Shown: piece after piece, positions 1-64,000 of the stretch
Position numbering within the stretch: position 1 is the stretch's first letter
Layout: each line of letters opens with the position of its first letter
Assembly (NCBI RefSeq): GCF_000337835.1
Contig: NZ_AOLM01000028.1
Coordinates: 124,001-188,000, forward strand
Reading direction: 5' to 3'
Origin: Haloferax sulfurifontis ATCC BAA-897
GTDB lineage: Archaea > Halobacteriota > Halobacteria > Halobacteriales > Haloferacaceae
DNA length: 64,000 bases
Position numbers and translations under genes: made by a program
Notes under the pieces: generated by a model
Databases searched by the model: none
Told to the model about the DNA's origin: nothing
What the model saw: only the letters and a program-made list of their open reading frames with translations

Positions 1-153
1 GACGAGCCCGAGGAAGGCCTGTACGTCCAGACCCAGCAGGGCGGCCTCGGCGAAATCGTCCACGCCGACGACGACGTGGTCCGCATCGACTTCAACCACG
101 AACTCGCCGGCGAGACGCTCGTCTTCGACGTCGAAATCCTCGACGCGAACTGA
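1..153 (+). CDS. FKBP/SlyD-type peptidyl-prolyl isomerase, C-terminal fragment
   Basis: This is the last 50 codons of a gene that starts before the window, and it ends at a TGA. The segment FNHELAGETLVFDVEIL matches the conserved D-x-NHPLAG-x-x-L-x-F-x-V end of the FKBP fold found in SlyD-like enzymes, where the insert-in-flap domain precedes it. Such enzymes catalyse cis-trans isomerisation of prolyl bonds and act as cytoplasmic chaperones. The active-site residues lie outside the window, so activity cannot be judged. A hairpin with a T-run follows directly. Confidence 0.8.
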   Translation, partial: DEPEEGLYVQTQQGGLGEIVHADDDVVRIDFNHELAGETLVFDVEILDAN

Positions 154-166
154 GCTGAACTGAACT

Positions 167-200
167 GAGCCGCCGTCTCGCGGCTCGGTGCGTTTTTTCT
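167..200 (+). terminator. Hairpin plus T-run after the FKBP gene
   Basis: A perfect 7-bp stem, GAGCCGC at 167-173 with GCGGCTC at 180-186, has a 6-nt loop and is followed by TTTTTT at 193-198. It lies 14 bases after the stop codon and before the end of a convergent gene. Archaeal termination depends mainly on the T-run, so the stem may not be required. Confidence 0.6.
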
Positions 201-204
201 CCCG

Positions 205-978
205 CTACTCGCGCCACCGCGCGATAGCGTACACCGCTCCTCCGACGAGAAGCAGGACCGCGCCGACGCCCGCGACGCCGAGGCCGACGACGAGCGCGGC
301 CCCGAAGCCGAAGTCGTCGACGTGCGTGTAGGCGGTGATGCTGTAGAGCGTCCCCTCCTTCTCGACGAGCGCCGGGAGGCGGTCCACGAAGGCGTCGTTC
401 ACCCGCGGTCGGTAGCCGAGGTCGTCCGAGGAGTTCCGGAGGATTCTGTCGACTGTCTCTCTCGCTTCCGGCGAGAGGTTCGCGTAGCTGTACGCGCCCC
501 GCTCGACGGTGGTGTTGGCGACGCGCTGGAGCGTGGCGTTTCGCGCGGTGACGACCGAGCCGTTTTCGCGCACGCTGAACCGGTAGTACTGGTCGCGCTC
601 GCCGTAGGCGTCGTGGACGTACGTGTTGTTCCGCGCGATGGCGCGGAGGTCGGCTCTCGCGCCCGCCGCCGTCGTTCGGGCGGTGCCGTTCCGCATCGCC
701 GCCTCCAGCGCCTCGCGGGTTTCGTTCGGCACGCGGTACTCGCCGGCCGAGTACCGCTGGCTCACCTGATGCACCGAAATCGAGACCGACCGGCCGTGAC
801 GGCGCACGATGTGCTCGATGTCCGAGTGGTTCGCGAGCGTGACCGGCTCGGCCCGGTACGACTGCGAGGTTTGCGGCGGCGGCGACGTCGCGTCCGCGAG
901 CGCGGGCAGATACACCGGCGCGGGGAGGCAGACGAGACCGACCACCGCGAGGAGGAGAGCGAGTTTCCGGAGACGCAT
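205..978 (-). CDS. Secreted or membrane-anchored haloarchaeal protein of unknown function
   Basis: A 257-residue protein with an N-terminal signal (residues 1-29, MRLRKLALLLAVVGLVCLP then an Ala-rich cleavage zone), an extracellular domain of about 195 residues, and one C-terminal membrane segment (about 226-252) ending in a short basic tail. This implies a type I topology with the domain outside the cell. No catalytic motif was recognised. The start is the only ATG in front of the signal sequence. It converges with the FKBP gene. Confidence 0.7.
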   Translation of the reverse strand: MRLRKLALLLAVVGLVCLPAPVYLPALADATSPPPQTSQSYRAEPVTLANHSDIEHIVRRHGRSVSISVHQVSQRYSAGEYRVPNETREALEAAMRNGTARTTAAGARADLRAIARNNTYVHDAYGERDQYYRFSVRENGSVVTARNATLQRVANTTVERGAYSYANLSPEARETVDRILRNSSDDLGYRPRVNDAFVDRLPALVEKEGTLYSITAYTHVDDFGFGAALVVGLGVAGVGAVLLLVGGAVYAIARWRE

Positions 979-1039
979 TATCGGGCGTTCCGCCGAGTCG
1001 GGTAAGTGCTTTTTCCCCGGCTCGGGGGTTCGTCGGCCC

Positions 1040-2179
1040 CTACTCGTCCAGCGGCGGGTTCGCGTCGAGGCAGTCTTCGACCCGCTCGCGCTCCTCGCGG
1101 GCCGCGGCCAGCTCGTCTGCGACGACGCCCCGCCGGAGGCGGTCGCGCTGGTCTTCGGTGAGTTCCGCGCGGGCGACCGCGGCGTCGCGGAGGCGGTCGT
1201 AGGACTCCTCGTACGTCAGTTCGTGGACTTCCCGGGCGCGGGCGACCGTCTCGTCGTCGGCGAATCGACTCCCGACGGCGACGAGTTCCTTCGTCCGCCA
1301 GCGGAGTTCCGAGGCGGACGCCGGCGGCCACGACACGGTCAGCGAGTCGGCGTCGAGCGTCTCCAGAAACCGTTTGTTCGTCCCGACGGCCGCGGAGAAC
1401 CGCTTGGGGTCCTCGACGTAGTGGTCGAGCTTCGACCGCGAGTAGCCGGCGTACTCGACGAGCGTCGGAATCGGCTCGTCGCCGATGGCGGCGGTTTCGA
1501 GGTACTCGCGCAGTCGCTCGGGGGGACTGGGCGTCTCGACCAGCGGGTACGACTCGGCGGCCGCCAGCCACGCGAGCACCCCGCGGGCCGACGACTCGGC
1601 GCGGAACCGGTCGAACGCCTCGGTGACGGCGTCGTCGTATCGCTCGATGGGGTCGCGGAGTTCGTCCACCGGCGCGTCGATGTCGGCCTCGCCGAGTTCC
1701 CGCACGCGTTCGAGGCGGTCGACTCGCGCGTCGAGTTCGTCTGCCCGCTCCCGCAGTCGCCGGCGGGCGCTCCGGTAGTCGTCTCTCGCCTCGTCCAGTT
1801 CGCCGAGGAGCGCCGCCTCCTCGCGGGCGGGGGCCAACTCGCGTCTGGCCTGCTCGAAGTCGGACGCCGACAGCGACGAGGTGATGCCGGTCGTGAGCGA
1901 CTCGTTGGCGTCGATGAAGGCGTCGCTGTGGCGCACGTCCGCGGGGACCTCCTCCAACCGGTCCGACAGCGCCTCGCGGAACGCGACGTAGCCTTCGAGG
2001 TCGTCGGTCGCGCGCTCCTCGTATCGGTCGAGAATCCCGGTCACGTCGCGGACGGCGGACGCGAGCGTTCGAAGCTCCTCGCGGCCGATTTCGTCGACCG
2101 CCTCGCGTCGGTCGCGGAGGGTTTCGGCCGCCGTGCGGAGCGCCGCCACGGGGTCGTCGGCGAGCGCGGCGTCAGCCAC
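1040..2179 (-). CDS. Coiled-coil acidic protein of unknown function
   Basis: A 379-residue, highly charged protein with no membrane segment or signal. Residues about 10-230 are mostly long helices with heptad-like spacing, including an Arg/Glu-rich stretch around 135-175, which suggests a coiled coil. Residues about 235-300 (SYPLVETPSP through FLETLDADSLTVSWPP) look like a compact domain. It resembles conserved haloarchaeal proteins of unknown function, but no enzyme motif is visible. The next gene upstream, 2303-2989, is on the same strand 123 bp away, so the two may be co-transcribed. Confidence 0.75.
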   Translation of the reverse strand: MADAALADDPVAALRTAAETLRDRREAVDEIGREELRTLASAVRDVTGILDRYEERATDDLEGYVAFREALSDRLEEVPADVRHSDAFIDANESLTTGITSSLSASDFEQARRELAPAREEAALLGELDEARDDYRSARRRLRERADELDARVDRLERVRELGEADIDAPVDELRDPIERYDDAVTEAFDRFRAESSARGVLAWLAAAESYPLVETPSPPERLREYLETAAIGDEPIPTLVEYAGYSRSKLDHYVEDPKRFSAAVGTNKRFLETLDADSLTVSWPPASASELRWRTKELVAVGSRFADDETVARAREVHELTYEESYDRLRDAAVARAELTEDQRDRLRRGVVADELAAAREERERVEDCLDANPPLDE

Positions 2180-2302
2180 GTCGCGGCACCTCGGGCGGGC
2201 GTTCCGTTCGCGGAATCGGTGTCATGCCCGACGAGTCGGTGCGCGAGGGTTGAAAACTTGATGCCCGCGGACGGCGGCGAGACGACCGCGAACGAGAGGC
2301 CG

Positions 2303-2989
2303 TCAGCGACGGTCTCGGCCGGTCACCACGTCGAACGCGCAGGCGGTCGCGACCGCGAGCACGCAGAGCGCGACCGACGGCGCGAGGGAAAACAGGTCGA
2401 CCGCGCCGGGGAACGCGGCCACCACGAGGAGCGAGACGGCGTAGTAGGCACCGGCGGCCGCGGCCGACGCACGGGCCGGCGCGGCCCGCAGTCGTGGGAG
2501 CGCGAGCATCGCACAGAGCGCGACGCCGCCGGCGACGACGACAGAGCCGGCGAGTCCCGCGCCGACGAGGTCGGCCCGCGCGCCGAGGAACGTCCCGAGG
2601 CCGAGCGTCGCGTTCAGGTAGGCCGCCCGTCGGACGAGGGCTCCGTAGCCCGCGTCGGGGCCGAGACCGAGTTCGCTGTCCTCGATGCGGTGCCACGGCG
2701 CGCCGACAGAGACGGCGCCCAACCGGAGCGCGCCGATGGCGAGGCAGGCGACAGACAGCGAGACGACGGCCGCGGTCGTGACCGCAACGGGCGTCGAGAC
2801 GGTCATGAAGGCGACCCAGAGCATCGGAAGCGCGAGGAGCAGGTGCTGTCCGAGCCCGAAGTAGACCGTCGCGTCGAGCCACGCGTCAATGCCACCCTCG
2901 CCGTCGTCGCCGCGCTGTCGGCGTCGGTTCCGGCGGCGGCGTCGCGGCCGCGTTTCGCCGCCGCGGGACGACTCGTTTCTCGGTGCCAT
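2303..2989 (-). CDS. Polytopic membrane protein of unknown function
   Basis: A 228-residue protein. After an Arg-rich cytoplasmic N-terminus (residues 1-30) come about six hydrophobic segments between residues 45 and 220. The N-terminal charge bias predicts an inside N-terminus. There are no transporter signature motifs. The start ATG at 2989 is followed by the basic stretch, and no in-frame upstream alternative looks better. The divergent neighbour at 3114 (universal stress protein) shares the 124-bp intergenic space. Confidence 0.65.
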   Translation of the reverse strand: MAPRNESSRGGETRPRRRRRNRRRQRGDDGEGGIDAWLDATVYFGLGQHLLLALPMLWVAFMTVSTPVAVTTAAVVSLSVACLAIGALRLGAVSVGAPWHRIEDSELGLGPDAGYGALVRRAAYLNATLGLGTFLGARADLVGAGLAGSVVVAGGVALCAMLALPRLRAAPARASAAAAGAYYAVSLLVVAAFPGAVDLFSLAPSVALCVLAVATACAFDVVTGRDRR

Positions 2990-3113
2990 GGTCGTCCCGT
3001 TGTGACTGCTGTCTGATAACTGTGTGGCGCGCCGGGGTCGTGCCGCCGGAGACGGGGGTCCGCGGACGCCGTCCGGCGAAAGGACTTACCGGCGACCGGG
3101 TGTATGACAAGCC

Positions 3114-3986
3114 ATGTACGAGCGCATCCTCCTGCCGGTCGACGAGAGCACGTCGTCGAGCGCGGTCCTCCACCACGCCAGCGAACTCGCCCACTGGGAC
3201 GACGCGGAGATTCGACTGCTCTTCGTCGCCGACACGACCCGCGACAGCGTCACCGTCGTCGACAACGAAGTGGTCGACGCGCTCGAACGCGAGGGCGAGA
3301 GCGTCGTCGAGGAGGCGGCGCAGACGCTCAAGAATCTCGGCGTCGACTACTCGACGGACGTGGTGCAGGGCAACCCCGCGCCGACCATCGTCCAGTACGC
3401 CGAGGAGTACGACTACGACCTCATCGTAATGCCGACCCACGGGCGGGAGGGCATCTCCCGACAGCTTCGCGGGAGCGTCACGGAGAAGGTCGTCCGCCTG
3501 TCTGACCGTCCGGTTCTCACCGCCCGCATGAAGCCCGACGAAGAGCTGACGTTCCCCTACGAGCGCATCCTCATCCCGACCGACGGCAGTCGCTCCGCGA
3601 AGCGGGCGACGAGCCACGGCCTCGAGCTCGCGGCCGAACTCGACGCGACGGTCCACGTGCTGTCGGTCGTCGACGACTCGGCGCTCGGGTTCGACGTGCG
3701 GTCGATGCTCTCCGGCGAGGAGAGCGAGCGCGGGGCGAACGAGGCGATTTCGCAGGTCGTCGAGGAGGCGAACGAACACGGCGTCACGAAGCTCGCCGAG
3801 ACCATCGAACACGGCTCGCCGAGCGAGGCGATTCGGGAGTACGTCGCGGACAACGACATCCACGCCGTCGTCATGGGGACGACCGGGCGGAGCGGCGTCG
3901 ACCGCATCCTCCTCGGGAGCGTCGCCGAGGAGACGGTCCGGAGCGTTCCGGTTCCCGTCATCACGGTGTCGCCGGCGGAGGAGTAA
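3114..3986 (+). CDS. Tandem universal stress protein (two UspA domains)
   Basis: A 290-residue protein made of two UspA domains (residues 1 to about 142 and about 147 to 290), each opening with YERIL followed by P-V/T-D. The second domain has the full ATP-binding signature G-x2-G-x9-G-S (GTTGRSGVDRILLGS). The first has MPTHGREGISRQLRGS, where the leading Gly is replaced by Pro, so only the second site looks canonical for nucleotide binding. These are cytoplasmic stress or energy-sensing proteins whose exact role in haloarchaea is unknown. It is a single-gene unit. Confidence 0.92.
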   Translation: MYERILLPVDESTSSSAVLHHASELAHWDDAEIRLLFVADTTRDSVTVVDNEVVDALEREGESVVEEAAQTLKNLGVDYSTDVVQGNPAPTIVQYAEEYDYDLIVMPTHGREGISRQLRGSVTEKVVRLSDRPVLTARMKPDEELTFPYERILIPTDGSRSAKRATSHGLELAAELDATVHVLSVVDDSALGFDVRSMLSGEESERGANEAISQVVEEANEHGVTKLAETIEHGSPSEAIREYVADNDIHAVVMGTTGRSGVDRILLGSVAEETVRSVPVPVITVSPAEE

Positions 3987-4127
3987 CCCGACCGGGCCGC
4001 TGACGGCGGGTCGTCCGACTCGGGATACAGCTATTACCCGCGGGCGACGTATCGGCGCAGTAGCCGTGGCCGAACCGGACCGTCTCGGACGCCCGTCTAT
4101 CCCCGACAGCCGGAGGTCTCGATAGCG

Positions 4128-4766
4128 ATGCTCCGCGCGACCATCCTCCTCGAACTGAACGAGGACTACGTGCTGTCGCACGTGAGCGACCTCGTCGACG
4201 GCCCGGTCGTCGTGACGAACTGCGAGGTGCTCGGCGAGACGGACATCCGCTTCGTCGTCGACGCCGGCGAGCACCGCGACGAGATGGCCGAGCGGCTCGC
4301 CGCCAGCGAGGTCGTCAGCGACCTCGAACTCGTCGGCGACGACCAACTGCTCATCACGAAGCGGTCGTCCGGCGCGCTCCCGATCATCCGCGAGAACCAC
4401 GGGATGCTCCAGCGGATGAGCCAGTTCTACGGGCGCTCGCGCGTCTTCGACGTGGTCGTGTTCCGGCGGGCCGACCTCAAGGCAATCATCTCGGGACTCC
4501 GGTCGCTCGGGACCGTCGAACTCCGGCGGCTGAAACCCTTCGTCGGCCCCTCCACGCGGCTCTCGAAGCGGCAGGCCGAGGTCGTCGGCTACGCGCTCGA
4601 ACGCGGCTACTACGACTGGCCGCGGGGCGTCACGGTCGAGGAAATCGCGGCGGCGTTCGAGGTGAGCAGGCCGACCGTGTTGGAACACCTCCGCCGGGCC
4701 GAAAAGAAACTCCTCAGCGACGCGCTCGCCGACGCGACGACGCCCGCGAACCCCGACAGCACCTGA
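4128..4766 (+). CDS. Bat-type HTH_10 transcriptional regulator
   Basis: A 212-residue protein with an N-terminal domain of about 150 residues (no PAS or GAF motif recognised) and a C-terminal HTH_10 domain at about 152-205. The C-terminal domain carries LSKRQAEVVGYALERGYYDW and the recognition region EEIAAAFEVSRPTVLEHLRR. HTH_10 proteins of the bacterio-opsin-activator family are abundant haloarchaeal transcription factors. It precedes the ABC-transporter operon on the same strand by about 230 bp, so local control of that operon is possible but only inferred. Confidence 0.88.
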   Translation: MLRATILLELNEDYVLSHVSDLVDGPVVVTNCEVLGETDIRFVVDAGEHRDEMAERLAASEVVSDLELVGDDQLLITKRSSGALPIIRENHGMLQRMSQFYGRSRVFDVVVFRRADLKAIISGLRSLGTVELRRLKPFVGPSTRLSKRQAEVVGYALERGYYDWPRGVTVEEIAAAFEVSRPTVLEHLRRAEKKLLSDALADATTPANPDST

Positions 4767-4770
4767 CCTC

Positions 4771-4850
4771 CGACTCCTCCCGGCTCCTCTCGACTCCTTC
4801 CGGTTCCTCTGGACTCCTCCCGGTTCCTCCCCGACTCCCACCGGTTCGGC
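4771..4850. repeat. 20-bp pyrimidine-rich tandem repeat, about four copies
   Basis: Units begin at 4771, 4791, 4811 and about 4831, with consensus CGACTCCTCCCGGTTCCTCT. The period is exactly 20 bp for the first three units and slips by one base in the fourth. The repeat starts 5 bp after the regulator stop codon and lies well before the next promoter. No reading frame through it looks coding. Confidence 0.8.
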
Positions 4851-4911
4851 CCCCAGCGCGCCGCGAGCCGGCTTTTAAGCGCCTAGTACACCTGAAATAC
4901 GTCACCATACC

Positions 4912-4930
4912 TCCGAAAACCATTATAAAG
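4912..4930 (+). promoter_or_regulatory. Promoter of the ABC-transporter operon
   Basis: The sequence CCGAAAACCATTATAAAG combines an A-rich BRE-like element with the TATA box TTATAAA at about 4923-4929. Transcription would start near 4950-4955, leaving a leader of about 40 nt to the ATG at 4994. No Shine-Dalgarno sequence is visible before that ATG. Confidence 0.6.
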
Positions 4931-4993
4931 AGCCAACAGGGGTAGGCACTACTCCCGTGCCCTCTACCAGTGTACGTATTGTTTGCAATTACC

Positions 4994-6328
4994 ATGATAA
5001 ATGGGAATCACTCACGCGGTGGCGACGGGCGGAAAACGCGCGGGTCGTCGCGCCGGACGTTCCTCGCGGCGGTCGGAAGCGCGGCGGCGGTGACGACGGC
5101 TGGCTGTCTGGGCGGCGGCGGTGGCGGCGGCTCCAACGAGCCGATTCGATACCTCTCGGACCGCGGCGACTCGAAGGACGTGATGGACGAGATTATCGCC
5201 GAGTTCGAAGAAGAGACAGACCACACGGTCGAGATGATTTACACGGCGAAGGGGACCTCCTCGGACGCCGAGATGCAGAAGATGGTCGCCGCGGGCAACC
5301 CGCCGGACCTGCTTTTCGACACCTCGACGGACGCGTATCGGCTCCAGCGAGACGGCGTCCTCGCGCCGGTCACGGGGGCCGTCCAAGATAACGACCTGCC
5401 CGACCCGGTCAACGTCGGCGGCGAGTCGTACTTCGCGGCCGCGATGGTCGAACCGCTCATGGGCTGGTACCGAAACGACGTGTACTCGGAGATGCCCGCG
5501 TCGTGGAGCGAGTGGATCGAGGCCGCCGGCGAGGTGTCGGCAAACGAGTCGATGGAGGGCTACGTCATCCAGTCGGGCCAGACGAACAACGCCGACACCC
5601 AGATGACGCAGTATCTCTGGCAGAACGACGTGGAGATTTACGGCGGCCCCTCCGACGGTATCGAGGTCAGACTCGACGACGGTGACAACCGCCAGGCGGC
5701 CGTCGAGACGTTCGAGTGGGTCCAGTCGATGGCCGAGTACTCGCCGAACGGCTCGGGGTGGGCGTGGGGCGACGCCATCGGCGCGCTCCAACAGGAGAAC
5801 GCCGCGGCCATCGCCAGCGTCGGCGGCCTCCCCATCCTCACGATTCAGGCCAACCGCCCCGACCTCGTCGAGAACCTCAGTCCGATGCCCTTCCCCGTGC
5901 CGAGCGGGGCGGCACAGGACAAGTGGTGGTCGTACATGGAGGGCCACCTCGTCCGCAACGACGGCCAGAACACCGAGGGCGCGCAGGCGTTCGTGGACTT
6001 CTTCACGAGTTCGTCGCGCTTCTTCGACTTCGTGCTCTCCGCGCCGCTGTTCCAGTTCCCGCCGACGCGGGAGCAACTCGACGCCCCCGAGGTGACCGAA
6101 AACGAGGTCATCCAACAGCACCCCGACGTGATGGACCTCGTCCGCGACAACTGGGACGCCTTCACGAGCGTCCTCGCGACGGGCGACGACGGCGCGCCGA
6201 ACATCGTCGCGGCCGACGCCTACAGCGAACAGCTCTTCGGACAGGCGGCTGACCAGCTTCTCGTCGGCGGGCTCACGCCCGACGAGACGGTCGACTGGCT
6301 GGCCGACCAGCTCCGCGGATTGCAATGA
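4994..6328 (+). CDS. ABC transporter substrate-binding lipoprotein, family 1 (carbohydrate type)
   Basis: A 444-residue secreted binding protein of the UgpB/MalE-like family. It has a Tat signal with Arg-Arg at residues 20-21 (SRRTFLAAVGSAAAVTTAGC) and a lipobox Cys at residue 38, followed by a Gly-rich linker, so it is probably a lipid-anchored protein exported folded. The mature part has the family-1 look, with DLLFDTSTDAYRLQRDGVLAPV near the N-terminal lobe. A GTG at 4970 is in frame, but ATG 4994 gives the normal Tat layout and is preferred. It is first in a six-gene operon and overlaps the permease by ATGA. The substrate is unknown; sugars, polyols or glycerol phosphate are typical. Confidence 0.9.
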   Translation: MINGNHSRGGDGRKTRGSSRRTFLAAVGSAAAVTTAGCLGGGGGGGSNEPIRYLSDRGDSKDVMDEIIAEFEEETDHTVEMIYTAKGTSSDAEMQKMVAAGNPPDLLFDTSTDAYRLQRDGVLAPVTGAVQDNDLPDPVNVGGESYFAAAMVEPLMGWYRNDVYSEMPASWSEWIEAAGEVSANESMEGYVIQSGQTNNADTQMTQYLWQNDVEIYGGPSDGIEVRLDDGDNRQAAVETFEWVQSMAEYSPNGSGWAWGDAIGALQQENAAAIASVGGLPILTIQANRPDLVENLSPMPFPVPSGAAQDKWWSYMEGHLVRNDGQNTEGAQAFVDFFTSSSRFFDFVLSAPLFQFPPTREQLDAPEVTENEVIQQHPDVMDLVRDNWDAFTSVLATGDDGAPNIVAADAYSEQLFGQAADQLLVGGLTPDETVDWLADQLRGLQ

Positions 6329-7254
6329 GTACGGCCCTCAAATCGCGGTTGGCGGCCGCCGGGTCGGCCATCCGGGAGCGCGACGTGGACGGCACGACGC
6401 TCCTGTTGGCGGCGTGTTTCGTCCCGATGCTCGCGTTCTTCGTCGTGGTCTGGGTCATCCCCATCGTCTACGCGCTCGGGATGAGCCTGCTCGCGTCGCC
6501 CGTGCGGAACCCCGCGTTCGTCGGCCTCGGCAACTACGCCGAACTGCTGGGCAACGGCGCGTTCTGGGGCTTCCTCTGGAACAGCGTCGTCTACGCGGTG
6601 GCGACGACGGGGCTGAGCCTCGTCATCGGGCTGGGGCTCGCGCTCGTCATCAACCAGCGCATCCGCGGCGGCGACGCCCTGCGGACGCTGATGATTTTCC
6701 CGTACCTCCTGCCGACGCTCGTTGTCATCTTCATGTGGAAGTTCATCCTCGACCCCAACATCGGGATTCTGAACCAGTTCCTCGTCGACGCCGGGCTCAT
6801 CGACAAGCCGATAGCGTTCTTCTCGACGCTGGAGTTCGCCATGCCGGCGGTCGTCGTCACGAGCGTCTGGAAGTTCGCCAGCTTCGCCTTCTTCATCCTG
6901 CTCGCGCGCCTGCAAGCCATCGACCCCGACCTCTACGAGCGGGCGCGGGTCGAGGGCGCGACGACGTGGCAGGCGTTCCGCGACATCACGTTCCCGCACC
7001 TCCGCGGCGCGATTCTCATCATCCTCCTCGTCAGGGGCATCTGGATGTTCAACAAGTTCGACATCATCTACCTCTCGACCCGCGGCGGCCCGCTCCAGCA
7101 GACGACGACGCTCCCGATTCGCGTCTACCAACTCGCGTTCAGCGAGGTGAACTTCGGCATGGCGACGGCGCTTGCCGGCGTCATGTTCTTCCTCCTCGCC
7201 GGCGTCGCGGTGGTCTACTTCCGGGCGTTCGCGCCCGAACAGGAGGTGGCGTGA
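6325..7254 (+). CDS. ABC transporter permease, MalF/UgpA type
   Basis: A 309-residue inner-membrane permease with six predicted membrane segments. The EAA loop is visible as YERARVEGATTWQAFRDITF (about residues 205-224), the contact site for the ATPase. Residues about 1-25 form a charged cytoplasmic N-terminus. It overlaps the binding-protein gene by 4 nt (ATGA) and is followed within 2 nt by the second permease, so translation is likely coupled. Confidence 0.93.
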   Translation: MSTALKSRLAAAGSAIRERDVDGTTLLLAACFVPMLAFFVVVWVIPIVYALGMSLLASPVRNPAFVGLGNYAELLGNGAFWGFLWNSVVYAVATTGLSLVIGLGLALVINQRIRGGDALRTLMIFPYLLPTLVVIFMWKFILDPNIGILNQFLVDAGLIDKPIAFFSTLEFAMPAVVVTSVWKFASFAFFILLARLQAIDPDLYERARVEGATTWQAFRDITFPHLRGAILIILLVRGIWMFNKFDIIYLSTRGGPLQQTTTLPIRVYQLAFSEVNFGMATALAGVMFFLLAGVAVVYFRAFAPEQEVA

Positions 7255-7255
7255 G

Positions 7256-8122
7256 ATGGTGACGTCTTCCGGTCGCGGCCTCGTCTCCCACGACACCCAG
7301 AAGCGCCTCCAGCGGATCGCCGTCTACCTGACGGCGCTTCTCATCTCGGTGTTCACCGTCATCCCGGTGTACGTGATGGTGGTCATCGCCATCCAGTCGC
7401 CGGCGACGACGTTCGCCGGCGGGCGGGTGAACCTGCTTCCCACCGAGCCGTCGCTCCGGAACTTCCTCGTGCTCTTCGGGTCGACCGACACGGTCCGGTA
7501 CTTCGTCAACAGCCTCGTGGTCACCCTCGGTTCGACCGTCCTCTCGACGACCATCGCGGTCGCGGCGGGCTACGGCCTGACGCGCTTCGACTTCACCGGG
7601 AAGTCGCTGGCGGCGCGGGCGGTGCTGTTCTCGTACATGTTCAGCCCCATCGTCCTCGCCATCCCGCTGTACGTCGTCTTCTCGACGCTCGGCCTGCTCA
7701 ACAGCCACTTCGCGCTCACCCTCGCGCTGACGGCCATCTCCGCGCCGTTCTGCATCTGGCTGATGTGGCAGTACTTCCAGACCGTTCCCATCGCGCTCGA
7801 AGAGTCCGCGTGGGTCCGCGGCGCGAGTCGCTGGCGCACCGTCAGAGACGTTGTCCTGCCGGTCGCCCGGCCCGGCTACATCTCTGCGGCCATCTTCGCG
7901 TTCGCCGTCGCGTGGAACGACTTCACCATGGCGCGCGTCGTGATGAGCCGCGACGAGATGTACACCATCACCGTCGGCGCGTCGCTGTTCTTGGACCGCG
8001 TCAGCATCGGCTGGGGCGAGACGATGGCCGTCTCGCTTCTCATCTCGATTCCGCCGTTCCTCATCGCACTGTTCCTGCAACGATACCTCCTCCAGGGCTT
8101 CAGCGTTGGAGGCCTCGAATAA
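7256..8122 (+). CDS. ABC transporter permease, MalG/UgpE type
   Basis: A 288-residue partner permease. The EAA loop reads LEESAWVRGASRWRTVRDVV and the C-terminus RYLLQGFSVGGLE matches the family ending RYFVRGLTAGAVKG. ATG 7256 follows the stop of the first permease by 1 nt and yields the usual short cytoplasmic N-terminus. An open frame extends upstream but overlaps the first permease and is not family-like. Its stop overlaps the ATPase start (TAATG). Confidence 0.93.
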   Translation: MVTSSGRGLVSHDTQKRLQRIAVYLTALLISVFTVIPVYVMVVIAIQSPATTFAGGRVNLLPTEPSLRNFLVLFGSTDTVRYFVNSLVVTLGSTVLSTTIAVAAGYGLTRFDFTGKSLAARAVLFSYMFSPIVLAIPLYVVFSTLGLLNSHFALTLALTAISAPFCIWLMWQYFQTVPIALEESAWVRGASRWRTVRDVVLPVARPGYISAAIFAFAVAWNDFTMARVVMSRDEMYTITVGASLFLDRVSIGWGETMAVSLLISIPPFLIALFLQRYLLQGFSVGGLE

Positions 8123-9273
8123 TGGCAACCAGCATCCACCTCGACACCGTCAGAAAGGAGTTTCGCACCCTCGGAAACACGCACGTCGCCGTCGACGACC
8201 TCAGCCTCGACATCCCCGAAGGCTCGTTCACGACTTTCGTCGGCCCCTCCGGCTGCGGGAAGACGACGACCCTGCGCATGTTGGCCGGGCTTGAGACGCC
8301 CACCTCGGGCACCGTCTCGTTCGGCGACGAGGACGTGACCGACCTCCCGCCGCAGGAGCGCAACGTCTCGATGGTGTTCCAGTCCATCGCGCTCTACCCG
8401 CACATGTCCGTCCGCGAGAACATCGGCTACGGCCTGAAGATTCACGGCGTCCCGAAGGCCGAGCGCGACGAGCGCATCGACGAGGCCGCCGCAGTCCTCC
8501 AAATCGAAGCGCAGTTGGAGAAGATGCCCGCCGAGCTCTCCGGCGGCCAACAACAGCGCGTCGCCCTCGGCGGCGCGTTCGTGCAGGACCCCGACGTACT
8601 GCTTCTGGACGAGCCGATGTCCGACCTCGACGCGAAGCTCAAGTCCGACCTCCGCGTCGAGATTCAGCGACTCCACCAGGAACTCGACACGACCGTCGTC
8701 TACGTCACCCACGACCAGACCGAGGCGATGACGATGAGCGACCAAGTGGTCCTCCTCCGCGACGGCGAACTCGCGCAGGTCGACCCGCCGAAACGGCTGT
8801 TCGACTACCCGAACTCGGAGTACGTCGCGCAGTTCATCGGCATGCCCTCGACCAACGTCGTCGACTGCGCGGTCGAGGCCGGAGACGGCGGAACTGCGCT
8901 CGTCGGCCCCGGGTTCGAGCTTTCGCTTCCGGCCGGCGTCGACGTCCCGGCCGCCGGTCGCGTCAGGCTCGGCATCCGGCCGCAGTACCTCGACGTGGGC
9001 TCCGAGGGGGCGTGTCGGCTCTCGGTCGACGTGGAGGTCGTCGAGACCCTCGGGACCGAGTCCGTGGTCCACGGCCGCCTCGAAGACGGCACCCCCTTCG
9101 ACGTGGTGAGCGACGCCGTCGACGACGCGGTCGCCGGCGACCGACTCGACGTGTCGTTCGACCTCGCCGACGCGTTCGTCTTCGGCGAGGACGGCGCGAC
9201 GGTACTCTTCGGCTCCGAGCGCGCCGGCGAGCGTTCGTCGTCGCCGGCGGGGACGGGGGGCGTCACTCCATGA
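8122..9273 (+). CDS. ABC transporter ATP-binding protein, MalK/UgpC type
   Basis: A 383-residue ATPase with an N-terminal nucleotide-binding domain and a C-terminal TOBE/OB domain (about 285-360). Walker A is GPSGCGKTT (41-49), the Q-loop Gln is near 87, the signature LSGGQ is at 139-143, Walker B is VLLLDEP (159-165) and the H-loop is VTHDQ. The segment after the signature reads QRVALGGAFVQDP where relatives have QRVALARALVRDP, so the usual Arg of ARA is lost. ATG 8122 overlaps the previous stop, and the gene overlaps the CoA-transferase start by 4 nt. Confidence 0.93.
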   Translation: MATSIHLDTVRKEFRTLGNTHVAVDDLSLDIPEGSFTTFVGPSGCGKTTTLRMLAGLETPTSGTVSFGDEDVTDLPPQERNVSMVFQSIALYPHMSVRENIGYGLKIHGVPKAERDERIDEAAAVLQIEAQLEKMPAELSGGQQQRVALGGAFVQDPDVLLLDEPMSDLDAKLKSDLRVEIQRLHQELDTTVVYVTHDQTEAMTMSDQVVLLRDGELAQVDPPKRLFDYPNSEYVAQFIGMPSTNVVDCAVEAGDGGTALVGPGFELSLPAGVDVPAAGRVRLGIRPQYLDVGSEGACRLSVDVEVVETLGTESVVHGRLEDGTPFDVVSDAVDDAVAGDRLDVSFDLADAFVFGEDGATVLFGSERAGERSSSPAGTGGVTP

Positions 9274-10535
9274 GCGGCGACAGCGCCGAGCGCGCCAAGA
9301 GCGCCAGCGCCGAGACTGCCGCGGACGCGACCGGCTCTGCGACCGCGTCGGAGACGTCCGGGCTCCCGCTCGACGGCGTGCGCGTCCTCGAACTCGGCCA
9401 CATCATCGCCGGGCCGTTCTGCTCGATGCTCCTCGCCGACCTCGGCGCGGACGTCATCAAGGTTGAACACCCGAAGGGCGGCGACCTCATCCGCGGGTCG
9501 TCGCCGGTCGGAAACAGCTCGTTCAACTACGTCAACCGGGACAAGCGGAGCCTCACGCTCGACCTCAAGTCCGACGCGGCGCTCGACGCGTTCTTCGACC
9601 TGCTCGACGAGACCGACGTGGTCGTCGAGAACTACGCGCCGGGAACCGCCGAGCGACTCGGCATCGGCTACGAGCAGTTGCGAGAGACGCATCCGGGGCT
9701 CGTCTACTGCTCCATCAAGGGGTTCAACCCCGGCCCCTACGAGTCGTACCCCGCGCTCGACCCCATCGCGGAGGCGCTGTCGGGGCTGATGAGCGTCACC
9801 GGCCACGAGGGGATGCCCCCGGTTCGGTCGGGCACGAGCATCGCCGACATGGCCGCGTCGTTCTACGGCGCGATAGCGGTCCTCGGGGCGCTCTACCGCC
9901 GCGACCGGACCGGCGAGGGGTCGAAGGTGACCGCGCCGCTGTTCGAGTCCACCGTCTCGATGATGGGCTACTGGCTCGCGTACACCGAGGCCTACGACGA
10001 CGTGCCGGGGCCGATGGGCGCGTCGCACCCCAACTGGGCACCCTACGACGTGTTCGAGACGGCCGACGACGAGTGGGTGTTCATCGGTCCCTCGGGCGAG
10101 CGCCAGTGGGCGGCGCTCTGCGAGGCGCTCGGGCTCGACCTCCACGAGGACGACCGGTTCGACACGCTCCCGGACCGCCGGGAGAACCTCGACGAACTCA
10201 TGGACCTGCTCCGCGCCGAGTGCGAGACGCTCCCCGCGGCCGACCTCGTCGCCGGCCTGCGGGAGGTCGGCGTCCCCGTCGCCAAGGTGAACTCGATGGA
10301 CGAGGTCGCGGAGGACCCCCACCTGCGGGCGACCGACTTCTTCACCGAGGTCGAGACCGCCGAGGGAACGTCGCGGTCGGTCAGCGTCCCGCGGTTCCCC
10401 GTCGTCGCCAGCGGCTTCGACCGCCCCGACTCGACCGACCCGCCGAAGCTCGGCGAGCACACCGAGGCCATCCTCTCGTCGCTCGGCTACGACGACGCCG
10501 ACATCGACGCGCTCCGGCGCGCGGGAGGTGTCTGA
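9270..10535 (+). CDS. Class III CoA-transferase (CaiB/BaiF/formyl-CoA transferase family)
   Basis: A 421-residue enzyme that moves CoA between carboxylic acids, in the cytoplasm. Family motifs are LDGVRVLELGHIIAGPF near residue 33, GADVIKVEHPKGGDLIRG, and DPIAEALSGLMSVTGHEG near residue 170. The Asp of that last motif is the expected covalent catalytic residue. An unusual acidic, Ala/Ser-rich tail (residues 1-30) precedes the fold. ATG 9270 overlaps the ATPase by ATGA, and the next gene begins directly after the stop. Substrates are unknown. The operon suggests that it activates whatever the ABC importer takes up, or the product of the next enzyme. Confidence 0.88.
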   Translation: MSGDSAERAKSASAETAADATGSATASETSGLPLDGVRVLELGHIIAGPFCSMLLADLGADVIKVEHPKGGDLIRGSSPVGNSSFNYVNRDKRSLTLDLKSDAALDAFFDLLDETDVVVENYAPGTAERLGIGYEQLRETHPGLVYCSIKGFNPGPYESYPALDPIAEALSGLMSVTGHEGMPPVRSGTSIADMAASFYGAIAVLGALYRRDRTGEGSKVTAPLFESTVSMMGYWLAYTEAYDDVPGPMGASHPNWAPYDVFETADDEWVFIGPSGERQWAALCEALGLDLHEDDRFDTLPDRRENLDELMDLLRAECETLPAADLVAGLREVGVPVAKVNSMDEVAEDPHLRATDFFTEVETAEGTSRSVSVPRFPVVASGFDRPDSTDPPKLGEHTEAILSSLGYDDADIDALRRAGGV

Positions 10536-11627
10536 ATGGCCGCCGCGGAGCCAGTCCTCCTCGACGTGACCTGCCGCGAGGGCGAACAGCGGCCCGGCGC
10601 GTCCTACACGACGGAGCAGAAAGTCGCGGCCGTCCGCGCCCTCGACGACCTCGGCGTCGACTACGTGCAGGTCGGCTTCCCGATTGCGGGCGCACGGACC
10701 GGCGAGGTCTGCGACGCGGTCGACGTGGAGACGAAGCTGACGGGCATCGCCCGCGCCGTCCCGAAAGACGTCGAGGCCGCGGTCGACGCCGGCGTCGACG
10801 TCATCGACGTGTTCGCGCCGACCAGCGAGCGACAGCGGACCGAACTGCTCGGGAAGGACGAGGACGAACTGCGCTCGCTCGTCGGCGAGACGGTCGACGC
10901 CGCGGCCGAGACCGGGCTGGAAGTCCACTTCACCGCGATGGACGGCTTCCGGACCGACCCCGCGTTCCTCGGCGGCCTGTTCGACTCGATAGACGCGACG
11001 TACCTCACTATCGCGGACACCGTGGGCTCGAAGACGCCGTTCGAGGTGTCGTCGTTCCTCCACGACCTCGACGCCGACCCGACCCGCCTCGGCGTCCACT
11101 TCCACGACGACCTCGGCGTCGCCACGGCCAACGCGCTCACCGCGGTCGCCCACGACGTGCAGAAGGTGGACGTGTCGGTCGCCGGCATCGGCGAGCGCGC
11201 CGGCAACGTCCCCGTCGAGGAGTTCGTCGTCGCGGCCGAGACGAGTCGCGCCGTGAACCGCCCCGCGCTCGACCCCTCGACGCTCATCCCCCGGGCGAAC
11301 GACGTGTTGACGGCGCTCGGCGAGTCGGTGCCGGCGGAGAAATCGGTGCTCGGGTCGGACGTGTTCTCTCACGAGTCCGGACTCCACACGGCGGCGATGC
11401 TGGACGACCCGGCGACGTTCGAGCCGTTCGACCCGGCGGCCTTCGGCGGGTCGCGGACGCTCTACTTCGGCCCGCAGAGCGGGACCGGCGCGGCCCGGCG
11501 GCTCTTGGAGCGCGTCGGCGACGACGACCCCGACGAGACGCGGGTCGCGGCGCTCGTCGAGACGTTACGGGCGCTGGACGAACCGGTTCCGACCGACGAG
11601 GCGCTGGACATCGCCCGTCGGCTCTGA
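10536..11627 (+). CDS. Homocitrate/2-isopropylmalate synthase-family enzyme (DRE-TIM metallolyase)
   Basis: A 363-residue TIM-barrel enzyme of the LeuA/NifV/CimA group, which condenses acetyl-CoA with a 2-oxoacid. Visible motifs are DVTCREGEQRPG (metal and substrate loop, with Glu as in homocitrate synthases), HFHDDLGVATAN (metal-binding His-x-His), IGERAGNVPVEE and SHESGLH. It lacks the C-terminal LeuA allosteric domain of about 130 residues, so leucine feedback is unlikely. It starts one base after the CoA-transferase stop. Alternatives are an HMG-CoA-lyase-like cleavage role or a citramalate/homocitrate synthase; the GERAGN motif favours a synthase. The true substrate cannot be read from sequence. 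Confidence 0.85.
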   Translation: MAAAEPVLLDVTCREGEQRPGASYTTEQKVAAVRALDDLGVDYVQVGFPIAGARTGEVCDAVDVETKLTGIARAVPKDVEAAVDAGVDVIDVFAPTSERQRTELLGKDEDELRSLVGETVDAAAETGLEVHFTAMDGFRTDPAFLGGLFDSIDATYLTIADTVGSKTPFEVSSFLHDLDADPTRLGVHFHDDLGVATANALTAVAHDVQKVDVSVAGIGERAGNVPVEEFVVAAETSRAVNRPALDPSTLIPRANDVLTALGESVPAEKSVLGSDVFSHESGLHTAAMLDDPATFEPFDPAAFGGSRTLYFGPQSGTGAARRLLERVGDDDPDETRVAALVETLRALDEPVPTDEALDIARRL

Positions 11628-11680
11628 GTCGGCGCTGTTTCGGCGCTCAGTCCGACGCTACGTCGGACCGGTCGACGCCC

Positions 11681-12409
11681 TCAGTACTCGGTCCCTTTTC
11701 TCGCGCGCTGGCCGGCGTCGATGGGGTGTTTCCCCTTTCGGACGTCGGTCACGAGGTCCGCGGCGTCGTAGATATAGGTCGGCTCCTCGTGGCTCCCGGT
11801 CAACACGAGTTCGAGATGCTCGGGCTTGCGCTCCACGAGGTCGAGCACGTCGGCCTCGTCGAGCAGTCCCATCGCCACGGCGTAGAGCATCTCGTCGATG
11901 ATGAGGAGGTGAACGCCCGCTTCCGGCGGGCCGTCGAGGTCGAGCGGTGCCGAGAGGTCGGCGTCGGCCGCGGCGTCGACGACTTCGCGCGCCCGGTCGA
12001 GGCCGGCGGCGACCTGCGCCTCGTGGTCTGCGTCGTCGCTCCCGTCGGCCATGCCGGCCCAGCCGTAGTGGCCGAGGTTCTCGAAGGAGAAACCGGGCAT
12101 CGCGTCGATGGCGTTGTACTCGCCGCGGACGGCCTCGACGGAGTCCGCGCCGCCCTTCAGGAACTGGAGCATGTGGACGCGGTAGCCGTGGCCGGCGGCG
12201 CGGAAACCCATGCCCATCGCGGCCGTGGTCTTGCCCTTGCCGTCGCCCCACCACACCTGCACGAGGCCGAAGTCGTCGGGCGCGGCGGGTTCGATGGCGG
12301 CCGCCTCGGGGCGGACGCCGCGGCCGGGCGTGTTCGCCCGGACCGAGTCGGGGGTGGTCTCGTCGTCTGTCTCGGGGGTTCCGTCGGGTGTGTCGGATGC
12401 GTCGGTCAT
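11681..12409 (-). CDS. cobA: Cob(I)yrinic acid a,c-diamide adenosyltransferase (CobA type)
   Basis: A 242-residue enzyme that adds the 5-deoxyadenosyl group of ATP to reduced corrinoid. The P-loop variant GDGKGKTT is at about 55-62, followed by AAMGMGFRAAGHGYRVHMLQ and the Walker B-like HLLIIDEMLYAV, all typical of CobA/CobO. Residues 1-45 form an acidic Thr/Pro-rich extension not found in bacterial CobA. It lies 69 bp downstream of cobyrinate diamide synthase on the same strand, so the two probably form a cobalamin operon. Confidence 0.93.
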   Translation of the reverse strand: MTDASDTPDGTPETDDETTPDSVRANTPGRGVRPEAAAIEPAAPDDFGLVQVWWGDGKGKTTAAMGMGFRAAGHGYRVHMLQFLKGGADSVEAVRGEYNAIDAMPGFSFENLGHYGWAGMADGSDDADHEAQVAAGLDRAREVVDAAADADLSAPLDLDGPPEAGVHLLIIDEMLYAVAMGLLDEADVLDLVERKPEHLELVLTGSHEEPTYIYDAADLVTDVRKGKHPIDAGQRARKGTEY

Positions 12410-12478
12410 CGTTGGGTTCGAAGTCGGGTGTCGCAGTCGGGTCGAAGTTGGTCGGTCGTCGGTCGGTGCTCGTCGCAG

Positions 12479-13807
12479 TCAGTCCGTCAGCCGCGAGACG
12501 AAGCGGTCGAACGCCCCGCTTTCGGGGTGGACGTGGGCGTAGGTTCCCAGCGTCCGGTACTCGGTGAGCCCCTCGCGGCCGTCGATACCGGTCCCGCGTT
12601 CCACGTCGAAGGCGAAGCGGGCGTCGGTCGCCGGGTCAGCCGACGAGTAGTGGAACTCGTGGCCGCGGAGCGTCTCGCCCGCGTCGGCGGTCAGCGTCCC
12701 GTCGGTCGCGCGGAGTTCGACGTGGTCGAGCGCTTGATAGCGCTCCCGCATCGTCACGTCGGCCGGGAGGATTCCGGCCATCTCGTGGGTGTCGCCGTCG
12801 GTCGTCGTCAGCGACTCGGCGAGCGCCATCAGGCCGCCGCACTCGCCGAACACCGGCAGGCCGTCGGCCGCGCGGTCGGCGAGCGCGGAGAGCGTCGGAG
12901 ACGACGCGAGTTCCGCGGCGAACCGCTCTGGGTAGCCGCCGGGGAGGTAGACGCCGTCGCAGTCGGGGAGGTCGTCGCCGCCGACCGGCGAGACGTACGA
13001 GACTGCGCCGAGTGATTCCAGCCTGTCGAGGGTCGAGGGGTAGACGAAACAGAACGCCTCGTCGCGGGCGACGGCGACCGTCGGGCCGTCGGAATCCGTC
13101 GCTTGGGCCGCCTCGGCCCGAACGCCAACTTCGAACTCCTCGGTGTCCCAGCCGGGTTCCCGAGCCACCTCCGCGAGCGCGTCGGCGCGAATCCCGTCGG
13201 CCGCGGCGTCGAGCGCCTCGTCGGACAGCGGTGCCTCGTCGCCGAGGTGGAGGCCGAGGTGGCGCTCCGGGATTTCGAGGTCGCCGCTCGGCGGGATTCG
13301 GCCGAGATACGGCAGTTCCTCGGGGAGCGCGTCGCGGATACCCTCGGCGTGGCGGCCGCCGTGGGCGCGGGAGGCGATGACGCCGGCCACGTCGGCGTCG
13401 ATGCCCATCCGGTCCGCGTAGGCCCGAAAGCCGTAGGCCGTCGCCGCGACGCTCTGCATCCCGGCTCTCGCGTCCGCGACGAGGACGACGGGGAGGTCGA
13501 GGAGAGCGGCGACGCGGGCGGTCGAGGTGTCGCCGTCGTACAGGCCCATCATACCCTCGACGACGCAGATGTCGCCCTCGCCGCGGGCGTAGGTCCGGCG
13601 CATGCCGTCGTCGCCTTCGAGCCACGGGTCGAGACTCCGCGACGGTTTCCCGACGACGGCGGCGTGATGCGAGGGGTCGATGAAGTCGGGGCCGGCCTTG
13701 GCGGGTTGGACCTCGTACCCCTCGCGTTCGAGCGCGCGGCACACCGCGAGCGTCGTGACGGTCTTCCCGACGCCGGAGGCCGTGCCGGCGACGACGACGC
13801 CTCTCAT
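12479..13807 (-). CDS. cbiA: Cobyrinate a,c-diamide synthase
   Basis: A 442-residue glutamine amidotransferase-ATPase that amidates the a and c side chains of cobyrinic acid using ATP and glutamine. The N-terminal P-loop is GTASGVGKT (8-16), with KAGPDFIDPSHH at about 37-48 for nucleotide and substrate binding. The C-terminal GATase domain has the nucleophile Cys323 in FGECGGLMAL and a His in the GHEFHYS segment. Length and domain order match CbiA/CobB. It is transcribed toward cobA. Confidence 0.95.
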   Translation of the reverse strand: MRGVVVAGTASGVGKTVTTLAVCRALEREGYEVQPAKAGPDFIDPSHHAAVVGKPSRSLDPWLEGDDGMRRTYARGEGDICVVEGMMGLYDGDTSTARVAALLDLPVVLVADARAGMQSVAATAYGFRAYADRMGIDADVAGVIASRAHGGRHAEGIRDALPEELPYLGRIPPSGDLEIPERHLGLHLGDEAPLSDEALDAAADGIRADALAEVAREPGWDTEEFEVGVRAEAAQATDSDGPTVAVARDEAFCFVYPSTLDRLESLGAVSYVSPVGGDDLPDCDGVYLPGGYPERFAAELASSPTLSALADRAADGLPVFGECGGLMALAESLTTTDGDTHEMAGILPADVTMRERYQALDHVELRATDGTLTADAGETLRGHEFHYSSADPATDARFAFDVERGTGIDGREGLTEYRTLGTYAHVHPESGAFDRFVSRLTD

Positions 13808-13975
13808 CTCGCCACCGCGGTCCGGGTCGCGGACGGCGCTTCCGAGGGGTCGCTCGCGGGGCGAGACGGGGGTTCGGCAGTCATATCAACAAGTGGAATT
13901 TCAGTAGTCAAAGTTGTATTGGGTTCAGCTGGGTCACCGCCGGCACCGTTCGGCGACTCGCGTCTCGCGTCTCGC

Positions 13976-14989
13976 TCAGTTCCAGAGGTCGTACATGTCG
14001 TCTTCGACGCCGTCGGCGTGGTGGGTTCCGTCGTAGACGACGCCCGGGTCCGCGTCCGGGGCTGTCTCCGCCTCAGCGCCCGCGTTCGTGCCGTCGCCCG
14101 CCGCTTCGACGGTTCCGACGACCGTCGCCTCGATGGCCTCGCGTTCGAGCGCGGCGAGCACGTTGTCGGCCTCGTCCTCGGGGACCGCCGCGAGGAGCGC
14201 GCCGGAGCCGAGAATCCGCATCGGGTCGACGCCCATCGCGTCGCAGAGCGCCCGCGTCTCGGGGCGGACGGGCACGTCGTCGCCGTCGACCTCGATGCGG
14301 ACGCCGGAAGCGCAGGCGAGTTCGACCAGTCCGTTGAGGACGCCGCCCTCGGTCGGGTCGTGCATCGCGGTGGCGACGGGCGCGAGCACGGCGGACTCGG
14401 GCAGGACGCTGATGTCGTCGAAGAACCCCGCGGCGCGGTCGATGGCCGCGGCGTCGACGCCGGCGGCATCGAGGTCGGCGCGGAAGTCGGTGGCGAGGAC
14501 GGCGGTGCCCTCGACCCCGGCCCCCTTGGTGAGAATCACCGCGTCGCCGGGTTCCGCGCCGCTCGTCGGGACGTACCGTTCGGTCGGCCCCATGCAGGTG
14601 AGCGAGAGGAGCGGACGCGAGAGCCCGGCGACCGTCTCGGTGTGGCCGCCGATGATGCTGATTCCGAGTCTGCTGGCCTCCGCGTCGAGTTGGGCGGTGA
14701 TGTCGTCGAGGAGGTCCACGTCCGGTTCGGGGAGGAGGACGGTGCTCACGAGCCACTCGGGGACGCCCCCGCAGGCGGCCACGTCGTTGCTGGCGATGGC
14801 GACGCCGAGCGTGCCGATGCGCTCGGCGGCGAGCGAGATGGGGTCGGTGCTGACGACCATCGTCCCCTCGCCGGTGGCGACGGCGGCGGCGTCCTCGCCG
14901 TAGCCGGCCCCGACGAGCAGGTCGTCGTTGGGTGCCCCCGTCCGCGAGAAGACGTAGCGGTCGAGGTCCGCAGGTGAGAGTTTGCCCAT
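13976..14989 (-). CDS. AIR synthase-related protein (HypE/SelD/PurM fold)
   Basis: A 337-residue protein of the PurM superfamily: an N-terminal AIRS domain (about 30-140) with YGEDAAAV and STDPISL, and an AIRS_C domain (about 150-305) with ILTKGAGVEGTAVLA, HDPTEGG and ILGSGALLAAV. The layout is HypE-like, but it lacks the C-terminal PxxC tail of HypE and the Cys/Sec of SelD, so neither assignment is safe. It is probably an ATP-dependent enzyme of unknown substrate. The tail (310-337) is acidic and ends at YDLWN. ATG 14989 gives the canonical MGKLSPADLDRYVF start. It faces away from the aminotransferase at 15080. Confidence 0.85.
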   Translation of the reverse strand: MGKLSPADLDRYVFSRTGAPNDDLLVGAGYGEDAAAVATGEGTMVVSTDPISLAAERIGTLGVAIASNDVAACGGVPEWLVSTVLLPEPDVDLLDDITAQLDAEASRLGISIIGGHTETVAGLSRPLLSLTCMGPTERYVPTSGAEPGDAVILTKGAGVEGTAVLATDFRADLDAAGVDAAAIDRAAGFFDDISVLPESAVLAPVATAMHDPTEGGVLNGLVELACASGVRIEVDGDDVPVRPETRALCDAMGVDPMRILGSGALLAAVPEDEADNVLAALEREAIEATVVGTVEAAGDGTNAGAEAETAPDADPGVVYDGTHHADGVEDDMYDLWN

Positions 14990-15079
14990 ACACGTGGCTG
15001 ACGGCGAGGGCGCTTTTGTGCCTTCCCGTCCGCCGGCGGATGCCGTACTGCTAAGACGCTCTGTTCGTAACCGCAATCC

Positions 15080-16135
15080 ATGCTGATGACACCCGGCCCC
15101 ACGGCCGTTCCGCCGCGGGTCCGCGACCGACTGAGCGAGCCGATGCCGAACCCCGACATCGAGCAGTCCTTCTTCGACACCTACGACGGGGTCTGCGAGA
15201 AGCTTCAGCGCGTCTACGACACCGACGACGACGTGGTCGTCATGGGCGGCGAGGGAATCCTCGGCCTCGAAGCCGCCATCGCCTCGACGGTCGCCCCCGG
15301 CGACGACGTGCTCTGCGTCTCGAACGGCCTCTACGGCGACGGTTTCGCCGACTTCGTCGAGAGCTACGGCGGCGAGCCGACGCTCGTCGGTGCCGACTAC
15401 ACCGACCCGCTCGACGTGGCTGGCGTCGAAGCCGCGCTCGACGACGGCGGGTTCGACGTCGCCACGATGGTCCACTGCGAGACGCCGACGGGCACGCTCA
15501 ACGACATCGCGCCGGTGCTCGAACTCTGCCACGACCACGGCGTGCTGACCGTCGTCGACGCCGTCTCCTCGCTCGGCGGGACGCCCGTTCCGAGCGAGCA
15601 CATCGACATCAACCTCGGCGCGTCCCAGAAGGCGTTTAGCTCGCCGCCGGGGCTGACGACGGCCGCCGTCAGCGACCGCGCGTGGGAGGTCGTCGAGGAG
15701 CGCGACCCCGACTCCCTCTACACGAACCTCCTCCCGTGGCGCGACACGAGCGAGGGCTTCCCGTACACCCACCTCGGCGCGAACGTCGCCGCCCTCGACG
15801 AGTCGCTGTCGATGCTCCTCGAAGAAGGGCTCGACGTCGTCTACGAGCGCCACGAGGCGGCCGCCGCGCACTGCCGCGAGCGCGGGGCCGACCTCGGCCT
15901 CGACCTCTACCCCGACGCCGAGCGGAGCGCCCCGACGGTGACGGCGTTCCACCTCCCCGGCGAGGCAAAGCGCGTCCAAGCGGAACTCGAAACCGACCAC
16001 GACATCGTCGTCGCCACCGGGCTCGCCGACCTCGCCGACGATATCCTGCGCGTCGGCCACATGGGCTACAACGCCGACGTGGAGAAAGTCGACCGCGTGA
16101 TGGACGCGCTCGAACAGACGGACACCGCGAGATAA
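15080..16135 (+). CDS. Class V aminotransferase (alanine/serine-glyoxylate aminotransferase family)
   Basis: A 351-residue PLP enzyme of the AGXT/SgaA/phosphonate-transaminase group. It opens with TPGPTAVPPRVRDRL, has GEGILGLEAA for the PLP phosphate, VDAVSSLGG with the cofactor-contacting Asp at 160, and the Schiff-base Lys184 in LGASQKAFSSPPGL. Members use alanine, serine or aspartate with glyoxylate or pyruvate, and the exact pair cannot be read here. It is divergent from the AIR synthase-like gene with 90 bp between them. Confidence 0.9.
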   Translation: MLMTPGPTAVPPRVRDRLSEPMPNPDIEQSFFDTYDGVCEKLQRVYDTDDDVVVMGGEGILGLEAAIASTVAPGDDVLCVSNGLYGDGFADFVESYGGEPTLVGADYTDPLDVAGVEAALDDGGFDVATMVHCETPTGTLNDIAPVLELCHDHGVLTVVDAVSSLGGTPVPSEHIDINLGASQKAFSSPPGLTTAAVSDRAWEVVEERDPDSLYTNLLPWRDTSEGFPYTHLGANVAALDESLSMLLEEGLDVVYERHEAAAAHCRERGADLGLDLYPDAERSAPTVTAFHLPGEAKRVQAELETDHDIVVATGLADLADDILRVGHMGYNADVEKVDRVMDALEQTDTAR

Positions 16136-16451
16136 GGGACAGTTCGTACGCAGCGGAACTGCTCAGTTACGCGGACCCAGTCGGTAGGGTAGGGTCGCTT
16201 CCGGTGCTGCTCGTCGTTCTCGGGGCAGTCGTCGCCACCGAGAGCCTCTCGGCGTACACGAGGGCGCTCGTTTGATGACGGGGAGGGGGAATTGAGGCGG
16301 CGGTACTGCGTGAACTCGAGAGCAGTCTGGCGATTCGCCGGAGCCGAGTGTTCCGCTTGAGCCCTCTCTTGCTGGCTCAGACCGGAACCAACGCCCAAGT
16401 CGGTTCCACACCGCAGCGTCTCGTCCGGGATTACAACGGCAGAGCACCGGC
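16136..16451. other. Intergenic stretch with no gene recognised
   Basis: 316 bases lie between the convergent aminotransferase and surface-protein genes. Open frames exist on both strands but have no family-like motifs and read as frame shadows. No clear hairpin, repeat or RNA gene was seen. Confidence 0.5.
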
Positions 16452-19400
16452 TCACGGTGAATCGGAGTCCTCTTTCGACCGGCTTCTAGCTCGTCGGACG
16501 ACGACGGTCCCAATCAGCATCGCGAGTGCGGCAAGTCCAGCGCCGAACCCGGGTGCGTCACTGGATGTCGTGGCTGGCCCGTCGGTTGTGTCTATCGTGT
16601 TCGTCGTGTTCGATTCGGTCGTCGTGGTCGGCTCGTCAGTCGTGACCGCCGTGTCCGTCGTAGTCGTGACTGCGACTGGCGTCGCTCCGAGCACGAACGT
16701 CGACAGTCCTGGCGATGTGGCCTCCACCGTATACCGCGAATCGGTCTCCTCGACGACGGTTGTCGGTAGTTGGTTCCACTGCGTCGTCTCGTCGCGGTAC
16801 AGCGCGACGGAGTCGGGGTCGAGGCCCGAGTCGGCGAGCCGTGATTTGCGGAGATTCACGGTGAATGTCACGTCTTCGATATCTTCGTCGGCAATCGTGT
16901 GGTCGACGGTAATCGCCCCCATCGACCGCGCTCCCGTTTCGGCGGTGAACGACTGCTCGGTCTCGCCGCTGCCGGCGTCGCCGGTCGTGATGTCGAGTTC
17001 GAAATCCGCGTCGTCGTCGATGTTCAGGTGCAGGGCGGTGAGCGATAGGTCGCGTTCGGTCTCGTCAGCACTGGTCTCGCCGAGTGAGATTTCGACCGGT
17101 TCGTCGGTCGAGGGGTCCGAGACGGCGACGCGCCACGTCCCCTCACTTCCCTCGGCTCCGGCGGTCACGCGAACGTCGGGGTCAGCACTGGACGACGAGG
17201 ACGATGAAGACCACGAGCCACGGGCGTCGCCGACGCCGGTAACGGTGACCGTGATGGTTCCTGTGGCCAAGTCACCGCCGGCATCCGAAACGGTGTAGGT
17301 GAAGTTGTCTGTCGCGTTCTCCCCGTCATCGAGGGATTCGAACCGCCCGTTCGGGTCGTACCTCCAGCTTCCGTTCCCGTAGACGGTGAGTTTCGCTCCC
17401 GAGCCGAGCGTGAGGACTGTCCCGTCGCTGAACGTCGTGCCGTTGACCGCCGTCAGTGAGTTGCCAGCGCCGGTTGCGGTCCCGAGTTCGAGGAGGTCGA
17501 CGCTCTCGCCGTCGGCAATCGAAAGCACGGTGTCCTCGCGAGTCGTTCGTGAGCCGTTGTCGGGTGCGAGTCGGGGTTCGGCAGCATCGACCACGGTGAC
17601 GGTGATTGTCTCGGTGGTGGCGATACCGACCGCATCAGCCGCCTGCACGTCGACCACGTACTCGTTGTCTCCGTCGGCATCGGTCGCGTTCTCGAAGTCC
17701 GGTGTGCTGTCGAACGAGAGGACGCCGGAGGTGGCGTCGGCGCTGAATGCCGACCGGTCCGCCCCACCGACAAGCGAGTAGGTGACGCCGGTGTCGTTGC
17801 CGCGTCCGTCGGTGGCGTTCACGTCGGCTGCGATGACGGTGTTTTCGGCGACGGTCCAGTTCTCACCGGAGGCGAACGCCGGCGCGGTGTTGTCGATGGC
17901 GAACGATTCGCCGCCCGTATAGCTCCCGTCGGGACTCCCGGTTGCTCCGCCCTCGACCAGCGCGTTCCCGTCGGCGTCGGTGATACTGTCGTCGTCGACG
18001 AGGTCGACCCGGAGGTCGCCCGTGCCCGAGACGGTGTCGACGCTGACGGTGTAGCGGCCGTCAGCGCCGGTAACCGAGATGTCGCCGTCCCCGTTGGCCG
18101 TTGTCGCAGTCCCAGTCGTCGCAAGCGTGAAATCGCCGGCATCGACGCCGGTGACCGGCTCCGAGAACGTCACGGTGAAGTTCACGCGTTCGGCGGCGGT
18201 TGCCCGATCGTCCGGGTCGCGTCGGGTAATGGACTCGACGGCCGGCTTTGCGATACCCTGCGCTCGAAGCTGTGCCGTCCGGTCGAGACCCCGCAGTATC
18301 GGATAGCCATCCGTCGCCGCGTCCGTATCCTCGCTCTCGACCATCTCCCACGTGGTGGTGAAGTCGAGAGCCGACATGTTCGTCTCCGCGCTCTCACCCT
18401 GCATCTCGGGAGCGGGGGCGGTATCGGCCGTCGCTCCGAAGCCGTCGACTTCGGTCACCGTTATTGGGTCCCAGCCATTTCCATGGTTCACACTCGACTC
18501 GTTCGTCGTTCCCACGTCCCAATAGGACCGCTCCACGGTAACAGGACTAACAGCGGTGCCACCGACGATGCCACCGATACCCTGTGTCTCGTCGCCGATA
18601 CTGAGTGCCCCGGTGGCGTACGAACGCTGAACCGTCCCCCCGGAGGCCATCTGGTAGGCCCCGAGCACCCCACCGACGTACCAGCTTCCGGAAACCGCGC
18701 CAGTGGCGTAGGAATCCGCTATCGTTCCGGTGGTGACGCCGACGAGCCCACCAACAGAAGCGCCATCGAAGCCGCCCCCCTCTCCGACGACGGCTCTCGC
18801 CGCGAAGGAGCGAGTAACCGTCCCCCGGTTGTAACCGACCAGTCCGCCGACCCAGTCGTCTGCACTACTGCGGTCCCCGTTGGCGTAGGAGCGACGAATC
18901 GTCCCGTCGTTCCGGCCGACTAAGCCGCCAACCCGCTCCCCCCCGGTGACCTCACCGGTGGCGTGGGAGTCCTCGACCGTCCCATTGTTAAACCCGGCGA
19001 GCTGTCCGACCCTTCTAGTGCCGGTGACGAACCCGCCCTCGAGGCCAACCGCTCTGACCGTTCCTCCCGGACCGACCTCGCTGAACAGGCCAACGGAGTA
19101 TGCCCCGCCTCGGTTGATAGTCAGCCCCGAAATCGTGTGGTTGTCACCGTCGAAGATGCCCGTGAACTCATTGCTTTTGTTGCCAATCGGGTCGAACCCG
19201 TTGTTGCTGTCCCACGTCGAGGTCTCGCTCGCGTCGATATCTCGGGTCAAGATGTAGTTGTTCCCGAGGCCTCTGTCCTCGATACACTGGAGTTTGTCCA
19301 GCGTGTCGACCTCGTAGTACGGTTGCCCCGAAACGGTCTGAGCGGTCCACGAGATAGCGCTACACTGCGAGCCGTCCGGCATATCGGCGGCTGCGGCCCC

Positions 19401-19484
19401 GGAAAAGATCGTGACGCCGATACCCAACGAAACGACGAGGAGTGTTATCCCCACGAGTACGCGCCGACTGCCCGTCGCGCCCAT
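16452..19484 (-). CDS. Large secreted GLUG-repeat surface protein with PGF-CTERM anchor
   Basis: A 1010-residue cell-surface protein. A Sec-type signal (1-33) is followed by a beta-helix region (about 60-330) with repeated GLUG-type units such as VGGLVGRNDGTIRRSYANGD. Then come an Ig-like segment (about 415-530), a cadherin-like segment (about 535-640), a VCBS-like domain (about 650-775) and a PGF-pre-PGF domain (about 795-950). A Thr-rich linker and PGF-CTERM (978 onward, PGFGAGLAALAMLIG then basic residues) close the protein. PGF-CTERM is the archaeosortase A signal, so lipid anchoring to the S-layer side is expected. Adhesion or matrix binding is an inference from the domains. Confidence 0.9.
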   Translation of the reverse strand: MGATGSRRVLVGITLLVVSLGIGVTIFSGAAAADMPDGSQCSAISWTAQTVSGQPYYEVDTLDKLQCIEDRGLGNNYILTRDIDASETSTWDSNNGFDPIGNKSNEFTGIFDGDNHTISGLTINRGGAYSVGLFSEVGPGGTVRAVGLEGGFVTGTRRVGQLAGFNNGTVEDSHATGEVTGGERVGGLVGRNDGTIRRSYANGDRSSADDWVGGLVGYNRGTVTRSFAARAVVGEGGGFDGASVGGLVGVTTGTIADSYATGAVSGSWYVGGVLGAYQMASGGTVQRSYATGALSIGDETQGIGGIVGGTAVSPVTVERSYWDVGTTNESSVNHGNGWDPITVTEVDGFGATADTAPAPEMQGESAETNMSALDFTTTWEMVESEDTDAATDGYPILRGLDRTAQLRAQGIAKPAVESITRRDPDDRATAAERVNFTVTFSEPVTGVDAGDFTLATTGTATTANGDGDISVTGADGRYTVSVDTVSGTGDLRVDLVDDDSITDADGNALVEGGATGSPDGSYTGGESFAIDNTAPAFASGENWTVAENTVIAADVNATDGRGNDTGVTYSLVGGADRSAFSADATSGVLSFDSTPDFENATDADGDNEYVVDVQAADAVGIATTETITVTVVDAAEPRLAPDNGSRTTREDTVLSIADGESVDLLELGTATGAGNSLTAVNGTTFSDGTVLTLGSGAKLTVYGNGSWRYDPNGRFESLDDGENATDNFTYTVSDAGGDLATGTITVTVTGVGDARGSWSSSSSSSSADPDVRVTAGAEGSEGTWRVAVSDPSTDEPVEISLGETSADETERDLSLTALHLNIDDDADFELDITTGDAGSGETEQSFTAETGARSMGAITVDHTIADEDIEDVTFTVNLRKSRLADSGLDPDSVALYRDETTQWNQLPTTVVEETDSRYTVEATSPGLSTFVLGATPVAVTTTTDTAVTTDEPTTTTESNTTNTIDTTDGPATTSSDAPGFGAGLAALAMLIGTVVVRRARSRSKEDSDSP

Positions 19485-19750
19485 CAGAGGCTCACTCCGT
19501 CCAACCCTCGACTGCGGCGACCGCGGTCGACGGCCGCCCGCAACGCGCTTTCATTCATATATTCAGTACGGCACAAATCGCAATTATAGTCATTGCCTGA
19601 GATGGTGTCTCACGGAGTGAGATTTCTGTCACTCGGGGAACCTTAATCGTGGCCGTAGACACGCGGCGGCGACGCCGGCATTCCGGCCGAGAGGCGTGAT
19701 TCACCCGGAGAGGACGAAATACGTATCATTCACAACCGCGTGAGAGTCGT
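19485..19750. promoter_or_regulatory. Divergent intergenic region between surface protein and regulator
   Basis: 266 bases. AT-rich segments occur at about 19550-19595 (near the surface-protein start, containing ATTATAG) and at about 19720-19735, 15-30 nt before the regulator ATG at 19751. These are probable but unproven promoters for the two divergent genes. Confidence 0.4.
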
Positions 19751-20512
19751 ATGGATAGCTACAGTCGTGACCCCTCCCGACTGTTGAATCACCACCCGCT
19801 GTTGGCCGCGACCCGCGACCGGTCGGTCAGCCGGTCGACGCTGGAAACCGAACTCGGCGTGTCCAGAGCGACCGTCTACCGTCAGACCGCCGCGCTGGTC
19901 GACGAGGGATTGCTCGAACGGACCAGTCGGGGCTACCGGACGACCGGCGCGGGAGCGGCGGTTCTCGACGCCACCGACCGCTTCGAGCGCTCGCTGGCGG
20001 CGGCCGACCGGTTGAAGGCGCTGCTCGAACACCTCTCGCCGCCCGTCCTCACCGAAAACCTCCATCTGTTCGCCGACGCCACGGTGATGGCGGCCGACTC
20101 CGAGTCCCCATACGCCATCGAGCAACACCTCGAATCCGTCATCGGCGACGCCGACGAGCGAATCTACGGGGCCGCAACGAGCTTCGGGTCGCCGGTGACG
20201 CTCGCTCGGACCGTCGACCGCGTCGAGGCGGGAGTCGACTTCGAGTGGGCCCTGCCGCAGGCGGTCTTGACCCGTCTCAAACGCCAACACGGCGAGCTAC
20301 ACGAGACGGTGCGGGCCCACGACAACACCGCCGTCTACGTCACCGAGGACGTCATCGACCTCTCGTTGTACGACGACACGCTCGTCCTCACCGGGTTCGA
20401 CGCCGACCGCGGGACGCTGGCGGCCGTCGCCACGACCGACGCCCCCGCGGCCGTCGAATGGGCCCGCGACGTCTTCGAGACCCACCGCGAGCGCGGCGAG
20501 CGGCTGATATAA
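19751..20512 (+). CDS. Winged-helix regulator with FilR1-like C-terminal domain
   Basis: A 253-residue protein. Residues about 8-75 form an HTH (VSRSTLETELGVSRATVYRQ as helix-turn-helix, then GLLERTSRGYRTT as wing). Residues about 110-250 resemble the ligand-sensing domain of haloarchaeal and methanogen FilR1/DUF1724-type regulators, with IYGAATSFGSPVTLARTV and ALPQAVLTRLK. It likely represses or activates nearby genes. The divergent surface-protein gene is the natural candidate target, but this is an inference. The membrane-protein gene follows 42 bp downstream. Confidence 0.82.
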   Translation: MDSYSRDPSRLLNHHPLLAATRDRSVSRSTLETELGVSRATVYRQTAALVDEGLLERTSRGYRTTGAGAAVLDATDRFERSLAAADRLKALLEHLSPPVLTENLHLFADATVMAADSESPYAIEQHLESVIGDADERIYGAATSFGSPVTLARTVDRVEAGVDFEWALPQAVLTRLKRQHGELHETVRAHDNTAVYVTEDVIDLSLYDDTLVLTGFDADRGTLAAVATTDAPAAVEWARDVFETHRERGERLI

Positions 20513-20554
20513 GCACCGTGTCAACGCTTTTCTATAACCCCGACGACAGTCCCG

Positions 20555-21196
20555 ATGAGAACGACCGTGACCGAGACGAGCGATTCGGCGGGAGGGCGAC
20601 GGCGGCGACCGGACGACGGAATCAGATACGCAATCGTCGTCGTGTTCCTGACGGGACTTCGCCGCCGCAACCCGGCCGCGATGGTGAACGCCGCGTTCGC
20701 ACTCGCGGGCACGTACCTCCCCGACGCCTTCGAGCGACTGGTCGGCGTCGAGTTCCGCCCGTGGCAACGCGTCTACGTCGAGTCGGCCATGCTGACCCAC
20801 TCGGTCGGGATGCTCGGTCCCTACGACGACGTGTGGTGGTGGGACCACCTGACCCACGCCCACTCCGCGACGATTCTCGGCGGGGTCGTCCACGTGCTCT
20901 CCCGTCGCCGCGGCCGCGACCCCCCGACCCGCGTGCTCGCGGTCGTCGTCTGCGCCGGCGTGCTCTGGGAACTCGCCGAGTACGCCATCCACCTCGGGGC
21001 CGACGCGCTCGGTATCGACCCCGTGCTCGTCTCCTACGGCCGAACTGACACCGCGCTCGACCTCGCGTTCAACCTCGTCGGCGCGGCGCTCGTCGTCCTG
21101 TTCGGCGACCGCGCCCTGACGAATCTCGTCCCACCGACGGAGGCGGAGGAGGAAACGGGTTCGGGACCCCCCGACTCGGTCCCCCGCGGTCGATAG
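20555..21196 (+). CDS. Polytopic membrane protein of unknown function
   Basis: A 213-residue protein. It has a basic N-terminus, then about four to five hydrophobic segments with conserved polar patches WWWDHLTHAHSATILGG (around residue 90) and LWELAEYAIH (around 145). The His-rich DHLTHAHS motif inside a membrane segment recalls DUF2238-type membrane proteins, but the match is loose. The C-terminus is a Glu/Pro-rich cytoplasmic tail. ATG 20555 was chosen because the next Met is too far into the protein. Confidence 0.65.
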   Translation: MRTTVTETSDSAGGRRRRPDDGIRYAIVVVFLTGLRRRNPAAMVNAAFALAGTYLPDAFERLVGVEFRPWQRVYVESAMLTHSVGMLGPYDDVWWWDHLTHAHSATILGGVVHVLSRRRGRDPPTRVLAVVVCAGVLWELAEYAIHLGADALGIDPVLVSYGRTDTALDLAFNLVGAALVVLFGDRALTNLVPPTEAEEETGSGPPDSVPRGR

Positions 21197-21380
21197 CGGG
21201 CGGGTCAACGGGTCGCGTCGCAAGCGGAAACTGACCCGGCACCCCCATCGTATCAATAAACTAGTAGCCAACTGCCCGAAAATTCACCATGTGATCTCAT
21301 GATGATGGGGTGGTCCCGACGGAGCGTCGGGTGACGAGACAGTACGAGTGATTCAAGCCACACAGCGGACCCACGCGGCG

Positions 21381-21713
21381 ATGGAGAACGGACAACGACC
21401 CGGCGCAGAGTGCTTCAGGGACTCGGCGCTGTCGGGCTCGGCAGTTTTCGCAGGGCTTGGCACGGCACGCTCTGGTGCGGGCGTATCCCCCATCAACAAC
21501 CCCGTCAGTACTATCAGCCAGCTGTTTGAATCGACGAAGTATCGTACTTATTATGATTTCTTCATAGACGATGAGCGGGACGGGAACAGGTACCTGTCCC
21601 ACGTCTCACGGTCGGAAAACGCATCAATCCGGTCAGCGACGACGTCCACGCCGTACAACAGCGTCACCTCACAAGGGCCGTACCTCCCAGCAAGCAAGCG
21701 CAACGACGAGTAA
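21381..21713 (+). pseudogene. Frameshifted Tat-signal protein fragment
   Basis: The frame from ATG 21381 starts MEN, but the next stretch reads as a clear haloarchaeal Tat signal, TTTRRRVLQGLGAVGLGS, in a different frame (about 21391-21444). Sense returns to the first frame as FAGLGTARSGAGVSPINNP if one T of TTTT (21445-21448) is removed. Two compensating single-base changes would therefore restore one exported protein. Downstream the frame stops after about 90 codons at 21713 with no recognised domain. What the intact protein was is unknown. Confidence 0.45.
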
Positions 21714-22091
21714 CTTCGCTTCGAGTAGCGTCTCCCTCGCCGTAGATTCGACGCACCTGCGGCGCCGACAACGCCTGTGGGTCTGGTTTGCTGGCCTCCC
21801 GACCGAACTCTTTGTCGGCCTCTGAAAGTGGATTGTACTTCGCGTACTTCCGACCCTTCACGAACCGTACCACGCTCTTGCGACGTGCAGATATTCGGGC
21901 TCTGACCGGTCAGTCGATAGTTCCTCGTCAACTATCTCGAGAACCGCGGGACAGCGTCCGAACTCCCGCGGCTGTTGGTCTAACTCGGACAGTGGTTCGA
22001 GCAATGCATCGGCCCATGTAGTTCTCGATACGTCCGAACCCACTTCGCCAACCTCGTCCGGTGGCCACGACGACACTTTCTGTCCGACCAT
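21664..22091 (-). pseudogene. Possible broken gene of unknown function
   Basis: Two minus-strand frames join head to tail: 22091 to about 21880 (ADALLEPLSELDQQPREFG, then EPEYLHV) and about 21880 to 21664 (RKSVVRFVKGRKYAKYNPL, then SEADKEFGREASKPDPQ). Their composition looks protein-like, and a single frameshift near 21880 would connect them. No family was recognised. It may be part of a decayed mobile element, since a transposase tail lies 170 bp away on the other strand. Confidence 0.3.
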
Positions 22092-22260
22092 CCGAGTTTG
22101 TATCGATTTAAAGTATATTTATAGAATTTGATATATATTCGTCTTCGACATCCTACCCCCACTCCTCAGATTCCTCACTTCGAGACCGACGAGGTCGACG
22201 AAGAACTGCTTGGATGTGTTGTTTTATCAACTATCTGATTGAATTTCAGACGTTCAAAAT

Positions 22261-22402
22261 GAAGGTCGGCCGTTTCCACAACTCACAGGTGAGCAGTCGT
22301 CTGCGCGTCCGCCGGTGGCTTGTCGTGTTCGTTCAGTACTGTAACTTTCAGCGACCACATCAATCGCGGGACGGTCGAACGCCAGCTCAGGAGGTTACTT
22401 AG
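22261..22402 (+). pseudogene. DDE transposase C-terminal remnant
   Basis: The frame ends RRWLVVFVQYCNFQRPHQSR followed by DGRTPAQEV and a stop. This matches the C-terminal end of DDE transposases (IS6/IS240-like or IS481-like), whose last block is YYNF-x-RPH-x-x-L-x-GRTPAE. The DDE triad and the rest of the gene are absent, and no terminal inverted repeats were found, so the element is dead. Confidence 0.6.
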
Positions 22403-22500
22403 GCGTGCCTTTCGGTGTCTGAGCACTGGCTGATACCCGCCAATCGAGTCCTGTCGCACCAAGCCTGCCGTCACAAATTTCGGACCCACCGCCCGTACTT

Positions 22501-22614
22501 ATGTACCACTGCGAGAGACAGTCGTGCGAACATATGCACGGCTCAACTGTAGGTCTGGACGCCCCCGACATCGAACGCGAGACTCGGTCGCAAACCGCCG
22601 AGGGGCGTCGATGA
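22501..22614 (+). pseudogene. Short frame overlapping the kinase start, possible gene tail
   Basis: A 37-codon frame (ATG 22501) ends in a TGA that overlaps the ATG of the truncated kinase by ATGA (22611-22614), the spacing normally seen between operon genes. Its sequence ([20 protein letters not shown]) is not recognised. It may be the surviving end of a lost upstream gene of a sugar-acid operon; chance is also possible. Confidence 0.25.
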
Positions 22615-23150
22615 CGGCTGAGCTCGTCACGTTCGGCGAGACGATGATTCGGCTGAGCCCGCCGGAGGGCGAGCGAATCGAGACCGCCCAGTCCCTCGAA
22701 TTCCGGACCGCCGGTGCGGAAAGCAACGTCGCGGTCGCCGCCTCCCGTCTCGGATGCTCCGCCGCGTGGCTCTCGAAGCTTCCGGACTCGCCGCTCGGTC
22801 GGCGCGTCACCACGGAACTCCGGACACACGGCGTCGAGCCGTACGTACGCTGGGACGACGACGCTCGCCAAGGGGCGTACTACATCGAACAGGGGCGCTC
22901 GCCGCGTCCGACGAACGTCATATACGACCGCGCCGACGCGGCAGTCACGACCGCGCGGCCGGACGAACTCGCTGTCGAAGCCGTGGAAGACGCGGCAGTG
23001 TTCTACACGAGCGGCATCACGCCGGCGCTCTCCGAGACGCTTCGAGAGACGACCGGCGAGCTTCTGCAAACGGCGACCGAGGCGGGGACGACGACCGCGT
23101 TCGACCTCAACTACCGGTCGAAGCTCTGGTCGCCGTCCGACGCACGCTCG
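22611..23150 (+). pseudogene. kdgK: 2-keto-3-deoxygluconate kinase (PfkB family), truncated
   Basis: ATG 22611 opens a typical haloarchaeal KDG kinase: [36 protein letters not shown] (PfkB signature 1 region), [14 protein letters not shown] and [16 protein letters not shown]. Similarity stops at residue 180 (about 23150). The frame runs on into unrelated sequence opposite the esterase gene. Missing are roughly 130 residues, including the D-T-x-GAGD signature with the catalytic base, so it cannot be active. The intact enzyme phosphorylates 2-keto-3-deoxygluconate in the semi-phosphorylative Entner-Doudoroff pathway. Confidence 0.85.
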
Positions 23151-23188
23151 TTTTTTCTTCGCCGACCCCCCGAGACCCGTCTGTCCGG

Positions 23189-23917
23189 TCAGTCGAGTCG
23201 CTCGATGAACGAGTCGATAACCCGGATTTCGTCGTCGTTGATAGCGTGGCCAAGTCCCTCGTACAGCCGACTCGTCGCGTCGGCCCCGAGCGCCGAGAAG
23301 GCTCGGGCCGACGCCTCGACGCGGTCGGGGTCCACGCGGGGGTCGTCGCGGCCGCTTCCGAAGAAGACCGGCGTGCCGTCGAGGTCGGCGTCGCCGACGT
23401 AACCGTCGCGGTCGTGGTCGCTGTCGCGGTCGTCGTCACGGTCGCCGTCGCCGCCGCGGATTCGACTTCCGATGTCGGGTCCGAGGAGGCTCCCCGAGAG
23501 CGCGACGAGGCCGCCGTACCGCCGGGGGTTCCGAACCGCGAACTCGGCGGCGAGGCACGCGCCCTGCGAGAACCCGAAGCAGACGACTCGCTCGGGCGGA
23601 ATCCCGGCGTCGGCGGCGATGTCGAGTGCGGCCGACACCCGGCCGAGCGCCGAGGAGAGCCACGGCTCGTTTCGGTCGATGGGACCGGCGGCCGGGGCCG
23701 GATACCACGAACTCCCGGCGGCCTGCGGCGCGAGGTACATCACGCCGCGGTGGAGGAACTCGTCGACGAGCGTGAGGGCGTGCCGCGCCTTCGACCCGCG
23801 GCCGTGGAGCACGACGACGGCCGCGTCGGCGACCTGCGGCGGCGCCCCAGCGGTCGCAATCTCCTGTCCCTCGTGGGGGTCGGTCGCGGAACGGGGCGTG
23901 GTCGGGCGGGGAGACAT
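23189..23917 (-). CDS. Alpha/beta-hydrolase esterase (phospholipase/carboxylesterase, MhqD-like)
   Basis: A 242-residue serine hydrolase. The nucleophile elbow is GFSQGAC, the oxyanion region [12 protein letters not shown], and the charged relay is probably Asp in DDPRVDP with His in LGHAIND. An insertion of Asp/Arg repeats ([18 protein letters not shown], about residues 160-177) interrupts the fold between strands and is unusual. ATG 23917 overlaps the upstream stop (TGATG), so it is translated with the glyoxalase-family gene. In Bacillus, mhqD/mhqO pairs detoxify hydroquinones and electrophiles; a similar role is inferred. Confidence 0.87.
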
Positions 23918-24915
23918 CAGTTCGGCCCGTCGGCCCCGCTTCTTTCGTCGGCTTCGCTCTCTTCGTCCCCGTTCCCATTCTCGCCGCCTGCCGGCAGGTC
24001 CAGCGGACGCAGTTGGCTCTGTATCATCTCGCGGTCCTCCTCCAGCCACGGCGGCAGGTACAGCGACTCCCCGAGCGTTTCCACGTCCACGTCGAAGGTG
24101 AGCCCGGGACCGTCGGTCGCCAGTTCGAACAGGATACCGCCGGGTTCGCGGACGTACAGCGAGTGAAAGACGTGTCTGTCTTTCACCCGCGACACGTCGT
24201 AGCCGCGCTCGCGGAACAGGTCGTGCCACTCGTACAACTGGGCTTCATCCTCGACCCGGACCGCGACGTGGTGGATGCTCCCCGCGCCCTCGCGGCCGAA
24301 CTCGCCGTCCCGGTCGAGGAGGTCGACGACGGTCGCCCGGTCGCCCGGCGCTCGGTAACGGACCCGGTCGCCCTCCTGTGCGACGAGGTCGAACCCGAGC
24401 GTGTCGAGCACGCTGGCGGTCACGAAGGGGTTCGTCGAGTGGAGCGTGACGCCGTGGATGCCGCGAATCGCGCGCTCTGCGGGGACCGGGCCGTCGGTCC
24501 ACGGTTCGACCGACGTCTCGCCGGTGACGAGTTCGAGTTCGGTCCCGTCGGGGTCCGAAATCCGAAGGACGGTCTCGTCGAACCGCTCGAACGGGCTGTC
24601 GACCTCGACGCCGCGGTCGGCGAGGCGGTCGGTCCAGTAGTCGACGGCCTCGGGGGGAATCACCAGCGACGCGGTCCGAATCTGCGGCGTGCCGGGCCGC
24701 CCTGGCTCCTCGGCGGGGTACGGGAAGAACGTCAGGGCCGTCCCGGGCGACCCCGTCTCGTCGCCGTAAAACAGGTGGCGCGTGAACTTCTCGTTGAAGT
24801 TCACCGTCTGCTTGACGAGGCGCAGGCCGAGCGTCGTCGCGTAGAAGTCGACGTTCGCCTGCGCGTCGCGGACGATTCCCGTGACGTGGTGGATTCCGGC
24901 GGTGTCTGTGAGCAT
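23917..24915 (-). CDS. Ring-cleaving dioxygenase-like glyoxalase-fold protein (MhqO/MhqA-like)
   Basis: A 332-residue protein with two vicinal-oxygen-chelate halves: GIHHVTGIVRDAQANVDFYA (about 8-27) and GIHGVTLHSTNPFVTASVL (about 150-168), plus IHHVAVRVEDEAQ. Metal ligands would be His of the HHVT and HHVA motifs and Glu of GGILFELA. The acidic C-terminal tail (305-332) is low-complexity. ATG 24915 starts the canonical sequence. It is coupled to the esterase downstream and lies 86 bp after the pirin gene. It is probably a Fe(II) dioxygenase for hydroquinones or catechols, inferred from the MhqO family. Confidence 0.87.
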   Translation of the reverse strand: MLTDTAGIHHVTGIVRDAQANVDFYATTLGLRLVKQTVNFNEKFTRHLFYGDETGSPGTALTFFPYPAEEPGRPGTPQIRTASLVIPPEAVDYWTDRLADRGVEVDSPFERFDETVLRISDPDGTELELVTGETSVEPWTDGPVPAERAIRGIHGVTLHSTNPFVTASVLDTLGFDLVAQEGDRVRYRAPGDRATVVDLLDRDGEFGREGAGSIHHVAVRVEDEAQLYEWHDLFRERGYDVSRVKDRHVFHSLYVREPGGILFELATDGPGLTFDVDVETLGESLYLPPWLEEDREMIQSQLRPLDLPAGGENGNGDEESEADERSGADGPN

Positions 24916-25001
24916 CGAGTTGGGTGAGTCGGTTTGCACGATGGGCGGGTGTGGCGGGGACGGTTCGGCGGCGGAGACGTGTCGGTGGCGGCGATGCCGC
25001 G

Positions 25002-25754
25002 TCAGCGACTGATAGTCCCCCGTCGAGTGACGGGCGCGTCGGGGTCGACGAGGAAGGCGACGACGGTGGCGTCCTCCTCGGCGGTGAGCGTCAGTCCGGC
25101 GTCGTCGACGAGCAGGCCGCTTTCGGTCTTCCCGAAGCGCGTGCCCGCGGCCTCGACCGCGCCGTCGAACACGTAGAAGTACGCGTCTCGACCCTCGATT
25201 TCGGGGAGGTCGGCGCTCGACCCGGCGTCGAGGCGGAGGTCGAAGAGGTCCACTTCGTTGCGGACGAAAAGCGGCGCGTCGGACTCCTCGGGGCCGAACA
25301 GATGCCGCCACTCGCCCTCGACGGGGGCGTCGATGGGTTCGTGTTGGACGTTCGGCTCCAGCCCGAGGCTGTGGGGCCGGACGAACATCTGGAGCATGCG
25401 GAGCGGCGAGTCGTCAGCGCGGGTGAACTCCTCGTGCCAGAACGTCTCGCCCGCGTTCATCACCATCAGGTGGTCGGCGTCGGTGACGAGGTCGTTGCCG
25501 TCTTGGTCGCCGTGGCGCATCACGCCGGCTGGCACCCACGAGATGATTTCCTCGTCGCGGTGGGGGTGCATCGCGATGTGGGTGTCGGGGTCCATGAACG
25601 ACTCGACGATGGTCGCGAGCGGGCCGTAGCCGTGGTCCGCGTGGTCCGGGAGGGCGCGCCCGGGGAAGTTGAAGTGGGTCCGGAACTTCCCCTGATTCTG
25701 GGAGACGTCGGTTCGCTCCGCCTTGTAGAGCTTCGTCTCGGAGCCGACTTTCAT
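25002..25754 (-). CDS. Pirin-family cupin protein
   Basis: A 250-residue bicupin. The N-terminal metal site is seen in HPHRDEEIISWV (two His and a Glu) and in NAGETFWHEEF; the C-terminal cupin (about 160-250) is shorter. Bacterial pirins of this class can have quercetin dioxygenase or redox-sensor activity. It heads a minus-strand group with the dioxygenase-like and esterase genes, consistent with a quinone/electrophile response unit. An AT-rich patch at about 25775-25790 may hold its promoter. Confidence 0.9.
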   Translation of the reverse strand: MKVGSETKLYKAERTDVSQNQGKFRTHFNFPGRALPDHADHGYGPLATIVESFMDPDTHIAMHPHRDEEIISWVPAGVMRHGDQDGNDLVTDADHLMVMNAGETFWHEEFTRADDSPLRMLQMFVRPHSLGLEPNVQHEPIDAPVEGEWRHLFGPEESDAPLFVRNEVDLFDLRLDAGSSADLPEIEGRDAYFYVFDGAVEAAGTRFGKTESGLLVDDAGLTLTAEEDATVVAFLVDPDAPVTRRGTISR

Positions 25755-25963
25755 TACGCACGCACCTACGCGTCGAATCTATATACCTTCTCGGCGACGT
25801 GACCGAAAGCAGGTGACATCGGTGTCACTGGGCTCGGGAATCGGGACCGTTGCCGAATGCCCGGCCGCGAGTCGGCGGAACTCACGAGACGGCGAGGGTC
25901 CGGTTCCGCATCGACCGCTCAGTGACAACGGTTTTGTTCGTGACAACCGACAGGGTAGTCGAC

Positions 25964-26185
25964 ATGGAGACGAGTCGGTTGACGCCACGGCAAAGCTGGC
26001 TGTTCGTCGTGCTGAGCGGCATCGTCGCGGCGGGAGTGGTCTACGTGTTCGGCCCGGCCGACGCTGGCGTCCCCGCGTCGGTGGCCGTCGGGGGCGTGGT
26101 CAGTCTCATGTTCGCGGTCGGCTACGCGGTCTCCAACGAGCGGGTGAAACAGGTGCTCCTCGATTTGCTGTCGCTTCTGCCCTGA
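25964..26185 (+). CDS. Small two-segment membrane protein
   Basis: A 73-residue protein with two hydrophobic segments (about 12-30 and 37-57) and a short amphipathic C-terminus. ATG 25964 gives a normal start (METSRLTPRQSWLFVVLS); the longer upstream frame is Arg-rich and unlikely. Function unknown; similar small membrane proteins are widespread in haloarchaea. It converges with 26223-26912. Confidence 0.6.
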   Translation: METSRLTPRQSWLFVVLSGIVAAGVVYVFGPADAGVPASVAVGGVVSLMFAVGYAVSNERVKQVLLDLLSLLP

Positions 26186-26222
26186 GACCGCCCTCCTGAG
26201 CGGCCCTGAGCGCCCCACGCCG

Positions 26223-26912
26223 TCACCACCCCTGTCGAAGCACGAAGGCGGCGTGCCCGAACACGGCCAGCAGGAAGGGAACCGAACCGGCGGGCCAGAC
26301 GACGACCGTGCCGAGCGGAATCGCACCGAAAAAGAGCGCGGTCACGGCGAACCGAACCCACACCCAATCAGCCGATTTCGGCGTCGAATCCGACCGAATC
26401 GACACGTCGTGTCGTCGGAGCGTTTCGCGGAACCGGGATTCGACCCCGTCCGGAACGAGAAACATCGAGGGCTTGTTGACGACCGATTTCCCGTAGTACA
26501 ACCGGGCCGCAGTCCGGTTGCCGAGCGTCACGAATCTGGCGGCTTCGACGTCCGCGAGCGACGTGGTCACGTCCTCGTCGCTCCGAAACAGCGAGGGGTC
26601 GCCCATGTGGTAGGTGCTTTCGAGCTCGCCGGCGTCCCCGTCGACCGTGACGCTCGTGCGGACGAACCGCTCCGAACTCTGGAGGACTGCCGTCAGTATC
26701 ACCGCGCAGTACATACTGTACACGAACGGGGCGCTGTCACCGGCGAGCGCCCCGAAAATCAGTAACGCGAGGGGAGCAACGGCGAACACGCCCCACCACA
26801 ACACGCGGCCGAAGTCGACGCCGTTGAACGCGATTCGCATCGGGAGACCCCGCAGTCCGCTCACGTCCGCGGTCCACGCTATCTCGGGTTCGGTCTCGTT
26901 GGAATCGCTCAC
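26223..26912 (-). CDS. Membrane protein of unknown function with central soluble domain
   Basis: A 229-residue protein: two hydrophobic segments at about 35-75, a soluble domain at about 85-175 (SLADVEAARFVTLGNRTAAR, then YYGKSVVNKPSMFLVPDGVE) and two further segments at about 183-225. The soluble part resembles PH-like (bPH) domains of haloarchaeal membrane proteins, but this is a weak impression. No enzyme motif. ATG 26912 is the only good start. Confidence 0.6.
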   Translation of the reverse strand: MSDSNETEPEIAWTADVSGLRGLPMRIAFNGVDFGRVLWWGVFAVAPLALLIFGALAGDSAPFVYSMYCAVILTAVLQSSERFVRTSVTVDGDAGELESTYHMGDPSLFRSDEDVTTSLADVEAARFVTLGNRTAARLYYGKSVVNKPSMFLVPDGVESRFRETLRRHDVSIRSDSTPKSADWVWVRFAVTALFFGAIPLGTVVVWPAGSVPFLLAVFGHAAFVLRQGW

Positions 26913-27792
26913 TCGTCATCGGATTGCGCGCGCTGGTATAACCCCCGCGGTACTCTCGTGGTGCCACTTCCGCGACCGTAGTTCGTCCGGCACTCTGCGC
27001 GCCCTCCAACGACATCATTCTGATATATTTTATATAGTATTGTATACCTAATTCGTTCTACGAACCATCGACTGACGTTCCATACACGCGAACCGGGGCG
27101 CTAACGCTTCGTGATATCTTGGGGAATAAGCCGTCTCACGGCCGAATATCGGACGATTCTGTCTGATCGGGACGCTCTCGACCGCGACAGAGTGCCTATC
27201 ACTGTCACCGACGAGCGACACGACTCTTGACAGACGAGAGCTCAGAAATCCGGTGAGAGAGTGATTCTACCTGTGTTTTTCGTATCTAGCGTATCTTTTG
27301 ATGGAGATAACTCTGCTCAGATATTATTGCTTTAAACACACAATACTAATCTAACAGTTCAGATACTAATCTGTCGGTGGACCGACCACGTCGGACCGGA
27401 CCGCCGCTTCGTCCGCGGACGCGCCATCGATGCTGTTGGCTTCGACCGCCGTGACGTCGTCGCCACCCTCGACCGCCCTCCGTTCGAGACTCGAAAGTCA
27501 CTGAATTACAGATGAATCTGTGTAATATCGCACATCTGTGTGGGTAGATACTGGTATTGTTTCTGTTTTGGTAGTAGATTCCAGCTCCGGTTCTGGAAGT
27601 CTCACTTCGATCGTCGAACACGCGGCGTGATGGACCTTCGCGGGCGATTAACCTGGCCGGTCGACGACGCGTTCGAACCGAACGGAGGCTCTATTCAGGC
27701 CCGAGAAAAGAGACGTCCGGGCGTGTCGAGCATCCCCGCAGTGTCGCCGCGCCGTCGAAACGCGGCCCCGAGGGGGAGCTGTTCGAAGCCGA
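26913..27792. other. AT-richer region without a recognised gene
   Basis: 880 bases. AT-rich at 27015-27060 and 27280-27360. It contains a direct repeat ATACTAATCT (27346-27355 and again about 20 bp on), a perfect palindrome GTCGGTGGACCGAC near 27375, and the 22-bp palindromic site at 27505-27526. Short open frames are present, but none shows a family motif. It lies between a membrane-protein gene and a chimeric pseudogene and is probably eroded coding DNA plus regulatory remnants. Confidence 0.45.
27505..27526. promoter_or_regulatory. Palindromic site ATTACAG-N8-GTGTAAT
   Basis: ATTACAG (27505-27511), an 8-bp spacer, then GTGTAAT (27520-27526). The overall length of 22 bp and outer arms ATTACA/TGTAAT equal those of the sites at 40581-40602 and 40670-40691. 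No intact gene begins close by, so it may be an orphan operator left in a decayed region. Confidence 0.45.
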
Positions 27793-28263
27793 TTAGGGCT
27801 GGACCTGGTCGAGGGGACGGATGAGAACTTCGTTGATATCGACGCGCGCGGGCTGGGTGACGACGAACGTGATCGTCCGCGCGATGTCTTCGGGCGCGAG
27901 CGCGTCCATCGTGCCGACGTAGTCTTTGACGTTCTTTTGGACCTCGTCGTCGGGGATGTGGTCGGGGAAACTCCCTCTTGGCGTCGGATTCGACGGGTCG
28001 TACATCCCTTCGAGACTCGACCCGGCGGGGACCTCTTGGAGCCGGTAACTGACGCTGGCGATAGCGCAGTCCCACTCGGCGGCGTACCGCTCCGGCGTCG
28101 GGACGTTCGCGCGCGTCTCCGCTACCCATCCGCCGCCGTGGACGTAGACGACGAGCGGCGGGTCCTCGCGCTCCGGCACGTAGAGGTCGAGCTTCATCGC
28201 TCCCTCGGGACGCTCCGCGTAGGTGACGCCCTCGTAGACGGTGATGTCGTTCATGTCTGCCAC
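27793..28263 (-). pseudogene. In-frame chimera: esterase N-terminus fused to SDR C-terminus
   Basis: A 156-residue frame with two unrelated halves. Residues 1 to about 103 are the start of an alpha/beta-hydrolase esterase (MKLDLYVPEREDPPLVVYVH, then GGGW oxyanion motif and VSYRL), lacking the GxSxG nucleophile. Residues about 104-156 are the end of a YdfG-like short-chain dehydrogenase (MDALAPEDIARTITFVVTQP, then ARVDINEVLIRP), lacking the cofactor site and the YxxxK motif. The join is near FPDHIPDDE, where both families have a similar D-x-I stretch, suggesting a deletion at microhomology. Neither half can be catalytic. Confidence 0.75.
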
Positions 28264-28707
28264 GAATAAGGTCGAGGCGACTACAAAAAGATGCGTGAGT
28301 TCACGCCCGATTCCGCGGACCGAGGGAGGGGAAGACTACCCCCTTCAGGCCGTTGAGGACGAACCCGCGGACGTCGTACTGTTGCACCGAGACGAACGGC
28401 ACGACCATCGGAATCCGCGTCGGTGTCGTGGCGGCCATCATCGGTGCCCAGAGCGCGCTGACCTGCCCCTGAAAGTATTCCCTCCGCGACCGGACAGTTG
28501 TACAGTCTGCCAATCGTACGTGGCGAAATGTCATTTGAATGTGTTCGCAACGACGAACCGCTACGCGGGACACCTCGCGCGGACGACCGACCTCGAAACC
28601 AGATGTCGGTCTCGGGTTGTCGAACCAGACCCGCACTTCGGGCCACCACACTCGCGCGAACACGCACGAGCGGGTGGTTTTAGGTACCTCTGGAACGAGC
28701 GTTCGGT
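28264..28707. other. Intergenic region with a permease remnant
   Basis: 444 bases between the chimeric pseudogene and a small acidic gene. The minus strand carries a recognisable end of a sugar ABC permease (28340-28475). The rest has no recognised content. A TATA-like patch occurs about 28675-28690 before the next gene. Confidence 0.5.
28340..28475 (-). pseudogene. C-terminal remnant of a sugar ABC permease (MalG-like)
   Basis: The minus-strand frame reads MMAATTPTRIPMVVPFVSVQ then QYDVRGFVLNGLKG. MalG-type permeases end with a last membrane segment followed by LQRYFVRGLTxGAVKG. Substitutions of Pro and Arg into the hydrophobic segment and the absent upstream part show decay; the natural stop after GLKG is lost. 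It is separate in sequence from the intact permeases at 6325-8122. Confidence 0.55.
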
Positions 28708-29049
28708 ATGTCGTTCGAATCCGACCTTGAAGCGACTGCCGAGGCCGCAGACGACCTCCCCGATGCGGAGGACATCGTACAGGACCGCGACGAGATTCCG
28801 ATTCGGGAACTGTTCGATGCGGCGTTCATGACCGCCCACACCGACTTCGACAGCTTCGACGAGATGGTCGAGGCCAGTCCGTCGGACGCGACCACCGCCG
28901 ACGACCTGTCGTTGGTTCCGGACGGGACGTGGGACGAGTTCGTCGCCGAGACGACGGTGTTCGACGACGAAAAGGAGATGGTGTTCGCGGTCCGCGACCA
29001 CTGGGTCGCAGAACAACTCGGGCTCGACGAGTCGCTGTCCAGTCAGTAG
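28708..29049 (+). CDS. Small acidic protein of unknown function
   Basis: A 113-residue very acidic protein (over a quarter Asp/Glu). It has a conserved-looking centre, IRELFDAAFMTAHTDFDSFD, and a DSW-like end, FVAETTVFDDEKEMVFAVRD. No signal or membrane segment. The start ATG at 28708 follows an AT-rich patch, consistent with a leaderless transcript. Its 3' end overlaps the convergent FAD monooxygenase by 7 nt. Similar proteins occur in haloarchaea, but I do not recognise a function. Confidence 0.6.
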   Translation: MSFESDLEATAEAADDLPDAEDIVQDRDEIPIRELFDAAFMTAHTDFDSFDEMVEASPSDATTADDLSLVPDGTWDEFVAETTVFDDEKEMVFAVRDHWVAEQLGLDESLSSQ

Positions 29050-30272
29050 TTCCCGGTCGTGACAATCGGCGGCGGCGTGTGGGGACCGTACGGCGCGTCG
29101 TCGAGATACTCGCCGGCCGGCTCGAAGTACGCGGCGAGCGACGCCGCGGCCTCTTTTCGGAGCACCGTCACCGGGTCGTCACCCTGCAGATAGTCGAGGG
29201 CCTGACCCGCGGCGTCGAGGTTGTACTCCGCCGCCTTCTCGCGGCGAGCGGCGAACAGCTCCACCTCGTCGCGGGCGACTGCGTCGCTGTGCGCCCGGTA
29301 GCCGACCGCGATAGCGGACGCCGCCTCGTCCGCGTCGGCGACCCCGGAGTTCATTCCCCGCGCGCCGAACGGTGCGAGCAGGTGCGCCGCCTCGCCCACC
29401 AAGAGAACGCGGCGATGCTCGTCGACGAAGCTGTCGGCCATCACCTGCAGGAACCGATAGGTGGACACCCACTCGATGTTGTCCGCGTACTTCTCACCCA
29501 TGACCGCCGCGACGAATTCCCGCATCCGCTCGTCGCTGGTGAGCTCTTCGGGGTCGTCTCCCTCGATGCACTGGATGTCGAGCCGCCAGCCGCCGGTAAA
29601 CGGGACGAGGAGGACGTTCCGGTCGCCGACGGCCGGGTCAGCGTAGTGAAACAGCCGTTCGAACGGAAGCGGGTCGTCTTCGACCTCGTCGACGTCGGCG
29701 ATGATAAAGGAGTTCTCCGACTGGTCGCCTTCGAACTGTGCGCCGATTTCCGACCGGACGGTCGACCCCCCGCCGTCGGCTCCGACGAGATACGGCGTCT
29801 CCCACGTCTGTCCGTCCGCCGTCTCGACGCGGACGCCGTCGGGACTCGATTCGACGGTCTCGACCGCCGCGTCCCAGTGGATGTCGATGCCGGCTTCGGC
29901 GAGCGCCTCGTGCATGTACGCCTCGGTCGTCACCTGCGGAATGCTCGTGAAATGGGGGATGTCGCCCGACCCGCCGGGGCTGTCGTACGTCCGCGAGAAC
30001 ACCTCCCTGCCGTGATAGAGCGTCCGCCGAGTCGGCCAGACGAGGCCTTCCTCGACGAGGTCCGTCCCGAGTCCGGGATGCACGCGTTCGAGGGTTCGGA
30101 GCGTCGCACCGTGCACGTAAATCGCCCGACTCCCCGAGCGGTCGCGGTCTTCGGACTCCGCTTCGACAATCGTGACGGGCACCCCGCGGGCGTGTAGCGC
30201 GAGCGCCGTGGTCATGCCGACGGGGCCGGCTCCCGCGACTAACACTGGTGATTCCGTGTCATCGTTCGTCAT
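29043..30272 (-). CDS. FAD-dependent aromatic hydroxylase (PHBH/UbiH-like monooxygenase)
   Basis: A 409-residue class A flavoprotein monooxygenase that would use NAD(P)H and O2 to hydroxylate an aromatic ring. Motifs in order: GAGPVGMTTALAL near residue 13 (FAD Rossmann), YLVGADGGGSTVRSEIG near 160 (DG motif), and LLVGEAAHLLAPFGARGMNS near 290, where the usual GDAAH Asp is Glu. The C-terminus is short. It is encoded next to a Liv transporter and a benzoate-type CoA ligase cluster. A role as a hydroxybenzoate or hydroxybenzoyl-CoA hydroxylase leading to gentisate is inferred, not shown. Confidence 0.87.
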   Translation of the reverse strand: MTNDDTESPVLVAGAGPVGMTTALALHARGVPVTIVEAESEDRDRSGSRAIYVHGATLRTLERVHPGLGTDLVEEGLVWPTRRTLYHGREVFSRTYDSPGGSGDIPHFTSIPQVTTEAYMHEALAEAGIDIHWDAAVETVESSPDGVRVETADGQTWETPYLVGADGGGSTVRSEIGAQFEGDQSENSFIIADVDEVEDDPLPFERLFHYADPAVGDRNVLLVPFTGGWRLDIQCIEGDDPEELTSDERMREFVAAVMGEKYADNIEWVSTYRFLQVMADSFVDEHRRVLLVGEAAHLLAPFGARGMNSGVADADEAASAIAVGYRAHSDAVARDEVELFAARREKAAEYNLDAAGQALDYLQGDDPVTVLRKEAAASLAAYFEPAGEYLDDAPYGPHTPPPIVTTGNY

Positions 30273-30455
30273 AGATAATATGATATCACGATACGACTGG
30301 CATATACGTTGTGGTCAGCGCAGTCATCCCCGTCGTCGGACGGGTGGTCCGACGGCGTACTGACCGGGTCGCACGTCGCGTTCAACTGACCGCTCGTCAC
30401 GAGACCGGTCACCGACTCGTCTTGTGGTCGTTGGCGGTTCCGCGCGCACGAGAAA

Positions 30456-30467
30456 ACGTTATAACGG
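30456..30467 (+). promoter_or_regulatory. Promoter of the livG-livF pair
   Basis: AACGTTATAACG centres on a TATA-like TTATAA about 27 nt before the ATG at 30488, the spacing of a leaderless haloarchaeal promoter. The element is itself palindromic. Confidence 0.5.
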
Positions 30468-30487
30468 TTGCCCAATCTTAATGAACT

Positions 30488-31213
30488 ATGTTAACAGTGG
30501 CCGATCTCCGCAAGGAATTCGGTGGATTAGTCGCGGTCGACGATGTGAACTTCGAAATCGGCTCCGGGGAAATCGTCGGGCTCATCGGTCCGAACGGGGC
30601 CGGCAAGACCACGTTGTTCAACAGCATCACGGGCGTTCTCCAGCCGGAAAACGGGTCGCAAGTCACGTTCGACGGGACCGACATCGTGGCGTTGGAGACC
30701 CACGACATCGCACGGCGGGGCCTGGTTCGGACGTTCCAAATCGTCCGCGTCTTCGACGAGATGACCGTCTTCGAGAACGTGATGACGGGGGCGCTGTTCG
30801 GCACCGACGAGTCGATTTCACAGGAAGAGGCCGAAGAACGCGCCCACGACGCGCTGGCGTTCATCGGCCTCACGGAGAAAGCGGAGCTGACGACCGGCAA
30901 CCTCCCAATCGCGCAGAAAAAGCAACTTGAACTGGCGCGCGCGCTCGCCTCTCGGCCGAACTTACTGCTCTTAGACGAAATCGCGAGCGGGCTCACGCCC
31001 GGCGAGATTGCCGACCTCACCGACACGATACGGCGACTCCGCGACGAACGCGGTATCTCCGTCTTCTGGATTGAACACATCATGGACGCCATCATGGGCG
31101 TCGCAGACCGCATTATCGTCCTGAACAGCGGGCGGAAGCTCGCGGAGGGGACGCCCGCCGAAATCAGGGACAATCAGGCCGTCGTCGAGGCCTACCTGGG
31201 GGACGAAGCATGA
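30488..31213 (+). CDS. livG: Branched-chain-type ABC transporter ATP-binding protein LivG
   Basis: A 241-residue ATPase of the hydrophobic amino acid/carboxylate uptake family. Walker A is GPNGAGKTT (34-42), Walker B LLLLDEIASGL, and the H-loop IEHIMDAIM. Two departures from the family are visible: the signature segment reads LPIAQKKQLELARAL where relatives have LPYGQQRRLEIARAL (Gly replaced by Ala), and DEP is DEI. ATG 30488 follows the promoter by the leaderless distance. It overlaps livF by ATGA. Together with livM, livH and the binding protein convergently encoded at 32078-35341 it forms a complete transporter. Confidence 0.9.
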   Translation: MLTVADLRKEFGGLVAVDDVNFEIGSGEIVGLIGPNGAGKTTLFNSITGVLQPENGSQVTFDGTDIVALETHDIARRGLVRTFQIVRVFDEMTVFENVMTGALFGTDESISQEEAEERAHDALAFIGLTEKAELTTGNLPIAQKKQLELARALASRPNLLLLDEIASGLTPGEIADLTDTIRRLRDERGISVFWIEHIMDAIMGVADRIIVLNSGRKLAEGTPAEIRDNQAVVEAYLGDEA

Positions 31214-31902
31214 TCGAAGTCGACGAGATAGACGTGTCCTACGGCAACATTCAGGTGCTGTGGGACCTGTCGTTCACCGTCTCCGAAGACGACCGCGTCG
31301 TGTCCATCGTCGGGCCGAACGGCGCGGGGAAATCGACGCTCCTTCGGGTCATGTCGGGTCTCCACCCGGTCGACGACGGCCGCGTGACCGCGTGGGGCGA
31401 CGACGTGGCGGGCCTGGAGCCCTCCGATATCGTCAAGCGCGGGTTCGTCCACGTCTCCGAGGAGCGGAACCTGTTCGGCGACATGAGCGTCCGCGAGAAC
31501 CTTGAGATGGGCGCGTACACCCAGCGGGGGTCGCTCGACGAGACGATGCAGGAGGTGTTCGAGCTCTTCCCGATTCTCGAAGAGCGACAGGACCAACGTG
31601 CGGCCTCGATGAGCGGGGGCCAACAGCAGATGCTCGCTATCGGTCGCGGACTGATGGCGAGGCCGAAGATTCTGGCGCTCGACGAACCCTCGGAGGGGCT
31701 CGCGCCGAAGATAACGAACCGGGTGTTCGAGAAAATCGAGGAAATCAGCGATAACGTGACCGTGCTCCTCGTCGAACAGCACGTCCACAAGGCGCTGGGG
31801 CTGGCCGACCGGGCGTACCTCCTGGAGAACGGCGAGATAATCACGGAAGACACGGGACCGTCGCTCTTGGAGTCCGACCACATCAAAGAGGCGTACCTGT
31901 AG
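31210..31902 (+). CDS. livF: Branched-chain-type ABC transporter ATP-binding protein LivF
   Basis: A 230-residue ATPase. Walker A is GPNGAGKST near 36, the signature MSGGQQQMLAIGRGL, Walker B ILALDEPSEGLAP (the EGLAP sequence is characteristic of LivF) and the H-loop VEQHV. It partners LivG. The stop codon lies inside the first unit of a 13-bp tandem duplication (31898-31923). The genes face the livM gene 175 bp away. Confidence 0.92.
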   Translation: MIEVDEIDVSYGNIQVLWDLSFTVSEDDRVVSIVGPNGAGKSTLLRVMSGLHPVDDGRVTAWGDDVAGLEPSDIVKRGFVHVSEERNLFGDMSVRENLEMGAYTQRGSLDETMQEVFELFPILEERQDQRAASMSGGQQQMLAIGRGLMARPKILALDEPSEGLAPKITNRVFEKIEEISDNVTVLLVEQHVHKALGLADRAYLLENGEIITEDTGPSLLESDHIKEAYL

Positions 31903-31923
31903 CGCTGACGTGTAGCGCCGACG
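31898..31923. repeat. 13-bp tandem duplication across the livF stop codon
   Basis: TGTAGCGCTGACG (31898-31910) is followed at once by TGTAGCGCCGACG (31911-31923), 12 of 13 bases identical. The stop codon TAG is in the first copy. It is probably a replication-slippage product. Confidence 0.7.
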
Positions 31924-32077
31924 CGGTTCTGGTTCTCACGGGACGGTCGCTTTTCTGCGGGCTGTCGGGCTGTCACTCTCGGTCGTTGGAGAGGTGAGCC
32001 GTCGCTGTAGTGGTGTGAGAACCGACGGCCTGCGTTAGAATGAAGACAGGAAGGAATCCGAATCCGAACGAACCGAG

Positions 32078-33103
32078 TCAGCGGCTTTCGACGTCCGTGC
32101 CACCCCCCTCAGGTTCGTCAGTGAGACCGAGGTCGCTCAGCACGTCTCGGGCGGAGCGAACGACGCCCTGTCGGAAGTAGAGGAACAGCACGATGAGGAG
32201 CGCGCCGAAGATGGCGGACCGCCACGTCTGGAGGCTCTGGGCCGAACTCAGGAACTCCTCGATACCGACGATGATGGTCGCGCCGACGATGGGCCCCATC
32301 GTGGTCCGCAGGCCGCCGACGACGAGGACGATGAGGACGATGACGTCGACGGCGATGAAGGTGAAGCCACCCGGGAGGATGTACCCCGACTCGCGGGCGA
32401 AGAACGCGCCGACCAAGCCGATGAGGAACGCGGCGACGAACCCCGCGATGGTCTTGTACCGGACGACGTCGATGCCGATGGATTCGGCCGCGACCTCGTC
32501 TTCCCTGATGGCGTCGAACGCGATGCCGTACTTCGAGTGGACGAGCCGGAGGTAAAACCCGAGCGTCGCCACGAGCAGGAGCAACACGAGGTAGTAGAGC
32601 ACGAGCTTCGTCTCGATGCCGACCGCGTCGGCGACGACCTCGAGGCCGAAGTACTCGTACGGGAATCCGGTCGACCCGCCGGTGATGCCCCGCGCGCCGA
32701 CGAATATCTCGCTGAACACGAGTTGGAGGTTCAGCGTGAGAATGGAGATGAGGACGACGGTGAAGTTGCGTTTGGCGGAGACGTAACTGACGAGGAGGCC
32801 GACGAGGCCGCACGCCAGCGCCGCCACGGGGAGCGTGACCCACGCGGAGATGGCCAACGCGTCGGCCAAAATCGCCGTCGTGTAGGCGCCGAACCCCGCC
32901 AGCCCGCCCATGAACAGGAACAGTTGGTCCGTGTGTCCGAAGACGATGTTGAGCGCGACCGCGAACAGCGCGATGAGCAGGAGGTGGGCGAGGACGCTCT
33001 CGTAGTAACTGCTCCCGAGGACCGCGAGCGGTGCGAGCGCGAACACGACCGCCACGATGGCGACGTTTCGCACCTCGGTGCCGAGCGACGGTCTGGAGCT
33101 CAT
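32078..33103 (-). CDS. livM: Branched-chain-type ABC transporter permease LivM
   Basis: A 341-residue membrane protein with about nine to ten hydrophobic segments. The family loop FDAIREDEVAAESIGIDVVR (about residues 215-234), which contacts the ATPase, and the ending FGALLIVLFLYFRQGVVRS are present. It overlaps livH by ATGA and lies at the 3' end of a minus-strand livK-livH-livM operon. Confidence 0.92.
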   Translation of the reverse strand: MSSRPSLGTEVRNVAIVAVVFALAPLAVLGSSYYESVLAHLLLIALFAVALNIVFGHTDQLFLFMGGLAGFGAYTTAILADALAISAWVTLPVAALACGLVGLLVSYVSAKRNFTVVLISILTLNLQLVFSEIFVGARGITGGSTGFPYEYFGLEVVADAVGIETKLVLYYLVLLLLVATLGFYLRLVHSKYGIAFDAIREDEVAAESIGIDVVRYKTIAGFVAAFLIGLVGAFFARESGYILPGGFTFIAVDVIVLIVLVVGGLRTTMGPIVGATIIVGIEEFLSSAQSLQTWRSAIFGALLIVLFLYFRQGVVRSARDVLSDLGLTDEPEGGGTDVESR

Positions 33104-33960
33104 GATATCGCCTCCGGTCGGGCGAGGAGCACGACAATGGCGGTCGCGAACAGGATGATGGTCGCGACGTACGACCCGACGAAGAAGTTGGCGAACTGGT
33201 TGACGAGCCCGAGGAAGACGCCGGCGCTAATCGCGCCGACGAGACTCCGGACGCCGCCGACGATGGAGATGATGAGCGCGAACGTCGTGAACTCGAACCC
33301 GTTCGACACCGCGACCGCGGAGCCGGCGGCGAACACCAGCCCGCCGAGTCCGGCCACCGCGGCCGAGAGGACGAAGATGAGCGTCCGAATGCGCCGCGGG
33401 TTGACCCCGACGAGACGCGCGCCGCGTTCGTCCTGAAACACGGTCCGGGTGGCCTTCCCCAGGAACGTGCCGCGTAAGAACCCGAACAGGACCGCGAGGA
33501 CGACGGTGCCGATGGCGACGATGATGAGCGAACTCCCGGTGAGCGCCGCGCCGCCGACGGAGACGGTGCCCACGTCTAACGGGAGCGTGTACCGCGACGG
33601 GAAGTAGTTGATGAGGACGCCGTCGAGGAAGACGGTCAACCCGAGCGTCGTGAAGATGCCGAGGAGGATGCGTTCCTCGCCGTCCGACCGGTAGACGAGC
33701 GAGAGAATCGTCCGGTCGACGACCAGTCCGAACAGCGCGACCGCGACGAGCGCGACCGCGCCGGCGACGACGAGCCCCATCCCGCTGTTGACGACGAGCG
33801 TCGCGACGAGCACCGCGAGGACGGCGAACGTGCCGATAGCGAGGTTGAGAACCTCGCCGAGTCCGAACACGAGGGTGATGCCCACGCCGAGCAGGGCGAG
33901 GAACACGCCGAAGGCGAGGCCGTCCATGGCGACGCCGAGGAGCGTGCTCGCCGTCACCAT
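33100..33960 (-). CDS. livH: Branched-chain-type ABC transporter permease LivH
   Basis: A 286-residue permease with about eight hydrophobic segments. Family features are LALLGVGITLVFGLGEVLNL near the N-terminus and the ATPase-contact loop FLGKATRTVFQDERGARLVG. The ATG at 33960 is preferred over an in-frame GTG three codons upstream. 85 bp separate it from the binding-protein gene, and it overlaps livM. Confidence 0.92.
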   Translation of the reverse strand: MVTASTLLGVAMDGLAFGVFLALLGVGITLVFGLGEVLNLAIGTFAVLAVLVATLVVNSGMGLVVAGAVALVAVALFGLVVDRTILSLVYRSDGEERILLGIFTTLGLTVFLDGVLINYFPSRYTLPLDVGTVSVGGAALTGSSLIIVAIGTVVLAVLFGFLRGTFLGKATRTVFQDERGARLVGVNPRRIRTLIFVLSAAVAGLGGLVFAAGSAVAVSNGFEFTTFALIISIVGGVRSLVGAISAGVFLGLVNQFANFFVGSYVATIILFATAIVVLLARPEAIS

Positions 33961-34045
33961 ACGGGACACCTCCCGTCCCGAGTCGTCGTCGCTCCGCTCC
34001 GAGCGGCGAATCGGGCGACGGCGGTACCCCGACCGAATCGCGCCA

Positions 34046-35341
34046 TCATTGGTCGGCGGGGAGTGCGGGCAGTGCGTCGGTCCGGAACTGCTCTTCGAAG
34101 CCGAAGTTCCCCTCGGGGAAGTACGACGGCGCTTCCGACGTCAGTTGGCTGTATATCTGCACCTGGTTTTTCAGCTCGCCGTTCTCCGTGTACTCGATGG
34201 GGTTCGCGAACAGGGTGTCGAACTTGATGTTCCGAATGGCGTCGGCGATGGCCGTCGAGTCCGTCGACCCGGCGTCTTCGATGGCCTGTGCCAGCATCTT
34301 CCCCGAGACGTAGCCGTAGGCGGTGTGGGTGTCGAACTGGTTCCCCGTCGCCTCGCCGAAGCGCCGCGCCACCTCCGCGAACTCGTCGCTGTACACGTCG
34401 GTGTTGTGGACGTGAGTGAACCCGCCTTCGAAGGCGAGGTCGCCGAGCGCGCCCGCGATGACGCCCGGCGGGAAGCTCGGGCCGGTGACGACCTCCGGCG
34501 AGTAGCCGAGTTCGTTCAGCTGGCCCGCGATGCTGAGCGACCCCGGCGGGTGGCCCGTCGCGACCATCATCTCGAGGTCCTGCGGATATCTCCGGATGAA
34601 CGACCTGAAGTCGCTCGCGCCGACCGGCGCGGCCTGCACGTTCACGTCCACGTCGAAGTGCTGTTGAATCCCCGCCTCGACGGAGCGGCCCCACGCGTAG
34701 TCACCGATGATTGCGCCGACGTTCGAGTAGCCGGCCTCGGCGACGAGGCTCGCCTGGGCCTGCATCGTCGTGGCCGCCGGAAGCAACCCGACTCGGAACG
34801 TGTAGGTCGTCTCCGGGGTGATTGCCTGGTTCGTCCCGGACATGTGGAGGAGCATCGGGACTTCGAGTTCCTGTGCGGTGCGTGCGGTTCGGATACCGAC
34901 GTCTGACGAGACGGGACCGACCGTCGCCACCGCGTTCTCCTGTTCGACGAACCGGCGGAAGATGGTGTCCGCCTGTCCGGCGTCGCTCTGTGTGTCCGAC
35001 TCGACGATTTCCAACTGCCGGCCCAGGACGCCGCCGGCCTCGTTGACTTCTTGGATCGCGAACGCGAGCCCGGCGCGGTGGGCGTTCCCCCACGGGGTGA
35101 ACGACCCCGAAAGCGGCTGGAGCGAGCCGATGACGATGGGCTCGCCGGAGCCGCCTCCGGAGCTGTCGGTCTGTCCCGTCGTCCCGCCGCCTCCGGTTTC
35201 GCCTTCAGTGGTCCCTGCCCCGTCTTCCGTGCCGGACCCACCACCGGCACATCCCGCCAGCAGTCCGACGCCCGCAACACCGCTCAGTTTCACGAAGTTC
35301 CGTCTGCGAATTGGGTTTTTCCCGACCATGAATGTCATCAT
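34046..35341 (-). CDS. Branched-chain-type ABC transporter substrate-binding lipoprotein
   Basis: A 431-residue binding protein of the LivJ/LivK (Peripla_BP_6) family. The Tat signal has RRRNF at 12-16, with lipobox Cys31 in GVGLLAGCAGGG followed by a Gly/Thr/Glu-rich linker to about residue 68. The ligand domain opens with PIVIGSLQPLSGSFTPWGN. Relatives bind branched-chain amino acids, amides or aromatic carboxylates. Given the neighbouring aromatic genes, an aromatic acid is a reasonable guess. The start may be ATG 35341, 35338 or 35329; all keep the Tat motif. Confidence 0.9.
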   Translation of the reverse strand: MMTFMVGKNPIRRRNFVKLSGVAGVGLLAGCAGGGSGTEDGAGTTEGETGGGGTTGQTDSSGGGSGEPIVIGSLQPLSGSFTPWGNAHRAGLAFAIQEVNEAGGVLGRQLEIVESDTQSDAGQADTIFRRFVEQENAVATVGPVSSDVGIRTARTAQELEVPMLLHMSGTNQAITPETTYTFRVGLLPAATTMQAQASLVAEAGYSNVGAIIGDYAWGRSVEAGIQQHFDVDVNVQAAPVGASDFRSFIRRYPQDLEMMVATGHPPGSLSIAGQLNELGYSPEVVTGPSFPPGVIAGALGDLAFEGGFTHVHNTDVYSDEFAEVARRFGEATGNQFDTHTAYGYVSGKMLAQAIEDAGSTDSTAIADAIRNIKFDTLFANPIEYTENGELKNQVQIYSQLTSEAPSYFPEGNFGFEEQFRTDALPALPADQ

Positions 35342-35445
35342 TGATTAGTGGGGTTAAATAACTTTGTGGTGTGTTGTCGTCCGCCTAGACTGGCTGACAC
35401 CTCTGCGGTCGCTTGCCAGCGAACGGTGGGTTTGGCGGGAGACGC

Positions 35446-35497
35446 GGTAGATGTGTGTCGGTCAATGGTGGGGTAGATGTGTGTCGGTCGATGATGG
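35446..35497. repeat. 26-bp tandem repeat in a divergent promoter region
   Basis: Two adjacent copies, 35446-35471 and 35472-35497, differ at 2 of 26 positions. Each begins GGTAGATGTGTGTCGGTC. The repeat lies in the 271-bp space between the divergent binding-protein and MaoC genes, so it could contain duplicated regulator sites. Confidence 0.75.
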
Positions 35498-35577
35498 TGG
35501 ACAGGTTCCCGTGTTCGGGACGCGCGCGAGCCGCGGTCTGATCGCGCGCCCGCGAGAGAGCGGGGAGTCGGACACGA

Positions 35578-35590
35578 GCACTTATTACTT
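35578..35590 (+). promoter_or_regulatory. Promoter of the MaoC-type hydratase gene
   Basis: The AT-rich GCACTTATTACTT patch, with TTATTA about 27-31 nt before ATG 35613, fits a leaderless transcript and supports the shorter start for the downstream gene. Confidence 0.5.
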
Positions 35591-35612
35591 CGTTTGCGCG
35601 ACTTACTGTTCG

Positions 35613-36074
35613 ATGTCACAACGCTACTACGAAGACATCCCGGTCGGAGAGGTTCTCGACCTCGGCACCTACACGGCCGACCGAACCGAACTCCTGCGAT
35701 TCGCCGAGCGCTACGACCCACAGCCGATTCACGCCGACCCGGAGGTCGCAGAGGAGACGATGTACGGCGGCATCATCGCCAGCGGCTGGCACACCGCGGG
35801 GTCGTGCATGCGCTTGCTGGTAGACGGATTCCTCGCAGAGACGGCGACGCTGGGGTCGTTCGGACTCGACGAACTCCGCTGGAAGACGCCCGTCTATCCG
35901 GGCGACACCATCCGCGTGGAGGCCCAAACGCTCGAAAAAACCGAGTCGAGCAGTCGAGACGACAGAGGCTACATCACGACCGAAGTCGAAGCGACGAACG
36001 AGGCCGCCGACGAGGTCATCTACTGGCGGGCGACGAACATCTTCCTGAAGCGGCCGACCGACGCGCCCCGGTGA
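35613..36074 (+). CDS. MaoC-type (R)-specific enoyl-CoA hydratase
   Basis: A 153-residue single hotdog domain. The hydratase 2 motif appears as AERYDPQPIHADPEVAEETM with catalytic Asp and His, followed by GGIIASGWHTAGSCMRLLVD. ATG 35613 was chosen because of the promoter distance; the longer frame adds 54 unlikely residues. MaoC domains add water to 2-enoyl-CoA, and the ECH part of PaaZ (oxepin-CoA hydrolase) is also MaoC-like. It could supply that step here (inference). Confidence 0.88.
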   Translation: MSQRYYEDIPVGEVLDLGTYTADRTELLRFAERYDPQPIHADPEVAEETMYGGIIASGWHTAGSCMRLLVDGFLAETATLGSFGLDELRWKTPVYPGDTIRVEAQTLEKTESSSRDDRGYITTEVEATNEAADEVIYWRATNIFLKRPTDAPR

Positions 36075-36133
36075 TACGCCACGTCCTTGCCGACATCTGA
36101 ACCGTATTATAGAACGATAGTAAATGACACTCT

Positions 36134-36979
36134 ATGCGTGTCATTGACGGCCACCAACTTCGCTTCGGCGAGATGGCCGGCCCGCTCGTCCACGGCGCGA
36201 AGTTCTTCGACTGGCAACTGATATCGACGCAGGTGTTCGCCCGCGAGGTCGGCTACTCGTTCGAGGACTTGGTCTCCGACGGGGCGATTCCCTACGCGCC
36301 CGTCGGCGTCGATACGACCGTGTATCGGTATCCCGCCTTCGGCGAAACGGTCTCGGTCGACGTCGAGGCGACTCACGTCGGCGACTCCAGTCTCGAACTG
36401 GTCTACGAGACGACCGACGGCGACGGCGAACCGCTCTCGACGGCCCGGATGACCCACGTGACGATTGCCCCGGAAGGGGGTGCGCTCTCGCTCCCGGCAG
36501 ACGTCAAACAAACGCTGGCCGACCACCGGGTCGACCGGACGGTCGACGTCGGTCCCGGTGACGACCCCGAGAGCGACCCGAATCGGTATCCCACGTTCGA
36601 GGAGTCGTTCAGCGTGAACGCGCCGCACATCGAGTCGTCCGAGCTCGCGTACTTCGAGGAGTACCCGCGGTTCGCCGACGTCGCGCTGGAGTCGTTTCTC
36701 GCGGCGGACGGAGTGAGCCTGGCCGCGATATCGGGCGACCGACAGCCGTACCGCATCCGCGACTGGCACTGGGAGTTCAAATCGCCCGTCCGATTCAACT
36801 CGGAACTCGCGGTCGAAAGCGACGTTCGGGCGGTCGACGACGACGCGATTCGAGTCGAACACGCGTTCCGAACCGAGGGAACCGTTCGGATATCCGGCGT
36901 CACCGAGTACGGGTGTTTCGACCGAGCGGGGAACCCCACGACGTTCACTCCCGAGATGCAGGCTCCCTTCGAAGGCTAG
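36134..36979 (+). CDS. Tandem hotdog acyl-CoA thioesterase-like protein
   Basis: A 281-residue protein with two 4HBT-like hotdog halves (about 1-130 and 150-281). The second half has SELAYFEEYPRFADVALESF and WHWEFKSPVRFNSELAVESD, typical of the YbgC/4HBT strand-helix pattern. The first half has the equivalent HGAKFFDWQLISTQVFAREV. The usual catalytic Asp of D-x-x-G-H is not obvious in either half, so hydrolase activity is uncertain. It sits between MaoC hydratase and CoA-ligase genes on the same strand, which points to a CoA-thioester substrate. Confidence 0.7.
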   Translation: MRVIDGHQLRFGEMAGPLVHGAKFFDWQLISTQVFAREVGYSFEDLVSDGAIPYAPVGVDTTVYRYPAFGETVSVDVEATHVGDSSLELVYETTDGDGEPLSTARMTHVTIAPEGGALSLPADVKQTLADHRVDRTVDVGPGDDPESDPNRYPTFEESFSVNAPHIESSELAYFEEYPRFADVALESFLAADGVSLAAISGDRQPYRIRDWHWEFKSPVRFNSELAVESDVRAVDDDAIRVEHAFRTEGTVRISGVTEYGCFDRAGNPTTFTPEMQAPFEG

Positions 36980-37118
36980 CGAAATCACCCGTCGCTGTGC
37001 CGTTCGTCGGTATCTTCGCGTCAATCGCTCCGACGGCGGGTCCCCTCAGCATACAGGTGGTTATTACTGAACACACCGCAAGATATTTCGTGATTAATAT
37101 TGATTATACAGCCAGCCC

Positions 37119-38759
37119 ATGCAAGAGAAGATACCCGAGTCGTACCTACCAGACGTGGGACCGAACCTCGTTCACGCGCTACCGGAGCTCCACTACCCGG
37201 AGCACGTCAACGTAGTTACCGAACTGGTCGACCGTCACGTTTCGGAGGGTCGAGGGGACAACGTCGCCATCCGGTTCGAAGACGAGGAGATGACGTACGC
37301 CGAACTGCAACGACAGGTCAACCGCCTCGGGAACGGCCTCGTGAATCTGGGCGTCGAGCCCGGTGACCGCGTGGTCGTTCGGTTCACGAACCGCCCCGAG
37401 GCAATCGTCTCCTGTCTCGCCGCCCAGAAGATCGGTGCGGTGGCGCTCCCCTCGATGAAACTGCTCCGCGCGGCCGAGCTCGTCCACATCATCAACAACG
37501 CCGAGGCCTCGACGGTCGTCGTCTACGACGCGCTTCTCGACGAAATCGACGAGGCGCTCCCGCGGACCGACACGGTCGAGAACGTCGTCGTCGTCGAGCG
37601 AAACGGCGTCGAACACGACCACACGGACTACGACGAGCTGACTGCCGGAACCGACGACGACCTCGACGCCCACCAGACGACCCGCGACGACCTCGCGCTC
37701 ATGCTCTACACCTCCGGGACGACGGGCGAGCCCAAGGGGGCGACACACACGCACAGACAGGTGCTGGCGACCGCGGACAGCTACGCCCGGTACTGTCTCA
37801 ACCCCACCGAAGACGACGTGTTCGGCGGGAATCCGCCGCTCCCCTTCGCCTACGGCTACGGCGACTTGGTGACGATGCCGCTCCGGTTCGGCGCGACCAC
37901 GAGCCTCGTCGAGAACGCGTCTCCCGGCGATCTGCTTCAGGCCGTCGAAGACCACGGAATCACGATTATCTGCTCGATACCGACCGCGTACAACCAGATT
38001 CTTCAGAAGTACCCCGACGGTCCCGAGGAGTACGACACCTCGTCGCTCCGGATGGCAATCAGCGCCGGCGAACCCCTGACGCCGAGCACGTTCAACAAGT
38101 TCAAAGACAGCTACGGCGTGGAGATTTACGACGGTATCGGCACCACGGAGATGCTCCACATCTTCGTGAGCCACCGGGAGGGCCAGGACATCGACCCCGG
38201 AGCGACGGGCTACCCGGTCCCCGGCTACGAGTGTAAGGTCATCGACCCCGACACCGGCGAGGAGCTTCCGCGCGGCGAGGCGGGTCTGCTCGCGGTTCGC
38301 GGGCCGACCGGCATCTCGTACTGGAACCGCCCGGAGAAACAGGAGAACGCGCTCGTCGACGGCTGGAGCCTCCCCGGCGACATCTACATCCACCGCGAGG
38401 ACGGCCGCCTCGAATACAAGGCCCGAGAGGACGACCTCATCATCTCCAGCGGCTACAACATCCCCGGCCCGGAAGTCGAGGCAGTGCTACAAGAGCTCGA
38501 CGAGGTGTCCGAGGTCGCCGTCGTCGGCGCGCCCGACGAGGAACGCGGCCAGGTGGTCAAGGCCTTCGTCATCCTCGCAGACGGATTCGACGCGAGCGAC
38601 GAGCTGACCGAGTCGCTCCAGAACCACGTCAAGAACACGCTCGCGCCGTACAAGTATCCGCGTCGCGTCGAGTACGTCGACGAGCTTCCGCGGACCGAGA
38701 CCGGTAAGATTCAGCGCGTGAAGCTCCGGGAACGCGAGCGCCAGCGGCAGGAAGCCTGA
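37119..38759 (+). CDS. Benzoate/2-aminobenzoate-type CoA ligase (AMP-forming)
   Basis: A 546-residue adenylate-forming ligase: acid + ATP + CoA to acyl-CoA. The P-loop is LMLYTSGTTGEPKGATHTH (about 196-214), the A5 motif YDGIGTTEMLHIF (the TEMLHIF form is typical of benzoate-CoA ligases), A7 DGWSLPGDIY, and the catalytic Lys530 is in RTETGKIQR. A substrate-pocket segment, GGNPPLPFAYGYGD, resembles aryl-CoA ligases such as benzoate, hydroxybenzoate or aminobenzoate ligase. Exact substrate unknown. An AT-rich promoter (about 37078-37105) precedes ATG 37119. Confidence 0.88.
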   Translation: MQEKIPESYLPDVGPNLVHALPELHYPEHVNVVTELVDRHVSEGRGDNVAIRFEDEEMTYAELQRQVNRLGNGLVNLGVEPGDRVVVRFTNRPEAIVSCLAAQKIGAVALPSMKLLRAAELVHIINNAEASTVVVYDALLDEIDEALPRTDTVENVVVVERNGVEHDHTDYDELTAGTDDDLDAHQTTRDDLALMLYTSGTTGEPKGATHTHRQVLATADSYARYCLNPTEDDVFGGNPPLPFAYGYGDLVTMPLRFGATTSLVENASPGDLLQAVEDHGITIICSIPTAYNQILQKYPDGPEEYDTSSLRMAISAGEPLTPSTFNKFKDSYGVEIYDGIGTTEMLHIFVSHREGQDIDPGATGYPVPGYECKVIDPDTGEELPRGEAGLLAVRGPTGISYWNRPEKQENALVDGWSLPGDIYIHREDGRLEYKAREDDLIISSGYNIPGPEVEAVLQELDEVSEVAVVGAPDEERGQVVKAFVILADGFDASDELTESLQNHVKNTLAPYKYPRRVEYVDELPRTETGKIQRVKLRERERQRQEA

Positions 38760-38837
38760 GAATCGGACGATCTGACGGTGGGACGGTGAGTCGTCGGGGC
38801 GGTTTCGCCCCGGGAGAATTCGGTCGAAGTCGAACGA

Positions 38838-39617
38838 CTACCGCCGGACGTAGCCGCCGTCGACGTGAACCGTCTCGCCGGTGATCCAGCTCGCGGCGTC
38901 GCTGGCGAGGAACACCACCGCGTTGGCGACCTCTTGGGGGCGGCCGACCCGTTCGAGCGCGTACGACTGTCCCAGTTTCTCGCGGTACTTCTCGACGAAC
39001 GCCTTGGTGGACGGCGTCTCGACGGTGCCCGGACAGACGCAGTTGACGCGGACGCCGGACCCGCCGACCTCCTTGGACATCGTCTTCGTAAACGAGCGGT
39101 TCGCGGCCTTCGCCGCGCCGTACACCGCCAGTCCGGGGTCGTTCCCCCGGTAGGACGAACTCGCGTAGTTGACGACGACGCCGTCGCCGCGCTCGACCAT
39201 CCCGGGGAGCGCCGCGTGCGTGCAGTTGAGCGTCCCGTACAGCGAGACGCCGAGCTTCTCGTCCCAGTCGGCCGGCTCCGAGTCGAGGAACTTCTCGACG
39301 CCCGCCACCCCGGCGTTGTTGACGAGGACGTCGAGCGAGCCGAACTCCTCGACGGTCGCTTCGACCATCGCCACCGCCGCGTCGTACTCCGAGACGTCGG
39401 TTTCGAGGCCGACCGCGCGGACGCCGTGCGCGTCCGCGACCCGCTCCGCGACCGCCTCCGCGCCCGCGCCGTCGATGTCGGCGACGACGACGTTCGCTCC
39501 GAGGGCGGCGAAGGCCTCGGCGACGGCCTCGCCGATGCCCTGTGCGGCGCCGGTCACGCAGGCGGTTCGCCCCTCGAAGTCGAAGCTGTCTCTGATGTCC
39601 GGCGAGTCGGTCGTCAC
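38838..39617 (-). CDS. Short-chain dehydrogenase/reductase (classical SDR)
   Basis: A 259-residue NAD(P)-dependent oxidoreductase. Cofactor motif TGAAQGIG is at about 21-28, VADIDG (Asp suggests an NAD preference), NNAGVAG, catalytic Ser-Tyr-Lys in YASSSYRGN and [11 protein letters not shown], and the closing [13 protein letters not shown]. It follows the enoyl-CoA hydratase gene by 4 nt on the same strand. It may oxidise the 3-hydroxyacyl-CoA product of the hydratase, the step otherwise done by PaaH (inference). Confidence 0.92.
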
Positions 39618-39621
39618 GGCT

Positions 39622-40443
39622 TTACTTCCCCTCGAATTCCGGTTGCTCGTCGCTTCCGAAGGCGTCGATCGCCTTCGCGTAGTCGTCGGACTGCGCGAGA
39701 GCGGGCCACGCGTGGCTGGCGTACTCGATGCCGGCGTCGTAGCCGACGTTGCGCGTGATGTTGACCGCCTGTTTGATAGAGCGGACCGCGAGCGGCGGTT
39801 TGCTCGCGAGCTTCGACACCAGCTCGTCGACGCGTTCGTCGAGTTCGTCGGTGTCGGCGACGACGTCCGTCAGGATACCGCTCTCGGCGGCTTCGGCGGC
39901 GCTGAGCTGATCGCCGGTCATCGTAATCTCCTTGGCTCGGCTGGCACCGACCATCGTGGTCAGCCGTTGCGCCGCGGCACCGCCGGGGAGGACGCCGAAG
40001 TTCACTTCGGGCTGGCCGAACGAGGCGGCCTCGACGGCGAACCGGAAGTCCGACGACATCACGATTTCGAACCCGCCGCCGAGACAGAGCCCGTCGACGG
40101 CGGCGACGACGGGCGCATCGTACTCTTCGAAGGCCGCACACATCTCACAGAAGAGGTCGGGGACGCGTTTTTTCTGGTGGTACGTCGAGAAGTCGCTCAT
40201 CTCGCCGACGTCTAACCCCGAACAGAACGCCTTGTCGCCCGCGGAATCCACGATGACGGCCCTGACTGCGATGCCATCGGCCTCGTCGTCCAGCGCCTGG
40301 AAGGCGTCGAAGGCGTCGATGAGGTCGTGTTGCATCTGGATGTTAATCGCGTTCATCGCCTTCGGGCGGTCGAGCGTGATACGCCCCAGTCCGGTCTCCT
40401 CGTCGAACGACCAGTCGATGGTCTCGAAGTCGGTGTCTGACAT
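39622..40443 (-). CDS. Enoyl-CoA hydratase/isomerase (crotonase family)
   Basis: A 273-residue crotonase-fold enzyme. The oxyanion hole is formed by [12 protein letters not shown] and [15 protein letters not shown]; the acidic pair shows Glu in [14 protein letters not shown], while the other Glu position is not certain. It may act as PaaF/PaaG-like hydratase or isomerase in aromatic catabolism. The promoter has TATTAATA about 25-30 nt upstream of ATG 40443, followed further upstream by four palindromic sites, making this operon the best candidate for control by those operators. Confidence 0.92.
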
Positions 40444-40465
40444 CGACTGTCATTTCCATAGCGGG

Positions 40466-40475
40466 CTATTAATAC
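40466..40475 (-). promoter_or_regulatory. TATA box of the enoyl-CoA hydratase-SDR operon
   Basis: On the minus strand the sequence reads GTATTAATAG about 25-30 nt before the ATG at 40443, which fits a leaderless transcript. Confidence 0.55.
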
Positions 40476-40510
40476 TTAACGACGCGCACCCCCGCGTTCA
40501 CAGCCGGCCT

Positions 40511-40528
40511 GTATACAGAACCGTATAC
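40511..40528. promoter_or_regulatory. GTATAC-N6-GTATAC palindromic site, copy 1
   Basis: GTATAC-AGAACC-GTATAC, 36 bp upstream of the hydratase TATA box. Each GTATAC is a palindrome, so the element offers two half-sites spaced 12 bp centre to centre, about one helical turn. Preceded by CT as in copy 2. Confidence 0.65.
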
Positions 40529-40580
40529 GAATCGTCGGTTGACGCGCCACGCCGCGTGACGCCGGCTGTGGCGTCCAAAT

Positions 40581-40602
40581 ATTACAGATATACGACTGTA
40601 AT
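40581..40602. promoter_or_regulatory. ATTACAG-N8-CTGTAAT palindromic site, copy 1
   Basis: A perfect 7-bp inverted repeat with an 8-bp spacer (ATATACGA). The same 22-bp architecture recurs at 40670-40691 and 27505-27526. Confidence 0.65.
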
Positions 40603-40669
40603 GTCTTCTCGTAGAGACCGTCACCGAGTTCGACCGAATCGGCTTCGGACCGAACCGGGTACACCACCA

Positions 40670-40691
40670 ATTACAGTCATATGGTTGTAAC
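40670..40691. promoter_or_regulatory. ATTACAG-N8-TTGTAAC palindromic site, copy 2
   Basis: ATTACAG, spacer TCATATGG, TTGTAAC. The inner TTACA/TGTAA arms match copy 1 at the same spacing. Centre-to-centre distance to copy 1 is 89 bp. Confidence 0.6.
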
Positions 40692-40743
40692 CTCCCTCAG
40701 AGGTACTTTCTCGAACGACCGTGATGAATCCCGGTCTAGAACT

Positions 40744-40761
40744 GTATACAGGTACGTATAC
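40744..40761. promoter_or_regulatory. GTATAC-N6-GTATAC palindromic site, copy 2
   Basis: GTATAC-AGGTAC-GTATAC. Flanking CT before and the AG at the spacer start match copy 1. It lies 233 bp from copy 1 in the same intergenic region. Confidence 0.65.
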
Positions 40762-40881
40762 ACTGCCGTCGTTCGAGCGCCACGGTGGGGACTCGATGGG
40801 ACGGTAATCTCGTCGTGGCGTTCGAGACGCGACTGCTCGAAGGTCGGTATCGCCAGCCAAAAACGGACGAAAGAATGGGTT

Positions 40882-41166
40882 TCAGGGGCCGCAGTTCGAC
40901 CGAAGCTTCAGGTCCGACCGCGCTTTTGCGACGCAGGTCAGGACGTAGCCTTCCTCTTTTTCGGACTCCGAGAGGAACATCGCCTCCACTTGGTCGACCT
41001 CGCCCTCGACGACCCGGAGGGCCGAACAGACGCCGCAGACGCCCATTCGGCACTGGTACGGGAGGTCGACTCCGACCTCTTCGGCGGCCTCCAACACCGG
41101 CCGGTCGTCGGGAACCTGGATGGTGCGCCCTTCGTCGACGAACTCGACTTCGTAGTATTCGACCAT
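40882..41166 (-). CDS. Plant-type [2Fe-2S] ferredoxin
   Basis: A 94-residue electron carrier. The cluster Cys ligands are in YQCRMGVCGVCSAL (C-x4-C-x2-C) and the fourth in YVLTCVAKA. The Cys-x4-Cys-x2-Cys spacing matches the ferredoxin domain of PaaE-like reductases. No PaaE flavin reductase is in the window, so this protein may feed electrons to the PaaABC oxygenase from another reductase (inference). Its start lies 1 nt after the acetyltransferase stop on the same strand. Confidence 0.93.
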   Translation of the reverse strand: MVEYYEVEFVDEGRTIQVPDDRPVLEAAEEVGVDLPYQCRMGVCGVCSALRVVEGEVDQVEAMFLSESEKEEGYVLTCVAKARSDLKLRSNCGP

Positions 41167-41167
41167 G

Positions 41168-41653
41168 TTAGAGGCGTTCTTCGTAGACGAGTTCGACGGG
41201 GTCCAGCCCGTGGGACTCCAGCATCTTCGCGGCGGTGTCGTCGTCCGCTAACACGTCGATTCGATAGTAGTCGACCGCCCGCGGCTCTTCTTTGAACCAC
41301 ACGGCCGCCGCGTCGAGTAACTCGCCGGCGACGCCTGCGCCGCGGTGTTCCTCGCGCACGAAGAGGCCGTGGACGTATCCGTGGTTCGCGAGTCGAAAAA
41401 TCGGATGGTCGCCCATCACGCGGGCTTCGAGGACGCCGACGGGGTCGTCCTCGCCGTCGACCTCGGCCAAGAGCACGGTGCCGTACTTCGAATCGACGAG
41501 CTGGTTCTCGAAGTAGCGGAGCCAGCGTTCGTCGGCCTGGTCGCTGTGGCCGTATCGGTCGTCGAACCGCGAGAGGTGGTCCGTGAACCCGTGCCAGAGC
41601 TCCAGTATGTCGCTTCCATCTTCGTTTTCAGCGTGACGTGTCTGAATACCCAT
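41168..41653 (-). CDS. GNAT-family N-acetyltransferase
   Basis: A 161-residue acetyl-CoA-dependent transferase. The acetyl-CoA loop is seen in VHGLFVREEHRGAGVAGELL (motif A, with R/Q-x-x-G-x-A/G written as HRGAGV). The substrate is unknown. It is divergent from paaA and co-directional with the ferredoxin gene. There is an AT-rich promoter region between it and paaA. Confidence 0.9.
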   Translation of the reverse strand: MGIQTRHAENEDGSDILELWHGFTDHLSRFDDRYGHSDQADERWLRYFENQLVDSKYGTVLLAEVDGEDDPVGVLEARVMGDHPIFRLANHGYVHGLFVREEHRGAGVAGELLDAAAVWFKEEPRAVDYYRIDVLADDDTAAKMLESHGLDPVELVYEERL

Positions 41654-41786
41654 ACAACCGATACTGGACCCGACTGCCTAAAATATTCGTATCGAACTAT
41701 ATGTGGAGTTACATTACGGCCGGCGCGTCGTCGAGCGTCGGGGGTGGGACAGAGAAACATTCATAACGCTCGACTCTAATTGTTTG

Positions 41787-42728
41787 ATGAGTTCGATTAG
41801 ACAAGCCATGCCAACGGAAAAACAATTTAAGAACCAGCTACAGAACGGTCGGATGATCGAAGACGAGTCGGAGATGACCGAGGGGTACAAGAAGGCGTTG
41901 AAGGCGACCCTCAAGGTCTCGGCGGACACCGAACTCATGAGTGCGCCCGCGTACTACGAGATGTCGATGAACGCGCCGACGCTCGACTCGCGTGCGTCGT
42001 GTATCAGCGTCATCCAAGACGAACTCGGCCACGGTCACATCGCCTACCGACTGCTCGAAGACCTCGGCGAGGACCGCGAAGAGCTCATCTACGAGCGCGA
42101 GCCGCACGAGTTCCGCAACACCTACGGCTTCGACCAGCACCTCGAGACGTTCGCGGAACTCGTCTGCGGGCACGGTCTCTTCGACCGCGCCGGGATGGTG
42201 CTCCTGAGCGACATCGAGGCGAACACCTCGTACGCCCCGTGGAAACGCGCGCTCCGGAAGGTCGGAAAGGAAGAGCAGTTCCACCTCCGCCACGGCGAAA
42301 CGTGGATGCGCCGGCTGGTCAACAACTCCGAGAAGACGAAACAGCGCGTGCAGGACGCGGTCGACTGGATGTTCCCGATGGGAATCGAGTGGTTCGGCAT
42401 GCCGGACGGCAAGAAGCACAACACCGACCAACTCGACTACCGCATCAAGGGGAAGACCAACGACGAACTCCGACAGGAGTGGATGAGCCACACCGTTCCC
42501 CTCGCGAACGAACTGGACCTCGACGTGCCCGCGCACTTCGACGACGAGGCCGAGGAGTACGTCCTCGAATACGACATGCCGGTCGCGTTCGACGCCGACA
42601 ACAAGGAGTGGCGCTTCGACGAGCCGATCGGCTGGGACGACGTCCTCGACCGATGGCGCTCGCGCGGCCCCGCCAACGAGAAGTACGTCAACATGCTCCA
42701 GTCCGGCAAGTTAGAGGTGGAAGTGTAG
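41787..42728 (+). CDS. paaA: Ring-1,2-phenylacetyl-CoA epoxidase subunit PaaA
   Basis: The catalytic di-iron subunit that epoxidises the ring of phenylacetyl-CoA with O2. Ferritin-like ligand motifs are visible: QDELGHGHIAYRLLED with E-x-x-H, and KEEQFHLRHGETWM with a second E-x-x-H. Further conserved blocks are YGFDQHLETFAELVCGHG and WFGMPDGKKHNTDQLDYRIK. A TATA-like TTCATAAC at 41759-41766 suggests a leaderless start at ATG 41787 (313 residues); ATG 41808 (306 residues) gives the length closest to bacterial PaaA. It heads paaA-D-B-C. Confidence 0.95.
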   Translation: MSSIRQAMPTEKQFKNQLQNGRMIEDESEMTEGYKKALKATLKVSADTELMSAPAYYEMSMNAPTLDSRASCISVIQDELGHGHIAYRLLEDLGEDREELIYEREPHEFRNTYGFDQHLETFAELVCGHGLFDRAGMVLLSDIEANTSYAPWKRALRKVGKEEQFHLRHGETWMRRLVNNSEKTKQRVQDAVDWMFPMGIEWFGMPDGKKHNTDQLDYRIKGKTNDELRQEWMSHTVPLANELDLDVPAHFDDEAEEYVLEYDMPVAFDADNKEWRFDEPIGWDDVLDRWRSRGPANEKYVNMLQSGKLEVEV

Positions 42729-42729
42729 T

Positions 42730-43104
42730 ATGAGCGCGAACACCGCAGGTATCGGAACGGCCGGATTCAGTGTCGGACCCGAAGAGGACGCCGACGAGTT
42801 CGAACAGGAGCTCTGGGCGACCGTCGACGAGGTGCCCGACCCGCACATCCCGGTCAGTCTGGTCGACATGGCGATGATTTACGACATCGAGGTCGACGCC
42901 GGCGAGGTCACCGTCACGATGACCTACCCCTGTATGGGCTGTCCGGCCTACGACATGATTCAGGACGACGTCCGCGCCGTCCTTCGGACCGTCCGCGGCG
43001 TCACCGACGTCACCATCGAGGTGACGTGGGACCCCGTCTGGTCGAAAGACATGCTCACCGACCGCGCGCGAGAAGAACTTCGAGACGCAGGAATCGGCTT
43101 ATGA
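42730..43104 (+). CDS. paaD: PaaD DUF59 (MIP18) domain, separate protein
   Basis: A 124-residue protein that matches only the N-terminal Fe-S-assembly domain of PaaD: VDEVPDPHIPVSLVDMAMIY, then the motif YPCMGCPAYDMI and TIEVTWDPVWSKDMLTDRAR. Bacterial PaaD continues with a zinc ribbon, which here is encoded by a different gene at 44077. PaaD-type proteins are thought to help assemble the metal centres of the epoxidase or its reductase. It starts 1 nt after paaA and overlaps paaB by ATGA. Confidence 0.93.
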   Translation: MSANTAGIGTAGFSVGPEEDADEFEQELWATVDEVPDPHIPVSLVDMAMIYDIEVDAGEVTVTMTYPCMGCPAYDMIQDDVRAVLRTVRGVTDVTIEVTWDPVWSKDMLTDRAREELRDAGIGL

Positions 43105-43304
43105 AGTACCACGTATTCACCCGCAACAGATCCGGAGACGACATGATACACGCAGGAACCGTTCAGGCGGACTCGGACCGCCTCGCGCGAATCTACGCCC
43201 ACCGAACGTACGACGAGGAAGACTGGGACTTCATGGGCGTCGTCCGCGAGGAGGACCTGCTCGAAGTCGACGAAGAACCCATCAGCAGTCGGAGGGTCGC
43301 ATGA
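43101..43304 (+). CDS. paaB: Phenylacetyl-CoA epoxidase subunit PaaB
   Basis: A 67-residue small subunit that bridges PaaA-PaaC dimers in the complex. It has YHVFTRNRSGDDMIHAGTVQ and YAHRTYDEEDWDFMGVVRE, which correspond to the PaaB fold, and is shorter than E. coli PaaB (95 residues). ATG 43101 overlaps the paaD stop, and the end overlaps paaC. Confidence 0.9.
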   Translation: MKYHVFTRNRSGDDMIHAGTVQADSDRLARIYAHRTYDEEDWDFMGVVREEDLLEVDEEPISSRRVA

Positions 43305-44080
43305 GTGCAGACGCCGAGAGCCGCTGGCCCGAGGTCGCCCGCGACTACGTGCAGGCCATCGCCGACACGAAGTTGCTCCTCGGCCAGCGCTACGGGGAGT
43401 GGATGCTGAAGGGTCCGAACCTCGAAGACGACATCTCCGGCGCGTCCAACGGTCAGGACGAAATCGGCCAGGTCCGCCAACTGTTCCGCCTGCTCGAAAA
43501 GCAGGGTGTCGACCGCGACTGGCTCGAAACCGACCGCGAGCCGGCGGAGTACGCGAACGCGCAACCACTGGACGAGGAAGCCGAGGCGTGGCCGACGTTC
43601 ATGGTTCAGGTGGCCCTCTCCGACCGGGCCGCGTGGCTCCTGCTCGACGCCATCCGACACGAGGACTTCACCGGCATGGTCCAGAAGATGGGCGAAGACG
43701 AGTACTTCCATCTCGAACACCACGACGCTCGCCTCGAGACGCTGGCGGTCGACCAGCCCGAGGCGGTCGAAGCCGCTCTCGAACGCTACTTCCCGGGCAT
43801 CCTCGCGTTCATCGGTCCCGCGACCCACGGCGCGGGCGCGGACCCGCTCGTCGAGGCGGGCTTCACCGACCGCGCGGTCGCCGAGATTCGCGGCGCGTTC
43901 CGCGAGCACTACGTGGACCTGTTCGCGGGGACCGACGTCGCCGTCCCCGCGCTGACCGACGACGTGCCGGACCCCGACGAGTGGGACGAGAAACGACGCC
44001 GGAGCGGCGACGGTCACATCGACCAGCGCGTCGCCGACCAACTGCAGGGCGTCACGAACAGGGAGTACGTCATCGAATGA
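43301..44080 (+). CDS. paaC: Phenylacetyl-CoA epoxidase structural subunit PaaC
   Basis: A 259-residue ferritin-like partner of PaaA. It contains IADTKLLLGQRYGEWMLKGP and QKMGEDEYFHLEHHDARLET with GEDEYFH in the ferritin position, but lacks the full di-iron set, as in bacterial PaaC. Length fits the family (about 250). It overlaps paaB and the zinc-ribbon gene by ATGA on both sides. Confidence 0.94.
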   Translation: MSADAESRWPEVARDYVQAIADTKLLLGQRYGEWMLKGPNLEDDISGASNGQDEIGQVRQLFRLLEKQGVDRDWLETDREPAEYANAQPLDEEAEAWPTFMVQVALSDRAAWLLLDAIRHEDFTGMVQKMGEDEYFHLEHHDARLETLAVDQPEAVEAALERYFPGILAFIGPATHGAGADPLVEAGFTDRAVAEIRGAFREHYVDLFAGTDVAVPALTDDVPDPDEWDEKRRRSGDGHIDQRVADQLQGVTNREYVIE

Positions 44081-44340
44081 GTTCCACTGAGTCGTTCCGC
44101 GGCGGAAGCGGCGGCGCATCGGACCGCGGAGCCGACACGGACGACGGCGACGGTGACGGCAACCCCCCAGAGGCCGTCTGCCCGTTCTGCGGCTCCGGCG
44201 ACACCGAACGAGAGTCGAGATTCGGCGGCGAAGTCTCGAAGAGCCAGTACTACTGCAACGGCTGTCGAACCGTCTTCGAGCGCATCAAGTACGACGGCGC
44301 GGTTCCGTCGACCGGCCGCGACCGAGACGGCACGCGCTGA
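44077..44340 (+). CDS. Stand-alone zinc ribbon equal to the PaaD C-terminal domain
   Basis: An 87-residue protein. The acidic tail (1-32) precedes VCPFCGSGDTERESRFGG and YYCNGCRTVFERIKYDG, four Cys in two CxxC knuckles. This is the C-terminal zinc-binding block of bacterial PaaD (CPxCxS-x-T-x-x-x-S-x-FG then CxxCxxPFExFK). It is the last gene of the epoxidase operon. It probably acts with the separate DUF59 protein at 42730. Confidence 0.9.
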   Translation: MSSTESFRGGSGGASDRGADTDDGDGDGNPPEAVCPFCGSGDTERESRFGGEVSKSQYYCNGCRTVFERIKYDGAVPSTGRDRDGTR

Positions 44341-44376
44341 ACCGGAGCGCGCCCGTTCGCCCTCGTCCTATCCGAC

Positions 44377-44808
44377 TTATCCGAGTTTTCGAAAGTCCCA
44401 CGAGACGGTTCGCTCGGGCGTCAGCGCGATTTTGACGCGCTCGTGGCCGCTCGCGTCCGGGATGGACTTCACGGTGCCGAACAGCGCGCGCTCGATGTCC
44501 GCCACCTGTTCTGGGTCGTCGACGACGGCCGCCGGCCCGCGCCACTGAACGCCGCGATGCTCGGCGTATTCCGATTCCCCGGCGTCGACGACCGCCGCGG
44601 CGACGCCCGTCGACCTGATGTTTTCGACCTTGACCGAGTCCGCGTCGGTCTCGAAACAGAGGCGACCGTCGACGACCGCGGCGGCGACCGGCACGACGTG
44701 CGGCAGGCCGTCCGGGCCGACGGTGGCGACGCGGGCGACCGGCGCCTCCTCGATGAGCGCTACCTGCTCCGCCCGGGAGAGAGCGATTCTGTCGTAGTTC
44801 CGAACCAT
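44377..44808 (-). CDS. Pyridoxamine 5'-phosphate oxidase-family split-barrel protein
   Basis: A 143-residue flavin- or F420-binding split barrel: VARVATVGPDGLPHVVPVAA, LCFETDADSVKVENIRST and RGVQWRGPAAVVDDPEQ. Haloarchaeal relatives may bind FMN or F420 and reduce unknown substrates; the family label does not prove vitamin B6 metabolism. It lies 9 bp downstream of the acyl-CoA dehydrogenase gene, so the two are probably in one transcript. Confidence 0.87.
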   Translation of the reverse strand: MVRNYDRIALSRAEQVALIEEAPVARVATVGPDGLPHVVPVAAAVVDGRLCFETDADSVKVENIRSTGVAAAVVDAGESEYAEHRGVQWRGPAAVVDDPEQVADIERALFGTVKSIPDASGHERVKIALTPERTVSWDFRKLG

Positions 44809-44817
44809 GGGCGACGC

Positions 44818-45972
44818 TCAGAGCCCCAGCGCCGCGCTCGCCACCGTGGTCTTTTGAATCTCGGTGGTGCCGCCGATAATCGCGAGGATGCGGGCGTCGC
44901 GGTAGTACCGTTCGAGGGGGTAGTCCGTCCGGTAGCCCTTCCCGCCGTACACCTGCATGGCGTTTCGGGCACAGAACTCCGCGGCCTCGCTCGCCGTGAA
45001 CTTCGCCCGCGACGACACGCGGGTGTCCCCCTCTCCGTCGGCGATGCGGACCGCGGAGTCGTAGACGAGACCGCGGGCCGATTCGAGTCGGGAGTCCATC
45101 TCCGCGACGAGCACCTGCACGGCCTGATACTCGCCGACGGCCTTGCCGCCCTGTCGCCGGTCGCCGGCGTACGCGACCGCCTCGTCGAACGCGGCGCGGC
45201 CGATTCCACAACCGATGGCCCCGAGTCCCGTCCGGGCCATGTCGATAGTGCCCATCGCGATGCGGAAGCCCTGACCGACGGCTCCCAAGAGCGCGTCCGC
45301 GTCGACCGCGACGTCATCGAACGTCGAATCGCCGGTGACGTGCCCGTGCATGCCGAGGTACTCCCCTCGCTCGAACGAGAACCCGTCGACCTCGTCGGGA
45401 CTGGGGACGAGAAAGACGCTCACACCGTGGGAGTCCTCGGGCTGTGGCCGTTTCCGCGCGACGACGAGATGGACGTCGGCGACGCCCGCGTTCGTCCCGA
45501 ACGACTTCTCTCCGGAGATTCGGTAGCCGGTGTCGGTCGCCTCGGCGACCGTCCCGAGTTCCGTCGGCGACGACCCCGCGCCGGGCTCGGTCAACAGCAT
45601 CGACCCGACGGCGTCGCCGGCGACCATGTCGGGAAGCAGTCGCTCGCGCTGTGCGTCGGTGCCGAAGTTCAACACGGGGAGCATCGCGAACGTGTGGCCC
45701 TGAATCGTCTCCGCCACCGCGCCGCTCTCCTCGGCGATGCGCTCTATCGCGAGGCAGTACGAGAGGAAGTCGCCGCCGAGGCCGCCGTACTCCTCGGGAA
45801 CGAGAATCCCCAACAGCCCGGCGTCGCCCGCGGCCTCGACGACGTCGCGGGGGAACTCCCGACTTCGCTCGATTTCTTCGGCGCGGGGGGCGACCGACTC
45901 CGTCGCAAACGTTTCCGCGCGGTCCAGCACGTCGTGGTGCTCCTCGGAGAGAGCACGCTCCAGTAACGTCAT
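44818..45972 (-). CDS. Acyl-CoA dehydrogenase
   Basis: A 384-residue flavoprotein that introduces a 2,3 double bond into acyl-CoA. Family motifs are LLTEPGAGSSPTELGTVAEA (FAD/substrate region), MQVYGGKGYRTDYPLERYYR and DARILAIIGGTTEIQK. The last block contains the position from which many members use a catalytic Glu (GTTEIQ). ATG 45972 gives MTLLERALSEEHHDVLDRAE, the expected start. Chain specificity (aliphatic or aryl-alkyl) is unknown. Phenylpropanoid side-chain shortening would fit the neighbourhood. Confidence 0.92.
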   Translation of the reverse strand: MTLLERALSEEHHDVLDRAETFATESVAPRAEEIERSREFPRDVVEAAGDAGLLGILVPEEYGGLGGDFLSYCLAIERIAEESGAVAETIQGHTFAMLPVLNFGTDAQRERLLPDMVAGDAVGSMLLTEPGAGSSPTELGTVAEATDTGYRISGEKSFGTNAGVADVHLVVARKRPQPEDSHGVSVFLVPSPDEVDGFSFERGEYLGMHGHVTGDSTFDDVAVDADALLGAVGQGFRIAMGTIDMARTGLGAIGCGIGRAAFDEAVAYAGDRRQGGKAVGEYQAVQVLVAEMDSRLESARGLVYDSAVRIADGEGDTRVSSRAKFTASEAAEFCARNAMQVYGGKGYRTDYPLERYYRDARILAIIGGTTEIQKTTVASAALGL

Positions 45973-46028
45973 ACCCTCCCCTCGTGTGTCGAGGACCTTA
46001 TCTGTAACGCGAAGCGGCGACCGCTCGG

Positions 46029-47006
46029 TCAGCAGTCGACGCCGTCGAACGACCGAGCGTCGCCCCTGACGTATCTGTCCGGCCCGACACCGACTCGTTC
46101 GGCCAGCCCGCGGTCGGCGGCGAACGCCAGATGCGCGGCGGCCTCGCCGGCCCCCATCTTCGCGTGGATACCGCGCATCTCGCCGAACAGCGAGCGCGCG
46201 ACGGCCCACGGAGTCACCCCGTCACCGTCCCGGTCTGAAAGCTCCGCGACGGCGGTGCGGACCCGCTCGGTGTGGTGGGCGCGAATCGCGTCGATTCGGT
46301 CGAGGAGCTCGACCGACGAGCCGTGGCCGGGGAACGCGACCGGCTGGGCGTCGGCCTCGCGGGCGCGCTCTCGAATGCGGTCGAGCGTGTCGAGGTACGT
46401 CGCGAGCGCGTCGGTCAGTCTGGTGTCGGTGCCGCCGACGTTCGGCGTGTACGTCGGGAGGACCGCGTCACCGAGAAACAGGGCGTCTCCGGCGTCGAGC
46501 ACGACGTGTCCCGCGGTGTGTCCCGGCGCGTGAACGACCTCGATACCCCCCACCGCCGCGCCGTCGGTGAGCGTGACGACGGGGTACTCGTGGGGCATCG
46601 GAGACGGCTCGTCGGCGTCCCGAAGCTCCGAAACGAGGGCGTCGGGAACCCCCCACTCGCGGAGGCGGCGGGCGTCTCGGTCCAGTCGGCGGTTCCGCTC
46701 GGCGGCGTACGCCGCGACTAACGGCGCGTCGGCTTCGTGCAGGGCGAGCGCCGCGTCGGCGGCCGCCGCGAGTCTGGGTGCCAACCCGGCGTGGTCGGCG
46801 TGCCAGTGGGTGACGACGACCGTCTCGACCCGCTCGACGGGGAGCCCCGCCGCCGACAACCCCGACCGCAGAACCTCCCACGACGCGTCTCCCGGCGGCC
46901 CCGGGTCGACGACGACGCCGCGGTCCGGGAGCACGTACGTGCTGTTTTCGCCTTCGGGGCTCGCGGCGGTGTGCGCGATGCGTTCCGTCGTCCCGGCGGG
47001 CCTCAC
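46029..47006 (-). CDS. Metallo-beta-lactamase-fold hydrolase
   Basis: A 325-residue enzyme. The zinc-binding THWHADHAG motif is at about 66-74, the later ligands are His of APGHTAGHV, Asp of FLGDAV and His of FPGHGSSV. The C-terminal third (about 235-325) is helical, as in MBL hydrolases related to lactonase-like protein 2, which can cleave thioesters or RNA. A CoA-thioester or lactone substrate is possible. It overlaps the UbiD-like paralogue gene by 4 nt, so it belongs to the same operon. Confidence 0.9.
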   Translation of the reverse strand: MRPAGTTERIAHTAASPEGENSTYVLPDRGVVVDPGPPGDASWEVLRSGLSAAGLPVERVETVVVTHWHADHAGLAPRLAAAADAALALHEADAPLVAAYAAERNRRLDRDARRLREWGVPDALVSELRDADEPSPMPHEYPVVTLTDGAAVGGIEVVHAPGHTAGHVVLDAGDALFLGDAVLPTYTPNVGGTDTRLTDALATYLDTLDRIRERAREADAQPVAFPGHGSSVELLDRIDAIRAHHTERVRTAVAELSDRDGDGVTPWAVARSLFGEMRGIHAKMGAGEAAAHLAFAADRGLAERVGVGPDRYVRGDARSFDGVDC

Positions 47007-48511
47007 TCGTCACCACCGTCCGTCGCGTCGCCTCGCTGTCCCCGCGGTTCGTGTTCGTCGCCGTGGTCGAACCCCATGTCGGCCCAGTCGGCCCGGACGG
47101 CCTCGCGGAGCGCCTCGGGATACATGGTCTCGAAGGTGACCCGCGGGGCGATGAACTCCTCGTCCCACCGGGGGTCCCACGCGGCGTTGACGTAGACGTT
47201 CGCGCCCGTCGCGCCGTCCTGTCGGTAGTACGGCGCGCTCGCCGCCGGCGCGGCGGAGTCGGAGAACTCCCAGTCGTTCGCCGGGTGCGCCTTCACCCAG
47301 ATGTCGTCGAACGCCCGCGCGAGGTCCATCGGGCGGGTCTCGGTGTCGAGCACGACGATTTTGTCGAAGAGCCGCGAGAACGAAAACAGCGTGTTGGCGA
47401 GTTGCCACTCGAAGCCCGCGTACAGGATTTCGCTGGCGACGAGGCAGATGCCGAGTCCGGTCTCCGCGGGCAACGCGAGCCACTCGACCGGCGCGACGCC
47501 CCAGTAGTTGTTCACGCGGCCGTACAGGCGGGCGGACTCGATGACGGAGAGGAGCGCGCGGCCGTCGGCCATCGGCGCGCCGGTCGGCGAGAACGGGACG
47601 ACCGGGTTCTCGCGGACGGTCACCCGTTCGGCGCGGGCCTCGACGGTCGCGGTCGCCATCGCGTCCTCCCACGGCTCCCGACGCGTCTCTGGCGCTCGAC
47701 CCGCATCGTCGCCGTCGGCGCGACCCGTAATCGTCGCGTCCACGAGCACCTCGCTTTCCGCCGGGACGGCTCCCGCGGCCGTCGAGGCCACCGGAACCGA
47801 CCCGAACGCGTTCGCGACGGCCGGCGCGCCGGCGACCTGCGTCTCGCCGACCCAGCGCATGATTGCGCCCACGAGCGCCGCCGGCGGCGTTCCGAGCGCG
47901 AACGAGACGGTCGTCCCTGGGGCGACGTCGGCGGCGAGGTCCGCCGGGACCGAGAGCCTGAGCCCGTTGCTCCCGCGGACGGACCCCCGAACCGGGAACC
48001 ACTCGACTGCGTCGGTATCGACCGCGTCGGACGCCCGTTCGCTGTCGGCATCGCCCCCGTCGTCGGCCGTTTTCGAGTGTGCGCCGAGGCCGAGGGTGAC
48101 CGCCGGGACGCCGGTGTCCGAGACCGCCGGGAGTCCCAGCGACCGAAGGTCGGACACCGTCTCGGTGGCGGCCGCGGGTTCCACCGCGGGTACGGGACCG
48201 CCGTGGCGGGCGGCGACCAGCGCGTCGAGCACGTCGAGGTAGCCCGCGTCGAAGCCGAGTCCCAGCGCCGCGCCGAGACGCGACCAGGGGTCGCGCGAAC
48301 GCACTGCGAGCCGGTCGGGCCCGCCGAGTCCTCCGGCGAGGAGTCGCGCGTGGCCGCCGGCGTCCGTGAGGAGCACGGCCGGCCCGTTGGCCCGCGCCGC
48401 CTCGGCGCTCACCGCGAACGCGGTGTCCGCCCAGTGCGTCCGCTCGTCGATTCGGGCAAGGTCGTCGGCGTCGTCGAGCCGGTCGAGCAGGTCGCGAACG
48501 CCGAGCATCAC
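47003..48511 (-). CDS. Divergent UbiD-family paralogue lacking the active-site loop
   Basis: A 502-residue protein with overall UbiD layout: KIVVLDTETRPMDLARAFDD and IWVKAHPANDWEF near the end match the C-terminal fold. Where UbiD enzymes have the catalytic EGPFG-D-x-x-GY loop, this protein has REPWEDAMATA, and the preceding Glu of VEG is an Asp. An acidic insertion follows SKTADDGGDADSERASDAV. It is therefore probably not a decarboxylase by itself and may be a partner subunit of the UbiD encoded upstream (4-nt overlap). This is an inference from motif loss. Confidence 0.75.
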   Translation of the reverse strand: MMLGVRDLLDRLDDADDLARIDERTHWADTAFAVSAEAARANGPAVLLTDAGGHARLLAGGLGGPDRLAVRSRDPWSRLGAALGLGFDAGYLDVLDALVAARHGGPVPAVEPAAATETVSDLRSLGLPAVSDTGVPAVTLGLGAHSKTADDGGDADSERASDAVDTDAVEWFPVRGSVRGSNGLRLSVPADLAADVAPGTTVSFALGTPPAALVGAIMRWVGETQVAGAPAVANAFGSVPVASTAAGAVPAESEVLVDATITGRADGDDAGRAPETRREPWEDAMATATVEARAERVTVRENPVVPFSPTGAPMADGRALLSVIESARLYGRVNNYWGVAPVEWLALPAETGLGICLVASEILYAGFEWQLANTLFSFSRLFDKIVVLDTETRPMDLARAFDDIWVKAHPANDWEFSDSAAPAASAPYYRQDGATGANVYVNAAWDPRWDEEFIAPRVTFETMYPEALREAVRADWADMGFDHGDEHEPRGQRGDATDGGDE

Positions 48512-50019
48512 AGGCTCCCTCCCTCGGTGCCGTCGACGGTGACACCGGCCGCAGAGAGGATTTCTCGGGCGCGTTCCCGGACGAAGTCGTCGTCGAGACC
48601 GGCATCGACCCGGTTCCCGTCATCGTCGCCCGAGGTGGCGTCGATGTACGCCTTCGTCGTCTTGGTCTTGGACGTGCCGGTCTCGCCGTCTCCCTTCTCC
48701 TCCGGCGTCTGGTAGATGTTCAGGGGGACTTTCGGCATCGCGACCGTGCCGAACTGGTGGAAGTCCGACTCCGGGTCGGCGTGGAGCGCGAGCGATTCGA
48801 GCACCTCCCGAATCGACAGCGGGTTCACGTCCGAGTCGACGAACACGAAGAAGTCGACGTGGAGCATCCCCCACGTGGTGAAGATGAAGTTCGCCAGTTC
48901 GTGGAGGTAGCCGGGGCGGGACACGTCGGTCGAAACGACGTAGACAGTCCGGGAGGTGAACCGCCACGGAACGCACTTCTCGACGTCGTAGCCCGCCGTT
49001 CGCAGACCGAGCGTGGCGTCGGGTCCGACGCACGCCACTTCGAGCGTCGCGCTCGTGTTCAGCGTGTGGCCGACGCCCGAGCCCTCGACGCAGAACGGTA
49101 TCACGGGCCGTCGTCGGTGGGTAATCGCGTCCACCTGGAGGACCGGCATCGAGCGACGGGGGCCGTGCATGTAGCCGAAGTAGTCCCCGAACGGTCCCTC
49201 GTCCAATCGCTCGTTCGGCACGACGTGCCCCTCGACGACGATTTCGGCGTTCGCCGGCACCAGCAGGTCGTTCGTCTCGCACTCGACGAGTTCGACCGGC
49301 TCGCGCTTCAGCCCGCCGGCGAACCCGGCCTCGTCGCGCCCCGTGGGAATCCACATCGAGGAGGTCACCTGCGTCGCGGGCTCGCCGCCGATGACGAGCG
49401 CGACCGGCATTCGCTCCCCCCGACGTTCGTACTTGTAGTAGTAGATGTTCGGCGTCTGCTCGCCCGCGAGGAGAAGCAGGCTCGCGCGCTCGCCGTCCTG
49501 CACCATCGCCCGGTGGACCGACCAGTCTATCCACTCCGAGTCGGGGTCCTTGACGACCATCGTGTGGAGGTTGGAGTACCGCCCGCCGTCGCCGGCGTGG
49601 ATGTACGGCCACGGGAGCGACAGCAGGTTGGCGTCCTCGCCGCGCCGAACGACCTCCTTGCAGGGCGCGTCGCCGCCGTCGACGGTTTCGGGAGCGATGG
49701 GTCGCTTGAGCCGGTCGATGACCGTCTCGTAGTACTCGTCGGCGGAAAGCCCCGGGTCCAGTCCGAGCGCGAGGGCGATTCGGTCCCACGGCCGCCGCCG
49801 ACTGCCGCGGTACGGGTCGCCGACGAGTCGCGCGTCGATGTCCGTGTCCGCGACCGACTCGAAGAGCGGAATCCGGTCGTCGCGCTGGTTCGCGAGCATC
49901 GTTATCGCGCTCGCTTCGAGATCCCACGAGACCGACCGGTCGATTCGAGCGACGTCGCCCCGGCGTTCGAGACGCGAGACGTACTCGCGGAGACTCTCTG
50001 TGGGATGGTCGGCGTTCAC
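48508..50019 (-). CDS. UbiD-family prenylated-FMN (de)carboxylase
   Basis: A 503-residue enzyme with the complete UbiD core: PWPYIHAGDGGRYSNLHTMV, QVTSSMWIPTGRDEAGFAGG, LLVPANAEIVVEGHVVPNER and EGPFGDYFGYMHGP with the catalytic Glu residues. UbiD enzymes reversibly decarboxylate aromatic or alpha,beta-unsaturated acids using prenylated FMN made by UbiX, which is not in the window. The acidic tail (about 455-503) is extra. It overlaps both neighbours by 4 nt. The likely substrate is an aromatic acid given the setting. Confidence 0.93.
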   Translation of the reverse strand: MNADHPTESLREYVSRLERRGDVARIDRSVSWDLEASAITMLANQRDDRIPLFESVADTDIDARLVGDPYRGSRRRPWDRIALALGLDPGLSADEYYETVIDRLKRPIAPETVDGGDAPCKEVVRRGEDANLLSLPWPYIHAGDGGRYSNLHTMVVKDPDSEWIDWSVHRAMVQDGERASLLLLAGEQTPNIYYYKYERRGERMPVALVIGGEPATQVTSSMWIPTGRDEAGFAGGLKREPVELVECETNDLLVPANAEIVVEGHVVPNERLDEGPFGDYFGYMHGPRRSMPVLQVDAITHRRRPVIPFCVEGSGVGHTLNTSATLEVACVGPDATLGLRTAGYDVEKCVPWRFTSRTVYVVSTDVSRPGYLHELANFIFTTWGMLHVDFFVFVDSDVNPLSIREVLESLALHADPESDFHQFGTVAMPKVPLNIYQTPEEKGDGETGTSKTKTTKAYIDATSGDDDGNRVDAGLDDDFVRERAREILSAAGVTVDGTEGGSL

Positions 50020-50519
50020 GTCTCGTCACCGCCGGTGAGCCGCCGCGAGAGGTCGTCCTGTTCGAGGCGGACGCGCCGCTCGACGTAGCGGTCGAGGAGC
50101 AACGGCCGGGTCTCGGCGAGGTGTTGGGTCACGAACGTTCGGACCGCCTCGGAGACGGAGTCGTACTCTCCGGTCTCGACGAGGTACGTGACGAGGGCGC
50201 GGACGTCCTCGCTTCGCACCGTGACCACGTCGGACTGCGTTCGACTCTGCTCGATGCATCGGTCGAGGACCTGGTCGTCGACCGGGGCCCCGTCGAGGTC
50301 GGCCTCGATTATCTCGATATACCACTGCTCTTCGACGTTCTCGTGGGGGCCGCGGAGCACCGTCAGCGGCTCTGGGTCGTCGAGGTCGTGACTGTCCCGC
50401 GAGAGGCGCGCACGCGTCTGAAATATCTCCTTCGTCTCCTGATTCGTCACCTGAACCGTCACTTCTCCCCCCGTGTCTGCCGGCAGGTGGTCCTCGGACG
50501 TGATGTACTGCGGACTCAT
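50016..50519 (-). CDS. Ribbon-helix-helix-like protein co-encoded with UbiD genes
   Basis: A 167-residue protein. Residues about 15-85 are an unassigned beta-rich domain (GEVTVQVTNQETKEIFQTRA). Residues about 95-140 fit a ribbon-helix-helix: VVTVRSEDVRALVTYLVETG then EYDSVSEAVRTFVTQHLAE, as in CopG/NikR-like regulators. ATG 50519 has a GGGGAG ribosome-binding site 8 nt upstream; an in-frame ATG at 50582 is less likely. It is first in the ubiD operon with a GTATAC palindrome upstream, so it could be the regulator of that site or a third decarboxylase subunit. Neither role is proven. Confidence 0.6.
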   Translation of the reverse strand: MSPQYITSEDHLPADTGGEVTVQVTNQETKEIFQTRARLSRDSHDLDDPEPLTVLRGPHENVEEQWYIEIIEADLDGAPVDDQVLDRCIEQSRTQSDVVTVRSEDVRALVTYLVETGEYDSVSEAVRTFVTQHLAETRPLLLDRYVERRVRLEQDDLSRRLTGGDET

Positions 50520-50860
50520 CCGACACACTCCCCTTCTCTGATTTCCAGCACCATTGGTGACACGCTCGTACTGCTGGTGCATAAAGTCATCGTGCCGATA
50601 CCGGCGGCTATCCGGTCCGAGGGCGTAGAATACTTCACATGTATACTCGACAGTATACCGTCAATCGTACACGATTATTCGGGATATGAAAACGCGTCGA
50701 ACACCGGTTCGGCGGAGCGATACCCGCCGAACCGCACGGTCGGGTTCGCATCGAACCCCCACTGCGGTCGGCACGTCACGCCGGTCCGTCTACGGTATTG
50801 TCTGAAAACCGGTGAGCTGTCGACTGCGTGGCCCCGCCGGGGTGGCGGTCGCGGTGGCGG
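50520..50860. other. Divergent-type upstream region of the ubiD operon
   Basis: 341 bases between the end of the PaaY-like gene and the ubiD operon start, containing the GTATAC palindrome at 50641-50658 and a TATA-like GTATTCTAC (minus strand, about 50624-50632). No gene seen. Confidence 0.5.
50641..50658. promoter_or_regulatory. GTATAC-N6-GTATAC palindromic site, copy 3
   Basis: GTATAC-TCGACA-GTATAC, the same 18-bp design as the two sites at 40.5-40.8 kb. It lies just upstream of the putative TATA box of the minus-strand ubiD operon, 122 bp before ATG 50519. Confidence 0.65.
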
Positions 50861-51370
50861 TCACTCCACGTAGCGATGCGGCCCGGCTTCGACGAACTCC
50901 CGGCCGAGTTCGACGTAGTGGTCGCGCGTGTCGTCGATTTCGGCCAGTTGCGCGTCCGAAAGCGGTCGGGTTTCCGCGGGGACGCCGTACGCGAGATGGC
51001 CCGGCGGCACGGTCTGGTCGTGGGTGACGACGGCGTTCGCGGCGACGATGCTGTGGGACTCGACGGTCGCCCCGCCGAGGACGCGGCTTCCCATCCCGAC
51101 GAGCGCGTCGTCCTCGACGGTCGCGAAATCGATGACCGCGCCGTGGCCGATGCTCACGCCGTCTCCGACCGTCGCGCCGTGGAGCATCGTGAACTCCTGT
51201 ACGTTGGTGTCCGCGCCGACCGTCACGGCCCCCCGGTCGCCGCGGAGGCAGACGAACGGCCAGAGGCTCGCGCGGGGTCCGACTGCGACGTCTCCCACGA
51301 GGTAGGCCATCTCCGAGACGGACGCGCGCTCGTCTATCACCGGTTCCATCCCGTCGAACGTGTGTTGCAT
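50861..51370 (-). CDS. paaY: PaaY-like gamma-carbonic-anhydrase-family hexapeptide protein
   Basis: A 169-residue left-handed beta-helix trimer protein with hexapeptide repeats (VGDVAVGPRASLWPFVCLRG, TVGADTNVQEFTMLHGATVG). PaaY hydrolyses dead-end CoA thioesters of the phenylacetate pathway and also shows carbonic anhydrase activity. Metal ligands: His in FTMLHG and IGHGAV are kept, but the usual third His of the GHxAxxHG motif is Asp (GHGAVIDF), so zinc binding may differ. It is a single-gene unit, convergent to nothing and divergent from the hydrolase at 51487. Confidence 0.85.
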   Translation of the reverse strand: MQHTFDGMEPVIDERASVSEMAYLVGDVAVGPRASLWPFVCLRGDRGAVTVGADTNVQEFTMLHGATVGDGVSIGHGAVIDFATVEDDALVGMGSRVLGGATVESHSIVAANAVVTHDQTVPPGHLAYGVPAETRPLSDAQLAEIDDTRDHYVELGREFVEAGPHRYVE

Positions 51371-51447
51371 TACCCCACGATGCGACGCCGACCGGTATAG
51401 TGGTTCGTGTCACGGCGACGGGGCGGCGTTCCCAGTCTACCTGAACC

Positions 51448-51464
51448 GGTGTAATTTAAACACC
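51448..51464 (+). promoter_or_regulatory. Promoter and palindrome of the FAH-family gene
   Basis: GGTGT-AATTTAA-ACACC encloses the TATA-like TTTAAA (51455-51460), which is 27 nt before ATG 51487, the leaderless distance. An operator covering the TATA box would suggest repression. Confidence 0.5.
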
Positions 51465-51486
51465 TGCGGGTAAATCAACGAGTGTA

Positions 51487-52365
51487 ATGAAGTTCGTTCG
51501 ATTCAACCAGAGCCAACTCGGTCTGTTGACCGACGACGGCGAGGGTATCGTCGATTTGACCGACCGCCTCGGACTCACGAGCGACGAGCCGCTCGTCGAG
51601 TACATGGAAGGGGACTACGACGCGAGCGAGTATATCGACGCCGACGCCGATGTCGACGTGTCGGACGTCACGCTCGAAGCGCCGGTCGAACGCCCCGGGA
51701 AGGTCATCGCCGCGCCGCTCAACTACGAGAACCACATCGCGGAGGCCATCGCGGACAAGGACATCACGACCGACGAGTGGTTCTCCATCAAGGACAAGGG
51801 CTACTTCCTGAAGGCCCCGTCGAGCGTCATCGGCCCCTCGGAGAACATCGTCATCCCGTTTTCCGACCGCCGAATCGACCACGAAATCGAACTCGCGTTC
51901 GTCATGGGCGAGGAGTCGAAAGACGTCTCCAACGACGAGGCGTGGGAGAACATCTTCGGCTACACGATTCTCCTCGACATCTCCGTCCGCGGCGACCAGG
52001 ACCGCTCGAACCGCAAGTCCTACGACACCTTCACCGTCGTCGGCCCCTGCGTCGTCACGCCCGACGAGGTCGGCGACCCCCAGTCTCTCGACCTCGAACT
52101 CGCCGTGAACGGCGAGGTCCGTCAGTCCGAAAACACCAGTGAGATGGTGTACACGTGCGCGGACGTCGTCCAGTACGCCTCCATCGGCGCGACGATAGAG
52201 GTCGGCGACGTCATCACGACCGGGACGCCGGAAGGCGTCGGCCCCCTCGCGGACGGCGACACCGTCGACGCGACAATCGAGAACATCGGTTCGATGACCG
52301 TCGGCGTCGAAGAACGCGACGTGTCGTTCGCCGACGTGGACGTCCAGAAGCACGGACAGAACTGA
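51487..52365 (+). CDS. Fumarylacetoacetate hydrolase-family enzyme (probable fumarylpyruvate hydrolase)
   Basis: A 292-residue FAH-fold enzyme. The N-terminal part (1-75) is less conserved. The catalytic domain has GKVIAAPLNYENHIAEA, DKGYFLKAPSSVIGP, the metal ligands in RRIDHEIELAFVMGEE (E-x-E) with a downstream Asp, and ITTGTPEGVGPLADGD. FAH-family enzymes cleave acylpyruvates such as fumarylpyruvate, the last step of the gentisate pathway, or hydrate or decarboxylate oxo-acids. Because gentisate dioxygenase is 7 kb away, fumarylpyruvate hydrolase is the favoured guess. It is a single-gene unit with its own promoter. Confidence 0.87.
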   Translation: MKFVRFNQSQLGLLTDDGEGIVDLTDRLGLTSDEPLVEYMEGDYDASEYIDADADVDVSDVTLEAPVERPGKVIAAPLNYENHIAEAIADKDITTDEWFSIKDKGYFLKAPSSVIGPSENIVIPFSDRRIDHEIELAFVMGEESKDVSNDEAWENIFGYTILLDISVRGDQDRSNRKSYDTFTVVGPCVVTPDEVGDPQSLDLELAVNGEVRQSENTSEMVYTCADVVQYASIGATIEVGDVITTGTPEGVGPLADGDTVDATIENIGSMTVGVEERDVSFADVDVQKHGQN

Positions 52366-52390
52366 CCCGCTCCGCGGTTTTTCTGCGGGC
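52364..52390 (+). terminator. Possible terminator after the FAH-family gene
   Basis: CCCGC (52366-52370) and GCGGG (52385-52389) can pair around a loop holding TTTTT. The T-run is inside the loop rather than after the stem, so this is weak. Confidence 0.35.
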
Positions 52391-52763
52391 CGACTGACCG
52401 CCCACGCGTCAGTCCTCCGGTCGTCGGCAGTCCTGTCGATTCGGTCGCCCGGCGGTCCAGTCAGCCGCCGGTGCGACGAGCGACCGGATGACGTGTGGTA
52501 GCGTAAGTCACTAATACGATGACTCCGTCCGTTCGCGTGTACGAGAGTCAACGGCGACCGCCGCCGGTGTCGGTTCGGGGCTCTCCGAGACGGCAGTCCC
52601 ATCGCGGACGAGCGGAACCGAGCCGACGCCGAGTTCGCCGACTTCGACCGGACCGGGGAGACGCCCAGTCACGCGCCGCCCGACCCACACCGGCGCTCGC
52701 CGGTCGGCGTCGGCCGACGCGACCACCGACCAAGACGTTGCGATTACTATCCGAGACCACCGC
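52366..52763. other. Intergenic stretch without a recognised gene
   Basis: 398 bases. Open frames on both strands are Arg/Pro-rich or unremarkable and have no motifs. A TATA-like GATTACTAT lies about 15-23 nt before the next ATG at 52764 and may be its promoter. Confidence 0.45.
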
Positions 52764-55700
52764 ATGACGACGCGACAGACAGCCGCCACCGACCCGGCAG
52801 ACGCATCGGACACGAACTACGACTACGTGAGCGACGAGGTCGACCGGCCCGACCTCCTCGCCGCGCTCGAACGGCGCGTCAGCGGCGACGTTCGCTTCGA
52901 CTCCTACTCCCGCCAGCTCTATGCGACCGACGCCAGCGCCTACGAGGTGACGCCCATCGGGGTCGTCTTCCCGGCGGACACCGCGGACGTCGCGGCGGTC
53001 GTCGAATACTGCGCACGGGAGGACGTCCCCGTGCTCCCGCGCGGCGGCGGGACGAGCCTCGCCGGACAGACGGTGAACGAGGCGGTCGTCCTCGACTTCA
53101 CGAGATACATGGACGCGCCGCTGTCGGTCGACCCCGAGGCGCGGACGGCGCGCGTCCAGCCGGGCGTCACGCTGTCGAAGCTCAACGAGAGGCTCGCGCC
53201 GCACGACCTGAAGTTCGCGCCCGACCCCGCCGCCGGGAACCGGAGCGTCATCGGCGGCGCAATCGGGAACAACTCGACGGGGTCGCACTCGCTGAAGTAC
53301 GGCAAGACGGACGCCTACGTCGAGGAGGTCGAGGCCGTCCTCGCCGACGGGACGGTGACGACGTTCGGCGAGGTCACGCTCGACGAACTCGCCGCCGGTG
53401 CGGACCCCGACGGGAGCATCCGAGAGCGCGTCTACGCCGAAGTCCACCGCATCCTCGAATCGGAGTCGGACCTCGTCCGCGAGCGCTACCCCGACCTGAA
53501 GCGCAACGTCTCGGGCTACAACCTCGATTGGCTCGTCGACGAGGCCGAGTCGGGGTCGGTGAACCTCGCTCGCCTGCTCGCCGGCTCCGAGGGGACGCTC
53601 GCGCTCATCACCGAGGTCACCGTCTCGCTCGAACCCGTCCCGGAGACCAAAGCGGTCGCGCTTCTCACCTACGACGAGCTGATGACGGCGGTGAGAGACG
53701 TCGTGGCGGTCCTCGAACACGACCCGGCGGCGGTCGAGTTCATCGACGACACGCTCATCGACCTCGCCGGCGACACCTCGGAGTTCGAAGACGTCGTGGG
53801 GATGCTCCCCGACGGCACGCGGGCCGCGCTCCTCGTGGAGTTCTACGCCGAAGACGACGAGACCGGCCGCGAGAAGGTCGACGCGCTCGTCGCGGACCGC
53901 GTCGGCGAGAGCGCCGTCGACGCCATCGAGGCCCACGACGAGGCGGCGCGCGGTCGAGTCTGGAAGCTCAGGAAGGCCGGCAATCCGATTCTGCTCTCGC
54001 GGACGACCGACGAGAAACACCTCTCGTTCATCGAGGACTGCGCCGTCCCGGCCGAGCACCTGCCCGAGTTCGTCGGCGGGTTCCGCGACGTGCTCGACGA
54101 CCTCGGGACGTTCGCGGCGTTCTACGGCCACGCGGGGCCGGGCGTCCTGCACGTCCGCCCGCTCGTCACCACGAAGACCGCAGAGGGCCTCGCGACGTAC
54201 GAGGAGATTTCCGACCGCGTGACCGAACTCGTCGTCGACCTCGGCGGCTCCGTCTCGGGCGAACACGGCGACGGCCGGGCGCGGACCCAGTGGAACCGCA
54301 GGCTCTACGGGGACTCGCTGTGGCAGACGTTCCGAGAGCTGAAGACGGCGTACGACCCCGACTGGCTCCTCAATCCGGGGCAGGTCTGCGGCTACGAACC
54401 GGACGAGCCGCTCCCGGACGACGCCCCCGAGCGCGCCCGGCGCGTCTCGATGACCGAGCACTTGCGGTACGACCCCGACTACGAGTTCGACGCCGGCTTC
54501 GACCCCGCCTTGGAGTGGACGAACGACAACGGGTTCGAAGGGATGGCCGAACTCTGTCACGGCTGTGCCGGCTGTCGCGGCGACCAAGACACCACCGGCG
54601 GGGTGATGTGTCCGACCTACCGGGCGAGCGGCGAGGAGATACAGTCGACGCGTGGCCGCGCGAACCTCCTCCGGCAGGCGATGAGCGGCGACCTCTCGGC
54701 GGACGAGCAGTTCGACGTCGAGTTCATGCACGAGGTGCTCGACCTCTGTATCGGCTGTAAGGGCTGTTCGAACGACTGTCCGAGCGAGGTCGACATGGCG
54801 AAGCTGAAAGCCGAGGTGACCCACGAGTACCACCGCCGCGAGGGGGCGAGCCTCCGCGATAAGCTGTTCGCCAACGTCGACACGCTCTCGAGGGTGGGAA
54901 GCGCGTTCGCGCCCGTCTCGAACTGGGCGACGAAGCTCCCGGGCGCGCGGTCGCTGTTGGAGTCCACGGTCGGTATCACGTCCGAGGCGACGCTCCCGTC
55001 GTTCGAGCGCGAGACGCTCCACGACTGGTTCGAGGCCCGCGGCGGGTCGCGGGTCGCCCCGGCGGACGCCGAGCGGACGGCCGTCTTCTTCGTCGACACG
55101 TACACGAACTACAGTCACCCGGAACCCGGAAAAGCGGCCGTGCGCGTCCTCGAAGCGGCGGGCGTTCGCGTCGAACTCGCAGACCACACCGACAGCGGCC
55201 GGCCCGCGCATTCGAAGGGCTTTCTCGACGTCTCGCGGGACACGGCGCGCGAGAACGTCGCGGAACTCGCCCCGAAGGTCGAATCGGGACGCGACGTGGT
55301 GTTGGTCGAGCCCTCGGACGCGGTGATGCTCCAGTCCGACTACCTCGACCTCCTGTCGGGCCCCGCCGTCGAGCGGGTCGCTCGCAACACCTACGGCGTG
55401 ATGGAGTACCTCGATTCGTTCCGCCTCGACGAGCGACTGGCGTTCGACGCGCCGGACGAGTCGCTCGCCTACCACGGCCACTGCCACCAGAAGTCCGTGA
55501 AGAAAGACCACCACGCGGTCGGCGTGCTCAGGCGCGCCGGCTACGCGGTGGACCCGCTCGACTCCGGCTGTTGCGGGATGGCCGGGAGCTTCGGCTACGA
55601 GGCCGAACACCGGTCGATGAGCGACGCTATCGGGGACATCCTCTTCGAGCAGGTGGCGGCGAGCGACGGACAGCGGGTCGTCGCACCGGGCGCGTCGTGC

Positions 55701-55790
55701 CGCACCCAACTCGGAGACCGCAACGACGACGCGGAACGCCCCCCGACCCCGATCGAGCAGGTAGCGCGGGCCGTCCGAACCGAACGGTAG
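52764..55790 (+). CDS. Fused FAD-linked oxidase and Fe-S oxidoreductase (D-2-hydroxyacid dehydrogenase, YdiJ-like)
   Basis: A 1008-residue fusion. The FAD-binding domain (about 45-290) contains PRGGGTSLAGQTVNEAVVLD, the FAD-oxidase C domain (about 295-545) ends near HGDGRARTQWNRRLYGD, the dicluster ferredoxin domain (about 590-700) has CHGCAGCRGD and CIGCKGCSNDCPSEVDM, and the C-terminal CCG heterodisulfide-reductase-like domains include HGHCHQKS and CCGMAGSFG. Length and domain order match E. coli YdiJ, a D-2-hydroxyglutarate dehydrogenase, and D-lactate/glycolate oxidase relatives. It would pass electrons to the quinone pool. The substrate is uncertain. Confidence 0.9.
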   Translation: MTTRQTAATDPADASDTNYDYVSDEVDRPDLLAALERRVSGDVRFDSYSRQLYATDASAYEVTPIGVVFPADTADVAAVVEYCAREDVPVLPRGGGTSLAGQTVNEAVVLDFTRYMDAPLSVDPEARTARVQPGVTLSKLNERLAPHDLKFAPDPAAGNRSVIGGAIGNNSTGSHSLKYGKTDAYVEEVEAVLADGTVTTFGEVTLDELAAGADPDGSIRERVYAEVHRILESESDLVRERYPDLKRNVSGYNLDWLVDEAESGSVNLARLLAGSEGTLALITEVTVSLEPVPETKAVALLTYDELMTAVRDVVAVLEHDPAAVEFIDDTLIDLAGDTSEFEDVVGMLPDGTRAALLVEFYAEDDETGREKVDALVADRVGESAVDAIEAHDEAARGRVWKLRKAGNPILLSRTTDEKHLSFIEDCAVPAEHLPEFVGGFRDVLDDLGTFAAFYGHAGPGVLHVRPLVTTKTAEGLATYEEISDRVTELVVDLGGSVSGEHGDGRARTQWNRRLYGDSLWQTFRELKTAYDPDWLLNPGQVCGYEPDEPLPDDAPERARRVSMTEHLRYDPDYEFDAGFDPALEWTNDNGFEGMAELCHGCAGCRGDQDTTGGVMCPTYRASGEEIQSTRGRANLLRQAMSGDLSADEQFDVEFMHEVLDLCIGCKGCSNDCPSEVDMAKLKAEVTHEYHRREGASLRDKLFANVDTLSRVGSAFAPVSNWATKLPGARSLLESTVGITSEATLPSFERETLHDWFEARGGSRVAPADAERTAVFFVDTYTNYSHPEPGKAAVRVLEAAGVRVELADHTDSGRPAHSKGFLDVSRDTARENVAELAPKVESGRDVVLVEPSDAVMLQSDYLDLLSGPAVERVARNTYGVMEYLDSFRLDERLAFDAPDESLAYHGHCHQKSVKKDHHAVGVLRRAGYAVDPLDSGCCGMAGSFGYEAEHRSMSDAIGDILFEQVAASDGQRVVAPGASCRTQLGDRNDDAERPPTPIEQVARAVRTER

Positions 55791-55878
55791 ACCGGACCGT
55801 TCGACCCCCGCCGAAGCCGGTCTGAGCGTCGGCCCGGTCCCCGCCGCGGCCGCGAAGTTCAGTCGGGGCGAAAGCACT

Positions 55879-57294
55879 ATGCTCCTGTTCCGAATACGTG
55901 CTGACGTGACTCACCAATTCGAACTCGACAGACTCTTCGACCCGTCTTCTATCGCGGTCGTCGGGGCGTCGACGAAAGAGGGGAAAATCGGGTACGAGGC
56001 GATGGAGAACGTCCACGACTTCGGCGGGCGGGTCTATCCAGTCAACCCGTCCGCAGACGGCACCGCGTTCGGGGAGCCGTTCGTCGCGTCGGTGACCGAC
56101 ATCGACGACGACGTCGACCTCGCGTTGCTCTGTGTGCCCGCGCCGGTCGTGCCGGAGGTCATCGAGGAGTGCGGCGCGGCGGGCGTGGGTGCCGCGGTCA
56201 TCTACTCCGGCGGCTTCGCCGAGGCCGGCGACGACGGCGCGGAGATACAGCGCCGACTCACCGAGACGGCAAACGAACACGGCATCGCCCTGCTCGGCCC
56301 GAACACGAGCGGCTTCGTCATCCCGCGGACGGGGTTGTACGGCTCGTTCGCCACCGGCGTCGAGAGCTTCCCGGCGGGCGACCTCGCAATCGTCGCCCAG
56401 AGCGGCGGCGTCGCCCACTCCATCGCGTTTCAGGCGACCCGCGAGCGACGCGGGCTCTCCGCGATGGTCGGGCTGGGCAACCGCGCGAACGTCGGCTTCG
56501 AGGAGGTCATCGAATACCTCGACGGCGACCCGGACACCGGCGCAATCGTGCTCCACGTCGAGGGGACCGACGACGCGCGCTCGCTCCTCGAAACCTGCTA
56601 CGACGCGGAGACACCCATCTTCGCCTACAAGGTCGGCGAGGCGGACGTCGGCGACTTCGCCGAGTCGCACACCGGCGCGCTCACCGGCGACCACGCGCTC
56701 TATCAGGCCGGATTCGCACAGTACGGGGTTCCGACGGTCGATTCGACGAGTCAACTCCTCGACGCCGGGCACGTGGCGGCGACCGCACCCCTTCCGGACG
56801 GGACGAACGTCGGCGTCGTGACGGCGCAGGCCGGCCCCGGTATCATCATCGCGGACCGCCTGAAACGGGCCGGCGTCTCGCTCCCGCCGCTCGAAGACGA
56901 GACGACGGCGACGGTGAACGAGATTCTCCCCGGCATCACCTACTCGGCGAACCCCGTCGACACGGGGCGGCCGATGCCGGAGTTCGGCGAGGTCGTCCGC
57001 GCGGTCGCGGCCGACGAGAACGTCGACGCCGTCCTCGTGTACGAGCTTCACGAGGCCGCGCTCGGGTTCCCCACCGAGGACCTCGACGGGCTCGCTGAGT
57101 CCGTCGGAAAGCCGGTCGTGTTCGCGACGGCCGGCCCGGAATCGCTCCTCGAACCGGACCGCGAGGAGCTCGAATCCGTCGGCGTCCCCGTCTTCGAGTC
57201 GCCCGAGCGGGCCGCCGATACCGTCGCCGCGCTCGCCGAATACGCGCGCGTCACTGCGGACGCCGCGCCCGCGGAGGTGGTCGACAATGCGTGA
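55879..57294 (+). CDS. Acyl-CoA synthetase (ADP-forming), alpha subunit
   Basis: A 471-residue subunit of the archaeal ADP-forming acetyl/aryl-CoA synthetase. Motifs: PSSIAVVGASTKEGKIGYEA (CoA-binding Rossmann), RVYPVNPS, LGPNTSGFVIPR, VAQSGGVAHS and the ESHTGALTG segment with the candidate phosphohistidine. The reaction is acyl-CoA + ADP + Pi to acid + CoA + ATP, so the pair could conserve energy from acyl-CoA made by ring degradation. It overlaps the beta-subunit gene by 8 nt. The start could also be the in-frame GTG near 55906. Confidence 0.92.
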   Translation: MLLFRIRADVTHQFELDRLFDPSSIAVVGASTKEGKIGYEAMENVHDFGGRVYPVNPSADGTAFGEPFVASVTDIDDDVDLALLCVPAPVVPEVIEECGAAGVGAAVIYSGGFAEAGDDGAEIQRRLTETANEHGIALLGPNTSGFVIPRTGLYGSFATGVESFPAGDLAIVAQSGGVAHSIAFQATRERRGLSAMVGLGNRANVGFEEVIEYLDGDPDTGAIVLHVEGTDDARSLLETCYDAETPIFAYKVGEADVGDFAESHTGALTGDHALYQAGFAQYGVPTVDSTSQLLDAGHVAATAPLPDGTNVGVVTAQAGPGIIIADRLKRAGVSLPPLEDETTATVNEILPGITYSANPVDTGRPMPEFGEVVRAVAADENVDAVLVYELHEAALGFPTEDLDGLAESVGKPVVFATAGPESLLEPDREELESVGVPVFESPERAADTVAALAEYARVTADAAPAEVVDNA

Positions 57295-57988
57295 GTCGGA
57301 CCCCATCGAACGGGCTCGCGCCGACGGCCGGACGACGCTCACCGAGGCCGAGGCGAAGGGGCTTCTCGCCGACGCGGGCATCGAGACCCCCGCGTTCGAG
57401 GTCGCCTCGACGCCCGAGGACGCCGCCGCGGCGGCCGAGCGAATCGGCTTCCCGGTCGTGCTCAAAGTCTCCTCGCCGGCGGTGACCCACAAAAGCGAGT
57501 GGATGGGCGGACTGGGCGTGACTGTCGGCGTCGCGGACGCCGACGAGGCCGCGGCCGTCGCGGCGGACGTCTTCGACGCCGCCGCCGACAGCGGTATCGA
57601 CGCCGACGTGCTGGTCGAAGCCGCCGCCGACGTCGACGCCGGAACCGAGGTCATCGTCGGCGGGCTTCGGGACCCCTCGTTCGGTCCCGTCGTGCTCACC
57701 GGACTCGGCGGCGTCTTCACCGAGATATTCGAAGACACCGCCCATCGGCTGGCCCCCGTCACGCAGGCGACCGCGCGGGCGGCGGTACAGGAGCTCAGGT
57801 CCGCGCCGCTTCTCGAAGGCTATCGAGGGAGCGACCCAGCGGACATCGACGCGCTCGCGGGGGTCGTCAAGCGCGTCGGCGACCTGCTCGTCGAGCGGGA
57901 GAAGATCGCCGAAATCGACGTGAACCCGGTGTTGGTGACGCCGAGCGGTGCGACCGCCCTCGACGCGCTCGTGGTGCTCGAAGAATGA
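57287..57988 (+). CDS. Acyl-CoA synthetase (ADP-forming), beta subunit (ATP-grasp)
   Basis: A 233-residue ATP-grasp subunit: LTEAEAKGLLADAGIETPAF, FPVVLKVSSPAVTHKSEWMG, VGGLRDPSFGPVVLTGLGGV, FTEIFEDTAHRLAPV and IAEIDVNPVLV. It binds ADP/ATP and completes the enzyme with the alpha subunit. Separate alpha and beta genes are common in Euryarchaeota, though many haloarchaea have a fused form. It overlaps the thioesterase gene by ATGA. Confidence 0.93.
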   Translation: MRESDPIERARADGRTTLTEAEAKGLLADAGIETPAFEVASTPEDAAAAAERIGFPVVLKVSSPAVTHKSEWMGGLGVTVGVADADEAAAVAADVFDAAADSGIDADVLVEAAADVDAGTEVIVGGLRDPSFGPVVLTGLGGVFTEIFEDTAHRLAPVTQATARAAVQELRSAPLLEGYRGSDPADIDALAGVVKRVGDLLVEREKIAEIDVNPVLVTPSGATALDALVVLEE

Positions 57989-58395
57989 CCGGCTTCACGC
58001 GCACGTGGACGGTCCGGTTCTCCGACACGGACCCCTTCGGCATCGCGCACTACCCCCGCATCGTCGACACGCTCCACGAGAGTTCGGACATGTTCATGGA
58101 GGAGGTCGGCTTTCCGCTCTGGGAAATCTCTCTGGAATACGACTTCGGGCTCCCGCTCGTCGAAATCGACTTCGAGTTCGAGCGCCCGATGGAGGCCGGC
58201 GACAAAATCGAGATAACCATCACGCCGACGCTCGGCACCCGGAGCCTCCGCTTCGATTACGTCGCGCGCAACCAAGACGGCGAGGTGACGTTCACCGGCC
58301 ACGAGACGCGCGTCTGTGCGAGCACGGACGACGTCAGTTCGCGCGACCTCCCGGCCGAACTCCGGGAGGCCATCGAACCGTACACCGAGGGGTGA
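57985..58395 (+). CDS. 4-hydroxybenzoyl-CoA thioesterase-family enzyme
   Basis: A 136-residue single hotdog domain. The motif VRFSDTDPFGIAHYPRIVDT has the catalytic Asp of the D-x-D-x-x-G-I-x-x-Y-P pattern typical of Pseudomonas-type 4HBT, and EFERPMEAGDKIEITITPT follows. It would release free acid from an aryl-CoA such as 4-hydroxybenzoyl- or gentisyl-CoA. It is coupled to the acyl-CoA synthetase genes and lies 364 bp before gentisate dioxygenase. Confidence 0.88.
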   Translation: MTGFTRTWTVRFSDTDPFGIAHYPRIVDTLHESSDMFMEEVGFPLWEISLEYDFGLPLVEIDFEFERPMEAGDKIEITITPTLGTRSLRFDYVARNQDGEVTFTGHETRVCASTDDVSSRDLPAELREAIEPYTEG

Positions 58396-58465
58396 CTCAC
58401 GCCGGCGTCGCCGCGGTCGAGGCGACCGACGGCATGTTTTTGTGACGTCCGAACCGTGTGGCCGT

Positions 58466-58642
58466 ATGGCCGAGTTCGAAAACATCTACGCCAAATCGAA
58501 CCCGTTCGTTCGGGCCCATTTCGACTGCCCGAACTGCGGCGGAAAGCTCTGGGAGTACGCCATTCAGGGGCAGATGGTCTGCGAGGACTGCCGCGAGCTG
58601 TACCCCTCGAAGGAGATATTCGACGCGCAGGTGAGCCAGTAG
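58466..58642 (+). CDS. Small zinc-ribbon protein
   Basis: A 58-residue protein with two Cys pairs, FDCPNCGGKLWEYA and MVCEDCRELYPSKEIF, forming a probable zinc ribbon. It is encoded between the thioesterase and gentisate dioxygenase genes on the same strand. The TATA-like environment is GC-rich, so it may be read with the upstream operon. Function unknown; similar small zinc proteins are abundant in haloarchaea. Confidence 0.75.
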   Translation: MAEFENIYAKSNPFVRAHFDCPNCGGKLWEYAIQGQMVCEDCRELYPSKEIFDAQVSQ

Positions 58643-58721
58643 CGACCCGGGTGGCGGGTGGCGGGGGACGGGTGACGGGTGACGGTGTCCGCCCGTAGCG
58701 GCGCCACGCGACGAGAATAGA

Positions 58722-58746
58722 CCCATACATTTATGAGGAATCCTCG
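58722..58746 (+). promoter_or_regulatory. Promoter of gentisate dioxygenase with palindrome
   Basis: CATACATTTATG holds an AT-rich TATA-like element about 28-33 nt before ATG 58760. Right after it lies the palindrome GAGGAATCCTC (58735-58745), which would cover the region just downstream of TATA and so could be a repressor site. Confidence 0.5.
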
Positions 58747-58759
58747 GGAACTTTACACC

Positions 58760-59836
58760 ATGGCTGAACAAGAGCCGAAGGAACTCCTAGAGATGAGTAC
58801 CGACACGGAGCGTCTCCTCGAGGAGAACGACCTGCGACCTCTCTGGGAAGTCGAAAAGGACTTCGGAAACCAATTCGGCGGGTTCGAGGCGGACATCTGG
58901 AAGTGGGAAGACATCCAGGCGTCGATCGACGCCATCGAGCGGGACGTCCCCATCGCGGACCTCCCGCCGGGGTTCCAGCGACGCGTCGCCGTGCCCGTCA
59001 ACACGGGATACCGAAACGCCATCTCGAACACGATTTACGTCGGCGTCCAGACCGTCTCGCCCGGCGAGACCGCGCCGGCACACCGACACGGGGCGAACGC
59101 GCTTCGGTTCACTATCGACGGGAGCGAGGACATGAAGACCGTCGTCGCGGGCGAGGAGTTCCCGATGCGGGACAACGACCTCATCACGACGCCGCAGTGG
59201 GAGTGGCACGACCACGTCAACGACGGCGACGAGACGGCGGCGTGGCTCGACGTGCTCGACCTCCCGCTCGTCCTCGACTCGCTCAACGCGCGCAACACCT
59301 TCGAGAACCACGAACTCGACCGCCAGCCCGTGACGAAGTCGCAGGGCTACTGGGAGTCGCAGTACGGACGCGCCCGCCCGTTCGAGGACACGAAGGAAGA
59401 CGGGATTCCCGGACCCTTCGAGGGGAACTGCGCCGCGACGCCGCCGTACCGATTCAGCTGGAAAGACACCCTCCAGACCCTCCGACAGCGAGCCGAAAAC
59501 GACGACCCGGACCCGCACGACGGCTACAGTCTCTCGTACGTCAACCCCGCGACCGGCCAGCCGCCGCTGTTTCCGACGATGTCGTTCCGCGCGCAGTTGC
59601 TTCAAGAAGAGACCGACCCGCACTTCCACAACGCCGTCGACGCGTACTTCGTCATCGAGGGCGAGGGCGCGACGCACGTCGGCGACGACGTGCTCGAATG
59701 GAGCGAACGCGACATCTTCGTGATTCCGCCGGACGAGATTCACCACCACGACCCCGACGGCGAAGCGATTCTCCTCGGGATGACCGACCGCCCGGTGTTC
59801 GAGGCGTTCAACTTCTACGCCGAGGCCGAACCGTAG
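58760..59836 (+). CDS. Gentisate 1,2-dioxygenase
   Basis: A 358-residue bicupin Fe(II) enzyme that opens gentisate to maleylpyruvate with O2. Features: NTIYVGVQTVSPGETAPAHR followed by HGANALRFTIDG (N-terminal cupin, with the His set), TTPQWEWHDHVNDGD, and the C-terminal cupin with DPHFHNAVDAYFVIEGEG and PPDEIHHHDP. An enzyme of this family has been characterised from a Haloferax strain. ATG 58760 fits the promoter and gives MAEQEPKELLE; an ATG at 58733 would lie inside the promoter. Confidence 0.93.
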   Translation: MAEQEPKELLEMSTDTERLLEENDLRPLWEVEKDFGNQFGGFEADIWKWEDIQASIDAIERDVPIADLPPGFQRRVAVPVNTGYRNAISNTIYVGVQTVSPGETAPAHRHGANALRFTIDGSEDMKTVVAGEEFPMRDNDLITTPQWEWHDHVNDGDETAAWLDVLDLPLVLDSLNARNTFENHELDRQPVTKSQGYWESQYGRARPFEDTKEDGIPGPFEGNCAATPPYRFSWKDTLQTLRQRAENDDPDPHDGYSLSYVNPATGQPPLFPTMSFRAQLLQEETDPHFHNAVDAYFVIEGEGATHVGDDVLEWSERDIFVIPPDEIHHHDPDGEAILLGMTDRPVFEAFNFYAEAEP

Positions 59837-59934
59837 GCGCGCGGGGTCCAGTTCCGGACCACTCTGTTCGCGCCTCGGCGGATACCGCCAGGCCGGGTAG
59901 GTACCACCGAACCGAGCGCGATTCCGACCGTCGG

Positions 59935-60456
59935 TCAGTCGTCGGCGTCCTCTTTGAGATGGTCGAACAGTTGCGGCTCGGTCCCGAACTTCAGCACGTT
60001 GGTCATCACCGAACTGCGGACGTTGTGCACCATCTTCCCGTGGTCCTTGTAGAAGTCGTGGAGCCAGCGGGACTGCACCTCTCGACTCGGGAACATCATG
60101 ACCGCCTTCCACTGGTACTCGCCGTCGGAGAGGAAATAAAAGAGCGTGTACTGACTGTCGCGGAGGAACTCCATCGTCTCCCGCCAATGGTCCGCGAAGT
60201 TCTCCGGGTTGAACTTGAACTCCATCAGCGAGAACGTGAAGTAGTCTTCGTTCGGGATGATGGCCTCCCGAAACACGCCCGCGCTCCGCATGTCGCGAAT
60301 CGATTTGCTGACCGTCACGTGCGAGACGTCGATGTCGTACTCCTCTTTGAGCACGGTCGTCAGCTCCCGAGCGGAGAGCTGTGGGTCGCGGCCGAGTTCG
60401 CGGAGAATGATGACATCGCGGTCTTTGAATTCCCAGTCGGGTCGTTTGTTGGTCAT
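59935..60456 (-). CDS. Lrp/AsnC-like winged-helix transcriptional regulator
   Basis: A 173-residue protein. Residues about 8-65 form the HTH (DVIILRELGRDPQLSARELT, then DVSHVTVSKSIRDMRSAGV). Residues about 75-170 are an alpha/beta domain without the clear RAM motif, with FSLMEFKFNPENFADHWRET. ATG 60456 gives MTNKRPDWEFKDRDVIILRE; the upstream extension is Arg-rich and rejected. It converges with gentisate dioxygenase and lies just downstream of the second Liv operon, so it may control either (inference). Confidence 0.87.
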   Translation of the reverse strand: MTNKRPDWEFKDRDVIILRELGRDPQLSARELTTVLKEEYDIDVSHVTVSKSIRDMRSAGVFREAIIPNEDYFTFSLMEFKFNPENFADHWRETMEFLRDSQYTLFYFLSDGEYQWKAVMMFPSREVQSRWLHDFYKDHGKMVHNVRSSVMTNVLKFGTEPQLFDHLKEDADD

Positions 60457-60606
60457 ATCGACTCGATTTTCGGCGGCGAGGTATGATAGGTTTTCGGAGC
60501 CGTCTGCGGTTTGTGTCCCGCCGAGGAGACCCGTCCCGATGCGAAAGCCGCACCGAGTCCAGTCTCGCATCGACACGGTCGGTCGGCCCAACGCGAGCCG
60601 AACGCG

Positions 60607-61314
60607 TCAGACGCCGAGATACTCCTGTCGGAGGTCTTCGTCTTCTCTGAGCCGCGCTGTCGTCACCTCGTTGACGAGGTCGCCCTCCTCCAGTATGTAA
60701 TGTCGGTCGGCGATTGCCATGGCCGCGGCGACGTTCTGTTCGACCATGAGCACCGTCACGCCGCGCTCTTCGTTTATCCGCCGAATGCCCTCTTCGACCT
60801 GCCGGACGATCGTCGGCGCGAGGCCCTCGCACGGCTCGTCGAGTAGCATCAACTCCGGGTTCGCGACGAGCGCGCGAGCGATGGAAACCATCTGCTGTTG
60901 GCCGCCGCTTAGGTTCTTCGCGTCGCGGTCGCGTATCTGGTCGAGTTCGGGGAAGAACTCGAACATCTCGGACTCGGGGAGGGGGTCGTCGACGGACGTC
61001 GCCGCCACGTGGATGTTCTCCGCGACGGTCAATCGCGGGAAACACCGCCGTTCCTCCGGAACGTAGCCGAGGCCGAGGTCGGCGATTTCGTGTGTCGGGC
61101 AGGCGAGGAGGTCCGTCCCCCGGAACGTTATCGACCCGTCGATTATGCGGGGCGTCTCAGCGCCGACAATCGAGCGAATGGTGGTCGTCTTCCCGGCGCC
61201 GTTTCGCCCTAACAGCGAGACCGTCTCGCCCTCGGAGATCTCCATGTCGATGCCGAACAGCACCTGTCCGGTCTCGTACCCGGCTTCGAGTCCGTCGACG
61301 CTCAAAAGCGTCAT
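60607..61314 (-). CDS. livF: Branched-chain-type ABC transporter ATP-binding protein LivF (second system)
   Basis: A 235-residue ATPase. Walker A is GRNGAGKTT, the signature LSGGQQQMVSIARAL, Walker B LMLLDEPCEGLAP and the H-loop VEQNVAAA. All signature residues are intact. It overlaps livG by ATGA and is the last gene of the second Liv operon. Confidence 0.93.
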   Translation of the reverse strand: MTLLSVDGLEAGYETGQVLFGIDMEISEGETVSLLGRNGAGKTTTIRSIVGAETPRIIDGSITFRGTDLLACPTHEIADLGLGYVPEERRCFPRLTVAENIHVAATSVDDPLPESEMFEFFPELDQIRDRDAKNLSGGQQQMVSIARALVANPELMLLDEPCEGLAPTIVRQVEEGIRRINEERGVTVLMVEQNVAAAMAIADRHYILEEGDLVNEVTTARLREDEDLRQEYLGV

Positions 61315-62093
61315 AGCTCCTCCCGCATACCGCCGAGGTACGCTTTCTGTACCGCGTCGTCGTCACGAATCGCGTCCGGTTCGCCCGTCGCGATTATCTT
61401 GCCACGGTCGAGGACGGAGATGCGGTCGCTCATCGAGAGCACGATGCTCATATCGTGTTCGATAAGCAGTAACGTGAGTCCCAACTCGGACTGGATAGAC
61501 TGTATCATCTCAGCGGTCTCTTCCGTTTCGGTGGGCCCCATCCCGCTGGTCGGTTCGTCGAGAAGAAGCACGGACGGGTCCGTTGCGAGCGCCATCGCGA
61601 TGCTGAGTCGCCGCTGGTCGCCGTGCGAGAGGTTCGTCGCCGTCTCTTCGGCAAGCGATGTGAGGCCGACCTGGTCGAGTATCCGGTAGGCCCGCTCTTC
61701 GGCCACGCGTCGGCCGTCGCGGAAGAAATCGAACGCGAACGACCCCTGTTCGATGGTCTGTGCGACTATCCGCACGTTTTCGAGCGTCGTCTTCGACTCG
61801 AAGAGCTGATTCGACTGGAACGACCGGACCAGCCCCATGTGGGGGCGTTCGTACTGGGGGACGTCCGTGATGTCGGTCCCGTCGTAGTACACCCGGCCCT
61901 CCGAGGGCGTGAGCGCGTTCGTGAGGACGTTGAAAAGCGTCGTCTTGCCCGCTCCGTTCGGCCCGATTATCGACCGAAGTTCGCCCTTCGAGACGGCCAA
62001 ATCGACACGGTCGACCGCGACGTGGCCGCCGAACCGTCGGGTGAGGCCGTCTGTGCCTAACGCCGCTTCTTTCGGATCGGTATCTGTCTGCAT
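61311..62093 (-). CDS. livG: Branched-chain-type ABC transporter ATP-binding protein LivG (second system)
   Basis: A 260-residue ATPase. Walker A is GPNGAGKTTLFN, the signature LSHGDQRRLSIAMAL, Walker B VLLLDEPTSGMGP and the H-loop IEHDMSIV. Residues 1-11 form a short extension. It lies 36 bp downstream of livM and overlaps livF. Confidence 0.93.
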   Translation of the reverse strand: MQTDTDPKEAALGTDGLTRRFGGHVAVDRVDLAVSKGELRSIIGPNGAGKTTLFNVLTNALTPSEGRVYYDGTDITDVPQYERPHMGLVRSFQSNQLFESKTTLENVRIVAQTIEQGSFAFDFFRDGRRVAEERAYRILDQVGLTSLAEETATNLSHGDQRRLSIAMALATDPSVLLLDEPTSGMGPTETEETAEMIQSIQSELGLTLLLIEHDMSIVLSMSDRISVLDRGKIIATGEPDAIRDDDAVQKAYLGGMREEL

Positions 62094-62129
62094 AGTTACT
62101 GTCTCTCCGGCGGTGTTTCGGAATGCGAC

Positions 62130-63257
62130 TCAGTCATTGGAACCCCGCTGTCGGAGCGCGTCGATGCCGTTCTGTACGCCGTTCCGGACGTAGCCCCAGA
62201 CGCCGTTGCGAGGCGAGAGGAGGATGACGACGACGAAGGCCAACCCGAAGAAAAACCGCCAGTAGCCGAGGACGCCGCTCACTTCGATAGCGCCGACGAC
62301 CGGGAGGCCCAGCACCTCGAACGACTGGAGATACTCCTGCACGCCGAACCAGCTGAGCGCGCCGACCAGCGGCCCGAAGAAGAAGTTCGCGCCGCCGAAG
62401 ATGGTCATCAAGAGCACCTCCGCGCTGGTCTCCGGGCTGAAGTTCTCGATTGCGGCCCCGTAGTTACTGAGCATGAGCAACGCGCCGGCCAGCGCCGAGA
62501 ACGCGCCGGAGATGGTGAACGCCCAGACCTTGTACCGGTTCACCGAGATGCCCATCGCCCGGGCGAGTTCCTCGTTGTCTCGAATCGCTACGAGCGTCTG
62601 TCCGAAAGGCGAGCGGATGAGTTGCCAAAGCAGGACCATCGCGACGACGAACACCACGGCCACGAAGTAGTAGTAGTTGGGTTGGAGCCCGAACGCACCG
62701 AGCAGGTCTGCGAACCACTGAACGTCGATGACGCGCTGACCTCTGAAACTGCCGATCCATTCGGGCGTCGTGCCCGAACGGAGCCCGTCGGACCCGCCGG
62801 TCAGCCCGTACGGGTTGGAGTTCACGATGAAGTGAACGCCCATCGCGAACGCCAGCGTGAGCATCGCGAAGTAAATCTCCCCGTACTGGACGATTATCCG
62901 GCAGATTCCGTAGGCGATTGCACCCGAAGCCACGATGGCGACGACCGTCATCAGCGAAAACGGGAGTCCGAACTCGGAGAGGCCGATGGCGGTCACGTAG
63001 ACTCCCGTTCCGAGGAAAATCGCGTGCCCGAACGAGAGGAGTCCGACGTAGCCGAACAGGAGGTTGAACGCCGCGGCGAACAGCATCCAGATGAGGACGG
63101 TCGTCGCGATGTGCGGCGTGCCGAGAACGAGTTCGGAGCCGAGAACCGGGCGAAGCAGGAACGCGACCAACACGATTCCGAGTGGAATCTTGAGGTCGCG
63201 GACCGTGTCCAAACCCACGTCGCTCGTCAGTCGCTTGAGCCGAGCCGTGTAGCTCAT
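62130..63257 (-). CDS. livM: Branched-chain-type ABC transporter permease LivM (second system)
   Basis: A 375-residue membrane protein with about ten hydrophobic segments. The ATPase-contact loop is TLVAIRDNEELARAMGISVN and the periplasmic stretch has TGGSDGLRSG, typical of LivM. A cytoplasmic N-terminus of about 25 residues precedes the first segment. It overlaps the preceding livH by ATGA. Confidence 0.93.
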   Translation of the reverse strand: MSYTARLKRLTSDVGLDTVRDLKIPLGIVLVAFLLRPVLGSELVLGTPHIATTVLIWMLFAAAFNLLFGYVGLLSFGHAIFLGTGVYVTAIGLSEFGLPFSLMTVVAIVASGAIAYGICRIIVQYGEIYFAMLTLAFAMGVHFIVNSNPYGLTGGSDGLRSGTTPEWIGSFRGQRVIDVQWFADLLGAFGLQPNYYYFVAVVFVVAMVLLWQLIRSPFGQTLVAIRDNEELARAMGISVNRYKVWAFTISGAFSALAGALLMLSNYGAAIENFSPETSAEVLLMTIFGGANFFFGPLVGALSWFGVQEYLQSFEVLGLPVVGAIEVSGVLGYWRFFFGLAFVVVILLSPRNGVWGYVRNGVQNGIDALRQRGSND

Positions 63258-64000
63258 TCGAGTAACCCCTCCTCGCCGAACAGCCCGCGCGGTCGGACCA
63301 AGAGGACGACGAGCATCACGATGTACGGGACGACGCCGCCGATTCCGGCGACGTTGAGCGCGTCAACGCCGGTCACGCTTGCGAGCGCCCGAGCCGTGAC
63401 CGGGAGGATAAACACGCTGACACCGACCAGGAGGCCGCTTACGACGCTCCCAAAGATGCTCCCGACGCCGCCGATGATGACGATGACGAACGCGAGGAGG
63501 ACGAACTCGAATCCCAGCGAGAGGTCCATGCCCGTCTCGGCGCCCCGGAGGACGCCGGCCAGCCCGGCGATGGCGGAGCCGAGAAAGAAGACGATGGTGA
63601 ACCGCATCGGGATGTTGATGCCGATGAACTCGGCCATCTCCCTGTCCTGAAGCCCGGCTCGAATCGTGAGCCCGAAGTCGGTTCGGTACATGAGGCTGTA
63701 GATGCTGACGATGATGAACGCCGCGACGACGACAGTCAGCAGTCGTATCGTCGCAATCTGCCCCACGCCGAGGGGAATCGCGCCCTGTAGCGCCGGCGGG
63801 ATTTCGAACGTGAGCGGCGTTCCGCCCCACCGTGCCCTCGTCGCCTCCTCTATCATCAAGAAGACGCCGAACGTTGCCAGCAGGCCGATAACGGGGTTTT
63901 TCCCGTAGAGTCGTCGGAGGACGCTCACCTCCATCGCGACGCCGAGTACGCCGACGGCAATCGGAACGACGACGAGCGCGGCCCAGAACGACAGCCCCTG
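63254..64000 (-). CDS. livH: Branched-chain-type ABC transporter permease LivH (second system), partial
   Basis: The C-terminal 248 residues of a permease whose start lies beyond the window. The frame stays open to base 64000 (QGLSFWAALVVVPIAVGVLG), so the ATG at 63934 is internal. Recognisable parts are VEVSVLRR-like MEVSVLRRLYGKNPVIGLLA, TIRAGLQDREMAEFIGINIP (the ATPase-contact loop) and the end VVLLVRPRGLFGEEGLLE, all LivH features. A binding-protein gene probably lies further upstream, outside the window. Confidence 0.92.
   Translation of the reverse strand, partial: QGLSFWAALVVVPIAVGVLGVAMEVSVLRRLYGKNPVIGLLATFGVFLMIEEATRARWGGTPLTFEIPPALQGAIPLGVGQIATIRLLTVVVAAFIIVSIYSLMYRTDFGLTIRAGLQDREMAEFIGINIPMRFTIVFFLGSAIAGLAGVLRGAETGMDLSLGFEFVLLAFVIVIIGGVGSIFGSVVSGLLVGVSVFILPVTARALASVTGVDALNVAGIGGVVPYIVMLVVLLVRPRGLFGEEGLLE

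Follow-up and report, generated by a model that had tools for sequence, protein, structure and literature searches.

Organization of the region between the hydratase and ferredoxin genes

In Haloferax sulfurifontis ATCC BAA-897, the region between a hydratase gene and a ferredoxin gene contains two families of palindromic sites, called here A (GTATAC-N6/7-GTATAC) and B (TTACA-N4-TA-N4-TGTAA), close to genes for a ligase and a paa-like oxygenase. The features are listed below by their positions in the window, i.e. the whole stretch of 64,000 nucleotides that was analysed; palindromic sites are given without a strand. Genes outside the window were called with a simple script.

37119-38759, plus strand: benzoate-CoA ligase family protein (TIGR02262, above the curated cut-off)
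38838-39617, minus strand: SDR dehydrogenase (PF13561), the next gene after the hydratase
39622-40443, minus strand: enoyl-CoA hydratase/isomerase (PF00378), downstream of the module in Haloferax and Halobellus
40466-40480, minus strand: TATA-like stretch, GTTAAGTATTAATAG on the minus strand, about 30 bp before the ATG of the hydratase, read from the sequence
40511-40528: A1 site, GTATACAGAACCGTATAC, with the same sequence in Haloferax denitrificans
40581-40602: B1 site, ATTACAGATATACGACTGTAAT, TTACA-N4-TA-N4-TGTAA core at 40582-40601
40670-40691: B2 site, ATTACAGTCATATGGTTGTAAC, core at 40671-40690
40744-40761: A2 site, GTATACAGGTACGTATAC
40882-41166, minus strand: 2Fe-2S ferredoxin (PF00111), whose 3' end adjoins the module in the loci compared
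41168-41653, minus strand: GNAT acetyltransferase (PF00583), conserved together with the ferredoxin
41796-42728, plus strand: PaaA-like oxygenase subunit (PF05138)
43301-44080, plus strand: PaaC-like oxygenase subunit (PF05138)
50641-50658: another A site, GTATACTCGACAGTATAC, 59 bp ahead of a UbiD operon, conserved in H. denitrificans
27505-27526: rejected third B site, ATTACAGATGAATCTGTGTAAT, with one arm mismatch and AA in place of the central TA

The preliminary description of this DNA had claimed two 22-bp palindromes lying between two GTATAC-N6-GTATAC sites in an A-B-B-A order. Both palindromes were present, and the order was borne out, with centre-to-centre distances of A-72-B-89-B-72-A bp around a symmetry point at 40636. 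The position of the TATA-like stretch would fit a near-leaderless start of the hydratase. No tRNA or known RNA was detected in the window, where no Rfam match rose above a family threshold. The oxygenase subunits met the Pfam PaaA_PaaC model but did not reach the NCBIfam equivalog cut-offs for PaaA, PaaC and PaaD; with such an oxygenase and a ligase of the benzoate-CoA ligase family, the substrate of the cluster is uncertain.

Enrichment and refinement of the B motif

A search of the window for TTACAG-N8-CTGTAA with up to three mismatches returned nine sites versus 3.1 expected, a number that none of 100 shuffles reached. When the 3.8-Mb genome was scanned, the near-matches that recurred had a central TA in common, which gave the refined motif TTACA-N4-TA-N4-TGTAA. 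The genome-wide motif search proposed in the preliminary description resulted in clear enrichment: 13 perfect copies were found in the genome versus one for the reversed pattern, and 12 of the 13 were intergenic (between called genes). Across 78 haloarchaeal genomes the refined motif occurred 420 times versus 21 for the control. B1 was also perfect in H. denitrificans, with the differences confined to spacer positions, and over the four B sites compared between the two genomes all eight substitutions (8/8) fell at spacer, i.e. unspecified, positions. The probability of this outcome is about 0.4^8 = 0.0007, assuming an even spread of substitutions over the 20 positions. The B sites are real, and chance is excluded as their origin.

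The same comparisons removed the site at 27505-27526, which had been described as a third copy. Its right arm reads GTGTAAT instead of YTGTAAY and it does not contain the central TA of the other near-matches. The site is located inside a segment of about 350 bp (27419-27768) that H. denitrificans lacks in its otherwise colinear region, and no B site with up to two mismatches was found in that colinear region. The suggestion that an orphan copy may mark a lost catabolic operon is not supported either, given neither a motif match nor conservation.

Conservation of the module across haloarchaea

We gathered 26 haloarchaeal loci through relatives of PaaA and used as a footprint the 600 bp beside the ferredoxin stop codon. 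B was detected in 14 of these loci (0.05 expected from shuffles) and A, with a 6- or 7-bp spacer, in 20 (0.09 expected); four loci contained neither motif. About a dozen genera have kept the module next to their paa-like oxygenase cluster. The order A-B-A or A-B-B-A was seen in loci of Haloferax, Halobellus, Natrinema, Halorubrum, Halostagnicola and Halalkalicoccus, and again in Halopenitus with a weaker B. In close species pairs (alignments judged by eye) nothing in the gap stood out as conserved apart from A, B and a TATA-like stretch, and in several genera TATA-like stretches lay next to A1 or B1. Conservation at orthologous positions, the second check that had been proposed, was thus found at this locus, where the A and B sites were kept while the surrounding DNA diverged.

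Only in Haloferax and Halobellus are the hydratase and SDR genes neighbours of the module, which there lies upstream of them. In most other genera the ligase (plus strand) and the ferredoxin (minus strand) converge on the module with no hydratase at that place, so that the 3' end of the ligase gene faces it. No conserved ORF was seen in the ligase-ferredoxin convergent gap of the loci compared. Since nothing was seen between the convergent ligase and ferredoxin genes elsewhere, the module looks older than its association with hydratase and SDR, which would be its neighbours in particular lineages only. Footprinting by way of hydratase orthologs returned no sites; the conserved context is marked by the oxygenase rather than by the hydratase. 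On sequence conservation, the A and B sites appear to make up a cis-regulatory module maintained at the paa-like cluster.

Three species had A without B: Halorubrum aquaticum, Halorubrum cibi and Halobellus captivus, with few IclR genes in their genomes (1, 2 and 4, respectively). Both of these Halorubrum loci (L092 and L093, positions about 8780-8850) have TAACAC...GTGTTA palindromes between the A sites, which possibly replace B and reflect a swapped regulator.

The A sites were nearly private to the oxygenase cluster. The gap accounted for the majority, or all, of the perfect A sites found genome-wide in most genomes, and the density of GTATAC there was about 50 times that of the remaining locus sequence. 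In nine other loci an A half-site abutted a TATA box (CGTATACAGAAAACAATTATAA-like sequence) upstream of paaA, and because of this position paaA is a likely target of the A regulator.

The arrangement of A and B was not restricted to this cluster. A second A-B-A module was detected outside the window at C28:198317-198461 (A at 198317, B at 198369, A at 198444), 164 bp after an acyl-CoA dehydrogenase gene and before an SDR gene, and is conserved in H. denitrificans. Another B lies on the same contig at 200284, within a truncated-looking ORF. In Halostagnicola, A-B-A was also found in a different convergent gap (L211:1501-1686), between a gene for a PAS-like sensor and one for an acyl-CoA dehydrogenase.

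Association of B sites with IclR-family genes

Over the 78 haloarchaeal genomes, which are phylogenetically non-independent samples, the number of perfect B sites correlated with the number of IclR-family genes (rho 0.81; 0.56 after genome-size correction), and the 17 genomes without IclR genes contained two B sites altogether. The 63 IclR loci that we fetched included 20 with a perfect B and 30 with a B of at most one mismatch, and the reversed control was found in none. The H. sulfurifontis genome itself encodes 13 IclR-family proteins. Of 21 B sites in this genome, six lay within 2 kb of an IclR gene versus 1.8 expected from AT-rich random positions (P = 0.0055), a moderate signal; on contigs C8 and C28, both read completely, seven of nine IclR genes had a B (up to one mismatch) within 2.5 kb. 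Module loci without B tended to belong to genomes poorer in IclR genes (P = 0.046, 18 genomes). IclR genes are numerous yet B sites few or absent in some genomes (17 and 0, 8 and 0, 12 and 2); lineages therefore differ, and the B motif is not universal for the IclR family. On these statistical grounds, B most likely represents a class of operator that many IclR proteins of haloarchaea recognize.

C8 and C28 together hold 12 of the 13 perfect B sites and 9 of the 13 IclR genes, and are perhaps secondary replicons or catabolic islands. The idea that B is a replicon-specific element was rejected, as the share of IclR genes on the two contigs explains the share of sites well enough.

The IclR protein encoded at C8:179820 shares 80-85% identity with proteins annotated as XacR, and a perfect B lies about 100 bp past the 3' end of its gene. 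In the XacR regions of two named plasmids only weak B-like sites (one or two mismatches) were seen just past xacR. Similarly, a perfect B was found just beyond the 3' end of the best-conserved IclR ortholog (L171, L174 and L177; two Halorubrum and one Natrinema, 70-88% identity), whose neighbours are glycosidase-like and other sugar-type genes as judged by eye. This protein was rejected as a common reader of B, since it has no ortholog in the H. sulfurifontis genome.

Search for the regulators and comparison with known systems

We found no IclR gene closer than 10 kb to the cluster in 25 of the 26 loci. Nor was any one IclR ortholog common to all the B-bearing genomes examined. Among the neighbours of the 26 loci we saw no conserved regulator gene. 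The HTH protein encoded in the window at 59938-60459 (minus strand) was dismissed as a regulator of A or B, because the distribution of its orthologs does not track the presence of either motif.

Known haloarchaeal activators of catabolic genes include the IclR proteins XacR, GacR, RhcR and MscR (PMC11519228); for XacR, activation of pentose catabolism has been reported (PMC6995148). These proteins resemble the present case in that they, too, control catabolic genes of haloarchaea, and the C8:179820 protein resembles XacR. The described activators, however, are encoded alongside the genes they control (PMC11519228, PMC6995148), whereas the module described here has no IclR gene nearby. No published consensus of the B type was found in the open-access papers searched. 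Bacterial IclR operators are likewise short pseudo-palindromes upstream of catabolic genes, often paired, but TTACA-N4-TA-N4-TGTAA fits neither of the two main bacterial consensuses, GKTYCRYW3-4RYGRAMC and TGRAACAN1-2TGTTYCA (PMC8222616). The spacing within pairs differs too, being 18-22 bp in bacteria and 28-89 bp here.

For the A sites the nearest parallel is the control of bacterial phenylacetate clusters by PaaX and PaaR, where a dedicated operator is found at a ring-activating oxygenase cluster, as A seems to be. The two cases differ in that no conserved regulator gene was found near the haloarchaeal cluster. The A sequence, GTATAC-N6/7-GTATAC, is presumably unlike bacterial operators of the PaaX/PaaR type, and a literature search did not find a published GTATAC operator.

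Proposed function of the module

We propose that the B sites are probably operators of IclR-family proteins and that, together with the A sites as operators of a second, dedicated regulator, they form a cis-regulatory module for the paa-like (aromatic-acid CoA/oxygenase) cluster of haloarchaea. An IclR dimer would read the TTACA and TGTAA half-sites, which lie about one and a half turns apart, and the A sites would be read by the second regulator, dedicated to the aromatic pathway. The earlier suggestion that the B sites are operators of a dimeric regulator other than the one at the GTATAC sites is supported. In Haloferax and Halobellus the module forms the upstream region of the hydratase-SDR unit and probably acts as an activator-type element: A1 has its centre roughly 48 bp, and the B sites lie roughly 120-210 bp, before the likely TATA box of the hydratase. 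The claim that the hydratase promoter integrates two signals stands only in part: two inputs would meet at one module, but that module can be a hydratase promoter in Haloferax and Halobellus only. In the other genera the module in the convergent gap would either act at a distance on the ferredoxin and paaA promoters or drive an unannotated transcript. Our tentative suggestion, which may well prove wrong, is that haloarchaea of different orders have retained the two-regulator A-B-A arrangement in convergent gaps, where it would serve either as a distal element for the paaA and ferredoxin promoters, at a distance of about 1 kb, or as a promoter, itself regulated, of an antisense or small RNA.

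The second of these options can be considered separately as a variant of the main explanation, in which a promoter in the convergent gap, regulated through A and B, produces a small or antisense RNA that tunes the ligase or ferredoxin transcripts. The gap without a visible ORF, the TATA-like stretches adjoining A1 or B1 in several genera and the recurrence of A-B-A in the other Halostagnicola gap are consistent with such a promoter; the close species pairs, however, show no conserved transcript body, and the window has no Rfam match above threshold. We regard it as possible but rather unlikely. Somewhat more doubtful is that a factor outside the IclR family reads B at the paa-like locus and shares the half-site by coincidence. 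The absence of a nearby IclR gene and of a common IclR ortholog would be accounted for in this way, but the strong genome-wide tie of the B motif to IclR genes argues against it, as does the tendency of B-less loci towards IclR-poor genomes. It is very unlikely that A and B control the hydratase-SDR unit only, with the similar sites elsewhere being unrelated: the module does lie directly upstream of the hydratase in Haloferax and Halobellus, with a suitably placed TATA-like stretch, but as a complete account this is contradicted by the same A and B sites beside the ferredoxin in genera with no hydratase there. Finally, although most genera have the B palindromes between convergent genes and B1 can fold (-9.5 kcal/mol, z -2.8), it is hardly credible that they are RNA hairpins serving as bidirectional terminators rather than protein-binding DNA, given that no hairpin forms from B2 (z about +0.6), that the central TA, which would be the loop, and the arm sequence itself are conserved, and that B recurs beside IclR genes.

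If the B sites are IclR operators as proposed, they would offer a testable operator consensus for a family that is expanded in haloarchaea (up to 36 genes per genome), and with it a way to predict IclR regulons. The module would also be a conserved two-operator element at a place that is unexpected under promoter-centred models of archaeal regulation. The lone A site before the UbiD-family operon (50641-50658) suggests a wider aromatic regulon.
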